In this document: piece after piece, positions 1-51,320 of the stretch
Layout of the letters: the number at the start of each line of letters is the position of its first letter
Position numbering within the stretch: position 1 is the first letter of the stretch
Source of the DNA: Planctomycetota bacterium
GTDB taxonomy: Bacteria > Planctomycetota > Planctomycetia > Pirellulales > PLA5
Reading direction: 5' to 3'
Assembly (NCBI GenBank): GCA_029259895.1
Contig: JAJDEG010000547.1
Span: 1-51,320, forward strand
DNA: 51,320 nt
Made by a program: the position numbers and the translations under genes
Notes under the pieces: generated by a model
What the model saw: the letters and a program-made list of their open reading frames with translations, nothing else
Told to the model about the DNA's origin: nothing
The model's database searches: none

Positions 1-2
1 AT

Positions 3-542
3 GTCGACGCCCTACATGCGGCCATCGTGACGTACCTTGGCCGACTTTCTCAACAGCAGCTTAGCGATGCGCAATCCGAGCAACTCCACGACTATCTGGC
101 GGCGGCCAATAACATCGAAAGCATCGGAGACATGGTCGAAACCAATTTGGTCCATGCCGGCACGGAAAGGCTCAAACACCGCATCAGTTTCAGCGCCTCG
201 ACGCGCGAGTTGCTCGTCGCGTTGCACGGTCGTGTGTGCGCCGCAGTGGAAAAGTCGATCGAGACGCTCGTCGATTCGGACGAATCGCTGGCTGACGAAG
301 TGCTGCGGGCCAAGGACGAGATCAGTCGACTGGCCGACAACGCCGAGAATCACCTCGCCCGGCGGCTTACGGCCCATGAGCCAAATCGGCTCGCCGCATT
401 CCGTGTTGAGTCAGAGATCATCGAGTACCTCAAGCGCGTGTACTACTTTGCAAAACGCATCGCCAAGGACGTGGCGGAAAAGGGCACGTCGAGTGCGCCC
501 AGCGAGCCCAACGACGCCGCCGAACTAGTCGCGACGCCGTAG
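3..542 (+). CDS. PhoU-like C-terminal domain, probably the end of a Na/Pi-cotransporter family protein (5' truncated by window edge)
   Basis: Frame is open from the window edge (VDALHAAIVTYLGRLSQQQLSDAQSEQLHDYLAAANNIESIGDMVETNLVHAG...), PhoU-type helical pattern with NNIESIGD. Confidence 0.7.
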   Translation, partial: VDALHAAIVTYLGRLSQQQLSDAQSEQLHDYLAAANNIESIGDMVETNLVHAGTERLKHRISFSASTRELLVALHGRVCAAVEKSIETLVDSDESLADEVLRAKDEISRLADNAENHLARRLTAHEPNRLAAFRVESEIIEYLKRVYYFAKRIAKDVAEKGTSSAPSEPNDAAELVATP

Positions 543-610
543 AACGCAACCCATCGTCGGCGTGCCGCCGGCGAGAAGAAACAAAGACGCGAAACCGCGG
601 GGAACCAACG

Positions 611-1513
611 ATGCCCGAGAAACCGGACAAGAAGAAAACGACGCCACTCCAAAGAAGACGCCGCACGCGATCGGCTCCGTCCGACAACGGCAAGTCAAGC
701 GGCACACCGGCGCCGGCGAAACAACCGAAGAAGCCGAAGAAGCTCGCACGCCAACAGTACGATAAGGCAATCGCAGCAGCGCAAGTCGAACTCGTCAAGC
801 TGCAAGAGTGGGTAAAGCATCGCGGTTTGAAAGTGGTCGTGATCTTCGAAGGCCGCGACGCCTCGGGCAAAGGGGGCGTGATCAGGAGAATCACGTACCG
901 CCTCAACCCGCGCGTCTGTCGCGTCGTCGCGTTGCCTATCCCAAACGATCGTGAAAAAACGCAGTGGTACTTCCAGCGCTACGTTCCCCATCTACCGGCT
1001 GCCGGTGAAATCGTACTTTTCGACCGCAGTTGGTACAACCGAGCGGGCGTCGAGCGGGTGATGGGTTACTGTACGGACGAGGAATACGAGGAGTTCCTCC
1101 GTTCGTGTCCGGAGTTCGAACGGATGTTGATTCGATCCGGGATCATCGTCGTCAAGTATTGGTTCTCGATCGGCCAAAAGGAACAAGATCGCCGCTTTCA
1201 GTCTCGCATCAAGGATCCGCGAAAACGTTGGAAACTGTCGGTTACCGACGTCGCGTCGCGCGAGCGATGGTCGGAATACTCCAGGGCTAAGGACGAAATG
1301 TTCGCCTATACGGACATCAAGCAGGCGCCCTGGTACGTCGTGGAAGCCGACGACAAGAAACGCGCGCGACTGAATTGCATCCATCATTTCTTGAGTCAGA
1401 TCCCATACCGGGCGCTGCGTTCGGAGTCGGTCGAACTCGCGCCGCTCGACGAACGCGCGGCGTACATGCGTCCGCCCATGTCGGACCAGAACTTCGTGCC
1501 GGAGAAGTTTTGA
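611..1513 (+). CDS. ppk2: Polyphosphate kinase 2 family protein
   Basis: Walker A-like FEGRDASGKGG, FDRSWYNRAGVERVMG, KYWFSIGQKEQDRRFQSRIKDPRKRWKLS: hallmark PPK2 motifs. Confidence 0.93.
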   Translation: MPEKPDKKKTTPLQRRRRTRSAPSDNGKSSGTPAPAKQPKKPKKLARQQYDKAIAAAQVELVKLQEWVKHRGLKVVVIFEGRDASGKGGVIRRITYRLNPRVCRVVALPIPNDREKTQWYFQRYVPHLPAAGEIVLFDRSWYNRAGVERVMGYCTDEEYEEFLRSCPEFERMLIRSGIIVVKYWFSIGQKEQDRRFQSRIKDPRKRWKLSVTDVASRERWSEYSRAKDEMFAYTDIKQAPWYVVEADDKKRARLNCIHHFLSQIPYRALRSESVELAPLDERAAYMRPPMSDQNFVPEKF

Positions 1514-1640
1514 ATCGAATGAGAAGTGAAGTGCGTCAACGCGCACGTCGCGGCCCGCGTTTCTCGATCTTGCCGTCCGAATGAAGGGAAGCGACTTTTT
1601 TTGCAATTTCCAACGTCGTCAGGAATTTTCAGGAGACTGC

Positions 1641-2123
1641 ATGATGGAAAAGAGCCTGCAAGCACGTAAGGTGGAGGAAGTCATGAGCCGAGACGTGGCA
1701 TCCGTTCACTTTCAGGAAACCGTCCATCAAGCACTGATCTTGATGGTTGAAAATCGACTTTCGGCGTTGCCCGTCGTAGATGGGCGAGACCGCTGCTTAG
1801 GCATCGTGTCGGTCACCGACGTCGTCGCCCTTGCTCGCGAAGTCGACGACGATTTGAGCAACTTGGAACGTGTGAGCGATGTATCGAGTCGGTGGTTGGT
1901 CGGCGAACTGACACAACACGGCATGGATCACCGCAAAGTCGAGGAGCTGATGAGCCGTGGCGTTCAGTCGGTCGGCCCCGGCGCAACGGTTGCCGACGCG
2001 GCCCGCGTCATGCTTGGCCACCACGTCCATCGCCTGCCCGTTATCGATGAGCAACAGCGGTTGCTCGGCATCGTTTCGACGATGGACATCCTGGCCGCGA
2101 TGATCGACGACGAGGCGACGTAG
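1641..2123 (+). CDS. CBS-domain pair protein
   Basis: Two CBS repeats (VEEVMSRDVASVHFQET..., VEELMSRGVQSVGPGATV...LPVIDEQQRLLGIVSTMDIL); AGGAG upstream of ATG at 1641. Confidence 0.88.
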   Translation: MMEKSLQARKVEEVMSRDVASVHFQETVHQALILMVENRLSALPVVDGRDRCLGIVSVTDVVALAREVDDDLSNLERVSDVSSRWLVGELTQHGMDHRKVEELMSRGVQSVGPGATVADAARVMLGHHVHRLPVIDEQQRLLGIVSTMDILAAMIDDEAT

Positions 2124-2717
2124 CAGCGCACCGCTGAGTTACTATTCCAAAAAACGACGGCAGCGGACGAGACCGCGAGAAACCAACGCGTCGGACATTT
2201 TCGGAACAGGTCACGAACCGCGGGCCAAACAGGTTGAAATTCGACGCACGTGCCAATTGCGGCGGATTGATGTTCGCGCAATTCGTGTGCCGACAACGAC
2301 GGCAAGCCGTCTCGCCGCAGACGAACGAGACGAATCGCAGTACCCCGCATCGACACGGCGTACAGCGAGGCGGCGAACGTACATGAAATCACCTTGCTTC
2401 TTGATTCAATCTTCCATTATTGTGGCGTGTTCGGGAAGTCCGTTTCAGGTTCATCGCCAGTTTCGGGGTGCCGGCCGACCTAGATCGCCAGAAAAAATGC
2501 GACCACCCGACGAACCGTCGTAGCCACAGCCGGTGCCGAATGTGCCCCCTTTTTTGCTTAGCCGTTGACCGTGGAAGATTGTCGCGGTCCCCAACCACCT
2601 AGCGTGCGGTTTCGGCTCAAACGCGGATCTAAGTCGCGTATCGGCTGTGTCGCGGCGTGGAATTCCTTCAGAAATCTTCGACAGTACGTGCCAACCCTAA
2701 GACGTTGAGTAAACTTA

Positions 2718-3737
2718 ATGCGAGCGATTGAGATCTTGCTGCTCTCGCGTGACGACGTCGTCGCGCTTGCGTTGACGCCGAACGAAGTTGTGTCGGTGGT
2801 CACGGAGGCCCTTTGTGAGCATGCCGCGGGCACCTTTGAAATGCATCCCAAAATTGGCGTGCATCCCACAGGCACCGATCCCGCGAACTTCATCCACGCC
2901 ATGCCGGCCTATTTGCACACCCTTGGCGCCTGCGGGCTCAAATGGGTCGCTGGTTTCGCGAAGAACTACCAGCACGACCTGCCGAACGTGACCGGATTGC
3001 AGGTGTACAACGACACGGAAACGGGCGTTCCGCTGGCCATCATGGATTGCAGCTACCTGACCGGACTGCGAACTGCCGCCGTCAGCGCTATCGTAGCCAA
3101 GCGGTGCGCCCCCCGCGACGCGCATACCTTAGCACTGGTAGGCTGCGGTTTCGAGGGAACAATGCACCTGCGGTTTCTTGCCAACGAGATTCCCACGCTT
3201 CGACATGTGCGGCTTCGCGACGTCCGCCATCAGGCCATGGCGGAACTCAAAGAATGCGCCGCATCATACTTCGATGGCGAGATCGTACTCTGTCCGGACA
3301 ATGAAAGCTGTATCGACGGGGCCGACGTTATCGCGACATGCACCAATGGGGACGAGCAAATCATTCGATCCGAATGGTTCAAAATGGGAGCATTTGCCGT
3401 GGGAATCGAGGGCGGCTGTGCGTACACTGCCGAGGCACTGCACCAAGCAGAAAAGTTTGTCGTTGATGACATCGCTTTGGCCGAGTACTTTGAGCACATC
3501 GGCCGCAACCGCAAGACGGAAGACGGGCGGCCAGATCCCGAATTTCCCGGCGGGTTGCCCAAGGTCTACGCCACTATCGGCGAGCTCGTTGCCGGCAAGA
3601 AACAGGGACGCGATTCGGACCAGGAAAGGATCGTTGCGATTCCGATTGGCATGGCCATTTGCGATGTGGCGCTCGCTCATCTCGTTTACCACACCGCGTT
3701 GGAACGAGGAGTGGGGCACCGTTTTCGACTGGCTTAA
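2718..3737 (+). CDS. Ornithine cyclodeaminase / mu-crystallin family protein
   Basis: KWVAGFAKNYQHDLPNVTGLQVYNDTETGVPLAIMDCSYLTGLRTAAVSAIVAKRCAP and NAD-binding LVGCGFEG. Confidence 0.88.
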   Translation: MRAIEILLLSRDDVVALALTPNEVVSVVTEALCEHAAGTFEMHPKIGVHPTGTDPANFIHAMPAYLHTLGACGLKWVAGFAKNYQHDLPNVTGLQVYNDTETGVPLAIMDCSYLTGLRTAAVSAIVAKRCAPRDAHTLALVGCGFEGTMHLRFLANEIPTLRHVRLRDVRHQAMAELKECAASYFDGEIVLCPDNESCIDGADVIATCTNGDEQIIRSEWFKMGAFAVGIEGGCAYTAEALHQAEKFVVDDIALAEYFEHIGRNRKTEDGRPDPEFPGGLPKVYATIGELVAGKKQGRDSDQERIVAIPIGMAICDVALAHLVYHTALERGVGHRFRLA

Positions 3738-3889
3738 GCCGGTGCCTAGCGCACTGACCGCGGCTAGGTCGTGCCGAAATAATCACGTTGTTGACGGCGG
3801 TGATATCGGGCAGGGCGGGAGTACTGTCGCGGCGGACTGGAATGGAAGCGCACATGCGTACAGATGCGTGAGCAGTCAAGATAGAGGCG

Positions 3890-4246
3890 TCAGCGCCGAT
3901 CTTGACCAGCCTCGCCGGGAAGCACGTTCTTGCGGACTTCGCCCGCCATCTTGGCCGCGTCAGTTGGATGATCCACGGTCTTGCCGTCGCCGTACATGTC
4001 GGCGCAGAATGCGATGTAGCCGAGCTTAGCAAGTTGATCGGCTCGTCCGCGAGCGTAGTCGTTGAGGCCCCACCACTCATGCACAACGAGCACGCCCGGT
4101 CGCGGCCCGCTCTTTGCGTCGTCCCAGGCGAGATAACCGATGTATTCTTGGTCGCCGACTTTGTACATCATCTTTTTGGATCGCACTTCCGCGGTCGCCG
4201 CGGACCAAAGGCAAAGCACGAGGAGAATCGGCAGGATGTGTCGCAT
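3890..4246 (-). pseudogene. Dienelactone hydrolase family protein, 3'-truncated remnant (signal peptide plus N-terminal part only)
   Basis: MRHILPILLVLCLWSAATAEVRSKKMMYKVGDQEYIGYLAWDDAKSGPRPGVLVVHEWWGLNDYARGRADQLAKLGYIAFCADMYGDGK...EVRKNVLPGEAGQDRR*; family members are about twice as long and the catalytic C-terminal half is missing. Confidence 0.7.
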
Positions 4247-4725
4247 GGTGAGGCTCTTTCGGAAGCTGGAGGAGCAAATGCCGCCGGTACGGGAATGCCC
4301 GAATCGCACGGCCCCGCCGACATTCTAGGAGTCGCCACGCGGCGTCTCAATCATCCCTGGCTGCCAACTCGGACGGTGAAGCCGCGACGATATCGCGCAC
4401 CGCGTTATCCACGTTCGTTTGCTCCATTGTCGTGCATTCCCGTCCGCTGGCGTCCACTGTGAAGACGGCGAACAGGAAAGCGTCGCCACAGAAATCTTCG
4501 AAGCATCGCAAGCGGAAGATATCACCGTCGCCTCCGATGCGGCTGTACGCTCGTTTTGACCGATTTGATGCATGCAACCGATGCCGTGGATCGGGTGAAC
4601 GACATTGCCGTATTCGCAAACGCGAGTGGGGCATTTTTTGCGCCGAGCGGACGCCTAGCGTCGCCGCCGCACCCTCACGGCGACGAGCGAAAAGGATGAA
4701 TGGCACGTCGACTGGGACACTCAAC

Positions 4726-5175
4726 ATGCACGCCGTACCCACGCCCGAAGACGAAATGCGCACCGCCCTGGAAGCGTTCGAGAACGCGCTAGCGACGCCG
4801 CTCATATCGGGCGAACACGTCGCATGGGTGGACGGCGCAAAAATGTCGTGGCAGGAAGCCGCCACGCAGGTTCAGCGGCAGATCGAGCGAATCCATCCCG
4901 CGCAATACACAAAAATGCTCGAAGCGGATAGCGAACTTGCCGCGCGGATCGAAAAACTGCGCCAAGAAGATGCCACCATCGGCCGGCAGCTAAAACGCAT
5001 CGCGGCCGCGGTCGAGCGACTGCATCGCAAGGCCGCCGCCGAGTACGACGAGGCGCGCACCGACGACGATCGCCGCAGGCTCGTCAACGCCGGTATCTCG
5101 TTCGCCGTAAGAATGCGAAAGCAAGAAGTCGCCGTGAAGACTTGGTTCGTGGAAGCGTTCAATCGGGAATGTTGA
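4726..5175 (+). CDS. Hypothetical protein, helical/coiled-coil
   Basis: Clean ORF from ATG 4726 (MHAVPTPEDEMRTALEAFENALATPL...); charged helical composition; no recognised family. Confidence 0.5.
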   Translation: MHAVPTPEDEMRTALEAFENALATPLISGEHVAWVDGAKMSWQEAATQVQRQIERIHPAQYTKMLEADSELAARIEKLRQEDATIGRQLKRIAAAVERLHRKAAAEYDEARTDDDRRRLVNAGISFAVRMRKQEVAVKTWFVEAFNREC

Positions 5176-5388
5176 CGGCGGTGAGATCGGCTGCAGGACG
5201 CGGCTCGGCGGCTTACTGAAGCACTATTATCGCAATGCAGCATGACGTGGAATCTGGTCAGAAAACGCTCCCCTGACCGCCTGGACACACGGAAACGCAT
5301 CCCCGATACCTATATTCCATTTCAGCGTGAGTCATTTTTTTCTGCAGACGCCGCCCCAAGGGACAATTTATATTTGTCGCGCCGAATT

Positions 5389-8300
5389 TCATCGCGGACG
5401 TAGGTCGACTTCAACATTGTGATCCTGTCGGTCGTCGACCAGGGTGATGAAACCGTCGGATACCTCGGCCCCATCCAGGACCAGACGGCCAACTGCAGCT
5501 CCGGCGGCGTGGTTATGGATGGTGATGTGGTAGAAGGTTTCGCGATAACGGTAGTGGAGCTTGAAGGTGGTCCAACTCACTGGCAGGCATGGCGTGAAGC
5601 GCAGCTTGTCGACTTCCAGGTGCAGGCCCAAGAGCGACTCCACGATCAATCGGTACATCCAGCCGGCCGATCCCGTGTACCAGGTCCAGCCGCCGCGGCC
5701 CGTATGCGGCTCGACTCCGTAGATGTCGGCAGCCACCACGTATGGTTCGACGCGGTAGGTGGATATCTCGGCCGGCGCGGCGCCATGCGAAATCGGATTG
5801 ATCAATGCGAACAGCTCCCACGCCCGCTCGCTGTCTCCAATCGCGGCCATCGCCATTACGGTCCAAATGGCGCTGTGCGTGTACTGGCCGCCATTTTCGC
5901 GGACGCCGGGCACGTAGCCCTTGATGTAACCGGGGTCCAGGTCTGATTTGTCGAATGGCGGATCGAGCAGCAGGATCAAGCGGGCGTCACGGCGGACAAG
6001 TCGTTTATCGACGCTATCTAATGCCATGTTGGTCCGCTCGTGCGTGCCGGCGCCCGAGAGAATTGACCAGCTTTGCGAGATCGAATCGATCTGGCATTCT
6101 TCGTTCACGGCGGAGCCCAGCGGCCGGCCGTCGTCGAAGTACGCCCGGCGATACCATTGGCCGTCCCAGCCGTGTTTTTCAATATTGCCGCGTAACCGTC
6201 CAGCTTCGATCCGATACCGGTCCGCGAGCGAAGTGTCGCCGCGCCGCCGGGCCAGATCGGCGAATTGCGTGAGTACCTGAAACAAGAAAAACGCCAGCCA
6301 CACACTCTCGCCACGGCCGTGCTGGCCGACAAGGTTCATGCCGTCGTTCCAATCGCCGCAGCCCATGAGCGGCAGCCCGTGTTCGCCAAAGCGCAATCCG
6401 TGATCGAGCGCGCGGAGGCCATGCTCGTATAATGTACCGATGTCGTCGGAAACGTGCGGTAGGTCGAAATGGGACTCTTCGTCGTCGCGCAAGGGGCGCG
6501 CCGTCAAGAACGGGATTCGCTCGTCGAGCACGCCCGTGTCCCCGGTGACGCCGACATAACGACAAATGGCCAGGGGGAGCCAGAGGAAATCGTCGGAGAA
6601 ATGCGTCCGTACACCGCGTCCCTGCGGGGGATGCCACCAGTGCTGCACGTCGCCTTCGCGAAACTGGCGTGAGGCGGCGCGCAGCAGGTGTTCGCGCAGC
6701 AAATTCGGCTGGGAGTACACCAGGGCCATCGCGTCCTGGAGTTGATCGCGGAAGCCGAACGCACCGCCCGATTGATAAAATCCAGAGCGAGCCCACAGGC
6801 GACAGGCCAATGTTTGATAGACGAGCCAACCGTTGGCCAGGAAATTGACGGATGCGTCGGGCGTTTCCAAGTACACGACACCGAGCGTCCGACTCCAATA
6901 GTGCCACACGTCCTCAATCGCCCGGCGGGCACTTTCCACGCTGCCAAACCGTTGCGCCAGGGATCTGGCCTCCACCGCGCCGCGCCCGGCGCCGAGAGTG
7001 AAGGTGATCGTGCGCTCTTGCCCGTCGGCGATCGTCATCGGAGCTTGCAGGGCGACACACGGGTCATACCCTGCGCCGACGCGGCCCGAGAGCCGCACGC
7101 GCCGCATCGCCGCGGGGGATTTCAGTTGGCCATTACGACCGAGAAACTCGGCGCGGTCGCCGGTGAACGTGCGGTTCGTTTCGCTGCAAGTGACAAACGC
7201 GACGCGGTCCCCGAATTCCGGGCTATACACGTTGCGGGCGAGAATCGCGCCGCTCGCCGGATCGGACTCCGTCACCACGTGCGGCATCGACTTACTACGC
7301 GAGTCGCCGAGGACCAGTTCCCAATAGCCGGTGATCGACACCCGCCGTGTTCGCCCCGAGCGGTTGGCGATCTTGAGCTTGTAAAACTTCACTGGCGAGT
7401 CGGTCGCCACATAAACACTTAGCTCCGTCGTCAAACCTTCTTCCGTATAATCGAAAATGCTGTAACCGAATCCGTGCCGCACGACATAGGTATTTTCCCC
7501 GCGCGCAGGCAACGGCGAGGGAGACCAGAAGTGCCCCGACTCTTCATCTCGCAGATAAATGGCTTCGCCGCTGACGTCAGAGACGGGATCGTTATGCCAG
7601 GGGGTAAGCCGGAACTCACGGCTGTTTTCCGCCCACGTGTAAGCGCTACCCCCTTCCGACACGACGGTGCCGAATTGTGCGTTGGCGATCACGTTCACCC
7701 ACGGCGCCGGGGTCGTCTCGCCGGCAACCAGGATCGTTACGTATTCGCGGCCGTCGTGGCTGAAACCGCCCAAGCCGTTGAAGTACGCGAGGTCGTGCCG
7801 CGGGGGCTCATAGAGGATCGGTGCCTCGGGCTGGCGGCGAGTAGGCTTGAGTCGTGGGATCGACACCTCCGCCCGTGCGCGCCGCTCGGCCTGTTCGGCA
7901 AGCGTTCCTCCGTCGTCCAGCAATACGACCCGCGCCACGGTCTGCAGGAGCGTCTGGTCTTCTTCGGACACCTGTTCGCCGCGGCGGATGAAGATGCCGC
8001 CCGGCCGGTCGACGAGCGACGCCTCGGGACTTGCGGCGACGAGATCGACGATCGCTTCCTGCAAGGTTTGCCGATATACCGAATCGTCGTCATTCCAGAT
8101 CACGAGATCGACCGCCAGCCCCTTCAACCGCCAGTAGGCGTGCGCCTGGACGGCCTGGCGAACCAGCGCGATGCGCTCGTGATCGCGAATCCGCACCAGC
8201 AGAATCGGCACATCCCCCGAAATGCCGTAGCCCCACAGACGCGATTGGCCCCGTCGATTCTGGATGAGGATGCTCGCTTTGGCTCGCCGGAGCGCAGAGG

Positions 8301-11300
8301 CATAGATGATCGAGCCGGTCAGGCGGCCGTAGACCTGTGCATCGGCTTCGGAAGTGCTGAGTTGTTGAAGCAAAATATGGCCGTGCGTCCAGGCGAGATC
8401 GAACACGCGATCGGCCAGGTTGGGATCGCGATACTTCTCGGTCAGCGCTTCGACGCCGTCGCGCGACTCGGCGACCCCAGTGACGATGTCGATCCGCACC
8501 GACTCATTGGGCTGCAGCAGTACCGTCTGGCGGATGCACACGACCGGGTCGAGGACCGGTCCTTCGCTGTTGGAAAGGGGCATCGGCCGATCGAGCGCCT
8601 CAGGGGACGCGAGCGTCCGGTGTCTTCCCATGAACCGCATTCGATCGGTCTCATACGACGGCTCGCCAATCGTGGCACCCCGCACCGCCATCATGTGCGT
8701 CAGCCAAGGAGGCCGCTCTTCGGCTGAGCGCGGTCGGCGCGTCGCATAGATCGCCTGCCGGGAGCGGATCAACTCGGTCTGCACGAACAGATTGCTGAAC
8801 GCCGGATGAGCCTCATCCTGCGCTTGCGTTGCCAACACGACCTCGGCATAGCTGGTGACCTCGAGAGTGCAAGGTGTTTCTGCGCGATTCGTCAGCGTAA
8901 CGCGCCGCAACTCGATGTCATCTTCGGGCGATACGCTGATCTGCGTGTAGGTTTCGACCTCGTCATCAATACGGCGGAATTCAGCGCGCGATTGCGTGAA
9001 GATCGCTTCGTACGCCTTGGTGGGCTTCGTCGTCGGCTGCCAGGAGTTGGACCAGACAGCGCCGCTCTCCAAATTCCGCACATAGCAGAAGCTTCCATAG
9101 CTGTCGCGCGTCGCGTCCTCGCGCCAACGCGTCACGGCCAGATCACGCCACCGGCTGTATCCGCCGCCGGCGCTGGTCACGGCGACGTGGTAGCGGCCGT
9201 TGGAGAGCAAATGGGCCTCAATCGTCGCGCTATTGGGATCGGTGAACACGCGCATGCTGCCCGATTCCTCGCCTGAAGCCGCGCGCGTGGCGGTCGTTTC
9301 ACTCGCGTGGGGATAGATCGGTGCCACGGCCGTGGGAACGCGCTCCTGCAGCAGCAGGGTTGCCGCCCGCAACATCGGATCGGCCAAAAAGCGGCGTTGC
9401 ATGGGTTTGTCGCGCAGCGCGTACGCCAGCGACAACAGGATCATCCCTTCGTGATGCGCCATGAACTGCCGCACGGTAACGCGATCGGCGCCGGGCGGCA
9501 TCCGTGAAGGGGTGTAATCGACCGCTTCGTAAAAGCCGTATTCGCCTTGCTGGCCCTCAGCCGCCAGGCGCTCAAGGTTACGGCAGGCCGCTTCCGGCGC
9601 CACCATCAGCGCCAGCGCGCTGGCGTAGGGGGCGATCACCAGGTCTTCCACCAGCCCTCGCTTCAGCCCCAGTCCAGGGACACCAAAGGCCCGATACTGA
9701 TAGGTCTTGTGCTGATCGATGGCGTTGTAGCCAGATTCCGAGATGCCCCACGGCACGCCTCGTTGCCGGCCATATTCGATCTGCCGGCGGACGGCCGAGT
9801 GATAGGTGCGGTCGAGCAGCGTATTCTCATAGTTGGGCATCACCAGCAGCGGCATCAAGTACTCGAACATCGACCCGCTCCAACTCAACAGGGCCGGCGC
9901 GCTCCCCGCGCTGGTGAGCAGTCGGCCCAGTGCAAACCAATGCTGCTGGCCGAAATTCCCCTGGGCGATGACGATGAAGCTCGCTAACCGCGCTTCCGAG
10001 GCGAGCAGATCGTAGAAGCTCGCATCGAGCCGCCGCTCGCTGACGTTGTAGCCGATGGCGAATAACTCGCGTTCGGGGTTGTACAGAAAGCTGAAATCCA
10101 TCTCCGCCAACTCGCGGCATTTCGCGGCCACTTCCGCGAAGATTTGGCTCCTCTCGGCGGCATGCTCCGCGGAGTTGGTCAGCGCGTCCTGCAACTGTTT
10201 GAGCCAATCCTTCGTCTCCGCGGTTGCTGCTGGCAGAGCCGCTTCGACGAGCGGCAGCACCGTGTCCTGCAATCTCACCAAATCGGGAAGCGTGGCGGCA
10301 CGGTCGAGACGCTCGAGGGCCTCGCTCAGGTTGCCGAGCCGGTCGCGTTGTTCACCACAGCCGGAGTCCCACGTCAGAGCCGGAGCAGCAGGAACGGACA
10401 GCCACGCCGCCAGGTGTAGCAGGTCCGCGTGATGATCGCCGCAGGAACGCTCGTAGGCATTTGCCCACCAGGCGAGCATTGCATCACTCCCGGCAGCAGC
10501 GGTCAATTCGACGGCCGCGACGTTCACTTGCGAGAGCAAGGCGTGAGCGGCGGCCAGCGTGGTCGGAGCCCGGTCGAGATCTTCGATCTGTCGTTCCATC
10601 TTGCGCAGCACGTCGGCGCTGACCAGCGGAGCCTCCGTGCCGCGGGCCGCGTCCAGCAGGACTCTCAACGTATCGCTGAGGCCGCCGAACGATCGCGGCG
10701 GCAAAATGCGGGCCTCGCTCAGTTCGGCGAATCCACTGCCCAGCACCAGCAAACTTGCCGCCAGGTTGCCGCTATCGACCGTCGAAACATATTGCGGGTG
10801 CAATGGCGCCAGTGACCGCGTGTGATACCAATTGTAAAAATGTCCCCGATAGCGCTCCATGCGCGACAGCGTTTCCAAAGTGTGCTGCGTCCGTGCCAGC
10901 AGCCGCGCGGCCGAGCAGTAGCCGAAATCGTAAGCCGCCAGGTCGGCAAGCAGCGCCATGCCGATGTTGGTCGGGCTGGTGCGCGGCGCGACCTCCAAAC
11001 CGGAATTCTGTTGGATGTTGTCCGGGGGCAGCCAATTGTCTTCCGCCGTGACGAAGTCCTCGAAAAACCGCCACGTCTTCCGCGACAGCTTTTCAAGAAA
11101 ATGCCGCTGGCTTGCCGAGAACTCCATCGCCCGCCGCGGAGTCGGTTGACTCAGCCACCAGGCGACCAGGGGCGAGGCAATCCAGGCGGCGATCCAAAGT
11201 CCCGCATAGGCTAATACCGGGAGATCGTAAAACGCCAGCACCAGTAATGCCCCGGCGGCCAGCGCGGGCGCGAAAACCATCGAGCGGAAGGTTTCATCGA

Positions 11301-14148
11301 GGTTGCCGTCGGCGCCTCGTTCCGAATCGCTTGCGGTCTTCCATTCGAGCAGCCGCCGTTTCGTCCAAATCATGCGCACCAGTGTGCGCACGATGGCATC
11401 GGCGCTAATAAATGCCTCGTAAGGCAAGAAGACGCACACGAACATGCCGTGCGCTAGAGACCGCCGCAACGTTTGTAGGGTCGCTCGCAAATGTATTCCC
11501 AGCGGCAAGTCCACAGGCTTGCCGAGCAGATTCGCCGCGGCGGCCAAGAAGGGCGGCATCGCGACCACGCTCGCTAAAAACAGCAGCGAGGCGGCCGCCA
11601 TAGTCGCTGACAACGCCCAAGAGATGACGAGCAGAAGCAGCATGGCCACGGGTACCAGGGAACGGCGCAGGTTGTCGAATATCTTCCATCGGGACAAGGC
11701 CGAGATTGGGTTCCGGACGCGCTGGCCTGATGGCCCGGGCACCCACGGCAAGACCCAGGGAGCGATCTGCCAGTCGCCGCGCATCCAGCGATGCCGGCGG
11801 GCGACGTCCCCTCCATATCCCGCAGGATGTTCTTCGTAAAGCACCACATCGCTGAGCAGTGTCGAACGTGCGTAGGCGCACTCAATCAAGTCATGGCTCA
11901 AGATTACATTGTCGGGAAAGTCGCTGCAGCAGCGCTGGAAGGCGTCGACTTCGTAGATGCCTTTGCCGATAAACGAGCCCTCGCCAAACAAATCCTGGTA
12001 CACATCCGACACGACGCGCGTATACGGATCGACGCCCGGATCGCCCGCATACAATTTTACGAACCGCGAGCGCTGCGCGCTGGGCAAGCTGACGCCGACC
12101 CGCGGCTGCAGGATCGCATAGCCGTCAACGACGCGGCGGCATTGGTCATCAAAAACTGGTCGATTGAGCGGATGCGCGAGCGTGCCTACCATCAGCCGCG
12201 CCGTGTCGCGCGGTAACTGCGTGTCGGTATCGAGCGTTATGACGTAACGCACACCTTGCAGGATGTCCGTCTGACCGACGACGACCGCAAATCGGTCGTT
12301 CGCGCCGCGCAACAGAGCGTTCAGATCGGCTAGTTTGCCGCGCTTGCGCTCGTAGCCCATCCACACGCCTTCCCGATCGTTCCAACGGCGCGCGCGGTGA
12401 AAGAGATAAAAAATATCGCCGCGAATGTGGGCGTATTTCTCGTTCAGACGCTCGATGCCCTCCCGCGCCAGTCCCACCAATTCCGCGTCCGCCGGCAATG
12501 ATTCGGCCGGGGCATCGGTAAAGTCCGTCAGCAAGGCAAAGTGCAGACTCGGATCGCGATTGGCGAGATACCGGACCTCCAACCCGTTGAGCAAATGCTC
12601 GATGCCAGCGGCGCACGTGAGCATGGTGGGCACCGCCACGAGCGTGCGATGCTCAGGCGGAACGCCCAGTTCAAAATCCATTCGCGGCAACGATTGCGGG
12701 CTGAGTAGGTGCGTCGCCAACCAGTTGACGAGCGCCAGCCCCAAGTGGGAAGCGCTGATCAGCGCTGGCACGGCCAACAGCCCCACGGCGAGCCAACCCG
12801 CATCGCTTCGCAGCGTCCACGAAATGAAAAGAAATGTCGCCGCAAGCGTCACGAGCGTCATTCCGGAAAGATAACACGTTAGCGGAAACGTCCGCCGCAG
12901 CTTATCGAATACGACCGACACGGAGAGCCGCATGTCGACCAAGCGCTCCAGCACGGGCCGACCACGATCGATCAGAAAATATCCCACGTGCGCCGCGCGG
13001 TTAGCAGGCGTTTCGCGTGCTTGATTTTCGGCCAATTGCACGGCCTTGCGAGCCACTTCGTACTCCGTGAGCCGGCTGCGGCGGGCGATGCCTTCGACCG
13101 CGTGCCGATACCGGTCGCGCGTCGCGAAATCCATCTGCGCATAAATACCCGCGGGATCGCCTGACAGGGTCTGCTCGACCAAACTGTGCTTGGCGATGAA
13201 CTGGCGCCAATCGTGGGCGTTCAAAAACCGCAGACTGTTGATGCTATTGCCGATCGACACCTGGTCAGCGGCCTGTGCCTGGCCTTCGGTGCGCACTAAC
13301 CGCTCGGTCGTCAATCCTTGATCGGCCAGGCGGTGCTCAAGCCAGCTATTGGCAAATGCGAAGTTTGGGTTCTGACCCTGTAAGTGGCGAGTCAGTTCTG
13401 CCAGGAACGCCCCCGACAGAGGCGGATTGGCGCGGGCCATATCCGCCAGCACTAGGATCAAGTCCGTGGGCTTTTGCTCAACGACGCTGACCATCCGCTC
13501 CGCCCAATCGCTGGCTAGGTCGCGGTCGCGGCGCGCGGAGGAAATCCGCACGGCAACGCGCCGCAGATTCTCGATCAGGGCCAGCCGCAGCATCAGCGGC
13601 AGCGCCCACAATTCACCCAGCTTGAGCGGCTCCACCGACTGGTACGAGGCAATGAAGCCATTGAGACTAGCGTCGTCGACGCGCCCATCCACGTGCGCAA
13701 TCAATTCCAATGCGATGCCGTAGGCTCGTGGAAAGCTGGCGGCTGGACCGTTCGCCAGGCGCGGCAACTCGCGGCTATAAGATGGAGGCAGCAGACGCCG
13801 GATGGCTCGGATTTGTTCTTCGACCAGGTAGAAATTGTCGAGAAGCCATTCGGCGGCCGGCTCAATCCGGCGATTTTGCTCGGCCGCCGCCGTCACGATG
13901 TCGTAGGTCTCGAACAGCACGCGCTCGTTCTCGTCGAGCCGCGGCAACAGTTGATCGCGGGCCTGACCACCGGCCAGTTGGTGCAACGCCGCGATTTCCT
14001 TTGCGTGGCGCCCGAGATGATCGATGCTGAAGAGTTCCGCACGTAGCGGCAGTTCGTCCGTTTGGCTAGTCTGCGAAGATTCCCAATCCGCCGACCGTCG
14101 CCAGGACATCAGCCGCAATAACGTGCCTGAAATGTCTGGTACGCGCAC
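5389..14148 (-). CDS. ndvB: Cyclic beta-1,2-glucan synthase (GT84 + glucoamylase-like + GH94 domains), 2919 aa
   Basis: Very long ORF; [26 protein letters not shown] (GT84), [26 protein letters not shown] and [15 protein letters not shown], C-terminal GH94 region ([13 protein letters not shown]...[22 protein letters not shown]...WNDGMN). Confidence 0.95.
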   Translation of the reverse strand: [2919 protein letters not shown]

Positions 14149-14382
14149 TTAACGCTCCTGATGCTCCCGACCCGTCTGGCTAGCAAGAGCAAAAGACTTA
14201 AGTATAGCGCGAAGCGTGCGAACCGCGTAGCGATCTGGATGGTAAAGGCGGTATGCTCCCTCACCGGCTTTGCCCAAAAAATCGCCCGCTGCTCCGAAAG
14301 GCAGAGGCTACCGCGCGGTGCTATCGCAACCGATTGTGGCGAAAGCTGAATTATTGGGCAAAGCCTCCCTCGCCCCAAGACG

Positions 14383-14613
14383 GTGTATCAACGTTCGCCT
14401 TTCAAATCGGCGGACGGTCCCCTGCGGGCCGATTTGAGAAGCTCTCTGGCGTTTGCCTTTCTCTACAACGCGATGGGGATTCCGGTGGTGGCAGGAGTGC
14501 TGTACCCGTTCTTCGGATTGCTGCTCAGCCCCATCATCGCCGGCACCGCGATGAGCCTAAGTTCCGTCTCGGTCATCAGCAACGCCCTAAGGCTGCGGAG
14601 CGCGAAACTGTGA
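14383..14613 (+). pseudogene. Copper-translocating P-type ATPase, C-terminal fragment
   Basis: [55 protein letters not shown] matches the terminal TM region typical of CopA; rest of ATPase absent upstream. Confidence 0.78.
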
Positions 14614-14744
14614 CTCCGACGTCTACGGACTTCACCTCTCGGCTAACGATCAACGGCGGCTCGTCGAGCATCAAGTTCGCGCTCTACCAGGTTGGCGAAT
14701 CGTTCTGCTCCGCCATTCTTGTGCTGCCAGACGACACGCGATAA
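14610..14744 (+). pseudogene. Acetate kinase, N-terminal fragment
   Basis: GTG start overlapping the copA-fragment stop; ...RLTINGGSSSIKFALYQVGE... matches the AckA N-terminal signature (xLxxNxGSSSxKF); stops after 44 aa. Confidence 0.7.
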
Positions 14745-14865
14745 AATTAGCCGTGGCGGGAATGGTGCAGAAATCCAATCCTGTAGCCTGCCAGACTAAG
14801 ATTTTTGGTTTGTCGGATGACTAAATAAAGAGCAACTTGGCGGCGCCAGGTGGCTCTGTTGACGG

Positions 14866-15247
14866 CGGTGAAAGCCGTGAGATTTGGAAACTCGGCCCGC
14901 TGTGCGTCAAACGATGGTTCCCGCGAGTTTCACCTGTCGAAGTCCGGTTGCAGTGCCGCATTTCGCGCGAATTGCCCACCGGCAATCGGATCTGGTACGT
15001 GCCGCGCCTGCATGGGACGTTCGCGCGGTGGGTCGATGGCAATCCGGCGACGCATAGATGGGCCACGGCGTTGTTGGAACACGATCGGGTGGTGTTGGAG
15101 CGAACTGGTCATATTCCGGCCCGGCCGATCGGCCAGCGTGAATGTCGTTTCTGTCTCAACTATGTCGGGGCTCGCCGCGTACGCCGTTCGCTGCAATTAC
15201 ACGCTCCGCCAACGCTGCGCGCCCCGACGCGCGCGCTATTTGCGTAA
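14866..15247 (+). pseudogene. Remnant of an uncharacterised protein (REIWKLGPLCVKRWFPRVSPVEVRLQCRISREL...)
   Basis: Protein-like in its first ~65 codons, then degenerates; no clear start. Confidence 0.3.
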
Positions 15248-15428
15248 GCGAATAATTGCACACGTCTGAATCGCAGCCGGTAACGCGCGGTACGTGTGGC
15301 CCAAGACTTGCTGCATTTCATCGCTGGATGGAGTAAGTAACGTGGCAGCGCGTAACAGCAGTGCAAGCGAATTGTCGGTGTACGTTGACCGCGTGTTGCC
15401 GTCGCCATAGATAATAGGAGACACGACG

Positions 15429-16175
15429 ATGAGAACGCGCACATTCATGTGGAATGTACCGGTGTGCGAAACCTACGATGCTTTCGTTCGACAGATTCAG
15501 CAGCGTGTAGCAAGGCGTGTGATGTCGCGTACGCCGGGACCGAATGGGCAGCCCGTTCGCCGTGAGATTGCGCTCACTCAGGACAACGGAAGCTTGCATC
15601 AGACGTGGATCGACCTGCGAATGGAACGCGCGCCGGTTGGACTTGTTCGTGCCATCTTTCACGAACGTGATGGTCGCGTCGAACGGATTATGTTCACGGC
15701 GGTTCCGGTGGCCGTGTTGACGCCCGATAGGCCGCGTCGCCCGGACCCGCCGCCAGCACGGCGCGAGCCGGGGTCGACGCCCGCGCCATCGCCCGTGCCA
15801 CCGCGACGGAGTTTGGGTACCGAGCAAGAGGACGAGATTGCCGGTGTGCCGAGCATCTGGCGCGGCGGACGCTACGGCCGCTATTTTTACGGCGTGCATA
15901 CGACGCAGCACAACACAATCTGCTGGGGAGAGTACGACAACGACCACGACGTGTGCCGTGGCCACGAAACTCGCAATACGCGCGGGCTGTTCCTGCATTA
16001 CGACCGCGGTCGTCGCGACTATTTGGCGACGACCCGCCACAATCGAATGCTGGTCGAAGTGAGCCGGTATCGCAACGGCGCGCGGCTTGGCGCATCGGAC
16101 GCCGATCGAGTTTATCGTCAGGGCGTGCTCGACATGCGACGCGAAATGGGGCACACGGCTCCTTTGCCCTTCTGA
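15429..16175 (+). CDS. Hypothetical two-domain protein with proline-rich linker
   Basis: 248-aa ORF with upstream AGGAG (ataggagacacgacgATG); linker PDRPRRPDPPPARREPGSTPAPSPVPPRRS; Trp/His/Tyr-rich C-terminal domain. Confidence 0.6.
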   Translation: MRTRTFMWNVPVCETYDAFVRQIQQRVARRVMSRTPGPNGQPVRREIALTQDNGSLHQTWIDLRMERAPVGLVRAIFHERDGRVERIMFTAVPVAVLTPDRPRRPDPPPARREPGSTPAPSPVPPRRSLGTEQEDEIAGVPSIWRGGRYGRYFYGVHTTQHNTICWGEYDNDHDVCRGHETRNTRGLFLHYDRGRRDYLATTRHNRMLVEVSRYRNGARLGASDADRVYRQGVLDMRREMGHTAPLPF

Positions 16176-16199
16176 CTAGTGCATCACGCGAATGCCGAC

Positions 16200-16450
16200 G
16201 TGAGGCCTTAACCACGCCCTCCGCGCCGCTAGAAAGTGATGTTTGAGCCGCGCGTCGCTCGCGGCGTTGAGTCGCCGCGAAAGGGCCAGCCGTTTGTGCC
16301 CCAGCCGCCGTTCGCGGACCAGCCAGTTGCAAAACGCCTTCATAGCGACGGTGCAGTCGTTGCGGCGGACGGCGTCGCAGGCCAGCCGCAACCGACGTCG
16401 ATTCAAAACATCGGTACGGCACGTGCGTAGTCTGCCAAGTGCACGAGACG
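16200..16450 (-). pseudogene. Tyrosine recombinase remnant (SAM-like core-binding domain)
   Basis: Minus-strand translation ...RNDCTVAMKAFCNWLVRERRLGHKRLALSRRLNAASDARLKHHFL resembles the integrase xxxxAxRxFxxWLVxxxRxxxNPLAxLxxLNxxxDxRxxRRxL region; no catalytic domain follows. Confidence 0.5.
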
Positions 16451-16776
16451 ACCAGTGACGGTCTAAGTATCGCAACTCGACTCCACGCGGCAAGATGTCG
16501 GTAAACCATGATCTTTGGAGTCACCACGGAAAGGCACCGTTGTGCGCACACGCGCGGATGGAGCGCGGCATCGCGCACTTTGGCCGATTGGTGACTGCGG
16601 ATCTTTTACGAGAATTGGCTGCATCAATCGCTAACGTGGCCTTATGAGTTTCCGTGATTAAGTGTCTTTGGTATTCGGGCTAGTAGCCTGGGGACAGAAC
16701 CCGTGCTAGCGTCAAAACACCCGATAATCGAGCCGGATACTCGCGGTTCTGTTCGCGGGCTCTAAGGAGAACATCG

Positions 16777-17961
16777 ATGAACGACGTCACGTTCGCAGAC
16801 ATCCATCAACTGGTCGCCAAGCCCAAGCACGGTGGTTGGTTCGCTTCCGTCCATCTCCCGACGCACGTACCGGGCGAGCAAAATCAACAAGCTCCCATGC
16901 GACTGAAGCGTCTGCTACGAGACCTCAAAGCAGCGCTGTTGCAGCGAGGCATGGATGAGGACGGCATAAAGGTATTCCTCGCCGCGGCAACGAGATTGGT
17001 CGATCAAAGTGACTTCTGGAAGGACGAGGGGCTCAGCGTAGCGGTTCTTGTGGACGCGGACGGCGTCAAAAGTTATCACCTCCGCGTTGGTTGCAACGAG
17101 TTGGCGCTGGTCGGAAGAGAGTTCAATGTCATTCCACTCATCGCGTCGATTAACAGCATGACGCCGTATTGGTTGCTGGCCGTCAGCCAGAACCGAGTTC
17201 GCCTGTTGCGCGGGCTATCGAACGAGATACAGGAAGTCGAAGTGTCAGAGATGCCACGGCACGGATTACGGGCGCTAGGCTACGACGAGCCTCAGGAACA
17301 ATCGCAAACTCATTCCGCGTCGCCGCAGTTGCCGGGAAAGCAAAGCGTCGTTTTTCACGGGCAGGGCGGCGCGGCCGACGCGGCGAAAGCGGAGATCGTG
17401 GCCTTTTTTCGCCTCGTCAATCGCGCCGTGCATCGCGTCGTCGACGCCTCGCGGATGCCGTTGATCTTCGCCGGTGTGGATTACCTGTTTCCGTTGTACA
17501 GCGAAGCCAATACTTCGTCGCGGCTGTGGCAGCGGCACGTTTCCGGTAACCCCGACCGGCTGTCGTCGCAGGAACTCTGCCGGCGGGCGGGCGACTTGCT
17601 CGCCTCGTCGCTCGACGAGCGCTGGCAGACCGACATCGACAACTATTGGAAGAATGCTACGGCCGGCCGCGCGGAAAAGCATGTGGAAGAAATCGTGCGT
17701 TGCGCCCGCCGTGGTCTCGTCGAAACACTTTTCATAGATCCTAGCGTGCGCCAATGGGGGCTTTTCGATTCCGATACGGATCACGTGCGGATCGATGCAG
17801 AACGTCGGCCAGACAGTGAAGACTTGGTGAATGCCGCGGCGGCCGCAGTCGTACGGCATGGCGGAACCGTGGCCACGGTTGGCTCCGGATACGTTCCAGG
17901 CGGTGGGCTGATGGCGGCCACGCTCCGCTATGCGGCCGCAGCGCCTGCGGGCCGCGCATAG
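16777..17961 (+). CDS. Bacterial archaeo-eukaryotic release factor (baeRF) family protein
   Basis: Domain architecture and motifs (GGWFASVHLPTHV, SDFWKDEGLSVAVLV, YWLLAVSQNRVRLLRG, C-terminal VNAAAAAVVRHGGTVATVGSGYVPGGGLMAATLRY); AAGGAG RBS. Confidence 0.78.
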   Translation: MNDVTFADIHQLVAKPKHGGWFASVHLPTHVPGEQNQQAPMRLKRLLRDLKAALLQRGMDEDGIKVFLAAATRLVDQSDFWKDEGLSVAVLVDADGVKSYHLRVGCNELALVGREFNVIPLIASINSMTPYWLLAVSQNRVRLLRGLSNEIQEVEVSEMPRHGLRALGYDEPQEQSQTHSASPQLPGKQSVVFHGQGGAADAAKAEIVAFFRLVNRAVHRVVDASRMPLIFAGVDYLFPLYSEANTSSRLWQRHVSGNPDRLSSQELCRRAGDLLASSLDERWQTDIDNYWKNATAGRAEKHVEEIVRCARRGLVETLFIDPSVRQWGLFDSDTDHVRIDAERRPDSEDLVNAAAAAVVRHGGTVATVGSGYVPGGGLMAATLRYAAAAPAGRA

Positions 17962-18040
17962 GCAATCGGGCGGTGGCGCGACGTATGCCCATACTCCAAC
18001 AGGATAGCGCGTTCGTGCCGGCAACCCGGGGGAAGACGCA

Positions 18041-19051
18041 ATGTCGGTCATGCGATTCGACGAAACGACCTCGGATTGGGTGGTATTCGCCCCGTCGCGG
18101 CGATTACGGCCGCACGCCGACGCATCGCTGCAAACTCAACCGAGCGAGCCAGCAAGTGCGGCGGGCTGCCCGTTTTGCCCCGGCAACGAAGCCTTCACGC
18201 CGCCCGAGATTTACGCCGTTCGCGATTCGGGCGCGTGGCGCGTTCGCGTCGTGCCTAACAGATTCCCGGCACTAACGATCGAGGACAATCCCCAACGCCG
18301 GCACGACGATCAAGCGTTTCAATTCATGGGCGGATGCGGCGCCCATGAAGTCATTATCGAGTCGCCGGATCATTCGTTGTTTCTCGGGCAGCAACCGACC
18401 GAGCAAGTCGTGCTTCTGCTGCGAACGCTCCAGCTACGCTATCGCAATCTCATGCGCGACGGCCGGTTTCAGACCGTGGTGATCTTCAAGAACCACGGTG
18501 CCGAGGCCGGAACCTCGCTGGCCCATCCGCACTGGCAATTGCTGGCTCCGCCGGTCGTCCCGCGTTTGCTGCGGATGAAACACTTCGAGGCCAGCGAATA
18601 CTACGATCGAACCGGCCAGTGCCTGTACTGCGACATGCTGCACCGCGAGTTGGATGCGAACGTGCGCATCCTGACTCAGAACGAGCACTACGTGGCGTTT
18701 CTGCCGTTTGCCAGTCACACGCCCTTTGAAACCTGGATCGTGCCTCGGCAGCATCAGGCGTCGTTTCAGTTGGTTGCTATGGAACACTTTACCTGTCTCG
18801 CCGCCATTCTGAAGTCCGTGCTGCTCAAGTTGCACACGGCGTTGGGCAATCCGGCCTTCAATCTGACGATCGACGACGTGCCACGGGGCGACGAAGGCAA
18901 GGAATACTTTCTCTGGCACATGCGGATCTTGCCGAGGCTGACCACGCCCGCCGGATTCGAGCTGGGAAGCGGTATGTCGATCAATACCGTGCTTCCCGAG
19001 GACGCGGCGAGGTTCTTGTCCGAAGCGTCCAGCGTCGAAGAGGTTGGCTGA
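18041..19051 (+). CDS. galT: Galactose-1-phosphate uridylyltransferase
   Basis: CPFCPGNE, VIFKNHGAEAGTSLAHPHWQLLAPP (HxH active site), QCLYCDML, FAFLPFASHTPFETWI-type motif. Confidence 0.92.
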   Translation: MSVMRFDETTSDWVVFAPSRRLRPHADASLQTQPSEPASAAGCPFCPGNEAFTPPEIYAVRDSGAWRVRVVPNRFPALTIEDNPQRRHDDQAFQFMGGCGAHEVIIESPDHSLFLGQQPTEQVVLLLRTLQLRYRNLMRDGRFQTVVIFKNHGAEAGTSLAHPHWQLLAPPVVPRLLRMKHFEASEYYDRTGQCLYCDMLHRELDANVRILTQNEHYVAFLPFASHTPFETWIVPRQHQASFQLVAMEHFTCLAAILKSVLLKLHTALGNPAFNLTIDDVPRGDEGKEYFLWHMRILPRLTTPAGFELGSGMSINTVLPEDAARFLSEASSVEEVG

Positions 19052-19081
19052 ACGCATTTGTAACCCAAGAGGATAATCAAG

Positions 19082-19558
19082 ATGAAAACCACGGACATCC
19101 TGAACATAGCGGGCGTCGCATACAAGCTTTACCCTCACGAAGAGACGTTCGACGCGCAGCATCTGGCCGCGGCGTTGCGCGTGCCGGGCCATAACGTGGC
19201 CAAGACCGTCTTGTTGCGGGCCGATAGCGGCTTCGCTCACGTCGTCGCCGTACTGCCAGCCACGCGAACGTTGGACCTGCGGCGCGTTTCGGAAGCCCTC
19301 GGCGGTGCCGACGTTCAATTGGCCACGGAAGTCGAAATCGCGGAACATTGCCCCGATTTCGAATTCGGGATTCTGCCGCCGTTTGGCGCGAAATTCGGCA
19401 TGAAGACGGTCGTCGACGCATCGCTGGCCGAGCACGAGGACATCTTCTTCCAGGGAAACTCGCATACGGAGGCGATTCGCATGCGGTACAGCGATTTCGT
19501 GCAGATCGAGCATCCGCTGGTCGTCGACATCATCGCGGCTTCGCCGGATAAAGCGTAG
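19082..19558 (+). CDS. YbaK/EbsC-type aminoacyl-tRNA deacylase domain protein
   Basis: ALRVPGHNVAKTVLLRADSGFAHVVAVLPATRTLDLRRVSEALG...EHCPDFEFGILPPFGAKFGMKTVVDASL. Confidence 0.88.
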   Translation: MKTTDILNIAGVAYKLYPHEETFDAQHLAAALRVPGHNVAKTVLLRADSGFAHVVAVLPATRTLDLRRVSEALGGADVQLATEVEIAEHCPDFEFGILPPFGAKFGMKTVVDASLAEHEDIFFQGNSHTEAIRMRYSDFVQIEHPLVVDIIAASPDKA

Positions 19559-19628
19559 CAAGAAGATCGTTCCGTTCGGTCGCCGCACCGTATCCGTTGA
19601 TTCGCGAGCCCCGCACGTTCAAGCCCCC

Positions 19629-20027
19629 GTGACCGCCATGGAACTCTCGCTGTTTCTCGCCAAGCTGCTGGGCATCTACCTATTGATCGTGGCGACCGTA
19701 TTCGCCGTGCGCCGTCGGGAAATGTCGCGGGTCGTCGACAACTTTTTCGCTAGTCGTTCGTTGGTGTTCTTGAGCGGGCTGCTCGCGCTCGCGACGGGAA
19801 TCGCGATGGCCGTCGGCCATTGCGTGTGGGAGTGGAATTGGCGCGGGATGATTACGGTGTTCGGATATCTCTCCATCGCGAAGGGCGTCGTCCGCATCGG
19901 CTGGCCGGCCGTGCCGCAACGGGCGGTCGGTGTGCTCCTCAATGGCTCGGCGTTTTGGATCTGGATCGGCATGGCGTTGGTGCTGGGCGGTTACTTGACC
20001 TGGGCGGGCTTCACGCTTGAGCGATGA
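19629..20027 (+). CDS. Small integral membrane protein (about four TM segments)
   Basis: Hydrophobic segments LAKLLGIYLLIVATVFAV, VFLSGLLALATGIAMAVGH, GVLLNGSAFWIWIGMALVLGGYLTW. Confidence 0.6.
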   Translation: MTAMELSLFLAKLLGIYLLIVATVFAVRRREMSRVVDNFFASRSLVFLSGLLALATGIAMAVGHCVWEWNWRGMITVFGYLSIAKGVVRIGWPAVPQRAVGVLLNGSAFWIWIGMALVLGGYLTWAGFTLER

Positions 20028-20158
20028 ACCACACCGAACGACCGGCCTGCGAATCGACGCTCCTTACGTCGCAGCGCTAGCATGCATGCGCACGTACGTC
20101 GCCGCCGCCCATCGGCTATTTCGGCAGAGGACTGCGGACGACCGTTGCTGAAACGACA

Positions 20159-20818
20159 TCACCCGTTTTCGAGCACCCACTGAACGGCCTGGCGGCTCAA
20201 TTCGGCGGCGTTTTTCGCGCCGAGCTTGCGTTTGATGTTTTCTCGGTGCGTGTCGATCGTGTGCGTGCTCAGGTGAAGTTTTTCGGCAATCACGCCGCTG
20301 GTCAGTCCCTCGCCGATCATGCGGAGGATTTCCAACTCGCGGTCCGTGAGTTGCTCTACGGGCGACTTCGTTTTGTCCGCTCTGCCGAGCGCCTGGCTGA
20401 CCAGCCGCTTGGCGATCTCCGGGCTTACGTACCGTTCTCCGGCAAGCACCGCGCGGATCGCATCGAGCAACTTGGCGTTCGATTCCTGTTTGTTCAGGTA
20501 GCCCAGCGCGCCGGCCCGCAAAGCGCGTTCGGCGTACAGCGACTCTTGGTAACCCGAAACTACCAGCATCTTGACGGCCGGGTGGCGCGACGTGACTTGC
20601 TTGATTACGTCGATACCGTGCCCACTCTTCAGAGAAATATCGACGATGACCAGGTCGGGGCCGGTTTCTTTCACGAGGGCGAGGGCTTCCTCCTCCGTCG
20701 CCGCCTCGCCCACCACTTGCAGGTCTTGCTGCGTCGAAACGCGCAGCGCCAACCCTTCGCGAACCAGCGGATGGTCGTCGACGATCAGAATCCTCGCGGG
20801 CGGTGGGCGATTCGCCAC
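20159..20818 (-). CDS. NarL/FixJ-family response regulator (REC + LuxR-type HTH)
   Basis: ILIVDDHPLVREGL, DLVIVDISLKSGHG, LTDRELEILRMIGEGLTSGVIAEKLHLSTHTIDTHRENIKRKLG. Confidence 0.95.
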   Translation of the reverse strand: MANRPPPARILIVDDHPLVREGLALRVSTQQDLQVVGEAATEEEALALVKETGPDLVIVDISLKSGHGIDVIKQVTSRHPAVKMLVVSGYQESLYAERALRAGALGYLNKQESNAKLLDAIRAVLAGERYVSPEIAKRLVSQALGRADKTKSPVEQLTDRELEILRMIGEGLTSGVIAEKLHLSTHTIDTHRENIKRKLGAKNAAELSRQAVQWVLENG

Positions 20819-20824
20819 GATCGG

Positions 20825-23374
20825 CTACCTCGGCAGTGGAACGGTACATGTTATCGACACGCCGCCCTCGGGACGTCGCGCTATGCGGAGCGTGCCGCCG
20901 ATCATCCCGGCGCGGTAATTCATGATTTCCAAGCCGAAACCGTGTTTTGTTCCCGAAAGATTCCGCCGGGCTACGGAGACAGGGTCCAATCCGACGCCAT
21001 TATCGCTCACCTCAAGAACAATCTCGTCGTTGGCCTGCTTGAGAGAGATAACGACCTGGTCGGCCCGGCTATGCCGCAAGGCGTTATTCACGGCTTCCTG
21101 GGCAATGCGATACAGATGGGTGGCCGCGGTATTATTGAACACGGCGACGGCGGCGGGGCACTCGAAGCGGCAAGCGATCGTTTGCTGTGCGTCCGTCGCG
21201 GCGGCGAGTTCCTCGAGCGCGGACGTCAGCCCCTCGGCGGCGATCTGGACCGGCATGATGCCGTGGGAGAGTTGCTGAACGTGGCGATTCGTCGCGCCCA
21301 GCCCCGCCGACAGCCGGCCGGCCGTCAGACGCAGGCGCGACAACGCGGCCTCGTCAAGGAGCCAATGCCCGCTTGGATCGGTTGCTTTTCGCGGAGTATG
21401 ATCGAGAAGTTCGACCAGCGTGCCGGCGAACAAGGCGAGGCCGGTCAGTTCCTGTCCGGTGCCGTCGTGCAGTTCCTGTCCGATACGGCGTTGTTCGGCA
21501 ACGGAGGCTTCCAGCACCTGCGCTTCAAGTTTCTTGCGGCGTGAAATGTCGCGGATGATGCCGGTGAACAGGCTCAAATGATCGACCTGGCTAACCGCCA
21601 GGTCCGCCGGAAAGGTCGAGCCATCCTTGCGCAGCGCGGCCACTTCTCTGCCCGCGCCGATGATCCGGGCTTCGCCGGTCCGCAGATAGCGGGCGATGTA
21701 ACCATCGTGTTCGTCGTGGTAGGGTCGCGGCATGAGCATGTTGACGTTTCGCCCGAGTAGCTCGTCCCGTGCGTAGCCGAACATGCGCTCCGTGGCCAGA
21801 TTTACCGACATCACGATGCCGCGCTCGTCGATCGTGATGATCGCATCGGTCGCCGTGTTCAGAATGGCGCGCAACTGCTCTTCACTCTCGCGAAGCGCCT
21901 TCGCGGCGCGCTTACGCTCGGTGATGTCGCGATGGATTGAGACGAAGTTCGTGCGGTGGCCGGCAGTGTCCCAAAGCGGCGTGATGAACAGTTCGGCGTC
22001 GTACGGCGCGCCGTCCTTACGTTGATTGACCAATTCGGCAATGCACGAGCGGCCCCCGGTCAATTCCCGCTTGATGTAGTCCAGCGTTTCGCGGCTGGTG
22101 CCGGTCCCCTGGAGCATGCGCGGCGACTGGCCGATCAGTTCGTCGGCCGTATAGCCGGTGATGCGGCATAGGGCTTCATTGACGAACAGGATAATCGGCC
22201 CCGGCCAATCCAAATCGTCACCGGTGATCATTACGCCTTCGCCTAGATGCGAGATCGCTTTTGCCAGCAGCGTAATCTCGTGCGTGCGCTGGCTGACGCG
22301 CCGATCCAGTTCCGCGTTGAGTTGGTTGAGCGCCGCTTCCGCTTCTTTGCGCTCGGTGATATCGCGGAGCAAGCCATCGTAGCCGATCAAGCGGTCCCGG
22401 TCGTCGTGTTGGGGCGACACGGTGTTCAGCGCCCAGCGCATCGCCCCGTCCTTGCGGCAAATGCGGTGTTCGATCGGCGTTGCGTCCTCGCCCGACAGAA
22501 TGCGCGTTGCTTGTTGCTCGACGACGGCGCGGTCTTCGGGCGGGACCATCGCGATCCACAGCAGCGGGTTGGCGGCGAACTCCCGCGGCGTATAGCCGGT
22601 CACCGCCTCGCAGTTCGCGCCGTGGGTCGTTTCCGCGGCCCGCCCATGTTCCACTCGCACGCGATAAATGTAATCGGTCACGGCTTCGGTCAATCGCCGG
22701 TACCGTTGTTCGCTTTCTTCAAGTTGCCGCCGCACGCGTCTGGCGTCGGTAATGTCGACGAGCGCCGTTCGGCAGCGGAGCTCGTGCTCGGCACCAAAGG
22801 CGATGCTCTCCAGCCGCACGACCACGGCGGCGCCGTCGGCCTTGTGCATCTCGACGTCGCACGTCTGTTTCGCCTCGCTGGAAAAGACCGCTTGAAGGTG
22901 CAGGTAACAGTCGTCCTGAGATCCGCGGGCCGCGAAGCTCGCGAGGTTCTTCGCCAGCAGCGATTGACGTTCGACGCCCAGCATCGTGGCGGCCGTCAGG
23001 TTGGCTTCGGCGATTTTGCCATCCTTATTCAGCGTCACGTACCCGACGGGAGCGAACTCGTACAGGTCGGCATAGCGATCGCGAGCGTGGGCAAGCTCCA
23101 CCTGGGCCTGGCGAAGCTCTTCGTTCTGGATCTCCAACTCCATCTGGTAGACATTCAGTTCTTGGACGAGCGCCTGCACGTCCTGTGTCGGCAAAGTCGG
23201 ACTATCCGCCGGCTTGGCGCGCAGCAACTGCTCGGCGCGGTGGCGAAGCGCGGTCGCTCGCTGGGTTCCATCGTCGTTTTGCTTCTCGCGCATGGGGGCT
23301 TTCTGTGCAACGCAAGTAACCGTCAATTCAGGAATCGACGCCTTCTCCGTTTTGTCGCGAGCGTCGATCTGCAT
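20825..23374 (-). CDS. Multi-PAS sensor histidine kinase (HisKA_3 type)
   Basis: Repeated PAS/PAC units, VAEQRRIGQELHDGTGQELTGLALFAGTL (H-box), EAVNNALRHSRADQVVISL...VSDNGVGLD; start may be internal Met (about 23293). Confidence 0.93.
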   Translation of the reverse strand: MQIDARDKTEKASIPELTVTCVAQKAPMREKQNDDGTQRATALRHRAEQLLRAKPADSPTLPTQDVQALVQELNVYQMELEIQNEELRQAQVELAHARDRYADLYEFAPVGYVTLNKDGKIAEANLTAATMLGVERQSLLAKNLASFAARGSQDDCYLHLQAVFSSEAKQTCDVEMHKADGAAVVVRLESIAFGAEHELRCRTALVDITDARRVRRQLEESEQRYRRLTEAVTDYIYRVRVEHGRAAETTHGANCEAVTGYTPREFAANPLLWIAMVPPEDRAVVEQQATRILSGEDATPIEHRICRKDGAMRWALNTVSPQHDDRDRLIGYDGLLRDITERKEAEAALNQLNAELDRRVSQRTHEITLLAKAISHLGEGVMITGDDLDWPGPIILFVNEALCRITGYTADELIGQSPRMLQGTGTSRETLDYIKRELTGGRSCIAELVNQRKDGAPYDAELFITPLWDTAGHRTNFVSIHRDITERKRAAKALRESEEQLRAILNTATDAIITIDERGIVMSVNLATERMFGYARDELLGRNVNMLMPRPYHDEHDGYIARYLRTGEARIIGAGREVAALRKDGSTFPADLAVSQVDHLSLFTGIIRDISRRKKLEAQVLEASVAEQRRIGQELHDGTGQELTGLALFAGTLVELLDHTPRKATDPSGHWLLDEAALSRLRLTAGRLSAGLGATNRHVQQLSHGIMPVQIAAEGLTSALEELAAATDAQQTIACRFECPAAVAVFNNTAATHLYRIAQEAVNNALRHSRADQVVISLKQANDEIVLEVSDNGVGLDPVSVARRNLSGTKHGFGLEIMNYRAGMIGGTLRIARRPEGGVSITCTVPLPR

Positions 23375-23407
23375 GCGACAGCGCGCCGTCCGGTCTCACT
23401 CTCCGCA

Positions 23408-26389
23408 TTATGTGCTCACCTTTACCTCTAAAGCCAGCAGGATTCGTTCGGGCGCGCCCGCCGTTTGCTGCAAGCGCCGCGCGTTGAGAAGCACGACGCG
23501 GCGGCCGAGTTTGGGAATCTCGGCCTCGACTTCATAATTCTCGAATTCCTCGTTCTTGGGCAGGATCTCTTCCAACAGTTCGCGGAGCCGCGGAACGTCC
23601 CACTGGCCGATGCCGAGTTCGTAGATCAATTCCCCTTCGGTCTGCTTCGCACTGGTCTGGAACGCGCGATAAAAGGAGCGATTCGCGGAAACGACGTGCA
23701 ACTGGCCGTCAAGCACAAGCAGCGGCTCGCGGACGGTATCGACGATGCCCTGGAAGTAGGCGATCGCCCGCTCGCTGGCCTTGAGTCGTCCGATGTCGAC
23801 GAACGTCAGCACGACGCCGTCGATGACGTTTTCGGCCGTCCGATAAGGCATGATCCGCATCAAGTAGCAGCCGCCGTCGTGGGTCTCGACTTCGTCCTCC
23901 TTGGATACGAGCGTCTTGAGCACCCCGGCGCAATTGGCCGCTAGATCGTCGACCTTGAGTTTCGAGGCCAATTCGGAGATCGGCCGGCCGACGTCCGTCG
24001 GACGAAGCATCACCAGCCGCTTCGCCCGGTCGGTGAACCGCTTGATGTTCAGGTCGGCATCCAGGAATACGGTGGCGATATCGGTGCTGTTGAGCAGGTT
24101 TTGCATGTCGTCGTTGGCTTGCGACAGATCGTCCAATTTTGACTGCAACTCGGCGTTGACCGTCGTCAATTCTTCGTTGAGCGATTGCATCTCTTCTTTC
24201 GACGTTTCCAACTCTTCGTTCGTGCTTTGCAGTTCCTCGTTGGTCGATTGCAATTCCTCGTTGGTAGACTTGAGTTCTTCGTTCGACGTTTCCAATTCCT
24301 CGAGCGTCGTCTGCTGGGATTCCTTGAGGTATCGAAGTTCCTTCTCCAATTGCCCGATACGACCTTCGTCCTCGTCGACGGGTTTGCGCGAACGTTCGCT
24401 GTCGGCAAGTTCCGCGGAAACCGGCGGCGCGGGGCGGAACGTCACCAGCAGCAATCCGCGAATCGATTCCGGCTCGGAGATTGGCGCCACCGTCAAGTTG
24501 ACCCGCACGAATTCGCCGTTGGCTTTCACGCGGACGTCCTCGCGGGTGACTTCCGCTCCTATTCTGACGCACTCGCGCAGCGCGGCCGCCAAGTCGAATT
24601 GCAGACCCTCGCGGGCCATTTCCAAAACGTTATTCCTCGGCTGGCCCGCGGCAGGTTCGAGATACGCGCCGGTGCGTCCATGGATGTAGACGATATCGCC
24701 GCGGGGATTTACGACGACGCTGGCCGGTGCGAACCGGCCCAACAGCAACCGCTCGATCAGCGTAGAGACGTGGGCCTCCTTGATATACGGCGCGCCGGCC
24801 GTCGGAGCCGCGGCCCCTTCGTCGCCGGTAAGCGGTTGGGCGGGAATCTCCGGCAGCGCGCGAAGCGCCGAGACACTTTCCTTGCGGCGGAATACCTTCC
24901 ATCGCTTGTCGAATGTCTCGAACAAGTCCGTAAACGTGCCGACCGTCTCCGACGGCCCGAGAAACAGCAGGCCGTCGGGCTTGAGCGCATAATGAAAGAT
25001 CGGCAGCAGCCGCCGCTGCAAGTCGGAGTTCAGGTAGATCAGCAGGTTGCGGCAGCAGAGGACGTCGAGTTTCGTAAACGGCGGATCCCTAATCACGTTC
25101 TGCGGCGCGAAGACGACCATCTCGCGGATTTCCTTGCGGATGCGGTACGCGCCGTCATCGTGAGTGAAATAGCGTTCGAGGCGCGCGGGCGAGACGTCCA
25201 CCGCGATGCCCTCGGGATATCGTCCGGCGCGAGCCGTTTCGATCGCGTCAGCGTCCAGATCCGTGCCGAACACCTGAACGTCGATGTGCCGATTCAGCGC
25301 GTCCATGCATTCCCGCAACACGATGGCCAGGCTGAACGCTTCTTCGCCGGTTGCGCAGCCGGGAACCCATGCCCGCACGGTGTAGTTATCGGGCCGCGAC
25401 CGGAGCAGTTTTTTGAGGTGCGCGCCGAGCGCGCTCCATGCTTCCGCGTCGCGAAAAAAATTCGTGACGCTGATCAATAATTCCTTGAATAAGACGTCGA
25501 TTTCGTGCGGATTCTCTTGCAGGTAGCGGACGTATTGGTTGGGATTATTGATTTGATGTACGTTCATCCGCCGTTCGATGCGGCGGTGGATGGTGTTGCT
25601 CTTGTATGCTGAGAAGTCGTGACCGGTGCGGCCGCGCAGCAGCACGAAGATCTTCTGCATCGGTTCTGCGGGCACGGACGGAACTTCGGAATCGGCCTTT
25701 GCGGTGGCCAAATACGGTCCCTTGGCATAGGCGATCAGTCGATTCGGCATCGCCGTCGGCGGCAGCACGTAGTCGGCCAGGCCGGTCGCAATGGCGCTGG
25801 ACGGCATGCCGGCGTACTTCGCCGACTGGGGCTGTTGCACCATCGCCATCCCCGAATCGCCTTTGATGGCCTTCAATCCCAGCGTGCCATCGGTTCCGGT
25901 GCCTGACAGCACGATGCAGATCGCCCGTTCCTTCTGGTCTTCGGCCAGCGAACGAAAGAAATAATCGATGGGCAGCCGCGGCGCTGTTTTCGCGTCGGCC
26001 TCCATCCTGTGTAGCGTGCCGCCGAGAATCGCCAGGTGCCCGCCCGGCGGTCCGACATATACGTGGTTGGGCTGTAACTTCGTGCCGTCGGCTGCTTCGA
26101 CGACGGGCATTTCCGTCTCTTTGCCCAAGAGTTCCGGCAGCAAACTGGTGTGTCCGGGATGCTGGTGCGTTACGACGACAAACGCCATCCCGGTTTCGGC
26201 CGGCATATGCTCGAACAGTTCTTCGAGCGCTTCCAGCCCCCCGGCGGACGCACCAATGCCAACGACGGGCATGCTGGGCTTGGCCGCAGCAATCGTAGAC
26301 GCTTCGCCTGCTTCATGCTCGGCGCGCCGCCGCTTGGCGGTTGCGTTGCCGCTCGTCGTTTTCCGCTTGGTGGCTTTCTTTCTCGCCAT
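23408..26389 (-). CDS. CheB/CheR/PAS hybrid chemotaxis-like protein
   Basis: CheB methylesterase (VVGIGASAGGLEALEELFEHM...VTHQHPGHTSLLPELLG), CheR (FRDAEAW...VWAPGCATGEEAFSLAIVLREC...DLDADAIETAR), coiled-coil STNEELQ repeats, PAS. Confidence 0.95.
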   Translation of the reverse strand: MARKKATKRKTTSGNATAKRRRAEHEAGEASTIAAAKPSMPVVGIGASAGGLEALEELFEHMPAETGMAFVVVTHQHPGHTSLLPELLGKETEMPVVEAADGTKLQPNHVYVGPPGGHLAILGGTLHRMEADAKTAPRLPIDYFFRSLAEDQKERAICIVLSGTGTDGTLGLKAIKGDSGMAMVQQPQSAKYAGMPSSAIATGLADYVLPPTAMPNRLIAYAKGPYLATAKADSEVPSVPAEPMQKIFVLLRGRTGHDFSAYKSNTIHRRIERRMNVHQINNPNQYVRYLQENPHEIDVLFKELLISVTNFFRDAEAWSALGAHLKKLLRSRPDNYTVRAWVPGCATGEEAFSLAIVLRECMDALNRHIDVQVFGTDLDADAIETARAGRYPEGIAVDVSPARLERYFTHDDGAYRIRKEIREMVVFAPQNVIRDPPFTKLDVLCCRNLLIYLNSDLQRRLLPIFHYALKPDGLLFLGPSETVGTFTDLFETFDKRWKVFRRKESVSALRALPEIPAQPLTGDEGAAAPTAGAPYIKEAHVSTLIERLLLGRFAPASVVVNPRGDIVYIHGRTGAYLEPAAGQPRNNVLEMAREGLQFDLAAALRECVRIGAEVTREDVRVKANGEFVRVNLTVAPISEPESIRGLLLVTFRPAPPVSAELADSERSRKPVDEDEGRIGQLEKELRYLKESQQTTLEELETSNEELKSTNEELQSTNEELQSTNEELETSKEEMQSLNEELTTVNAELQSKLDDLSQANDDMQNLLNSTDIATVFLDADLNIKRFTDRAKRLVMLRPTDVGRPISELASKLKVDDLAANCAGVLKTLVSKEDEVETHDGGCYLMRIMPYRTAENVIDGVVLTFVDIGRLKASERAIAYFQGIVDTVREPLLVLDGQLHVVSANRSFYRAFQTSAKQTEGELIYELGIGQWDVPRLRELLEEILPKNEEFENYEVEAEIPKLGRRVVLLNARRLQQTAGAPERILLALEVKVST
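24180..24300 (-). repeat. In-gene 21-nt tandem repeats encoding STNEELQ/TSNEEL heptads
   Basis: EELETSNEELKSTNEELQSTNEELQSTNEELETSKEEMQSLNEEL. Confidence 0.85.
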
Positions 26390-26491
26390 GCGTGCAATCC
26401 CTGCGCGATCCTCCCGGCGACGGTGAGACTCCGCTCATTCTAGCACGCTGGGTTACATGCACACGAGGTGAGCGTCGCCGCTTCGGTCCGA

Positions 26492-26510
26492 CATGGCGGA
26501 ATCCGCCATG
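26492..26510. promoter_or_regulatory. Perfect 9-bp-arm palindrome CATGGCGGA-A-TCCGCCATG in the divergent intergenic region
   Basis: Read directly; lies between the minus-strand CheBR operon start (26389) and plus-strand receiver start (26690). Confidence 0.5.
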
Positions 26511-26689
26511 CCGGAATGGTTGATCTCTCGATTTCGGATGCACGGGCGGTACGCCAGAATCACTTATCCCGGCTCAGACGCGTGAGTTTACGCGACGGAT
26601 AGCCTGATCGCCGGGGCTGCAGTGGATGTGGTCGAGCGAAAGCGCGAAGTTCGCCTGGAGCGATGACCGTCAAAAGGAATGAGGACGAC

Positions 26690-27277
26690 ATGCGAATTCT
26701 TATGGCCGATCCGAACGAGACGTTTTTGGAAGTCTTGCAGTCTTACTTGTGGAACCGTGGGCACGAAGCCGAGATCGCTATCGATGGGCTGGAATGTATC
26801 GCCATGTTGCGTGACTTCGTGCCCGATGTACTCGTCATGGAGCGCGACTTGCGCTGGGGCGGTTGCGATGGAGTGTTAACGCGGATGAGCGAAGAGCCGT
26901 CGCTGGCGAAGATTCCCACGATCCTGACGGCGGACAACGGCGCGCCGAACGCTTCTCGCGCCTTTGTCGTGCCTCAGCACGCCCCAATCGTGGGCTGGCT
27001 GTACAAGCCGTTTCGGCTCGTGGAATTGTTGGCCAGCGTCACTTTGGCCCAGCGATGGCCACGAACCGAAGGAAAACGGCTTTGCGGAACCGCGGAGGCC
27101 GTGCAGCGAAGCGGCCGTGAGCGAGAGCACCCCTTGGCCTTCGCAGCGCCAAACGGCGAACGATGCGGCGGCGACGGCTTTGGCTTCCGACCGGTCCGAT
27201 TGACGACCTCTTCCAAGAACGTGAAAGGAGCGTCCTGTGGCATTGGCTGCCGAGAAAGAGATGACCCGTTTGCGTGA
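26690..27277 (+). CDS. Stand-alone receiver-like protein with Glu at the phosphoacceptor position
   Basis: MRILMADPNETFLEVLQSYLWNRGHEAEIAIDGLECIAMLRDFVPDVLVMERDLRWGGCDGVL...GWLYKPFRLVELLASV. Confidence 0.8.
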   Translation: MRILMADPNETFLEVLQSYLWNRGHEAEIAIDGLECIAMLRDFVPDVLVMERDLRWGGCDGVLTRMSEEPSLAKIPTILTADNGAPNASRAFVVPQHAPIVGWLYKPFRLVELLASVTLAQRWPRTEGKRLCGTAEAVQRSGREREHPLAFAAPNGERCGGDGFGFRPVRLTTSSKNVKGASCGIGCRERDDPFA

Positions 27278-27371
27278 AATGTCGGGAAGTGTAGCGATCG
27301 CCGGAAACCTGGTTTGGCGGTTGTGTTGTGCCAGATAAGGGCAGTTGCGAGTCACTAAGGAGGAACCTGCC

Positions 27372-27677
27372 ATGCGTTTAACGACAGCGTCCGTCCAAAA
27401 CCGCCAGTCGATTGCCGAGACGTCCGGCGTTTCCTTTGCCGAACCCGAGCCTTGCGAGGCGCTCGACAAGTCAGCGATCGCCGACTTGAGCGCCGGGCTG
27501 ATCGACGAGATGACGCGCGACGAACTCGTGCGGGTGATTATTTCCGCGGACGTGCCTGTCCTCCGTCACACCGACGTTCGCGAGCATCTCGCGTTCTTCG
27601 ACCGAGAAACGCTCACCCGCTTGGCGCATCTCGCCCGGCAGTGTTGCCAAAACCAAGGACGTAGGTCCGTTGTGTAA
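27372..27677 (+). CDS. Hypothetical small protein
   Basis: RBS aaggagg before ATG 27372; MRLTTASVQNRQSIAETSG...LIDEMTRDELVRVIISADVPVLRHTDVREHLAFFDRETLTRLAHLARQCC. Confidence 0.65.
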   Translation: MRLTTASVQNRQSIAETSGVSFAEPEPCEALDKSAIADLSAGLIDEMTRDELVRVIISADVPVLRHTDVREHLAFFDRETLTRLAHLARQCCQNQGRRSVV

Positions 27678-27724
27678 CGGATCGAATTCATTCGTTTTTT
27701 GTCGATCGAGTAAAGGAGTTTCCC

Positions 27725-28195
27725 ATGACGACTGCACTTTCTACGCGCGTTTCCAAGGCCCTAAGCCCTCTGTTTCGACGCGATCCGTTCGCAAACTTTC
27801 AGCGCGAAATGGACGATTTGCTGAGGCGCGTCAAGACGGATTGGAACGGCGACTGGCCCGTCGAACCGTTCTCGCCGTCGGTCGACCTCTCCGAGACCGA
27901 CGACGCCTTGCAGGTCCGCATGGACGTGCCGGGCATGAAGCCGGACGAAATTGACATCGAGGTCTCGGGAAACACGATTCGCATCAGCGGCGAGCATCAG
28001 GAAGAGAAGGAGGAAAAGGGGATAACGTTTTATCGCATGGAGCGTCGCAGCGGCTCCTTCACCCGTGCTTTGGCGTTACCCGCCGCCGTGAAGGAGGACG
28101 AGGTGAAGGCCGAATGCGAGGACGGCGTGCTGACGATCACGCTGCCCAAGACGGAAGCGGCCAAGACGCAGAAGATCAAGGTCGCCGCGAAGTAG
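27725..28195 (+). CDS. Hsp20/alpha-crystallin family small heat-shock protein
   Basis: ALQVRMDVPGMKPDEIDIEVSGNTIRISGEHQEEKEEKG...RRSGSFTRALALPAAVKEDEVKAECEDGVLTITLPK. Confidence 0.96.
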   Translation: MTTALSTRVSKALSPLFRRDPFANFQREMDDLLRRVKTDWNGDWPVEPFSPSVDLSETDDALQVRMDVPGMKPDEIDIEVSGNTIRISGEHQEEKEEKGITFYRMERRSGSFTRALALPAAVKEDEVKAECEDGVLTITLPKTEAAKTQKIKVAAK

Positions 28196-28213
28196 CAACG
28201 TGGCGGTTGCGAA

Positions 28214-28245
28214 GCCTGCTCCGCCACTCGCCCGGCGGAGCAGGC
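28214..28245. terminator. Perfect 12-bp stem / 8-nt loop hairpin downstream of hsp20
   Basis: GCCTGCTCCGCC-actcgccc-GGCGGAGCAGGC; no clear U-tract. Confidence 0.55.
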
Positions 28246-28309
28246 ATTATGTCGCACCGATGTCGCTGCACGGGCAACGTCTGACCAAATTACACAGGAG
28301 GCCCACGGC

Positions 28310-28579
28310 ATGTTGGACCAAGACACACTGGAAGCCCGTGTCGAAAGCAGGGGAGCGCGGCGAGTCGACGCCGTGGCCGACGCTGCTCGGCAGCAACTGC
28401 GAGCCAGCACGTGTCCAAGCGTGCGCAATGTTCGGTGCGAACACCACGAAGGAGTGCTCGTGTTGCGCGGCCGCGTGTCGTCGTATTACCACAAACAAAT
28501 GGCCCAAGAGGCCGTTCGCAGACTACGCGGCGTCGAGGAAATCTGCAATGTCGTAGAAGTCGTCCTGCCGGTCAGTTAG
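28310..28579 (+). CDS. BON-domain protein
   Basis: VRNVRCEHHEGVLVLRGRVSSYYHKQMAQEAVRRLRGVEEICNVVEVVLPVS; RBS aggagg. Confidence 0.82.
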   Translation: MLDQDTLEARVESRGARRVDAVADAARQQLRASTCPSVRNVRCEHHEGVLVLRGRVSSYYHKQMAQEAVRRLRGVEEICNVVEVVLPVS

Positions 28580-28652
28580 TCGGCGTGTTGCGAGCACATT
28601 CAGCTCATATCAATTCCAGTCGGTTGTCGGACACGTTTTCAGGAGGATCGTC

Positions 28653-28847
28653 ATGTTGGTACTTTGCCGAAAACGCGGCGAACAGATCATCGTCGGTGGC
28701 GACATCGAAGTAACAATTGTCGAGATCAACGGCGATCGCGTGCGGCTCGGCGTGAACGCGCCGCTAAGCGTGCGCGTCGACCGCCGCGAAGTTCACGATC
28801 GACGCTTGAAGGAACGCAGCGCCGCATGCGAGGCGACGACGTCGTAA
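28653..28847 (+). CDS. csrA: Carbon storage regulator CsrA
   Basis: MLVLCRKRGEQIIVGGDIEVTIVEINGDRVRLGVNAPLSVRVDRREV. Confidence 0.95.
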   Translation: MLVLCRKRGEQIIVGGDIEVTIVEINGDRVRLGVNAPLSVRVDRREVHDRRLKERSAACEATTS

Positions 28848-28882
28848 GGCAGGAAAGCAATTCTTTTGCGGGAGTTCAAGGA

Positions 28883-29401
28883 ATGCCCCTCAATATGCTG
28901 ATCGCGGACGCGGACGGTGAGTTATGCGAAGTGTTTGGTGGATTCTTCGCGCGGCGTGGCTACAACGTAGCCGCCGTCGAGGACGGCATGGCGTGCATCG
29001 CGGCGTTGCAGGCACCGGACGCACCGGATGTTCTCGTGTTGGATTGGCAATTGCCCTGGAGCGTCGATGACAAGGCGCTCGACTGGCACGGAAACCTTGA
29101 ATGGCTGCGCAGGGAGAATCTCGCCGAAGTCGCCGTGGTTGTCACGACGACCAGCGAGCCGGCTGGCATGAGCCCGATCATGCCGACGCTTTCTCATGCG
29201 CCGTGGCTGCGGAAGCCATTTCGACTCGCGGAATTGCTGCAGGCCATTCAGGCCGCGACACGCCAGGAATCGGCGAGCCGCGGCCGCGCAGACAGCGATT
29301 CGGAGGCGGTTGGCGAGCATCACGTACGACGTCGTGGCGGTGTGCCCAAAGCGGAAGCCGTTCGTGGCGCGGCGCGCCCGCATCGGCAATGGTGCAAATA
29401 G
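28883..29401 (+). CDS. Stand-alone receiver-domain protein (paralogue of 26690-27277, canonical Asp retained)
   Basis: MPLNMLIADADGELCEVFGGFFARRGYNVAAVEDGMACIAALQAPDAPDVLVLDWQLPW...PWLRKPFRLAELLQAI. Confidence 0.8.
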   Translation: MPLNMLIADADGELCEVFGGFFARRGYNVAAVEDGMACIAALQAPDAPDVLVLDWQLPWSVDDKALDWHGNLEWLRRENLAEVAVVVTTTSEPAGMSPIMPTLSHAPWLRKPFRLAELLQAIQAATRQESASRGRADSDSEAVGEHHVRRRGGVPKAEAVRGAARPHRQWCK

Positions 29402-29447
29402 TCCAGGGTCAATACATGTGTTCACTTCTTTCAAAAGGTAGCGTGCC

Positions 29448-30623
29448 TTGCATCCGAGAGAACAACTCCGCAGCAACGTTGCGACGGACAATCCCGACTT
29501 CCCGGTTGCCTCGACCGTAAGGCTGGGCGACAAACCAAAACCAGACGTTTCCGCCATGAGCAACTCCCTTCGGTCCCGATTTACGGCACAGGCGCGCGCG
29601 ATCGTCGCGGACCTTTTTGTTCGCAACGCCGCTTTTTATTGGGCGGATTTTATTGTCTGTCTCGTGGTCGGGTATGGCTGTGCGTTGGTCTACTTGACGG
29701 CTCCGTTGCTGTCGGCACGGCAGATCGTGTGTTTCTTTGTTGCGGCTTGCGCCCTTTATCGGCTGGCATCCTTCATGCACGAAATCGTTCACTTTCGCAG
29801 GGGAGAGATGCGAGTGTTCAAAGTTGCCTGGAATCTATTGGCCGGCATCCCAATGCTCACGCCCTCCTTCTTCTACGAGAGCCACAACGATCACCATAGC
29901 GCTCGCCATTACGGAACCGGCGACGACGGGGAGTACTTGCCACTTGGAAGGGGACCGCTTCGCGGCATCGGTTTCTTCCTCGCGCAGATTTTCGTGCAAC
30001 CGATCTTGGTGACGCTGCGATTCTTACTGGCTCCCGCGACGTTCGTGCATCCGAGACTGCGGCGGTGGGTTCTCGAACGTGCATCGTCGTTTGTAATTGA
30101 CTTTCAACACCGACGAACGATTCCGGACAATGCGCCGCGGTGGTCATGGGCATTGATGGACATCGCGTGTTGCCTGCGGGCCATTGCCATCTTCCTGTTC
30201 ATCTTCGCCGGAGTGACGCAATGGACGCGGATTCCGCAGCTCTATTTGCTCGCCGTTTTCACGGTAGGCTTGAACCACATGCGAACTTTGGCGGCGCATC
30301 GCTACCTTAGCAACGGCCAGCCGATGTCCCACGAGGAGCAACTGGTTGACTCGACGAACGTTACGGGCACTCCAGTCGTCAGCGAATTCTTGTTTCCGCT
30401 GGGAATGCGATACCACGGGCTTCATCACCTGTTCCCTGGGCTGCCTTATCACAATCTGGGCACGGCCCATCGTCGATTGATGGCGACGTTGCCCGACGAG
30501 TCGGCCTACCGAGACACCGTCTATCCTTCATGGTGGGCGGTGGTTCGCGAACTTCTCCAGAACGCGACGCAGGTCAAGACAAATGGAAAGCGCCACGCTG
30601 CCGCAACCGCCCCGGCGCGTTGA
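29448..30623 (+). CDS. Fatty acid desaturase family membrane protein
   Basis: Histidine boxes HEIVH, HNDHH, HHLFPGLPYHN with hydrophobic segments; likely start ATG 29556. Confidence 0.88.
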   Translation: MHPREQLRSNVATDNPDFPVASTVRLGDKPKPDVSAMSNSLRSRFTAQARAIVADLFVRNAAFYWADFIVCLVVGYGCALVYLTAPLLSARQIVCFFVAACALYRLASFMHEIVHFRRGEMRVFKVAWNLLAGIPMLTPSFFYESHNDHHSARHYGTGDDGEYLPLGRGPLRGIGFFLAQIFVQPILVTLRFLLAPATFVHPRLRRWVLERASSFVIDFQHRRTIPDNAPRWSWALMDIACCLRAIAIFLFIFAGVTQWTRIPQLYLLAVFTVGLNHMRTLAAHRYLSNGQPMSHEEQLVDSTNVTGTPVVSEFLFPLGMRYHGLHHLFPGLPYHNLGTAHRRLMATLPDESAYRDTVYPSWWAVVRELLQNATQVKTNGKRHAAATAPAR

Positions 30624-31171
30624 TGGTCCCGATCGATTAATTCTCGATCGAGTCCACGGTCGTCGCTTACCGGACCGAGGTGCTTGAGTTTGTTCGGAGA
30701 GTCCAACGCCATACTCTTCAAGGAAACGGAACGAAGATCCGACGGTCCGGACAGAGGGCAAGGTTGCGGCGCTGGGATCCATGCGTGAGGCGAACGGTGG
30801 TGAGGTGCCCTCCGTCATTCACGGCACGCTCGCCCGAACGCCATTTCGCCACCGTCACTGCGCGATGCGATTGCGATTGATTGTCGTATTCCCTCGGGCT
30901 GCCGGGCGTGTCAATCGGGGAGTGAGACGGCAGCCGTTTGGACGAATTGCCTTGGCGACGGCGAGATCAACATTTCAGGCGGCGTAACAGGAAACGTCGC
31001 TTGGACGTTCGTGAAAGTGCCGTCATAATGGCGTACGAATTAACTCGATTCGTTTTTCGTCTCGGCCCCATCACGTTTCGCCGCAAGACCACGGCGGGTA
31101 TTCACGAACGGCCACCGCGACGATCGGAAACGGGACGCCGGTTACGGCGGCCCCGCTGCGTTTGGCACTGG

Positions 31172-31250
31172 GGTTTCTCGGGTGCAAACTGGCGCAAACC
31201 GTGTGCCCGTTAGCGCGAATCGGATGGCACCGTTGCGGGCACGTCTTCGG
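31172..31250 (-). pseudogene. Putative tyrosine-recombinase C-terminal tail remnant (copy R1)
   Basis: Minus-strand PKTCPQRCHPIRANGHTVCASLHPRNPSAKRS parallels PKMVPSNSPSAGTVRPNLHPRNRTTES at 41988-42066; DNA also similar. Confidence 0.4.
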
Positions 31251-31358
31251 GAAGGACGGCAGGACATTAAGCTGCTCGCAAGTTATCTTCATCCGTTCTA
31301 GATGGACTCTTTGCTTGTGTCGCCCACTCGCGACCGCGTGACCCGTCGCCAACGCGAT

Positions 31359-34300
31359 TTACGACCTGTTGCCGCGCAGGGACGTCTCATCATTGGCCAC
31401 GGCTGCGACGATCATCCGCAAACGATGGCTACCTTCGATGCCAAAACGTCTCGCGTATAGACGCCCTTGACGTTGCGCCCGCGTAGCGTTGTGCCTGCGG
31501 ACGTTGCCGAGATTGTCGGCAAACATACTTTTGGCCGCGAGCGTCCTGTCGACTGCGGCGTTTCGTTGCACGACGGGGAGCGCCGCGATCGGCGGGGCGG
31601 AAGGCGACGGCGAGCCAGCTAACGCCGTTGCAGCACGGCCGAATTCCTGTGCCAAAATGGCGGTGTCACGGCGGCCGACCACACCGTCGCCGTCGAGGTC
31701 GGCCGACAGCCCTGCGCCGCCGCTGCCAAGTTGCATTTGCAGCAGCGCTACGTCGTGTAATCCGACGATACCGTCGCCGTTAAGGTCGCCGAGCAACAGC
31801 GATGTGGAAAGGAATTCGTGTTCCAACGTGCCGATTTCGTCGACCGGCGGCGAAATGTGGACGCCATCGGCGAAGGCGTTATGAGCGTTGGACGTGAACA
31901 GGATATTCGACCAATCGGCGTAGCCCACCAAGCCCTGGCCTGGAGAAGCGCCGACGGCGGCATCGGTCGCGTTGATCGCGCCGTCGCCATTGGCGTCGAC
32001 GAAACCAGCGTTGAGGTCCGCCGCGACGCACGTGTCGTTCGACGCATTCCCGTCCCCATTGGCGTCGCCACGGCTGAAGTCAACGGCACCAACTTCGTCG
32101 GCAAGCTGTAGCGGCCAGGGACTCATCCGCACACGATGGTTATTCGTGTCGTGGGCGCCGCCGACGGCGAATTGCAGCCCCGCCGGCTCGTTGAGGCACG
32201 ACTCATCGAGCGTGCCGGCCGCGGCGCGGGAATAATCGAGCGCCCAACCCACGTTGACGTTTGGCGATTGCCAGTGGTAGTTCATTACGCTGTGGTAGTT
32301 GGGCTTGAAGTTGATATCGTCGCCGCCGCCGTGCCGCAGATTCAGCGTGTGGCCCAACTCGTGCATGAACGTGCCGGCCTGTTGGTCGGCGGTGCCGCCG
32401 GGTGTGGGCCACGCGCCGAGCGTGACCATGAAATCGTTGCCGGGCAATTCGGCCAGCCCGGACGAGCCGCCCGCCTCGTAGTTGTCGGCGAACACGGCGT
32501 AGCGGAAGACGCGCAACAGTGCGGCGCGAATGTTGGTCCAATTGCTGCTAACGCGTTGACCGGCGGTGCCGAAGCGGCCCTGCTTCACGGCGTCGAATTG
32601 CGTCCAAGCGTTGGTTTCGATTTGCGGCCAGGTGGGATTCGGCGTCGCAAGCGTCCACGCGACGCGGGGAATGTTCGTTTCGTCGAGCGTCACGTGGAGG
32701 TTAATGCCGTTCTGGCCGTCGGGATTGTTTACCAGATTGTTCGGTACGGCGGCGAACGCCTGTACGACGCGATTAAGCGTCGCCAGCGACGGCGCGCGGC
32801 CCGTCATGGCGTCCACCTCGACGAACACATCCTTGTGCATTGGATCGGCGCCCATCGCCGGTAGATTCAGATCGACCGTTCCATCGCCGTTGATGTCCAA
32901 GCCCTGGGTCTCCCACAGATCGAGCAAACCGTCGCCGTCGCTGTCGGGCAAGCCGCCCGGAATCTTGCTAGGCAAGTCGACGAGACTGACCGCCAAGCCG
33001 GTCGGACTTCCTGCAATCGGCGTCGCAAACCGCACGGAACCCTCGGCCGTAAGCGCGACGAGTTCGCCGGTGGAATAGGGCGGCACGGTTGTGTCGCGGG
33101 TCACGTATAGCCCGCCGTCTCGGCCCGGTTGGACATCCCTGGGATTGGACACCGGCCGCGCGGCAAGTTGCGCTCCTTGCGCGCTGAACAAACGCACCAC
33201 GTCGTCTTCGTCGGCGACCCAATAACCATTCGACGCCGCCGGGTTAAGAAGCAGTTGCCCTTGGTTGTTGTCCGACCAGACCAGCACGCCGCCCGTCGTC
33301 ACCGTGGCATCGCCGGGAATCGTCGGGTTCACATCCCAATCGTCGAGCACCGCGCCGTTGCGCGCGACGCGCACGATATGCCCGCGATTGGGCTGAGCGA
33401 CCAAAAAAGATCCGTCTTCGAGGACGTCGAAGCCAAAGGGATAGCGGGCCGAACGGGTGAACGGATCGTCGGGAAGCGCAAACTCGTTGGTGCGCGTCCC
33501 GCCCGGCGTGAACTCGAGAATCTTGCCGTCGCTGCCGGCGTTGCTTCCCACATCGAGCGCGACATAGATGAGGCCGCCTGGACCGATTTCGACGTCGCCG
33601 AGCGCGCCGGTCGAGAACAAAGGATCGGTGAAAGTGTCGACGAGCGCGCCGCCGGTGTTGTACGCGTAGATGGCGCCGCCGGCGGCCACGTAAATCCGCT
33701 CGGCCTGAATCGGGCCGTTGTAGGCAACGAGGTCGTATTGCGACAATGTGGCTTGCTCGAAGCCGCGGACGCGCAGCCGATAGACTTCGCCGGCGCGAAC
33801 CTGCCATTCGAGCGATTCGCTATCGCCGACGGTGGACGCTACGGCCAGCAAGTTGTCGGCGGCGTCGTAGAGATAAAGGTCGGCGTCGCCATCGGTCGCA
33901 TCGGCAAACAGGCTTGCGGTCAACTGGCCATCGCCGAGCGCCGTCCACTCGTACCAGTCCTCGTCTCCGGCGACATGAAGGCTGCGGCCGCGGACCGCGC
34001 CGTCCTCGAACGGCAACGGCGTGGGACTACCGCCACCGTCGTTCGGTTCGTCTTCGTCGATGGGAATCTCCGGTCCGTCGATCCACAGCGTGTAATCCGA
34101 ACTCAAGGCATCCAAGTAGCCGTGGACGCGAACGAAGTAAGTTCCGCCGGCAACGACCGGGGCGGTGAGAAACTCGTCGTCGGTTGTCGACGTTGCCGCG
34201 GTAAGCTGTCCACCATCGGCGTCCAGAAGTTGCAGATCAAGGTCACCCAGGGCGTGCTCGAAATACAGGTAGACATTGACGTCACCCGTCGCCGCGGCGA

Positions 34301-37300
34301 TCCAGGCGTAGTAGTCGTCGTCGCCCGGCGAATCGATCGTCAGGGCGTTCTCGATGCGGTCGCCCTCTCCCAAGAACGCGGCGGATTCAAGCGTGTCGTT
34401 GTCCTCGAATCGATCGACGGGAACGGCTGGGCCCGCAACGACCAGATCGTAGTCGAAGTGCACCGCGCCGGCAAATCCAACCGTGCGGATGTAGTAATTC
34501 TGGCCGCGGGCGACGTTGAGCGACACGTGTTCGTTGTCGTCGCTCGAAGTCGACGTGGCGAGCAACGACTGCTGCGCGTCGTAGACGTACAAATCGACAT
34601 CCCCCACATCGTGCTCGAAAACCAGATCGACCGTGAGGACGCCGTTGTCGGCGGCGGTGTAGCGAAATACGTCGTCGTTGTTCGGGATATGGATCGTGAG
34701 GTTCTCCAGCACATGATCGCCGGTTCCCAACCGCCGCGAGAACTCGAAGTCGTCGTTCGGTTCGTAGAAATCGGCGGGAACGGCGGGGCCGTTGATCCCC
34801 AAGTCGTACAATGGGTTTACGGTGCCGGCGTAGCCGTACACACGAACGTAGTACGTCTCTCCCGCGGTCACCTGATACGAAATAAACTCGTTGTCGTTGC
34901 TGCTGGTCGAACTGGCGACCGGTAGCCGATCGCCGTCGTACAACACCACGTCGACGTCCCCGGCCGCGTGGGTGAATATGACCGTGACCTGCAATTCGCC
35001 GTCGTCGGGCGCGTACCAGCGGAAGTAATCGTCGTTGTTGGAGACGTGAATCGACAGTCCGTTTTCCACGCGGTCGCCCGTGCCCAATACGGCCGCCGTG
35101 GCGAAATCGTCGTTGTTCTCGAACCGATCGCCGGGCGGCTCCGGCAGATCGATGCGCAGGTCGTAGTCCGGGTTCACCGCGCCGTTGTAGCCGTATATCC
35201 GCAGATAGTACGTTTGGTTGGCCACGACGCTGGCGACGATCTGCTCGTTGTCCGTGCCGCTGGTCGATGACGTAATGAGATTGTGGAAATCCGTCCCGTC
35301 GTGCAGCGAGATGTCGACGTCGCCGAGGTCGTCGTCGAACAGCAGGTCGATCGTTGCCGTTCCTGTTGCCGGCGCAATAAATCGAAAATAATCGTCGTTG
35401 TTGCGATGGATTGTCAGGTCGTCGCGCGCGACATCACTGGCCCCCAAGTTGCGGGCGAACTCGAAGCTGTCGTTCGGTTCGAGCGCGTCGCGCGGAACGC
35501 CGGTGAAGTCGAGGTAGAACGACATCGTCGGCCCGACTGCGGAGATGTCCGTGATCACGATGTCGCTGGCCGTGCCGTCGTTCCAGGCGGAACTGGGCGA
35601 CGTGACGGCGTTGAATTCGCTCGACGTGTTGTCCCAGAAACCGTCGTTCGCGGTGGGAGAGGCCGAGTGCTCGCGGGAAATGAACGCCGGCGCGTTGAAA
35701 TCGTTGCCGCGAAACGCCGACAGCCGCGTCTCGTCGACGTGCCAGATGGCCAGTCCCTGATCGGGAACGCCGGCCGCGGTCTGGCCGATCGGCACGTAGT
35801 CGGAGTCTCCCAGCCCGGAAATATGGCTGATCGTATTGGTCGGCGAGTCGTACGATCCCGGCCGCCAGCGGTTCTCGATCAGGAAATACTCGTTCGCGTT
35901 GCGCTGGACGCGCAGCACTTTCCCGCCATGTTCCGACGCCGCCAACGTGTACCAGCCGGGCGTGCTGGCGGCGGTCGGGGTGAGCCACCCCAGCCGCGAC
36001 TTGGTCCACGGGTCGTGATGGAAGCTGCCCGCCACGTTGAGCGTGGCGCCCATCGTCGCCCAGCGCGAGAAGCCCACCCCAACGCCGCCGACGTTCTCGT
36101 AGTTGTAGATGTCGAGCGCATCGCCGTGCAGCACGTGGCTGATTTCGTGGGCCAGCGTGATCCACGTGGCGAATTGCCCCGCCCCGGCTTCGGCGAAACT
36201 CTCGCGCAGCACGACACCGTCGTCCGTGTGGTAGTCTTCGTTGACGGAGGGATCGGCGTTGAAGTTCCGCACGTTGGCGCCGTCCCAGAGGTATCCGGCG
36301 AACGTGCCGCTGGTGGCCGCGCAGTTGGCGCTCGCCTGCGCGCTGGTCCAGAAGTCGTACAGCCCGCGACGGTGGGCGTAGTACTGTCGTTGGTAGGCCG
36401 CCGCGGCGCCCGATCCGTTGAGCGTGCCTTCGACGATGTCGAATACGCGGCCGCTCGCAGGATCGACGTCGCTGGTGCGCGCGAATGACCCAGTCGCGAA
36501 ATCGGTTTCCGGTCGCAGCGTACATTTGTGATAGCTGGCGTCGACGTCGCCGCCAATGGAGATGATTACCAATTCGTTCGCGGTCACCTCGCCGTCATTG
36601 TTTGTGTCGTACACGGAAAAGTTGAACCACGGGTCGGCGTGGACGACTGCCAGCCGGCGTTTGGCCTCTGGGCTAAGCGTATGGGCGGGAAACGTCACCG
36701 GACCGACGATCCCGTCGTAAACGAGGTCGCCTCCCTGCGGATCGAGGATTTCGCCGAGCGTGGCCGGCACGAGCGTCAACTTGCCGTTCGAATTCTCCTT
36801 AAAGTAATCGACGAGGTTATGACGCGGTTCGGCCAATAGCGCGTCGACTGCGGATAGCGATGCAATCGCCGTCGTCGATGCGCGATGCGACACGGAGAAG
36901 CCGGCGGCGGTGATGTGCAAACCGGGCCCGTCGCCCGACGCAATCAAATCGAAACCGGGACCGAAAGAAGTGTGCGTTCCCGCAGCGGCAAAGAGTTCGA
37001 CGGTCGCACCGCCCGTGTGATCGAAATATACGAGATCGAGCGTATGCGTTCCGGCGGTGAGCGAGCGCGTGCCGAACGTATCGCGCGCGGAGTGCAATGC
37101 GTCGTCCACGATCAGGTCGACACCATCGATGCGCAGTCGCGCGCCGTCGTCGCTGTTGACGCCGAACGTCCACGCTCCGGCCTGCGCGGCGGTGACGTTG
37201 AGCGTGGCCGTGGCGTGGATGACGAACTCGTCGCCTCCTCCGTGAGGAAACAGGGCGTCCGAAGGAAAACGTCCTTGGCTGCCGCCCGCGGTGTCCGAGA

Positions 37301-37547
37301 AGTTGATGGCCGACCTTGTCACCGGCGCCGCGACGCCGCCACTGCCGTCGAGAAGACCGCGATAAAAATACGGATCGTGGTCGGGGTGAAACGTGTTTTC
37401 GTATCCCGGTCCGTTGTTGACCAGAATTACCAGAATCGGCACGTTACCCACCGATGTGAGCAACCGTCGGTCCTCAAGAGGTTCGATGCGGAGGCGGCGG
37501 GCATTCGAACGGTGATCGCGTCGCGCCACTTTTCGCCGAGTGCTCAT
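31359..37547 (-). CDS. Large secreted protein: PA14-like N-terminus, M6-type metallopeptidase region, five PPC-like repeats, beta-propeller-like region, second zinc-metallopeptidase, dockerin type I
   Basis: RLRIEPLEDRRLLTS export motif; TLAHEISHVLHGD; five repeats like PNDSFEFARNLG...NNDDYFRF; FMHELGHTLNLRHGGGDDINFKPNYHSVMNY; GDLNGDGIVGLHDVALLQMQLG...DLDGDGVVGRRDTAILAQEFG. Confidence 0.9.
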   Translation of the reverse strand: MSTRRKVARRDHRSNARRLRIEPLEDRRLLTSVGNVPILVILVNNGPGYENTFHPDHDPYFYRGLLDGSGGVAAPVTRSAINFSDTAGGSQGRFPSDALFPHGGGDEFVIHATATLNVTAAQAGAWTFGVNSDDGARLRIDGVDLIVDDALHSARDTFGTRSLTAGTHTLDLVYFDHTGGATVELFAAAGTHTSFGPGFDLIASGDGPGLHITAAGFSVSHRASTTAIASLSAVDALLAEPRHNLVDYFKENSNGKLTLVPATLGEILDPQGGDLVYDGIVGPVTFPAHTLSPEAKRRLAVVHADPWFNFSVYDTNNDGEVTANELVIISIGGDVDASYHKCTLRPETDFATGSFARTSDVDPASGRVFDIVEGTLNGSGAAAAYQRQYYAHRRGLYDFWTSAQASANCAATSGTFAGYLWDGANVRNFNADPSVNEDYHTDDGVVLRESFAEAGAGQFATWITLAHEISHVLHGDALDIYNYENVGGVGVGFSRWATMGATLNVAGSFHHDPWTKSRLGWLTPTAASTPGWYTLAASEHGGKVLRVQRNANEYFLIENRWRPGSYDSPTNTISHISGLGDSDYVPIGQTAAGVPDQGLAIWHVDETRLSAFRGNDFNAPAFISREHSASPTANDGFWDNTSSEFNAVTSPSSAWNDGTASDIVITDISAVGPTMSFYLDFTGVPRDALEPNDSFEFARNLGASDVARDDLTIHRNNDDYFRFIAPATGTATIDLLFDDDLGDVDISLHDGTDFHNLITSSTSGTDNEQIVASVVANQTYYLRIYGYNGAVNPDYDLRIDLPEPPGDRFENNDDFATAAVLGTGDRVENGLSIHVSNNDDYFRWYAPDDGELQVTVIFTHAAGDVDVVLYDGDRLPVASSTSSNDNEFISYQVTAGETYYVRVYGYAGTVNPLYDLGINGPAVPADFYEPNDDFEFSRRLGTGDHVLENLTIHIPNNDDVFRYTAADNGVLTVDLVFEHDVGDVDLYVYDAQQSLLATSTSSDDNEHVSLNVARGQNYYIRTVGFAGAVHFDYDLVVAGPAVPVDRFEDNDTLESAAFLGEGDRIENALTIDSPGDDDYYAWIAAATGDVNVYLYFEHALGDLDLQLLDADGGQLTAATSTTDDEFLTAPVVAGGTYFVRVHGYLDALSSDYTLWIDGPEIPIDEDEPNDGGGSPTPLPFEDGAVRGRSLHVAGDEDWYEWTALGDGQLTASLFADATDGDADLYLYDAADNLLAVASTVGDSESLEWQVRAGEVYRLRVRGFEQATLSQYDLVAYNGPIQAERIYVAAGGAIYAYNTGGALVDTFTDPLFSTGALGDVEIGPGGLIYVALDVGSNAGSDGKILEFTPGGTRTNEFALPDDPFTRSARYPFGFDVLEDGSFLVAQPNRGHIVRVARNGAVLDDWDVNPTIPGDATVTTGGVLVWSDNNQGQLLLNPAASNGYWVADEDDVVRLFSAQGAQLAARPVSNPRDVQPGRDGGLYVTRDTTVPPYSTGELVALTAEGSVRFATPIAGSPTGLAVSLVDLPSKIPGGLPDSDGDGLLDLWETQGLDINGDGTVDLNLPAMGADPMHKDVFVEVDAMTGRAPSLATLNRVVQAFAAVPNNLVNNPDGQNGINLHVTLDETNIPRVAWTLATPNPTWPQIETNAWTQFDAVKQGRFGTAGQRVSSNWTNIRAALLRVFRYAVFADNYEAGGSSGLAELPGNDFMVTLGAWPTPGGTADQQAGTFMHELGHTLNLRHGGGDDINFKPNYHSVMNYHWQSPNVNVGWALDYSRAAAGTLDESCLNEPAGLQFAVGGAHDTNNHRVRMSPWPLQLADEVGAVDFSRGDANGDGNASNDTCVAADLNAGFVDANGDGAINATDAAVGASPGQGLVGYADWSNILFTSNAHNAFADGVHISPPVDEIGTLEHEFLSTSLLLGDLNGDGIVGLHDVALLQMQLGSGGAGLSADLDGDGVVGRRDTAILAQEFGRAATALAGSPSPSAPPIAALPVVQRNAAVDRTLAAKSMFADNLGNVRRHNATRAQRQGRLYARRFGIEGSHRLRMIVAAVANDETSLRGNRS

Positions 37548-37837
37548 GGCAATGCTCCGGTGTGCAGAAGGAACGAGCCCACGTGCGCCGTGTCGTCCAT
37601 CACAACGCCATTTACAATAACCAAACTCCGAACTTCCCTCAAATATGATGCCAATCGGCAAACGGAATCATCTCGCAGCACCGCTACGCTTTTTCGGCAA
37701 GGTTGAGTCGCGGCAAACGCGCGCGTCGCCATACTGCCGCGCGGTGCGTGCGATTTCGCGCTAGGGAATACTGCCGTGTCGCACTTGATCTGCATGGTCG
37801 GTCGATCACAATCTGCCGCGAGCTAACCGCCAACCTG

Positions 37838-38090
37838 CCCCACCGCCTCCACCAAGTCGCTCGTGCCCAGGTGCGCGTACCGACCTATCGTAGCGTGATC
37901 GTCGCATGCTTGGCCACAGGCGATCTTCGCGGACCCGCCGTCGCTCCGTTTCGCATTTCGCTAGATACGTTCGTAGACGCCCGCGAAGATCGTTGGTCAG
38001 CGGCAACACGCACTTGCTACTGTTCTTTGAATTGCGTGCGTCGACGGTCAGGGTCGTTCGGGAGCGGCGCGGCGTAATGCGGGCCGGCGC
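37838..38090 (-). pseudogene. Tyrosine recombinase remnant (copy A, internally deleted)
   Basis: Minus-strand ITPRRSRTTLTVDARNSKNSSKCVLPLTNDLRGRLRTYLA (integrase beta-sheet/catalytic N-part), followed by DNA 37838-37917 that aligns to copy B 45857-45941. Confidence 0.6.
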
Positions 38091-38450
38091 GCAGTCGCGG
38101 GCCTTCGCGGCGACGCGAACGGAGCGGTCCATCGGCGAGCGGCATCTCGTCGTGTCTCCCGTGCCCCCTGGCTCGCCAAATTCAAAGGTCGTACCACGAG
38201 CGGTGTTCTTACCTGGCTTTGGGGCGCGAGTTTTGCAGACTATATACATACCCTGCGATGTCGGAGTGCTGCAGACGCTGCTGACATGAAGGCGTCCGGA
38301 GGGGGAGAATTTGCATGTGGGAGTGAACGAGCGGGCATAGACACGACGATCGGCCGTGCGAACTTGCGCGATGACGTGCGTTTTCGCATAGCACGATGTG
38401 GTGGCGAGGAGTTCAATTACGGCGCACGCACACATCAGAGGGAAAGAACA

Positions 38451-39860
38451 ATGTTGTCGCGCATTTTGGCATACATTTTCGTTTCTGTGGTCGTTCTGTT
38501 GACGGTCGCGGCGGGTGGCCGCGGCGAGGTGATCAATTACCGTTTTGGCGGCGTAACGGTCGACTGGCACGAGGTCAGCAACTGGGACGCCGGTCGAGTG
38601 CCCGGCGATGGCGATATCGCGGTGTTCGACGGCCGTTCGGATTGGACGCGCGTCATCAGCGGCAACACGGCGGGGATCGATGGGTTGACGGTCCGCAACG
38701 GGGCAGACGTTCACAACTGGGGCAACCTGATCCTCGTCGACGAAGCCTCTTCCGCTCTGACGTTGATCGACGGCGTGGCCGACGGAACGGTAAGGGCATC
38801 GGTCACCGTCCAGGCTACGTCGCAAGCGCGCGGATTCGATACCGATTTGCTGTCGATCGAAAACGGCGGCGAGCTCGCGCTGTTGGCCGGCGTGGCCGAA
38901 ATCGACGTCGATGCCGACGTCGACGCGGCGAGCCGAATCTACGGTACAGGGATCGTCCGCTTCGGCAACAGCGGCACGCCGGCGGGCGTGCAGGTGCTCA
39001 ACAACTCTGGCACGATCGAGGTCGGCCCGGAGGCGTTCGCACCCATTCGCGACTTGCGGCTCGAGGCCCGCGGAGGAGGATGGCTCGATTTGGACGGCGA
39101 CAACGAGCAAGGTGAGTTGATCGTCGACGGCGACGGCGGCAGAATGCTGATCGTCGACGGACCGCTGGCCGATGCGTTTAGCGGCACGCTGCGGATCGGC
39201 GCGTCCGACACGGCGCAATTCAATGATCCGTGGTTCCTCACCAACGGAACGATAGAATTCGACTCGGAAGTCTTCGCCAGCGGCACGCTGACCGGCGCCG
39301 CGGTCTCCGCGACCAACGCGACGATCACGGCGGTTGACGCGGAGATTCTATGCGACTTCCTGCTCAACAGCGGTACGTTCGCCGTCGATTACCGACTTCG
39401 CCTCGACGGCGACGCCACGTTCGCCACGGCGGCCGACTTGCAACTCGACGGCGCTGGCGGAGGGTTTATCATCGCCGGCACGACGACCATCAACCAGTCG
39501 GTCGTCGATCTGGATGCAGACTTCGAACTGTTGCGAACGGATGGCGGCGGAGCGCGTGTAGGCGATGGTCCAGAACAAGCCCGGCAGCGACGCCGACGGC
39601 GTGCCGACGACGTCGTCGAACGCGCCGCTGCGGCTATCGAACGTCAGGACCGTAAACCGCTCGCCCAATACTGCTTCGTCGAAGCCGATCGCCGACGCAT
39701 TCAACGCGCCGGCCAGGTCTGTCAGTCCATCGACGTGCAGCACGTCAAATTGTCCGGCGGCGATGCCTTCGATGTCGATTACCAATACGCCGGCGGCAGT
39801 CTGGCGGTAGTTGGACACTCGCGCTTCCCCAATCACTTTGCCGACGTGCAGCGTCCCTAG
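38451..39860 (+). CDS. N-terminal part of a secreted autotransporter-like/PEP-CTERM protein; ORF interrupted after about codon 364 by an inverted segment
   Basis: Signal peptide MLSRILAYIFVSVVVLLTVAAGGRGEV; VDWHEVSNWDAGRVPGDGDIAVFDG...; sensible sequence until ...VDLDADFELLRTDGG, then antisense-like Arg-rich tail. Confidence 0.75.
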   Translation: MLSRILAYIFVSVVVLLTVAAGGRGEVINYRFGGVTVDWHEVSNWDAGRVPGDGDIAVFDGRSDWTRVISGNTAGIDGLTVRNGADVHNWGNLILVDEASSALTLIDGVADGTVRASVTVQATSQARGFDTDLLSIENGGELALLAGVAEIDVDADVDAASRIYGTGIVRFGNSGTPAGVQVLNNSGTIEVGPEAFAPIRDLRLEARGGGWLDLDGDNEQGELIVDGDGGRMLIVDGPLADAFSGTLRIGASDTAQFNDPWFLTNGTIEFDSEVFASGTLTGAAVSATNATITAVDAEILCDFLLNSGTFAVDYRLRLDGDATFATAADLQLDGAGGGFIIAGTTTINQSVVDLDADFELLRTDGGGARVGDGPEQARQRRRRRADDVVERAAAAIERQDRKPLAQYCFVEADRRRIQRAGQVCQSIDVQHVKLSGGDAFDVDYQYAGGSLAVVGHSRFPNHFADVQRP

Positions 39861-41549
39861 GTTATCGACCGCCAGATCAACGACGGCCGCGTCGTTGAGC
39901 GTGAGCGTGCTGCCCGCACGATTGCGAAGCACGCCCGAGCCGGTGAACACGGCACCCGATTCGACCACGCCGTCGGCATCGACATTCAACTGGCGGGCCG
40001 ATGGGATGTCGGTGCGGCTCGACGCCCGAAACCGCGTTTCCACGTCGAACGTGGAGGTCGCGGCAACCGTGCTGTTTCCGTACAGTTCCAGCGTTCCGAC
40101 GCCCGACATGTCGCCGCCCTCGAAGGTCGTATCGCCGTTGAGTTCCAACACGCCGGCGACGGCGACGCTGCCGGCCGCGCCGAACGTCGCGTCGTCGTAT
40201 GTCTCCATTCGTCCACCGGCGGCAATCGCCACGCCGCCGCCCTGTTGCGTGAAGCGACCATTCTGTCGCAGCACGCCCGTCGGGCCGACGTAAAGGTATC
40301 CGGCGTCTTCCATCGTCGAGTCAGCATCGACGTCGGCCGGCCCGCCGCTGGCGTGCAACGACCCGGCCAGGACCATCGGCGAACCGGCGAGGCGAGGCGT
40401 CTGGCCGAGCGTATGCGTCAGGTTCATCTGGCCTTCCATCCGCCACGGCTCGCGAATGAACAGCGGACCGGGAGCATAGATGACGTACCCGGTATTGACG
40501 ATTAGCTCCCCACCGTCGACGTCGACGACGTCGTCGAAGCCGTCGGTAGCTGGATTGCCGCTGTCGATAGTGCCTACGTTGAGCGCGAACCTCGTGCCCG
40601 CCGAGATCGTTGTCACCGCGCCGTCGGCAGCCGCGCCGTCCCAGTCGAACACGCCCAGCCGATCCTCGACCGTACCGCCGATCGTTGTATCGGAAATGAC
40701 GAAAACCTCGCCGGCTTGGACGATCGTCCCTTGCCCGCCATACGTTCCGCCGTCGTAGTAGGTCGCCGCCCGAAGCTCCAACACATCGGTCGCATTCGGA
40801 ACCGACACGACGGCGTCGGACAGGAAGCGGACTGTCGTCGTGTCGACGATGCCTTCTCCGTCAACGGCGACGGAACCGGCGATCCGCACGGCTTGGCCCT
40901 CCAGCCGGCCGCCGCCGGAGAATTCCAGATTCCCCGCCATGATCCAGTAGTCAGTCGCGACGGGCAATTGAATATCGAGCCGCCCGGAACCGTTGATTTC
41001 GATCGTGTCGTCGTTGAACTGGTTGGAGCCGCCGTCGTCGATGGCGTCGACCTCAAGCGTGAGCGGGCTGTTGATCACCAGCCGGTCCGCGCCGGTGCTG
41101 ACGCCGTCGAGATCCACCACGTTGACGGTCATTGTCGTCGGTCCCGCGATCGTCGTCGTCGTGGCGTCGAGTTTGAGTTCCCCGGCGCCGGACCATTGGC
41201 CGCCGTCGATCACCGTATAGGGTCCATTCAACACCAACGTCCCGCTGAACACGCGAACGTCGGCGGCGCTGGTGAACTCGGTGCTCGCGCCGATGCGGGC
41301 GATTCCGCCCAGGCCGGCGCCCCCGACGAACAGCTCGTCTCCAAACGCCGCCGAACCGATCGTCAACGGCGTTCCGCGAATTTCGGCGATACCGGCCGCC
41401 GGGTCGGTGTCGAATCGGAGGCGGCCGTTCGACACCCATCCGCCGGGCACGTTCACTTCCAGCGTGGCGCCGCCCTGAATCGTGATTTGGCCGTCGAAAT
41501 CGTTGTCGTCGTTGTCCAGCGAGTCGACGTTGAGAATCAGCTCGCCGCC
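39543..41549 (-). pseudogene. Inverted central coding segment (2007 bp, 669 codons) of the same secreted protein
   Basis: Minus frame GGELILNVDSLDNDDNDFDGQITIQGGATLEVNV...SLPGLFWTIAYTRSAA is protein-like but has no start/signal peptide and runs into antisense at both ends; bounded by GGCGGCG (39543-39549) and CGCCGCC (41543-41549). Confidence 0.8.
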
Positions 41550-41876
41550 GGCAAGGACATCCTGTCCGTATCCGCCTTGCCCGGCGACATCAACCTCGAC
41601 GGCAAGGTCAATCGAAAGGACTCGGCCCTGATCGCCAAATACTTCGGTATGCAAACAGGCAGCACTTGGATCACCGGCGACTTCGATACCGACGGCGCGA
41701 CGACGATGGCCGATCTGGCGTTGCTGCAATCGCACTTGGGTTTGGCGGTACCGTCACCGTCGTCTGCCGACGCAGTGCCCGAGCCGTCGAGTCTGTTCTT
41801 GGTCGTCTGTGCCATGATTGCCGCGGTAGCAGCTCGGACGCGTCGTGCATTCCACGTTCAACAACCAAAAACGTAA
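41550..41876 (+). CDS. C-terminal dockerin + PEP-CTERM sorting segment, now detached from its N-terminus
   Basis: GKDILSVSALPGDINLDGKVNRKDSALIAKYFGMQTGSTWITGDFDTDGATTMADLALLQSHLG...AVPEPSSLFLVVCAMIAAVAARTRRAF. Confidence 0.85.
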   Translation, partial: GKDILSVSALPGDINLDGKVNRKDSALIAKYFGMQTGSTWITGDFDTDGATTMADLALLQSHLGLAVPSPSSADAVPEPSSLFLVVCAMIAAVAARTRRAFHVQQPKT

Positions 41877-41987
41877 CCGGTTGCGAGTTCGACTCCCTTA
41901 CCGTCGGCTTCCGTAAGTCCTTGCCACAGCCTATCTAATATCAAGCGGGGTCGCCAGTTATGGTGCCCTCTTGGCTCTCGGTGGTGC

Positions 41988-42066
41988 GGTTTCTTGGGTG
42001 CAAATTGGGGCGTACTGTGCCGGCGGAGGGCGAGTTTGATGGCACCATCTTGGGCACCCTTGGTCG
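41988..42066 (-). pseudogene. Putative tyrosine-recombinase C-terminal tail remnant (copy R2)
   Basis: Minus-strand VPKMVPSNSPSAGTVRPNLHPRNRTTESQEGTITGDPA*; similar to R1. Confidence 0.4.
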
Positions 42067-42540
42067 GCGTCTGCGCAACGTGTGGCTCTGTGCAACGCAC
42101 TGAGCCAAGTCCGCACACCGCCTACGTTCAGTGTGTCCGTCGTCGCGCCACGCGGGACGATCCGCTAAACTCCAATCCACAATGCCGCTAAGCGGCCGGA
42201 TCGTGCGACCTCGCACAGGTGTGCTCGCCGGTGTGCGCGACAGCTCGCACGCCATCGTGTCATGGATGGGTGCACGAAAACGGTCGCTCGCTGCGTGTCG
42301 TTTTTCCGCAGAACAACAGCACGTGTGTGTGGCAGGTACATGGCGGCATTGATGAGTCGATCGTCGTTATGCGTGGCCTTCATTCTTCGCGCGCCCGCCA
42401 CGGAGATCACGTAGGCGTCGCTGTCGCGATCGATGCGCCCTCCTGTGGCACGCGATGTGCTGCATAGAAAGCCGCAACGCTCCGCTCTAAAGCAAGCACG
42501 ACATGGACATCTGCGAACTTGGCGACGCAAAGGCGATCCG

Positions 42541-42816
42541 ATGAATCTGACGCGAGATCTGAAAAATGAGCCCGTCCGTAAGCTCTCCTTGCGCGACGCC
42601 GTCGCCATTGGGTCGACCACGACGCTTGGCGAGGCCGTCGCAGCGATGCGTGGCGCGCATCTCGGTTGCGCGGTAATCGTCGATGATGCCCATCGGCCCA
42701 CGGCAATGTTTACGGAACGCGGGTTGGCAGAATACTTATTCGAGTACTTTCCACAGCAGGTCGCCGTGCAACGGTTAGGCAACGCGCCGTGGATGCATGC
42801 ACGAGAAGGAGCTTGA
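42541..42816 (+). CDS. Single CBS-domain protein
   Basis: VRKLSLRDAVAIGSTTTLGEAVAAMRGAHLGCAVIVDDAHRPTAMFTERGLAEYLFEY. Confidence 0.7.
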   Translation: MNLTRDLKNEPVRKLSLRDAVAIGSTTTLGEAVAAMRGAHLGCAVIVDDAHRPTAMFTERGLAEYLFEYFPQQVAVQRLGNAPWMHAREGA

Positions 42817-42818
42817 AA

Positions 42819-43316
42819 ATGACGGATGATTCAGGCGGTTACGACAATGAATTCGTCGATCCGTTGAGTGATTATGATCCACGGACCTACGAGAGTGAGA
42901 TCGCGCAATCCCTCGTCGAGGATCCGGTGAGTACGATTCCGTCGCGACCGTACGCGCATATCGATTCGGCGACTTCGGTCGCCAGCGCCGTTCAAGTGCT
43001 GCATGGGCTAAATGCGTCATGCCTGTTGGTCGTCGATGCGAATCGCCTCGTCGGAGTTTTTACGGAACGTGATGTTGTTGAGCGCGTAGCCAATGATTTT
43101 CCAGCAATCGCCGATCGCCCCGTTCGAGACGTGATGACCGCGGACCCGTTGGTTCTCGACGAGCGCGATCCCGCGGGCGCAGCGCTGGCGGCCATCGTAG
43201 CCGGTGGCTACCGGCACGTGCCGGTGCTGAACGCAGGCGGAGACGTGATGGGGGTGGTAAGCCCGCGCCGAGTATTCGCGTTTTTCGAGCGGCACTTCCA
43301 GCGAGGGCCCCGGTGA
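42819..43316 (+). CDS. CBS-domain pair protein
   Basis: SVASAVQVLHGLNASCLLVVDANRLVGVFTERDVVERVANDF...VRDVMTADPLVL...GYRHVPVLNAGGDVMGVVSPRRVFAF; agaaggag RBS. Confidence 0.85.
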   Translation: MTDDSGGYDNEFVDPLSDYDPRTYESEIAQSLVEDPVSTIPSRPYAHIDSATSVASAVQVLHGLNASCLLVVDANRLVGVFTERDVVERVANDFPAIADRPVRDVMTADPLVLDERDPAGAALAAIVAGGYRHVPVLNAGGDVMGVVSPRRVFAFFERHFQRGPR

Positions 43317-43957
43317 AGGGACGCGCGTCGCTTAATCTTGATGGCAGTTCCGCAGTCCGCTATCGCGGACAGTCTTGCGACGGCACCGGTAGTTCTGGGT
43401 TCGACTTCTCGCCGGGGAACGCCGGGCGTACGGCGTGCCGCCGCCGGTCAACCGGTTGACTCCAGAACTTCGTACAGCGGGCGGAACAAGAGACGAACCG
43501 CTCGTGCTCGATCACTCACCGGACGCCATCGACCAACAATGGGCTTGTGGACTGCGGGATCGTTTTGACGGCCGGCCGGTGGACGTTTGCTTCAATCAAG
43601 ATTGAGGGGCGATTGACTATGCCTTGCTCACGAACAAGTTCTTGGCGTTATTCCCTCTGCCTCCGGCTCGACTCGCTCGATATCGGAAGTCGCGCCATAC
43701 GAGCGGTGCCAAGTTTCTACCGGGGGGGCGTCGGCGCGGCCGTCAATCGCGTGTTCGGGCGGTAGCGCTCGGCCGCGACGCGACGCAAATCGCTCATCCG
43801 CAGGTGCGGCATTCGTGCGAATCCGCGCACCGTATGCGACGCTTCGGTCGGCGAATTAAAATGAGGTGCGAATCCAAAACTGTGGCTCGAATTCGATCGA
43901 GCGGGCGTCGCCGATACCGAATACCCATCGCCCTTACCGGCCAATAGGAATCCATCG

Positions 43958-45700
43958 ATGACTACGCGAGCCATCGGCATCGACCTGGGCACGACCAACT
44001 CCATTGTCGCCTGCGTCAACGATCAGAGCCGTTCCGAAATCATCACCGACCAAGAGGGCAAAGTCGTCGTGCCGAGCGTGGTATTCTTCGATGCCGAACG
44101 GTCGGCGGTCGGGGAAGAGGCACGCTTGCGCGGCCGCACGATGCCGAATCGGCTGGCCGCCTGCGCCAAACGCGATCTGGGGCGCGACGCCTATTGCCAA
44201 CGCATCGGCGGAATGCTCGTTCCGCCCGCGGTCATTCAGGCGTACATTCTCAACCACTTGCGGCGGCTGATCACCGACCGGATCGGGGCCGATTTCTCCG
44301 CGGCGATCGGCGTGCCCGCCGAATTCAACGACGCACAGCGGCGGGCGGTGGTCGAAGCGGGCAAGATTGCCGGCCTCAGGATGGTCGATTTGATCAACGA
44401 ACCGGTGGCGGCCGCGCTGGCATATACGGAAGACACAGCGTTCATGCAGGCCGCCGGTTCTCAAGCCGGCCCGCACAACCTGCTGGTTTTCGACTTGGGC
44501 GGATACACGTTCGAGGCGACCGCGATTCGGATGGACCGCGGAAGTTTCGTCACACTCGCCACGTCGCGGGAAAACGCCCTCGGCGGCCACGACTGGGACA
44601 TGCGTCTGGTCGAGCACGCCGCAAAGATCTTTCAAGAAGCCCACGGCGTCGACTTGCGCAGCGATCCGGTGGCCCTCGACCAATTGCTCGGTAAGTGTGC
44701 CAAGGCGAAGATCGCCCTGGGAAAACACCGCGGCGCGAAAATGTCGCTGACCCGTTTCGACCAGCGCGTGGACGTGACGATCACGCGCGACGAATTCGCG
44801 CGATTGACTAGCGACCTCGTCGACCGGACCGCGGCGATCGCGACGCAGACCCTGGAGCGGGCCGGGTTGCGTTGGGGCGACGTCGCCCGCGTGTTGCTCG
44901 TCGGCGGAGCCACGCGGATGCCGGTGATCCACGACATGATTCGGGCGCATTGCGGCCGGGAACCGGATATCAGCGTCAATCCGGAAGAGGCAGTCGCTCG
45001 CGGGGCCGCGTTGTACGCCGCACAGCGATTGGCGGCCGGGCGCGGGGCGGGAGCCGCGATGGAATTGCACCTAGTGAACATGAACACGCATAGCCTGGGC
45101 GTCATCGGCGAACATGGTTTGACCGGCGAGAAAAAGGTCTCGGTGTTGATACCGAAGGGAACGACGCTTCCGGCCAAGGCCTCGCGCGAGTTCGTCACGT
45201 TGGCTACGGGCCAGAAGTCGATCGGCGTGACGATCGTCGAGTGCGACGACGCGCGGCCGCAAGCGTGCGTGCCGATCGGCCGCGCCGTCATCGACGATCT
45301 GCCGGAGGGCTTGACCGACCGCTGGCCGGTCGAGGTCACCTGCGAGTATGCCGCCAACGGTCGGATCAAAATCGACGCCCACGTCCGCTACACCGATCGC
45401 ACCGCCCACCTAGAAGTCGTGCGGCTGGGCGGATTGACGTCGACGCACGTCAAGTATTGGCGCGAGGTCGTGGCCGCCGGCCGCGGTCTGTCGGGAATTC
45501 GCGAGGTGTTGGCGAAAGAAGCCGGCGACGGCCGCACCGCGCCGATCGCATTGGCGAAGTCGCAGGCCGAAGCCGCCGAGGAGCCGGAGAACGTGATCCT
45601 GACGTTCTTGCGACGGTTGGCGCCGTTCGCGTTTCGCAAAGCAGCGACCGGCGACCGAGAATCCTCCGAACTGAAGGAGGACCAATCGGCGTCCTCCTAA
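43958..45700 (+). CDS. DnaK/Hsp70-like protein, short C-terminus
   Basis: AIGIDLGTTNSIVACV, LINEPVAAALAYTED, LLVFDLGGYTFEATAIRMD, ARVLLVGGATRMPVIHDMI, substrate-binding-domain-like region then end without EEVD-type tail. Confidence 0.88.
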   Translation: MTTRAIGIDLGTTNSIVACVNDQSRSEIITDQEGKVVVPSVVFFDAERSAVGEEARLRGRTMPNRLAACAKRDLGRDAYCQRIGGMLVPPAVIQAYILNHLRRLITDRIGADFSAAIGVPAEFNDAQRRAVVEAGKIAGLRMVDLINEPVAAALAYTEDTAFMQAAGSQAGPHNLLVFDLGGYTFEATAIRMDRGSFVTLATSRENALGGHDWDMRLVEHAAKIFQEAHGVDLRSDPVALDQLLGKCAKAKIALGKHRGAKMSLTRFDQRVDVTITRDEFARLTSDLVDRTAAIATQTLERAGLRWGDVARVLLVGGATRMPVIHDMIRAHCGREPDISVNPEEAVARGAALYAAQRLAAGRGAGAAMELHLVNMNTHSLGVIGEHGLTGEKKVSVLIPKGTTLPAKASREFVTLATGQKSIGVTIVECDDARPQACVPIGRAVIDDLPEGLTDRWPVEVTCEYAANGRIKIDAHVRYTDRTAHLEVVRLGGLTSTHVKYWREVVAAGRGLSGIREVLAKEAGDGRTAPIALAKSQAEAAEEPENVILTFLRRLAPFAFRKAATGDRESSELKEDQSASS

Positions 45701-45856
45701 GCGGCGTGTGGCTCGTGCGCAATTGGCCGCGCATATCTTGACGATCGAGCACACGTCATTCCCAATCGGCGTTTGGGACGCGGTCTGCTTGAAGTCGATA
45801 CCGCTCGACTGTCAGGCGTCAGGCGACGATCGTCTGTCCGCAGTCCATCGAGGCCT

Positions 45857-46092
45857 CCCCACCGCCTCCACCAGATCGCCCATGCCCAGGTGCGTGTACC
45901 GCGATCCGTCGTCAGCGTGATCGTCGAATGCCGGGCCAGCGCCTGAGTGCCCTTCGGCGGAACGCTGGCCGCGACGAGGTGCGTGATGAAGCCGTGGCGG
46001 AGCGAATGGAAGTCGACGACTTGGCCAGCGGCGTCAATGTCGCGGACAGGTCGGTCCGACGTGATTCGCCGGCAGCTTGGAGTTGCAACCAC
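45857..46092 (-). pseudogene. Tyrosine recombinase C-terminal remnant (copy B)
   Basis: Minus-strand VRDIDAAGQVVDFHSLRHGFITHLVAASVPPKGTQALARHSTITLTTDRGTRTW: HxLRHxF...RHS catalytic boxes, frameshifted near the Tyr box. Confidence 0.75.
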
Positions 46093-46401
46093 AAAGTGCC
46101 CAATCGATCAGTGCAAATCGCGGCAGATTTACCAGCACCACGGGAAGCACTGCGACGTTTCGCCGTCGTCGCAACTTCAAACCGTTTCTGCCGATACGTC
46201 AAAACGGTCTCCGGCCTCCGAAGCCGACGGAAGAATTCGATTGAAACGGTGTTGTATTTGATTACCGCCTCTGGAATCGCGCAGCGTGACCGGGCGGGTC
46301 GAGAGGAAGCGTGGGCGGGAGCGGCGGTTTGTGCGGCGGGAGCGTGACCGGCCGACGGGAGAGCGAATGGCGAACGGGCGGGTGCGGTCCGTGGCGTCCG
46401 T

Positions 46402-47638
46402 TTATGGTGGAAGTGGAAGCGGCAGGCGCGAGCGGCGGACGGCGGAGAACCAGGCGAGAGCGTCGTGTCCGCGTTGTTTTAGCGTGACCGAGAGCGAGGT
46501 GAGAACGCCTTGGATCCACGCGCCGCGCCACATGCGGTTGCCGCCCCACACTTTGCGATTGACGACGGCGGGACGAATCGCCCGCATCGGCGCGTTCGTC
46601 GCCGTTGAGCCGATGGCCGCGCCACGCTCGGCGCACGGCGAACGCCTCGTCGCACAACGCCAACACGCGCCGCGGCAACAGCACGGCGCCGCGGACGGCG
46701 GCTTCCAACAATTCCCGACAACGCCGCTGCAAATGGCCGACGCACTGCTGATGAGCGGCCTGCGTGAACCGGTTGTAGACGCTCCAACCGTCGTGAATCA
46801 TCGTGTGCGACCAGTCCGCGCCCAACAACCGCTCGGCGATGTCGCCGCTGCGGTCGCCGATTTCATAACACGTCGCGGTCTCGCCGACGAACACGTGCAG
46901 CCAGGCGTTCTTGCCACCAACGCGCCAGCCGGTCTCGTCGGGCACAACCCACCGCGAGCCGCGCACGGCCGCCCGCAGCTCGTCGTGCGCGTTCCGAGAC
47001 CGCTCGGCCGTACGCCGCAAACTGCGCACGCCGGTGGCCCGCGCGATCGAGATGCCGAACAGGTCGCGAAAGAATCGTTGGCATTTGCCGTGCGGCAGGC
47101 CGCGGCCTTTGTTCAACGTGACCAGCGCGGCGTGCGCGTCGGGGCCGAGTTGGCTGGCCGCCGCGCCGAGGGCGTCGCTCGTTTGCAGCGCGTGGCGTCC
47201 TTGCACGCGGCGGCTGCAATCGCGACACTTGCCGACCCGAACGGTGAACTCGCGGTGGATCGGCCGTCGCGGAATCTCGGTTTGATACTGCGCGGCCGCG
47301 TGCGTCGCTTTGACGTGCTCTCCGCCGCTGTGTGGGCACGCCGTCGGCAACGGCGCGTCGTACCGCTCGTCGATCCGCGGCGGCGGAATCGCCGCGCGAT
47401 GGGCGTGTCGTCCATGACGCCGGCCTCGCTTGCGGCCCGGCTTCTTCGGCTCGGCGGCCGGGCCGTCTGCCTGGCGAAATGGCGCCGCCTGATGTTTGCC
47501 GCTGCGCCGCGCCGCTTCCAACGCGGCCACCAGTTTGGTCACTTGCCTACGAAGCTTGGCCAACTCACGCCGCAAACACTCGTTCACCGCCCGCAGCGCG
47601 GATTTCTCGGCAGCCAGTTCCCGAAGTCTCGTATCCAT
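46402..47638 (-). mobile_element. IS66-family transposase, internally deleted and frameshifted (pseudogene)
   Basis: MDTRLRELAAEKSALRAVNECLRRELAKLRRQV..., CxxC-type zinc region, VVPDETGWRVGGKNAWLHVFVGETATCYEIGDRSGDIAERLLG; after ALCDEAF the next ~100 aa expected in IS66 are missing and MRAIRPAVVNRKVWGGNRMWRGAWIQGVLTSL continues in another frame. Confidence 0.8.
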
Positions 47639-47720
47639 AACACGGCAAAACATGCCGCGCAACCGCCCAGCAGAGCAAGATCAATTCTGACTGAAGGTGG
47701 TAAACAAATACCACTCACGG

Positions 47721-48866
47721 TCATTGGCGAAGCCGTATTTGAATTCTTCGCGCCGCCATCGCGGCGTCTTCGTCGCGGCGCACGAAATACAGTTCGGTGG
47801 TGCGAATATCCGCGTGCCCCGCGAATTGTCGGACCTCGTGCATTTGAGCGCCGTTGCGAATCGCGTCGTTGATGGCGGACTTGCGCAGAGAGTGAATGCC
47901 GATGCCGCGAGCACCGAGCCGCTCTGGATCGATGCCCGCGGCTCGACAGTAGCGCTTCACGAGCCGCCACGGCGTTTTGCGATCGAGGTGCCGGCGTTTG
48001 AAACCTGTACTGTCTCGCCGCATCGGTCGAAACAGCGGTCCCTCGATGTCCTCCTTGATGCCGGCAGCATCCATGTACACCAGTATCGGCCGCGCCGCAT
48101 CGAGGAGGATCTTGCGCGCTTTCTTGTTGCGCTTCTCCGTGACGTTGAGGTAATATTCGACCCCGTCAAACTCCAGATGCCCAACGCATGCGCCGATGAT
48201 CGCTGAGACCCGGCAACCCGTGATGAAAAACGTCTGCAACATGGCGAAGTCTCGAACTCCCTGAAGCGTATCAGTGGAAATTGCCTTCAGAAGTTCAACG
48301 GCCTGCTTGCTGGTCAGCGCCGGCGTCGTGTTCTTGGCGACCGGCGGCGCTTTGACAGCCGCGATTGCCTGAGCGGTTTCCCAGGAGATGAGCCCCTTGG
48401 AGGCGAATTGCTGATAAGCGCCGCGAAGGACCGATAGGCGGCGTGCGATCGTCGTCGGCCGCATTCCTGCTCTGAGCAGCGCCGCCTTGTAAAGCCTTAC
48501 GTGGTCCGCGTTCACCGCCAGCGGCTCGACACCCAGTCCACGCAGGTGATGCACGAAGTGCGCCAGATCGCGACCGTACCCTTCGATCGAATGCTCCGAC
48601 AAAAGCACGTCGCAGACCCAAGGTACGAGCGCACTGGCAGGACTGTGCCCCGACGAACTCGATCCTACGGCGGGAATGACACGCATGAGGAACGCCGCGA
48701 TTCGTTCGTTGACCGAAAGATCTCCGTCTGCTTGGAGTGCTTGCCTGGGTGCCGACGATACGATTCGATCGACCGGCGACTCCACGGTGAGGTCGCCGGC
48801 GGGCTTCGTCACGTTGTTCTCCGGAGCTTTTCCGCCCAAGTCAATCGCGGGTTTCTCGCTCATCAA
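47721..48866 (-). CDS. Tyrosine recombinase / phage integrase family protein (apparently intact)
   Basis: SAM-like N-domain (SIEGYGRDLAHFVHHLRGLG), TGCRVSAIIGACVGHLEF, IHSLRKSAINDAIRNGAQMHEVRQFAGHADIRTTELYFVRR (catalytic R...HxLR...GH...Y). Confidence 0.9.
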   Translation of the reverse strand: MMSEKPAIDLGGKAPENNVTKPAGDLTVESPVDRIVSSAPRQALQADGDLSVNERIAAFLMRVIPAVGSSSSGHSPASALVPWVCDVLLSEHSIEGYGRDLAHFVHHLRGLGVEPLAVNADHVRLYKAALLRAGMRPTTIARRLSVLRGAYQQFASKGLISWETAQAIAAVKAPPVAKNTTPALTSKQAVELLKAISTDTLQGVRDFAMLQTFFITGCRVSAIIGACVGHLEFDGVEYYLNVTEKRNKKARKILLDAARPILVYMDAAGIKEDIEGPLFRPMRRDSTGFKRRHLDRKTPWRLVKRYCRAAGIDPERLGARGIGIHSLRKSAINDAIRNGAQMHEVRQFAGHADIRTTELYFVRRDEDAAMAARRIQIRLRQ

Positions 48867-49219
48867 ATACCTTGTGAAAGGTGAGGAACGTAAAGCACAT
48901 TATGCTCCACGCTCACCTTACGACGCTCGCGAACCGTTTGTCGATGCCTTTTGTTCGATGCATGGCTAACGTGCCGAATGCATTGATGAAGTCGTCGATC
49001 AAGCGCCCTTGAAGGGCGTCTAATCGTCCACGCAGATTCGAGCACGATAGACGGGTTCTATCCAGCCGCCAGCGCAGCGTTCGCCGCCAAGAAACGGTCG
49101 TTCCGCACAGCGGAAGCGCACTTCGCAGTCTAACCGTCTAAGCGAAAACAAAGTGCTTGTACTCATGCCCTCTGCCCTGGTACGGTCGCAGGGAACGGAC
49201 GACTTTGAAAAATCGATTC

Positions 49220-50047
49220 ATGACTCGACAACAAATCACACGGCCGGCCGGAGCCATTACGATTTCGACGTACCAGCGCCTCGAAGAATACGTGGCGGCA
49301 TTCGCCAACGGCCACATCAACCTGCTGATCCTCGTCGGCTCTGCTGGCCTGGCGAAAAGCCGCACCGTGCGTGGCGTGTTGCGCGACGACGCCTGTTGGC
49401 TCGAAGGGAACGCCACGGCGTTCGGCATGTACCTGGCGCTGTACCGCAATCGCGACCGGTTCGTCGTGATCGACGATGTCGACTCGCTTTACTCGGACAA
49501 GCACGGCATTCGACTGCTCAAATGCCTGTGCCAGACCGAAGACCAAAAAACCGTCGCTTGGCATTCGGCCGCCCGCAGCCTCGAAAAATCCGGCGTCCCC
49601 AGGGAGTTTGTCACGGCTAGCCGAGTGATCATCATCGCCAACGACTGGCGAACGCTCAATCGCAACGTGGCGGCGCTGCAGGACCGCGGACACGTCCTGG
49701 TGTTCCGGCCGACAGCGGAAGCAGTCCACGCCAAGGCCGGCGAATTCTTTCGCGACGCGGAGATCCTGCGTTGGTTCTCCACTAATCTGCATCGGATTCC
49801 CGAACCGTCGTTACGCCTCTATCTTCGCGCCGCCGAGTTGCGCCGCGCCGGCATGGACTGGACCAGCGTCGTGCCGCTCGCTCCCGAGAACCACCGCAAG
49901 CGGCTGGTCCTGGAACTGCGGGCCGACCGCTCGTTTGCCACCGAGGAAGCACGGGCCCGTGAGTTCGCCCGCCGCGGCGGCGGTTGCCGAGCGACCTATT
50001 TCAACTATCGGCGTCGCTTTCGCGAACAAACAACGCCCGCTCTCTGA
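49220..50047 (+). CDS. AAA/P-loop ATPase of unknown function
   Basis: Walker A GSAGLAKSRT, Walker B FVVIDDVD, sensor-like VIIIANDW. Confidence 0.7.
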   Translation: MTRQQITRPAGAITISTYQRLEEYVAAFANGHINLLILVGSAGLAKSRTVRGVLRDDACWLEGNATAFGMYLALYRNRDRFVVIDDVDSLYSDKHGIRLLKCLCQTEDQKTVAWHSAARSLEKSGVPREFVTASRVIIIANDWRTLNRNVAALQDRGHVLVFRPTAEAVHAKAGEFFRDAEILRWFSTNLHRIPEPSLRLYLRAAELRRAGMDWTSVVPLAPENHRKRLVLELRADRSFATEEARAREFARRGGGCRATYFNYRRRFREQTTPAL

Positions 50048-50090
50048 AGTAGGTCGCCGAGAGTAGCGCCTTCGCGAAACGTGTGAGGTG

Positions 50091-50849
50091 TCACCTCTTA
50101 TCGAGTGAGGCCAAACGCCGCGGCCGTACATCGTATTCTCGATGGCGCGCGTGATTTGGAGCATCCGACGGGTCAGCGGCGAACGGCCGGACGATCCGCC
50201 GCCGCATGCGAATCGCCGACAGCGGCACGGCTGAGAGCCCGGCGGTTTTTCGCCGCTTGTTCACGATGGCCAGCAATTTGAGCACCTGCTGGCGAACGGG
50301 AGCGTATGGCTCGAACGGCAGACTGTAGAGTTGCGCCGCCAGGTGCTCCGCGGAATCGCGCGTGGCCCGGTCGCAAAAATACGCCTTCAATTCCGTGAAC
50401 GGGTCGCGGCCGATCCGGACGCGGACGCGATAGCGGCCATCGACCGGCACCGGCTGGTTGGGTACGATTCGGCGCAGGAATTGTCCGCGCTTCACACTGA
50501 TCGAGTAACCGGCAAATTGAATCGGCACGCGCCGTGCATCCCGGACCGCAGCCGCTTCTTCGGCGAAGAACCGATGCTGCCCGTGGGTGGCCAATAGCAG
50601 GAAGAACCGATCGAAACGGAGATACTGGACGTTGGCCAGTCCGGCTTGTTTGCGCCGCGACCGCGATGCGCGCGAGACCGCGACGCCGTACTTGTGGATG
50701 AGTTTTTTGTCGATCGTCTGCGCGTCCTTCCCCGCCGGCAGCCAGCCGGCGGCGTAGAACCAGTATCCGTGAGGCAGATAGTTGCACGCCAGCTGCTGCA
50801 CGAATCCTTCGACCGACGTTGCCTGGCATCGATAATTCATAGCCCTCAA
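50091..50849 (-). CDS. Hypothetical protein, Arg-rich, possibly mobile-element associated
   Basis: 252-aa ORF MRAMNYRCQATSVEGFVQQLACNYLPHGYWFYAAGWLP...VRVRIGRDPFTELKAYF; protein-like through ~residue 220. Confidence 0.5.
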   Translation of the reverse strand: MRAMNYRCQATSVEGFVQQLACNYLPHGYWFYAAGWLPAGKDAQTIDKKLIHKYGVAVSRASRSRRKQAGLANVQYLRFDRFFLLLATHGQHRFFAEEAAAVRDARRVPIQFAGYSISVKRGQFLRRIVPNQPVPVDGRYRVRVRIGRDPFTELKAYFCDRATRDSAEHLAAQLYSLPFEPYAPVRQQVLKLLAIVNKRRKTAGLSAVPLSAIRMRRRIVRPFAADPSDAPNHARHREYDVRPRRLASLDKR

Positions 50850-51320
50850 GGCCGATATGGCCTCCTAGCGCGTCGATGTGACGTAACGCCGGCAAAGGGA
50901 CGCCTCCACGGGAAAGTCGCGGACCTCGCGGCGATTTGGCGGTTTGGGACGGTGTGATCGCGGCTGGCCACATTCACCCAGGCGGCAAGAAAAATGAGGG
51001 CTATTAGGCGAGCCCTCGACGCCATGAAAAACCTTGGTTGGACGCCAATCTCGCGCCTCCTGCGCGCGATTACGCGGACCACCGAACCACCGCAAGAACC
51101 TCAAACCTTCGGGCGATCCTCGTCGCCGTTCGCGAAAATGCCCCACTGGCGGCGCCCCAACTGTATTCCCAGTTGCGCGCCGCCAATTCATAGGCGTTCC
51201 GCTAAAACTTCCACGGCTCCAGTCGACGCGTATTGGATACACGTCGCCTGTACACCGTCCATCGGCTGACACAGCAGGCCATCTCTCCCGAGACAGTCTG
51301 CTGCGACCGCGTTTACCTCC

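Follow-up and report, generated by a model that had tools for sequence, protein, structure and literature searches.

The question raised by positions 38451 to 41876 of the window (the whole stretch of 51,320 nucleotides that was analyzed, which is the complete contig C498) is whether what appears to be one surface-protein gene with its center on the opposite strand is a phase-variable gene, a pseudogene, an artifact, or several genes. Inspection of the sequence and its open reading frames gives three stop-free pieces in the order plus, minus, plus, accompanied by two further elements.

38437..38446, plus strand: Shine-Dalgarno-like stretch AGAGGGAAAG, preceding the ATG at 38451
38451..39542, plus strand: N-terminal piece, 364 codons, with the signal peptide and the first repeats (profile positions 23-350)
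39543..39860, plus strand: nonsense tail read after the N-terminal piece as the gene now stands, closed by a stop
39543..41558, minus strand: inverted middle piece, of 672 codons if the 5-bp joint discussed below is used, or 669 codons (39543-41549) if the 7-bp joint is
41559..41876, plus strand: C-terminal piece, with a dockerin type I domain, a PEP-CTERM sorting signal and the stop codon TAA

Flipping the middle piece on paper yields a single ORF of 1141 aa with no internal stops, and the layout proposed by the sequence-only reading (three protein pieces that form one re-inverted ORF, the minus-strand middle lacking a start and a signal) was thereby reproduced. The middle piece also lacks its own stop near its end, and matches the homologue profile on the minus strand at model positions 359-651, 332-503 and 859-1021. 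In the C-terminal piece the Pfam match to Dockerin_1 is above the cut-off (E 9.6e-9, 35.8 bits), while the match to PEP-CTERM (E 9.5e-4, 19.6 bits) falls slightly below the curated cut-off of 20.7; the PEP-CTERM region contains the motif VPEPSS, a hydrophobic stretch and RTRR. Three Exosortase_EpsH genes above the cut-off are found in the same genome. The full-length re-inverted product is thus predicted to be a secreted, repeat-rich dockerin surface protein that would be sorted by an exosortase through its PEP-CTERM signal. This product cannot be made from the present allele, in which the ORF from 38451 spans 470 codons, stop included. The first stop on the plus strand is met only ~300 bp past the end of the coding signal of the N-terminal piece, and the coding score per codon is 0.07 in the nonsense tail versus 0.24 in the N-terminal piece.

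The ancestral state of the gene was probed using homologues. Related genomes carry single ORFs of 1054-1233 aa that align with the re-inverted protein from end to end; the named hosts are MAGs of Pirellulales and Planctomycetales. The alignment covers residues 12-1121 with the homologue in G048 (E 9e-91) and residues 33-1133 with that in G024 (E 2e-82), and G039 and G056 likewise carry single-ORF, colinear homologues. Separate searches with the N-terminal and middle pieces against 58 related genomes led to a single shared ORF in G048, where the two occur in the re-inverted order. With a profile built from six homologues, the inverted gene itself being left out, the re-inverted protein (7-bp joint) scores 343.5 bits versus 97.5, 205.2 and 32.9 bits for the N-terminal, middle and C-terminal pieces. 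A search of 148 genomes of the same order with a profile of the same kind gave, among the matches listed, near full-length colinear single-ORF homologues in 13 genomes and no strand switch within a homologue; the corresponding search of the organism's own genome gave 65 matches, with a strand switch in this contig only. At the DNA level, the same-genus comparison left the gene as a whole unmatched, the matches being confined to repeats, to the C-terminal stretch and to paralogues, and no close relatives of the middle piece were found in the genome contigs searched. Because of the colinear single-ORF homologues, the profile scores and the codon-based strand switches described below, the sequence evidence indicates that an intact ancestral gene has undergone an internal inversion. 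The proposal of a secreted dockerin/PEP-CTERM gene with its center inverted in frame consequently agrees with both the Pfam matches and the homologues, and the comparison suggested along with it, that of the re-inverted ORF with homologues, did return colinear, near full-length relatives. Measured against the ancestral gene, the present arrangement is inverted, and this is probably real in the organism.

The sites of exchange were originally placed at a 7-bp inverted repeat, whereas a second, shorter match lies close by.

39539..39543, plus strand: GGATG, left arm of the 5-bp match, from the breakpoint scan and the sequence
41558..41562, minus strand: right arm of the 5-bp match, CATCC in plus-strand letters, from the same sources
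39543..39549, plus strand: GGCGGCG, left arm of the 7-bp repeat, probably coincidental by the chance estimate
41543..41549, minus strand: right arm of the 7-bp repeat, CGCCGCC in plus-strand letters, probably coincidental

The 7-mers are indeed present where the sequence-only reading located them, but homology favors the joint at the 5-bp match. Of 2601 in-frame breakpoint pairs scored with the homologue profile, the best joint is (39540..39543)/(41561..41558), at 354.2 bits versus 343.5 bits for the 7-bp joint; it falls on GGATG/CATCC and lies, on one side, 9 bp to the right of the 7-bp joint. In the 5-bp version, the ancestral N-terminal joint reads LLRTD-VLAGGELILNV, where the three additional residues (VLA) restore the usual repeat spacing, and the C-terminal joint reads YTRSAA-ILSVSALPGDIN, equal in length to YTPTTAVLTTSALAGDID of a same-genus relative. 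The ancestral joint sequences are GAACGGATGTCCTTGCCGGCGGCGAGCTG and CGCTCCGCCGCCATCCTGTCCG. A codon-usage Viterbi analysis, which takes no input from homology, switches strand at 39552/39553 and 41547/41548, giving an inverted stretch of 39553-41547; given these switches and the profile optimum, the breakpoint positions are uncertain by about 10-15 bp. Within 9-12 bp of a random breakpoint pair in this gene, an in-frame inverted match of at least 7 bp is expected with P ~0.04-0.06, or P ~0.13-0.17 at the same tolerance when the frame condition is dropped, and an in-frame match of at least 5 bp within that tolerance has P ~0.25-0.35. No longer inverted repeat flanking the segment was found around the two breakpoints. 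Neither match is strong evidence for a recombination site, and the 7-bp repeat is probably coincidental, since homology points to the other joint and a match of this length comes close to what chance gives; its role as the inversion site is not upheld. Both joints are clean and reciprocal, with no sequence gained or lost.

The reading that best accounts for these results, to which we assign a probability of roughly 60%, is a single recent inversion of the microhomology type that produced a fresh pseudogene. An intact 1141-aa surface-protein gene would have stood at the locus, its product sorted to the envelope by an exosortase, and its ~2.0 kb middle would have been flipped by one recent illegitimate event at the ~5 bp inverted match (GGATG/CATCC). 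The present allele would then supply the first 364 residues followed by the nonsense tail, devoid of the middle repeats, dockerin and anchor, and it is because only this product can be made that the allele is regarded as a pseudogene. We infer that the mechanism was illegitimate, that the change is irreversible and that function was lost. The re-inverted gene contains no stops and no frameshifts over 1141 codons, and 2.25% of substitutions would create a stop, so neutral divergence since the inversion is below about 4%. The inverted piece and the N-terminal piece have nearly the same score per codon (0.25 and 0.24). These results bear out the original description of a gene that is off in its present orientation and undecayed, a state that fits a recent event and a reversible switch alike. 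A point against the single-event account is the presence of an intact tyrosine recombinase ~6 kb away and of many tyrosine and serine recombinases in the genome.

Genes that encode surface proteins are among the classic targets of phase variation, a further point against a single event. The alternative of programmed phase variation, in which a site-specific recombinase flips the segment as an on/off switch for the surface protein and most of the sampled population is in the off state, is unlikely, although it survives better than the other alternatives. It gains from the identity of the product as a surface protein, the clean reciprocal joints, the undecayed sequence and the many recombinase genes in the genome, and flipping the segment does restore an intact, homologue-supported gene. 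The end repeats, in contrast, are not longer than chance would give (5-7 bp; P ~0.04-0.35, depending on length and tolerance), and those at described invertible loci are longer, at 12 bp in Mycoplasma penetrans and 21-51 nt in Ureaplasma (PMC3047005). The genome has 12 resolvase-domain and 33 phage-integrase matches, none tied to the breakpoints, and a search of the assembly for an IS110/Piv-type recombinase found none. A frequent second orientation is also unlikely given that the de Bruijn contig is unbroken, since an abundant one should have split it at both joints. Furthermore, no second gene of this kind was seen in the surveyed part of the genome or, among the matches listed, in the family. 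That survey applied a codon model to 1.09 Mb, in 80 stretches of the genome picked to take in many dockerin/PEP-CTERM contigs, and found no other in-frame intragenic inversion; it recovered 57 of 76 implanted test inversions (~75% for ORFs of at least 700 aa). The sole second candidate to pass a lenient filter, L183:16959-19083, was rejected as ordinary convergent genes because stops close both of its convergent frames within 60 bp. A literature search by title or abstract found no described case of a phase-variable surface protein in the planctomycete phylum. The locus has neither a long inverted repeat nor an invertase tied to it, the assembly shows a single orientation, and the surveyed genome and family gave no second case; the claim of phase variability is therefore not sustained. 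The more specific proposal, that an exosortase-sorted planctomycete surface protein is turned on and off by a reversible inversion within its gene at exchange sites with no more than 5-7 bp in common, much shorter than at known invertible loci, is quite improbable.

Misassembly had been named as a live alternative from the start, and in its broader form (a true genome with the intact gene, and an inversion created by misjoining or by chimeric molecules) it is improbable. The assembly is a draft of metagenome type, with 7.19 Mb in 791 contigs, and chimeric amplification molecules often contain inverted sequences joined at short complementary stretches (PMC1855051). Such chimeras mostly carry an intervening deletion (PMC1855051), while the two joints seen here are reciprocal and lossless and would need two independent chimeras; no further cases were found in the 1.09 Mb surveyed. 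There are no Ns in ~1.1 Mb (~1.04 Mb from other contigs plus the window), and at the ends of many contigs exactly 141 bp recur in other contigs, a hallmark of de Bruijn assembly at a final k of 141 that suggests a MEGAHIT-like assembler. Because repeats of 5 or 7 bp are too short to misjoin de Bruijn contigs, the present orientation is probably in the reads and dominant, and the assembly contains no second copy or other orientation of the gene. The misassembly alternative is weakened by this. The exact 141-bp overlaps are also useful for judging rearrangements elsewhere in this assembly.

The neighborhood of the gene contains several features of mobile elements.

37827..38056, minus strand: tyrosine-recombinase (integrase) gene remnant, upstream of the inverted gene
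41872..42061, plus strand: degenerate tRNA-Ser 3' end with att-like flank, starting at the gene's stop codon and repeated in many contigs
45854-46046: second integrase remnant
46262-47662: IS66-like transposase frame, named from sequence only
47721..48866, minus strand: complete tyrosine recombinase ORF of 381 aa, the nearest intact recombinase

The two decayed integrase fragments belong to the same tyrosine-recombinase family and flank the inverted gene, CBS-like genes and an HSP70-like gene. The tRNA-Ser 3' end with its ~150-bp att-like flank was seen in about 10 contigs and also in a same-genus genome; it is part of complete tRNA-Ser genes in C717 and G001:C196, with a tyrosine recombinase gene ~300 bp away from the C717 copy, and partial copies occur in many contigs. 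Together they represent a family of tRNA-Ser-targeting integrative elements with multiple copies. The window was also scanned for Rfam families and tRNAs, with no matches. The start of contig G000:C9 is a second copy, 77-90% identical, of window positions 41924-43416 (att flank and CBS-domain-like genes), and is a diverged duplication of this island segment. On the other side, adjoining the inverted gene, positions 31359-37661 of the minus strand encode a secreted protein of 2100 aa with PA14, four PPC domains, a dockerin, a planctomycete extracellular signal and weak reprolysin-like metallopeptidase matches.

The tRNA-Ser/att repeat, the integrase remnants and the nearby recombinase place the inverted gene among remnants of tRNA-Ser-targeting integrative elements. 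A causal link from these elements to the inversion is speculative because the breakpoints have no att similarity. Tyrosine recombinases can act on a short identical core, and the gene has remnants of an integrase and of a tRNA-Ser att site on its two sides; an off-target inversion by one of the tyrosine recombinases of the neighboring elements is nevertheless very unlikely, as the att sequence is unlike either breakpoint and dyad arms around the breakpoints were not seen by eye. Finally, although the pieces do occupy different strands, a layout of two or three independent genes is refuted, since in relatives all three pieces form a single ORF arranged as in the re-inverted gene, the minus-strand piece has no start, signal or nearby stop of its own, and the N-terminal piece stays open past its coding signal.

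The inversion most likely represents an ordinary mutation that inactivated the gene. It offers a clean, near base-resolved intragenic event that is reversible on paper and can be checked against homologues. It also illustrates that inverted alleles get sampled in uncultured planctomycetes, where they risk being annotated as two or three unrelated genes. If both orientations exist, the locus would be a phase-variable planctomycete surface protein with unusually short sites.

Several known systems invite comparison. Six PEP-CTERM/dockerin repeat proteins of Pirellulales have the same full-length architecture as the re-inverted protein, but their genes are intact and uninverted. In the UU172/mba loci of Ureaplasma, as here, the inversion site lies within a surface-protein gene and the products are truncated or chimeric; those loci have repeats of 21-51 nt and demonstrated switching, in ~1-2% of the population (PMC3047005), neither of which is seen for this gene. 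Intragenic invertons, as they are cited in PMC11868660, have a segment inside a coding gene inverted such that the product is changed or truncated. The present gene shares the position of the inverted segment within a coding gene, but has been seen in one orientation, has a match of 5-7 bp and lacks support for reversibility. The intragenic invertons of Chanin and co-workers (2024) were reportedly called from reads in both orientations. With pseudogenes formed by microhomology-mediated (illegitimate) inversion this gene shares a short chance match at the joints, a single event and disruption of the gene, and it differs from them only in being so clean and recent.
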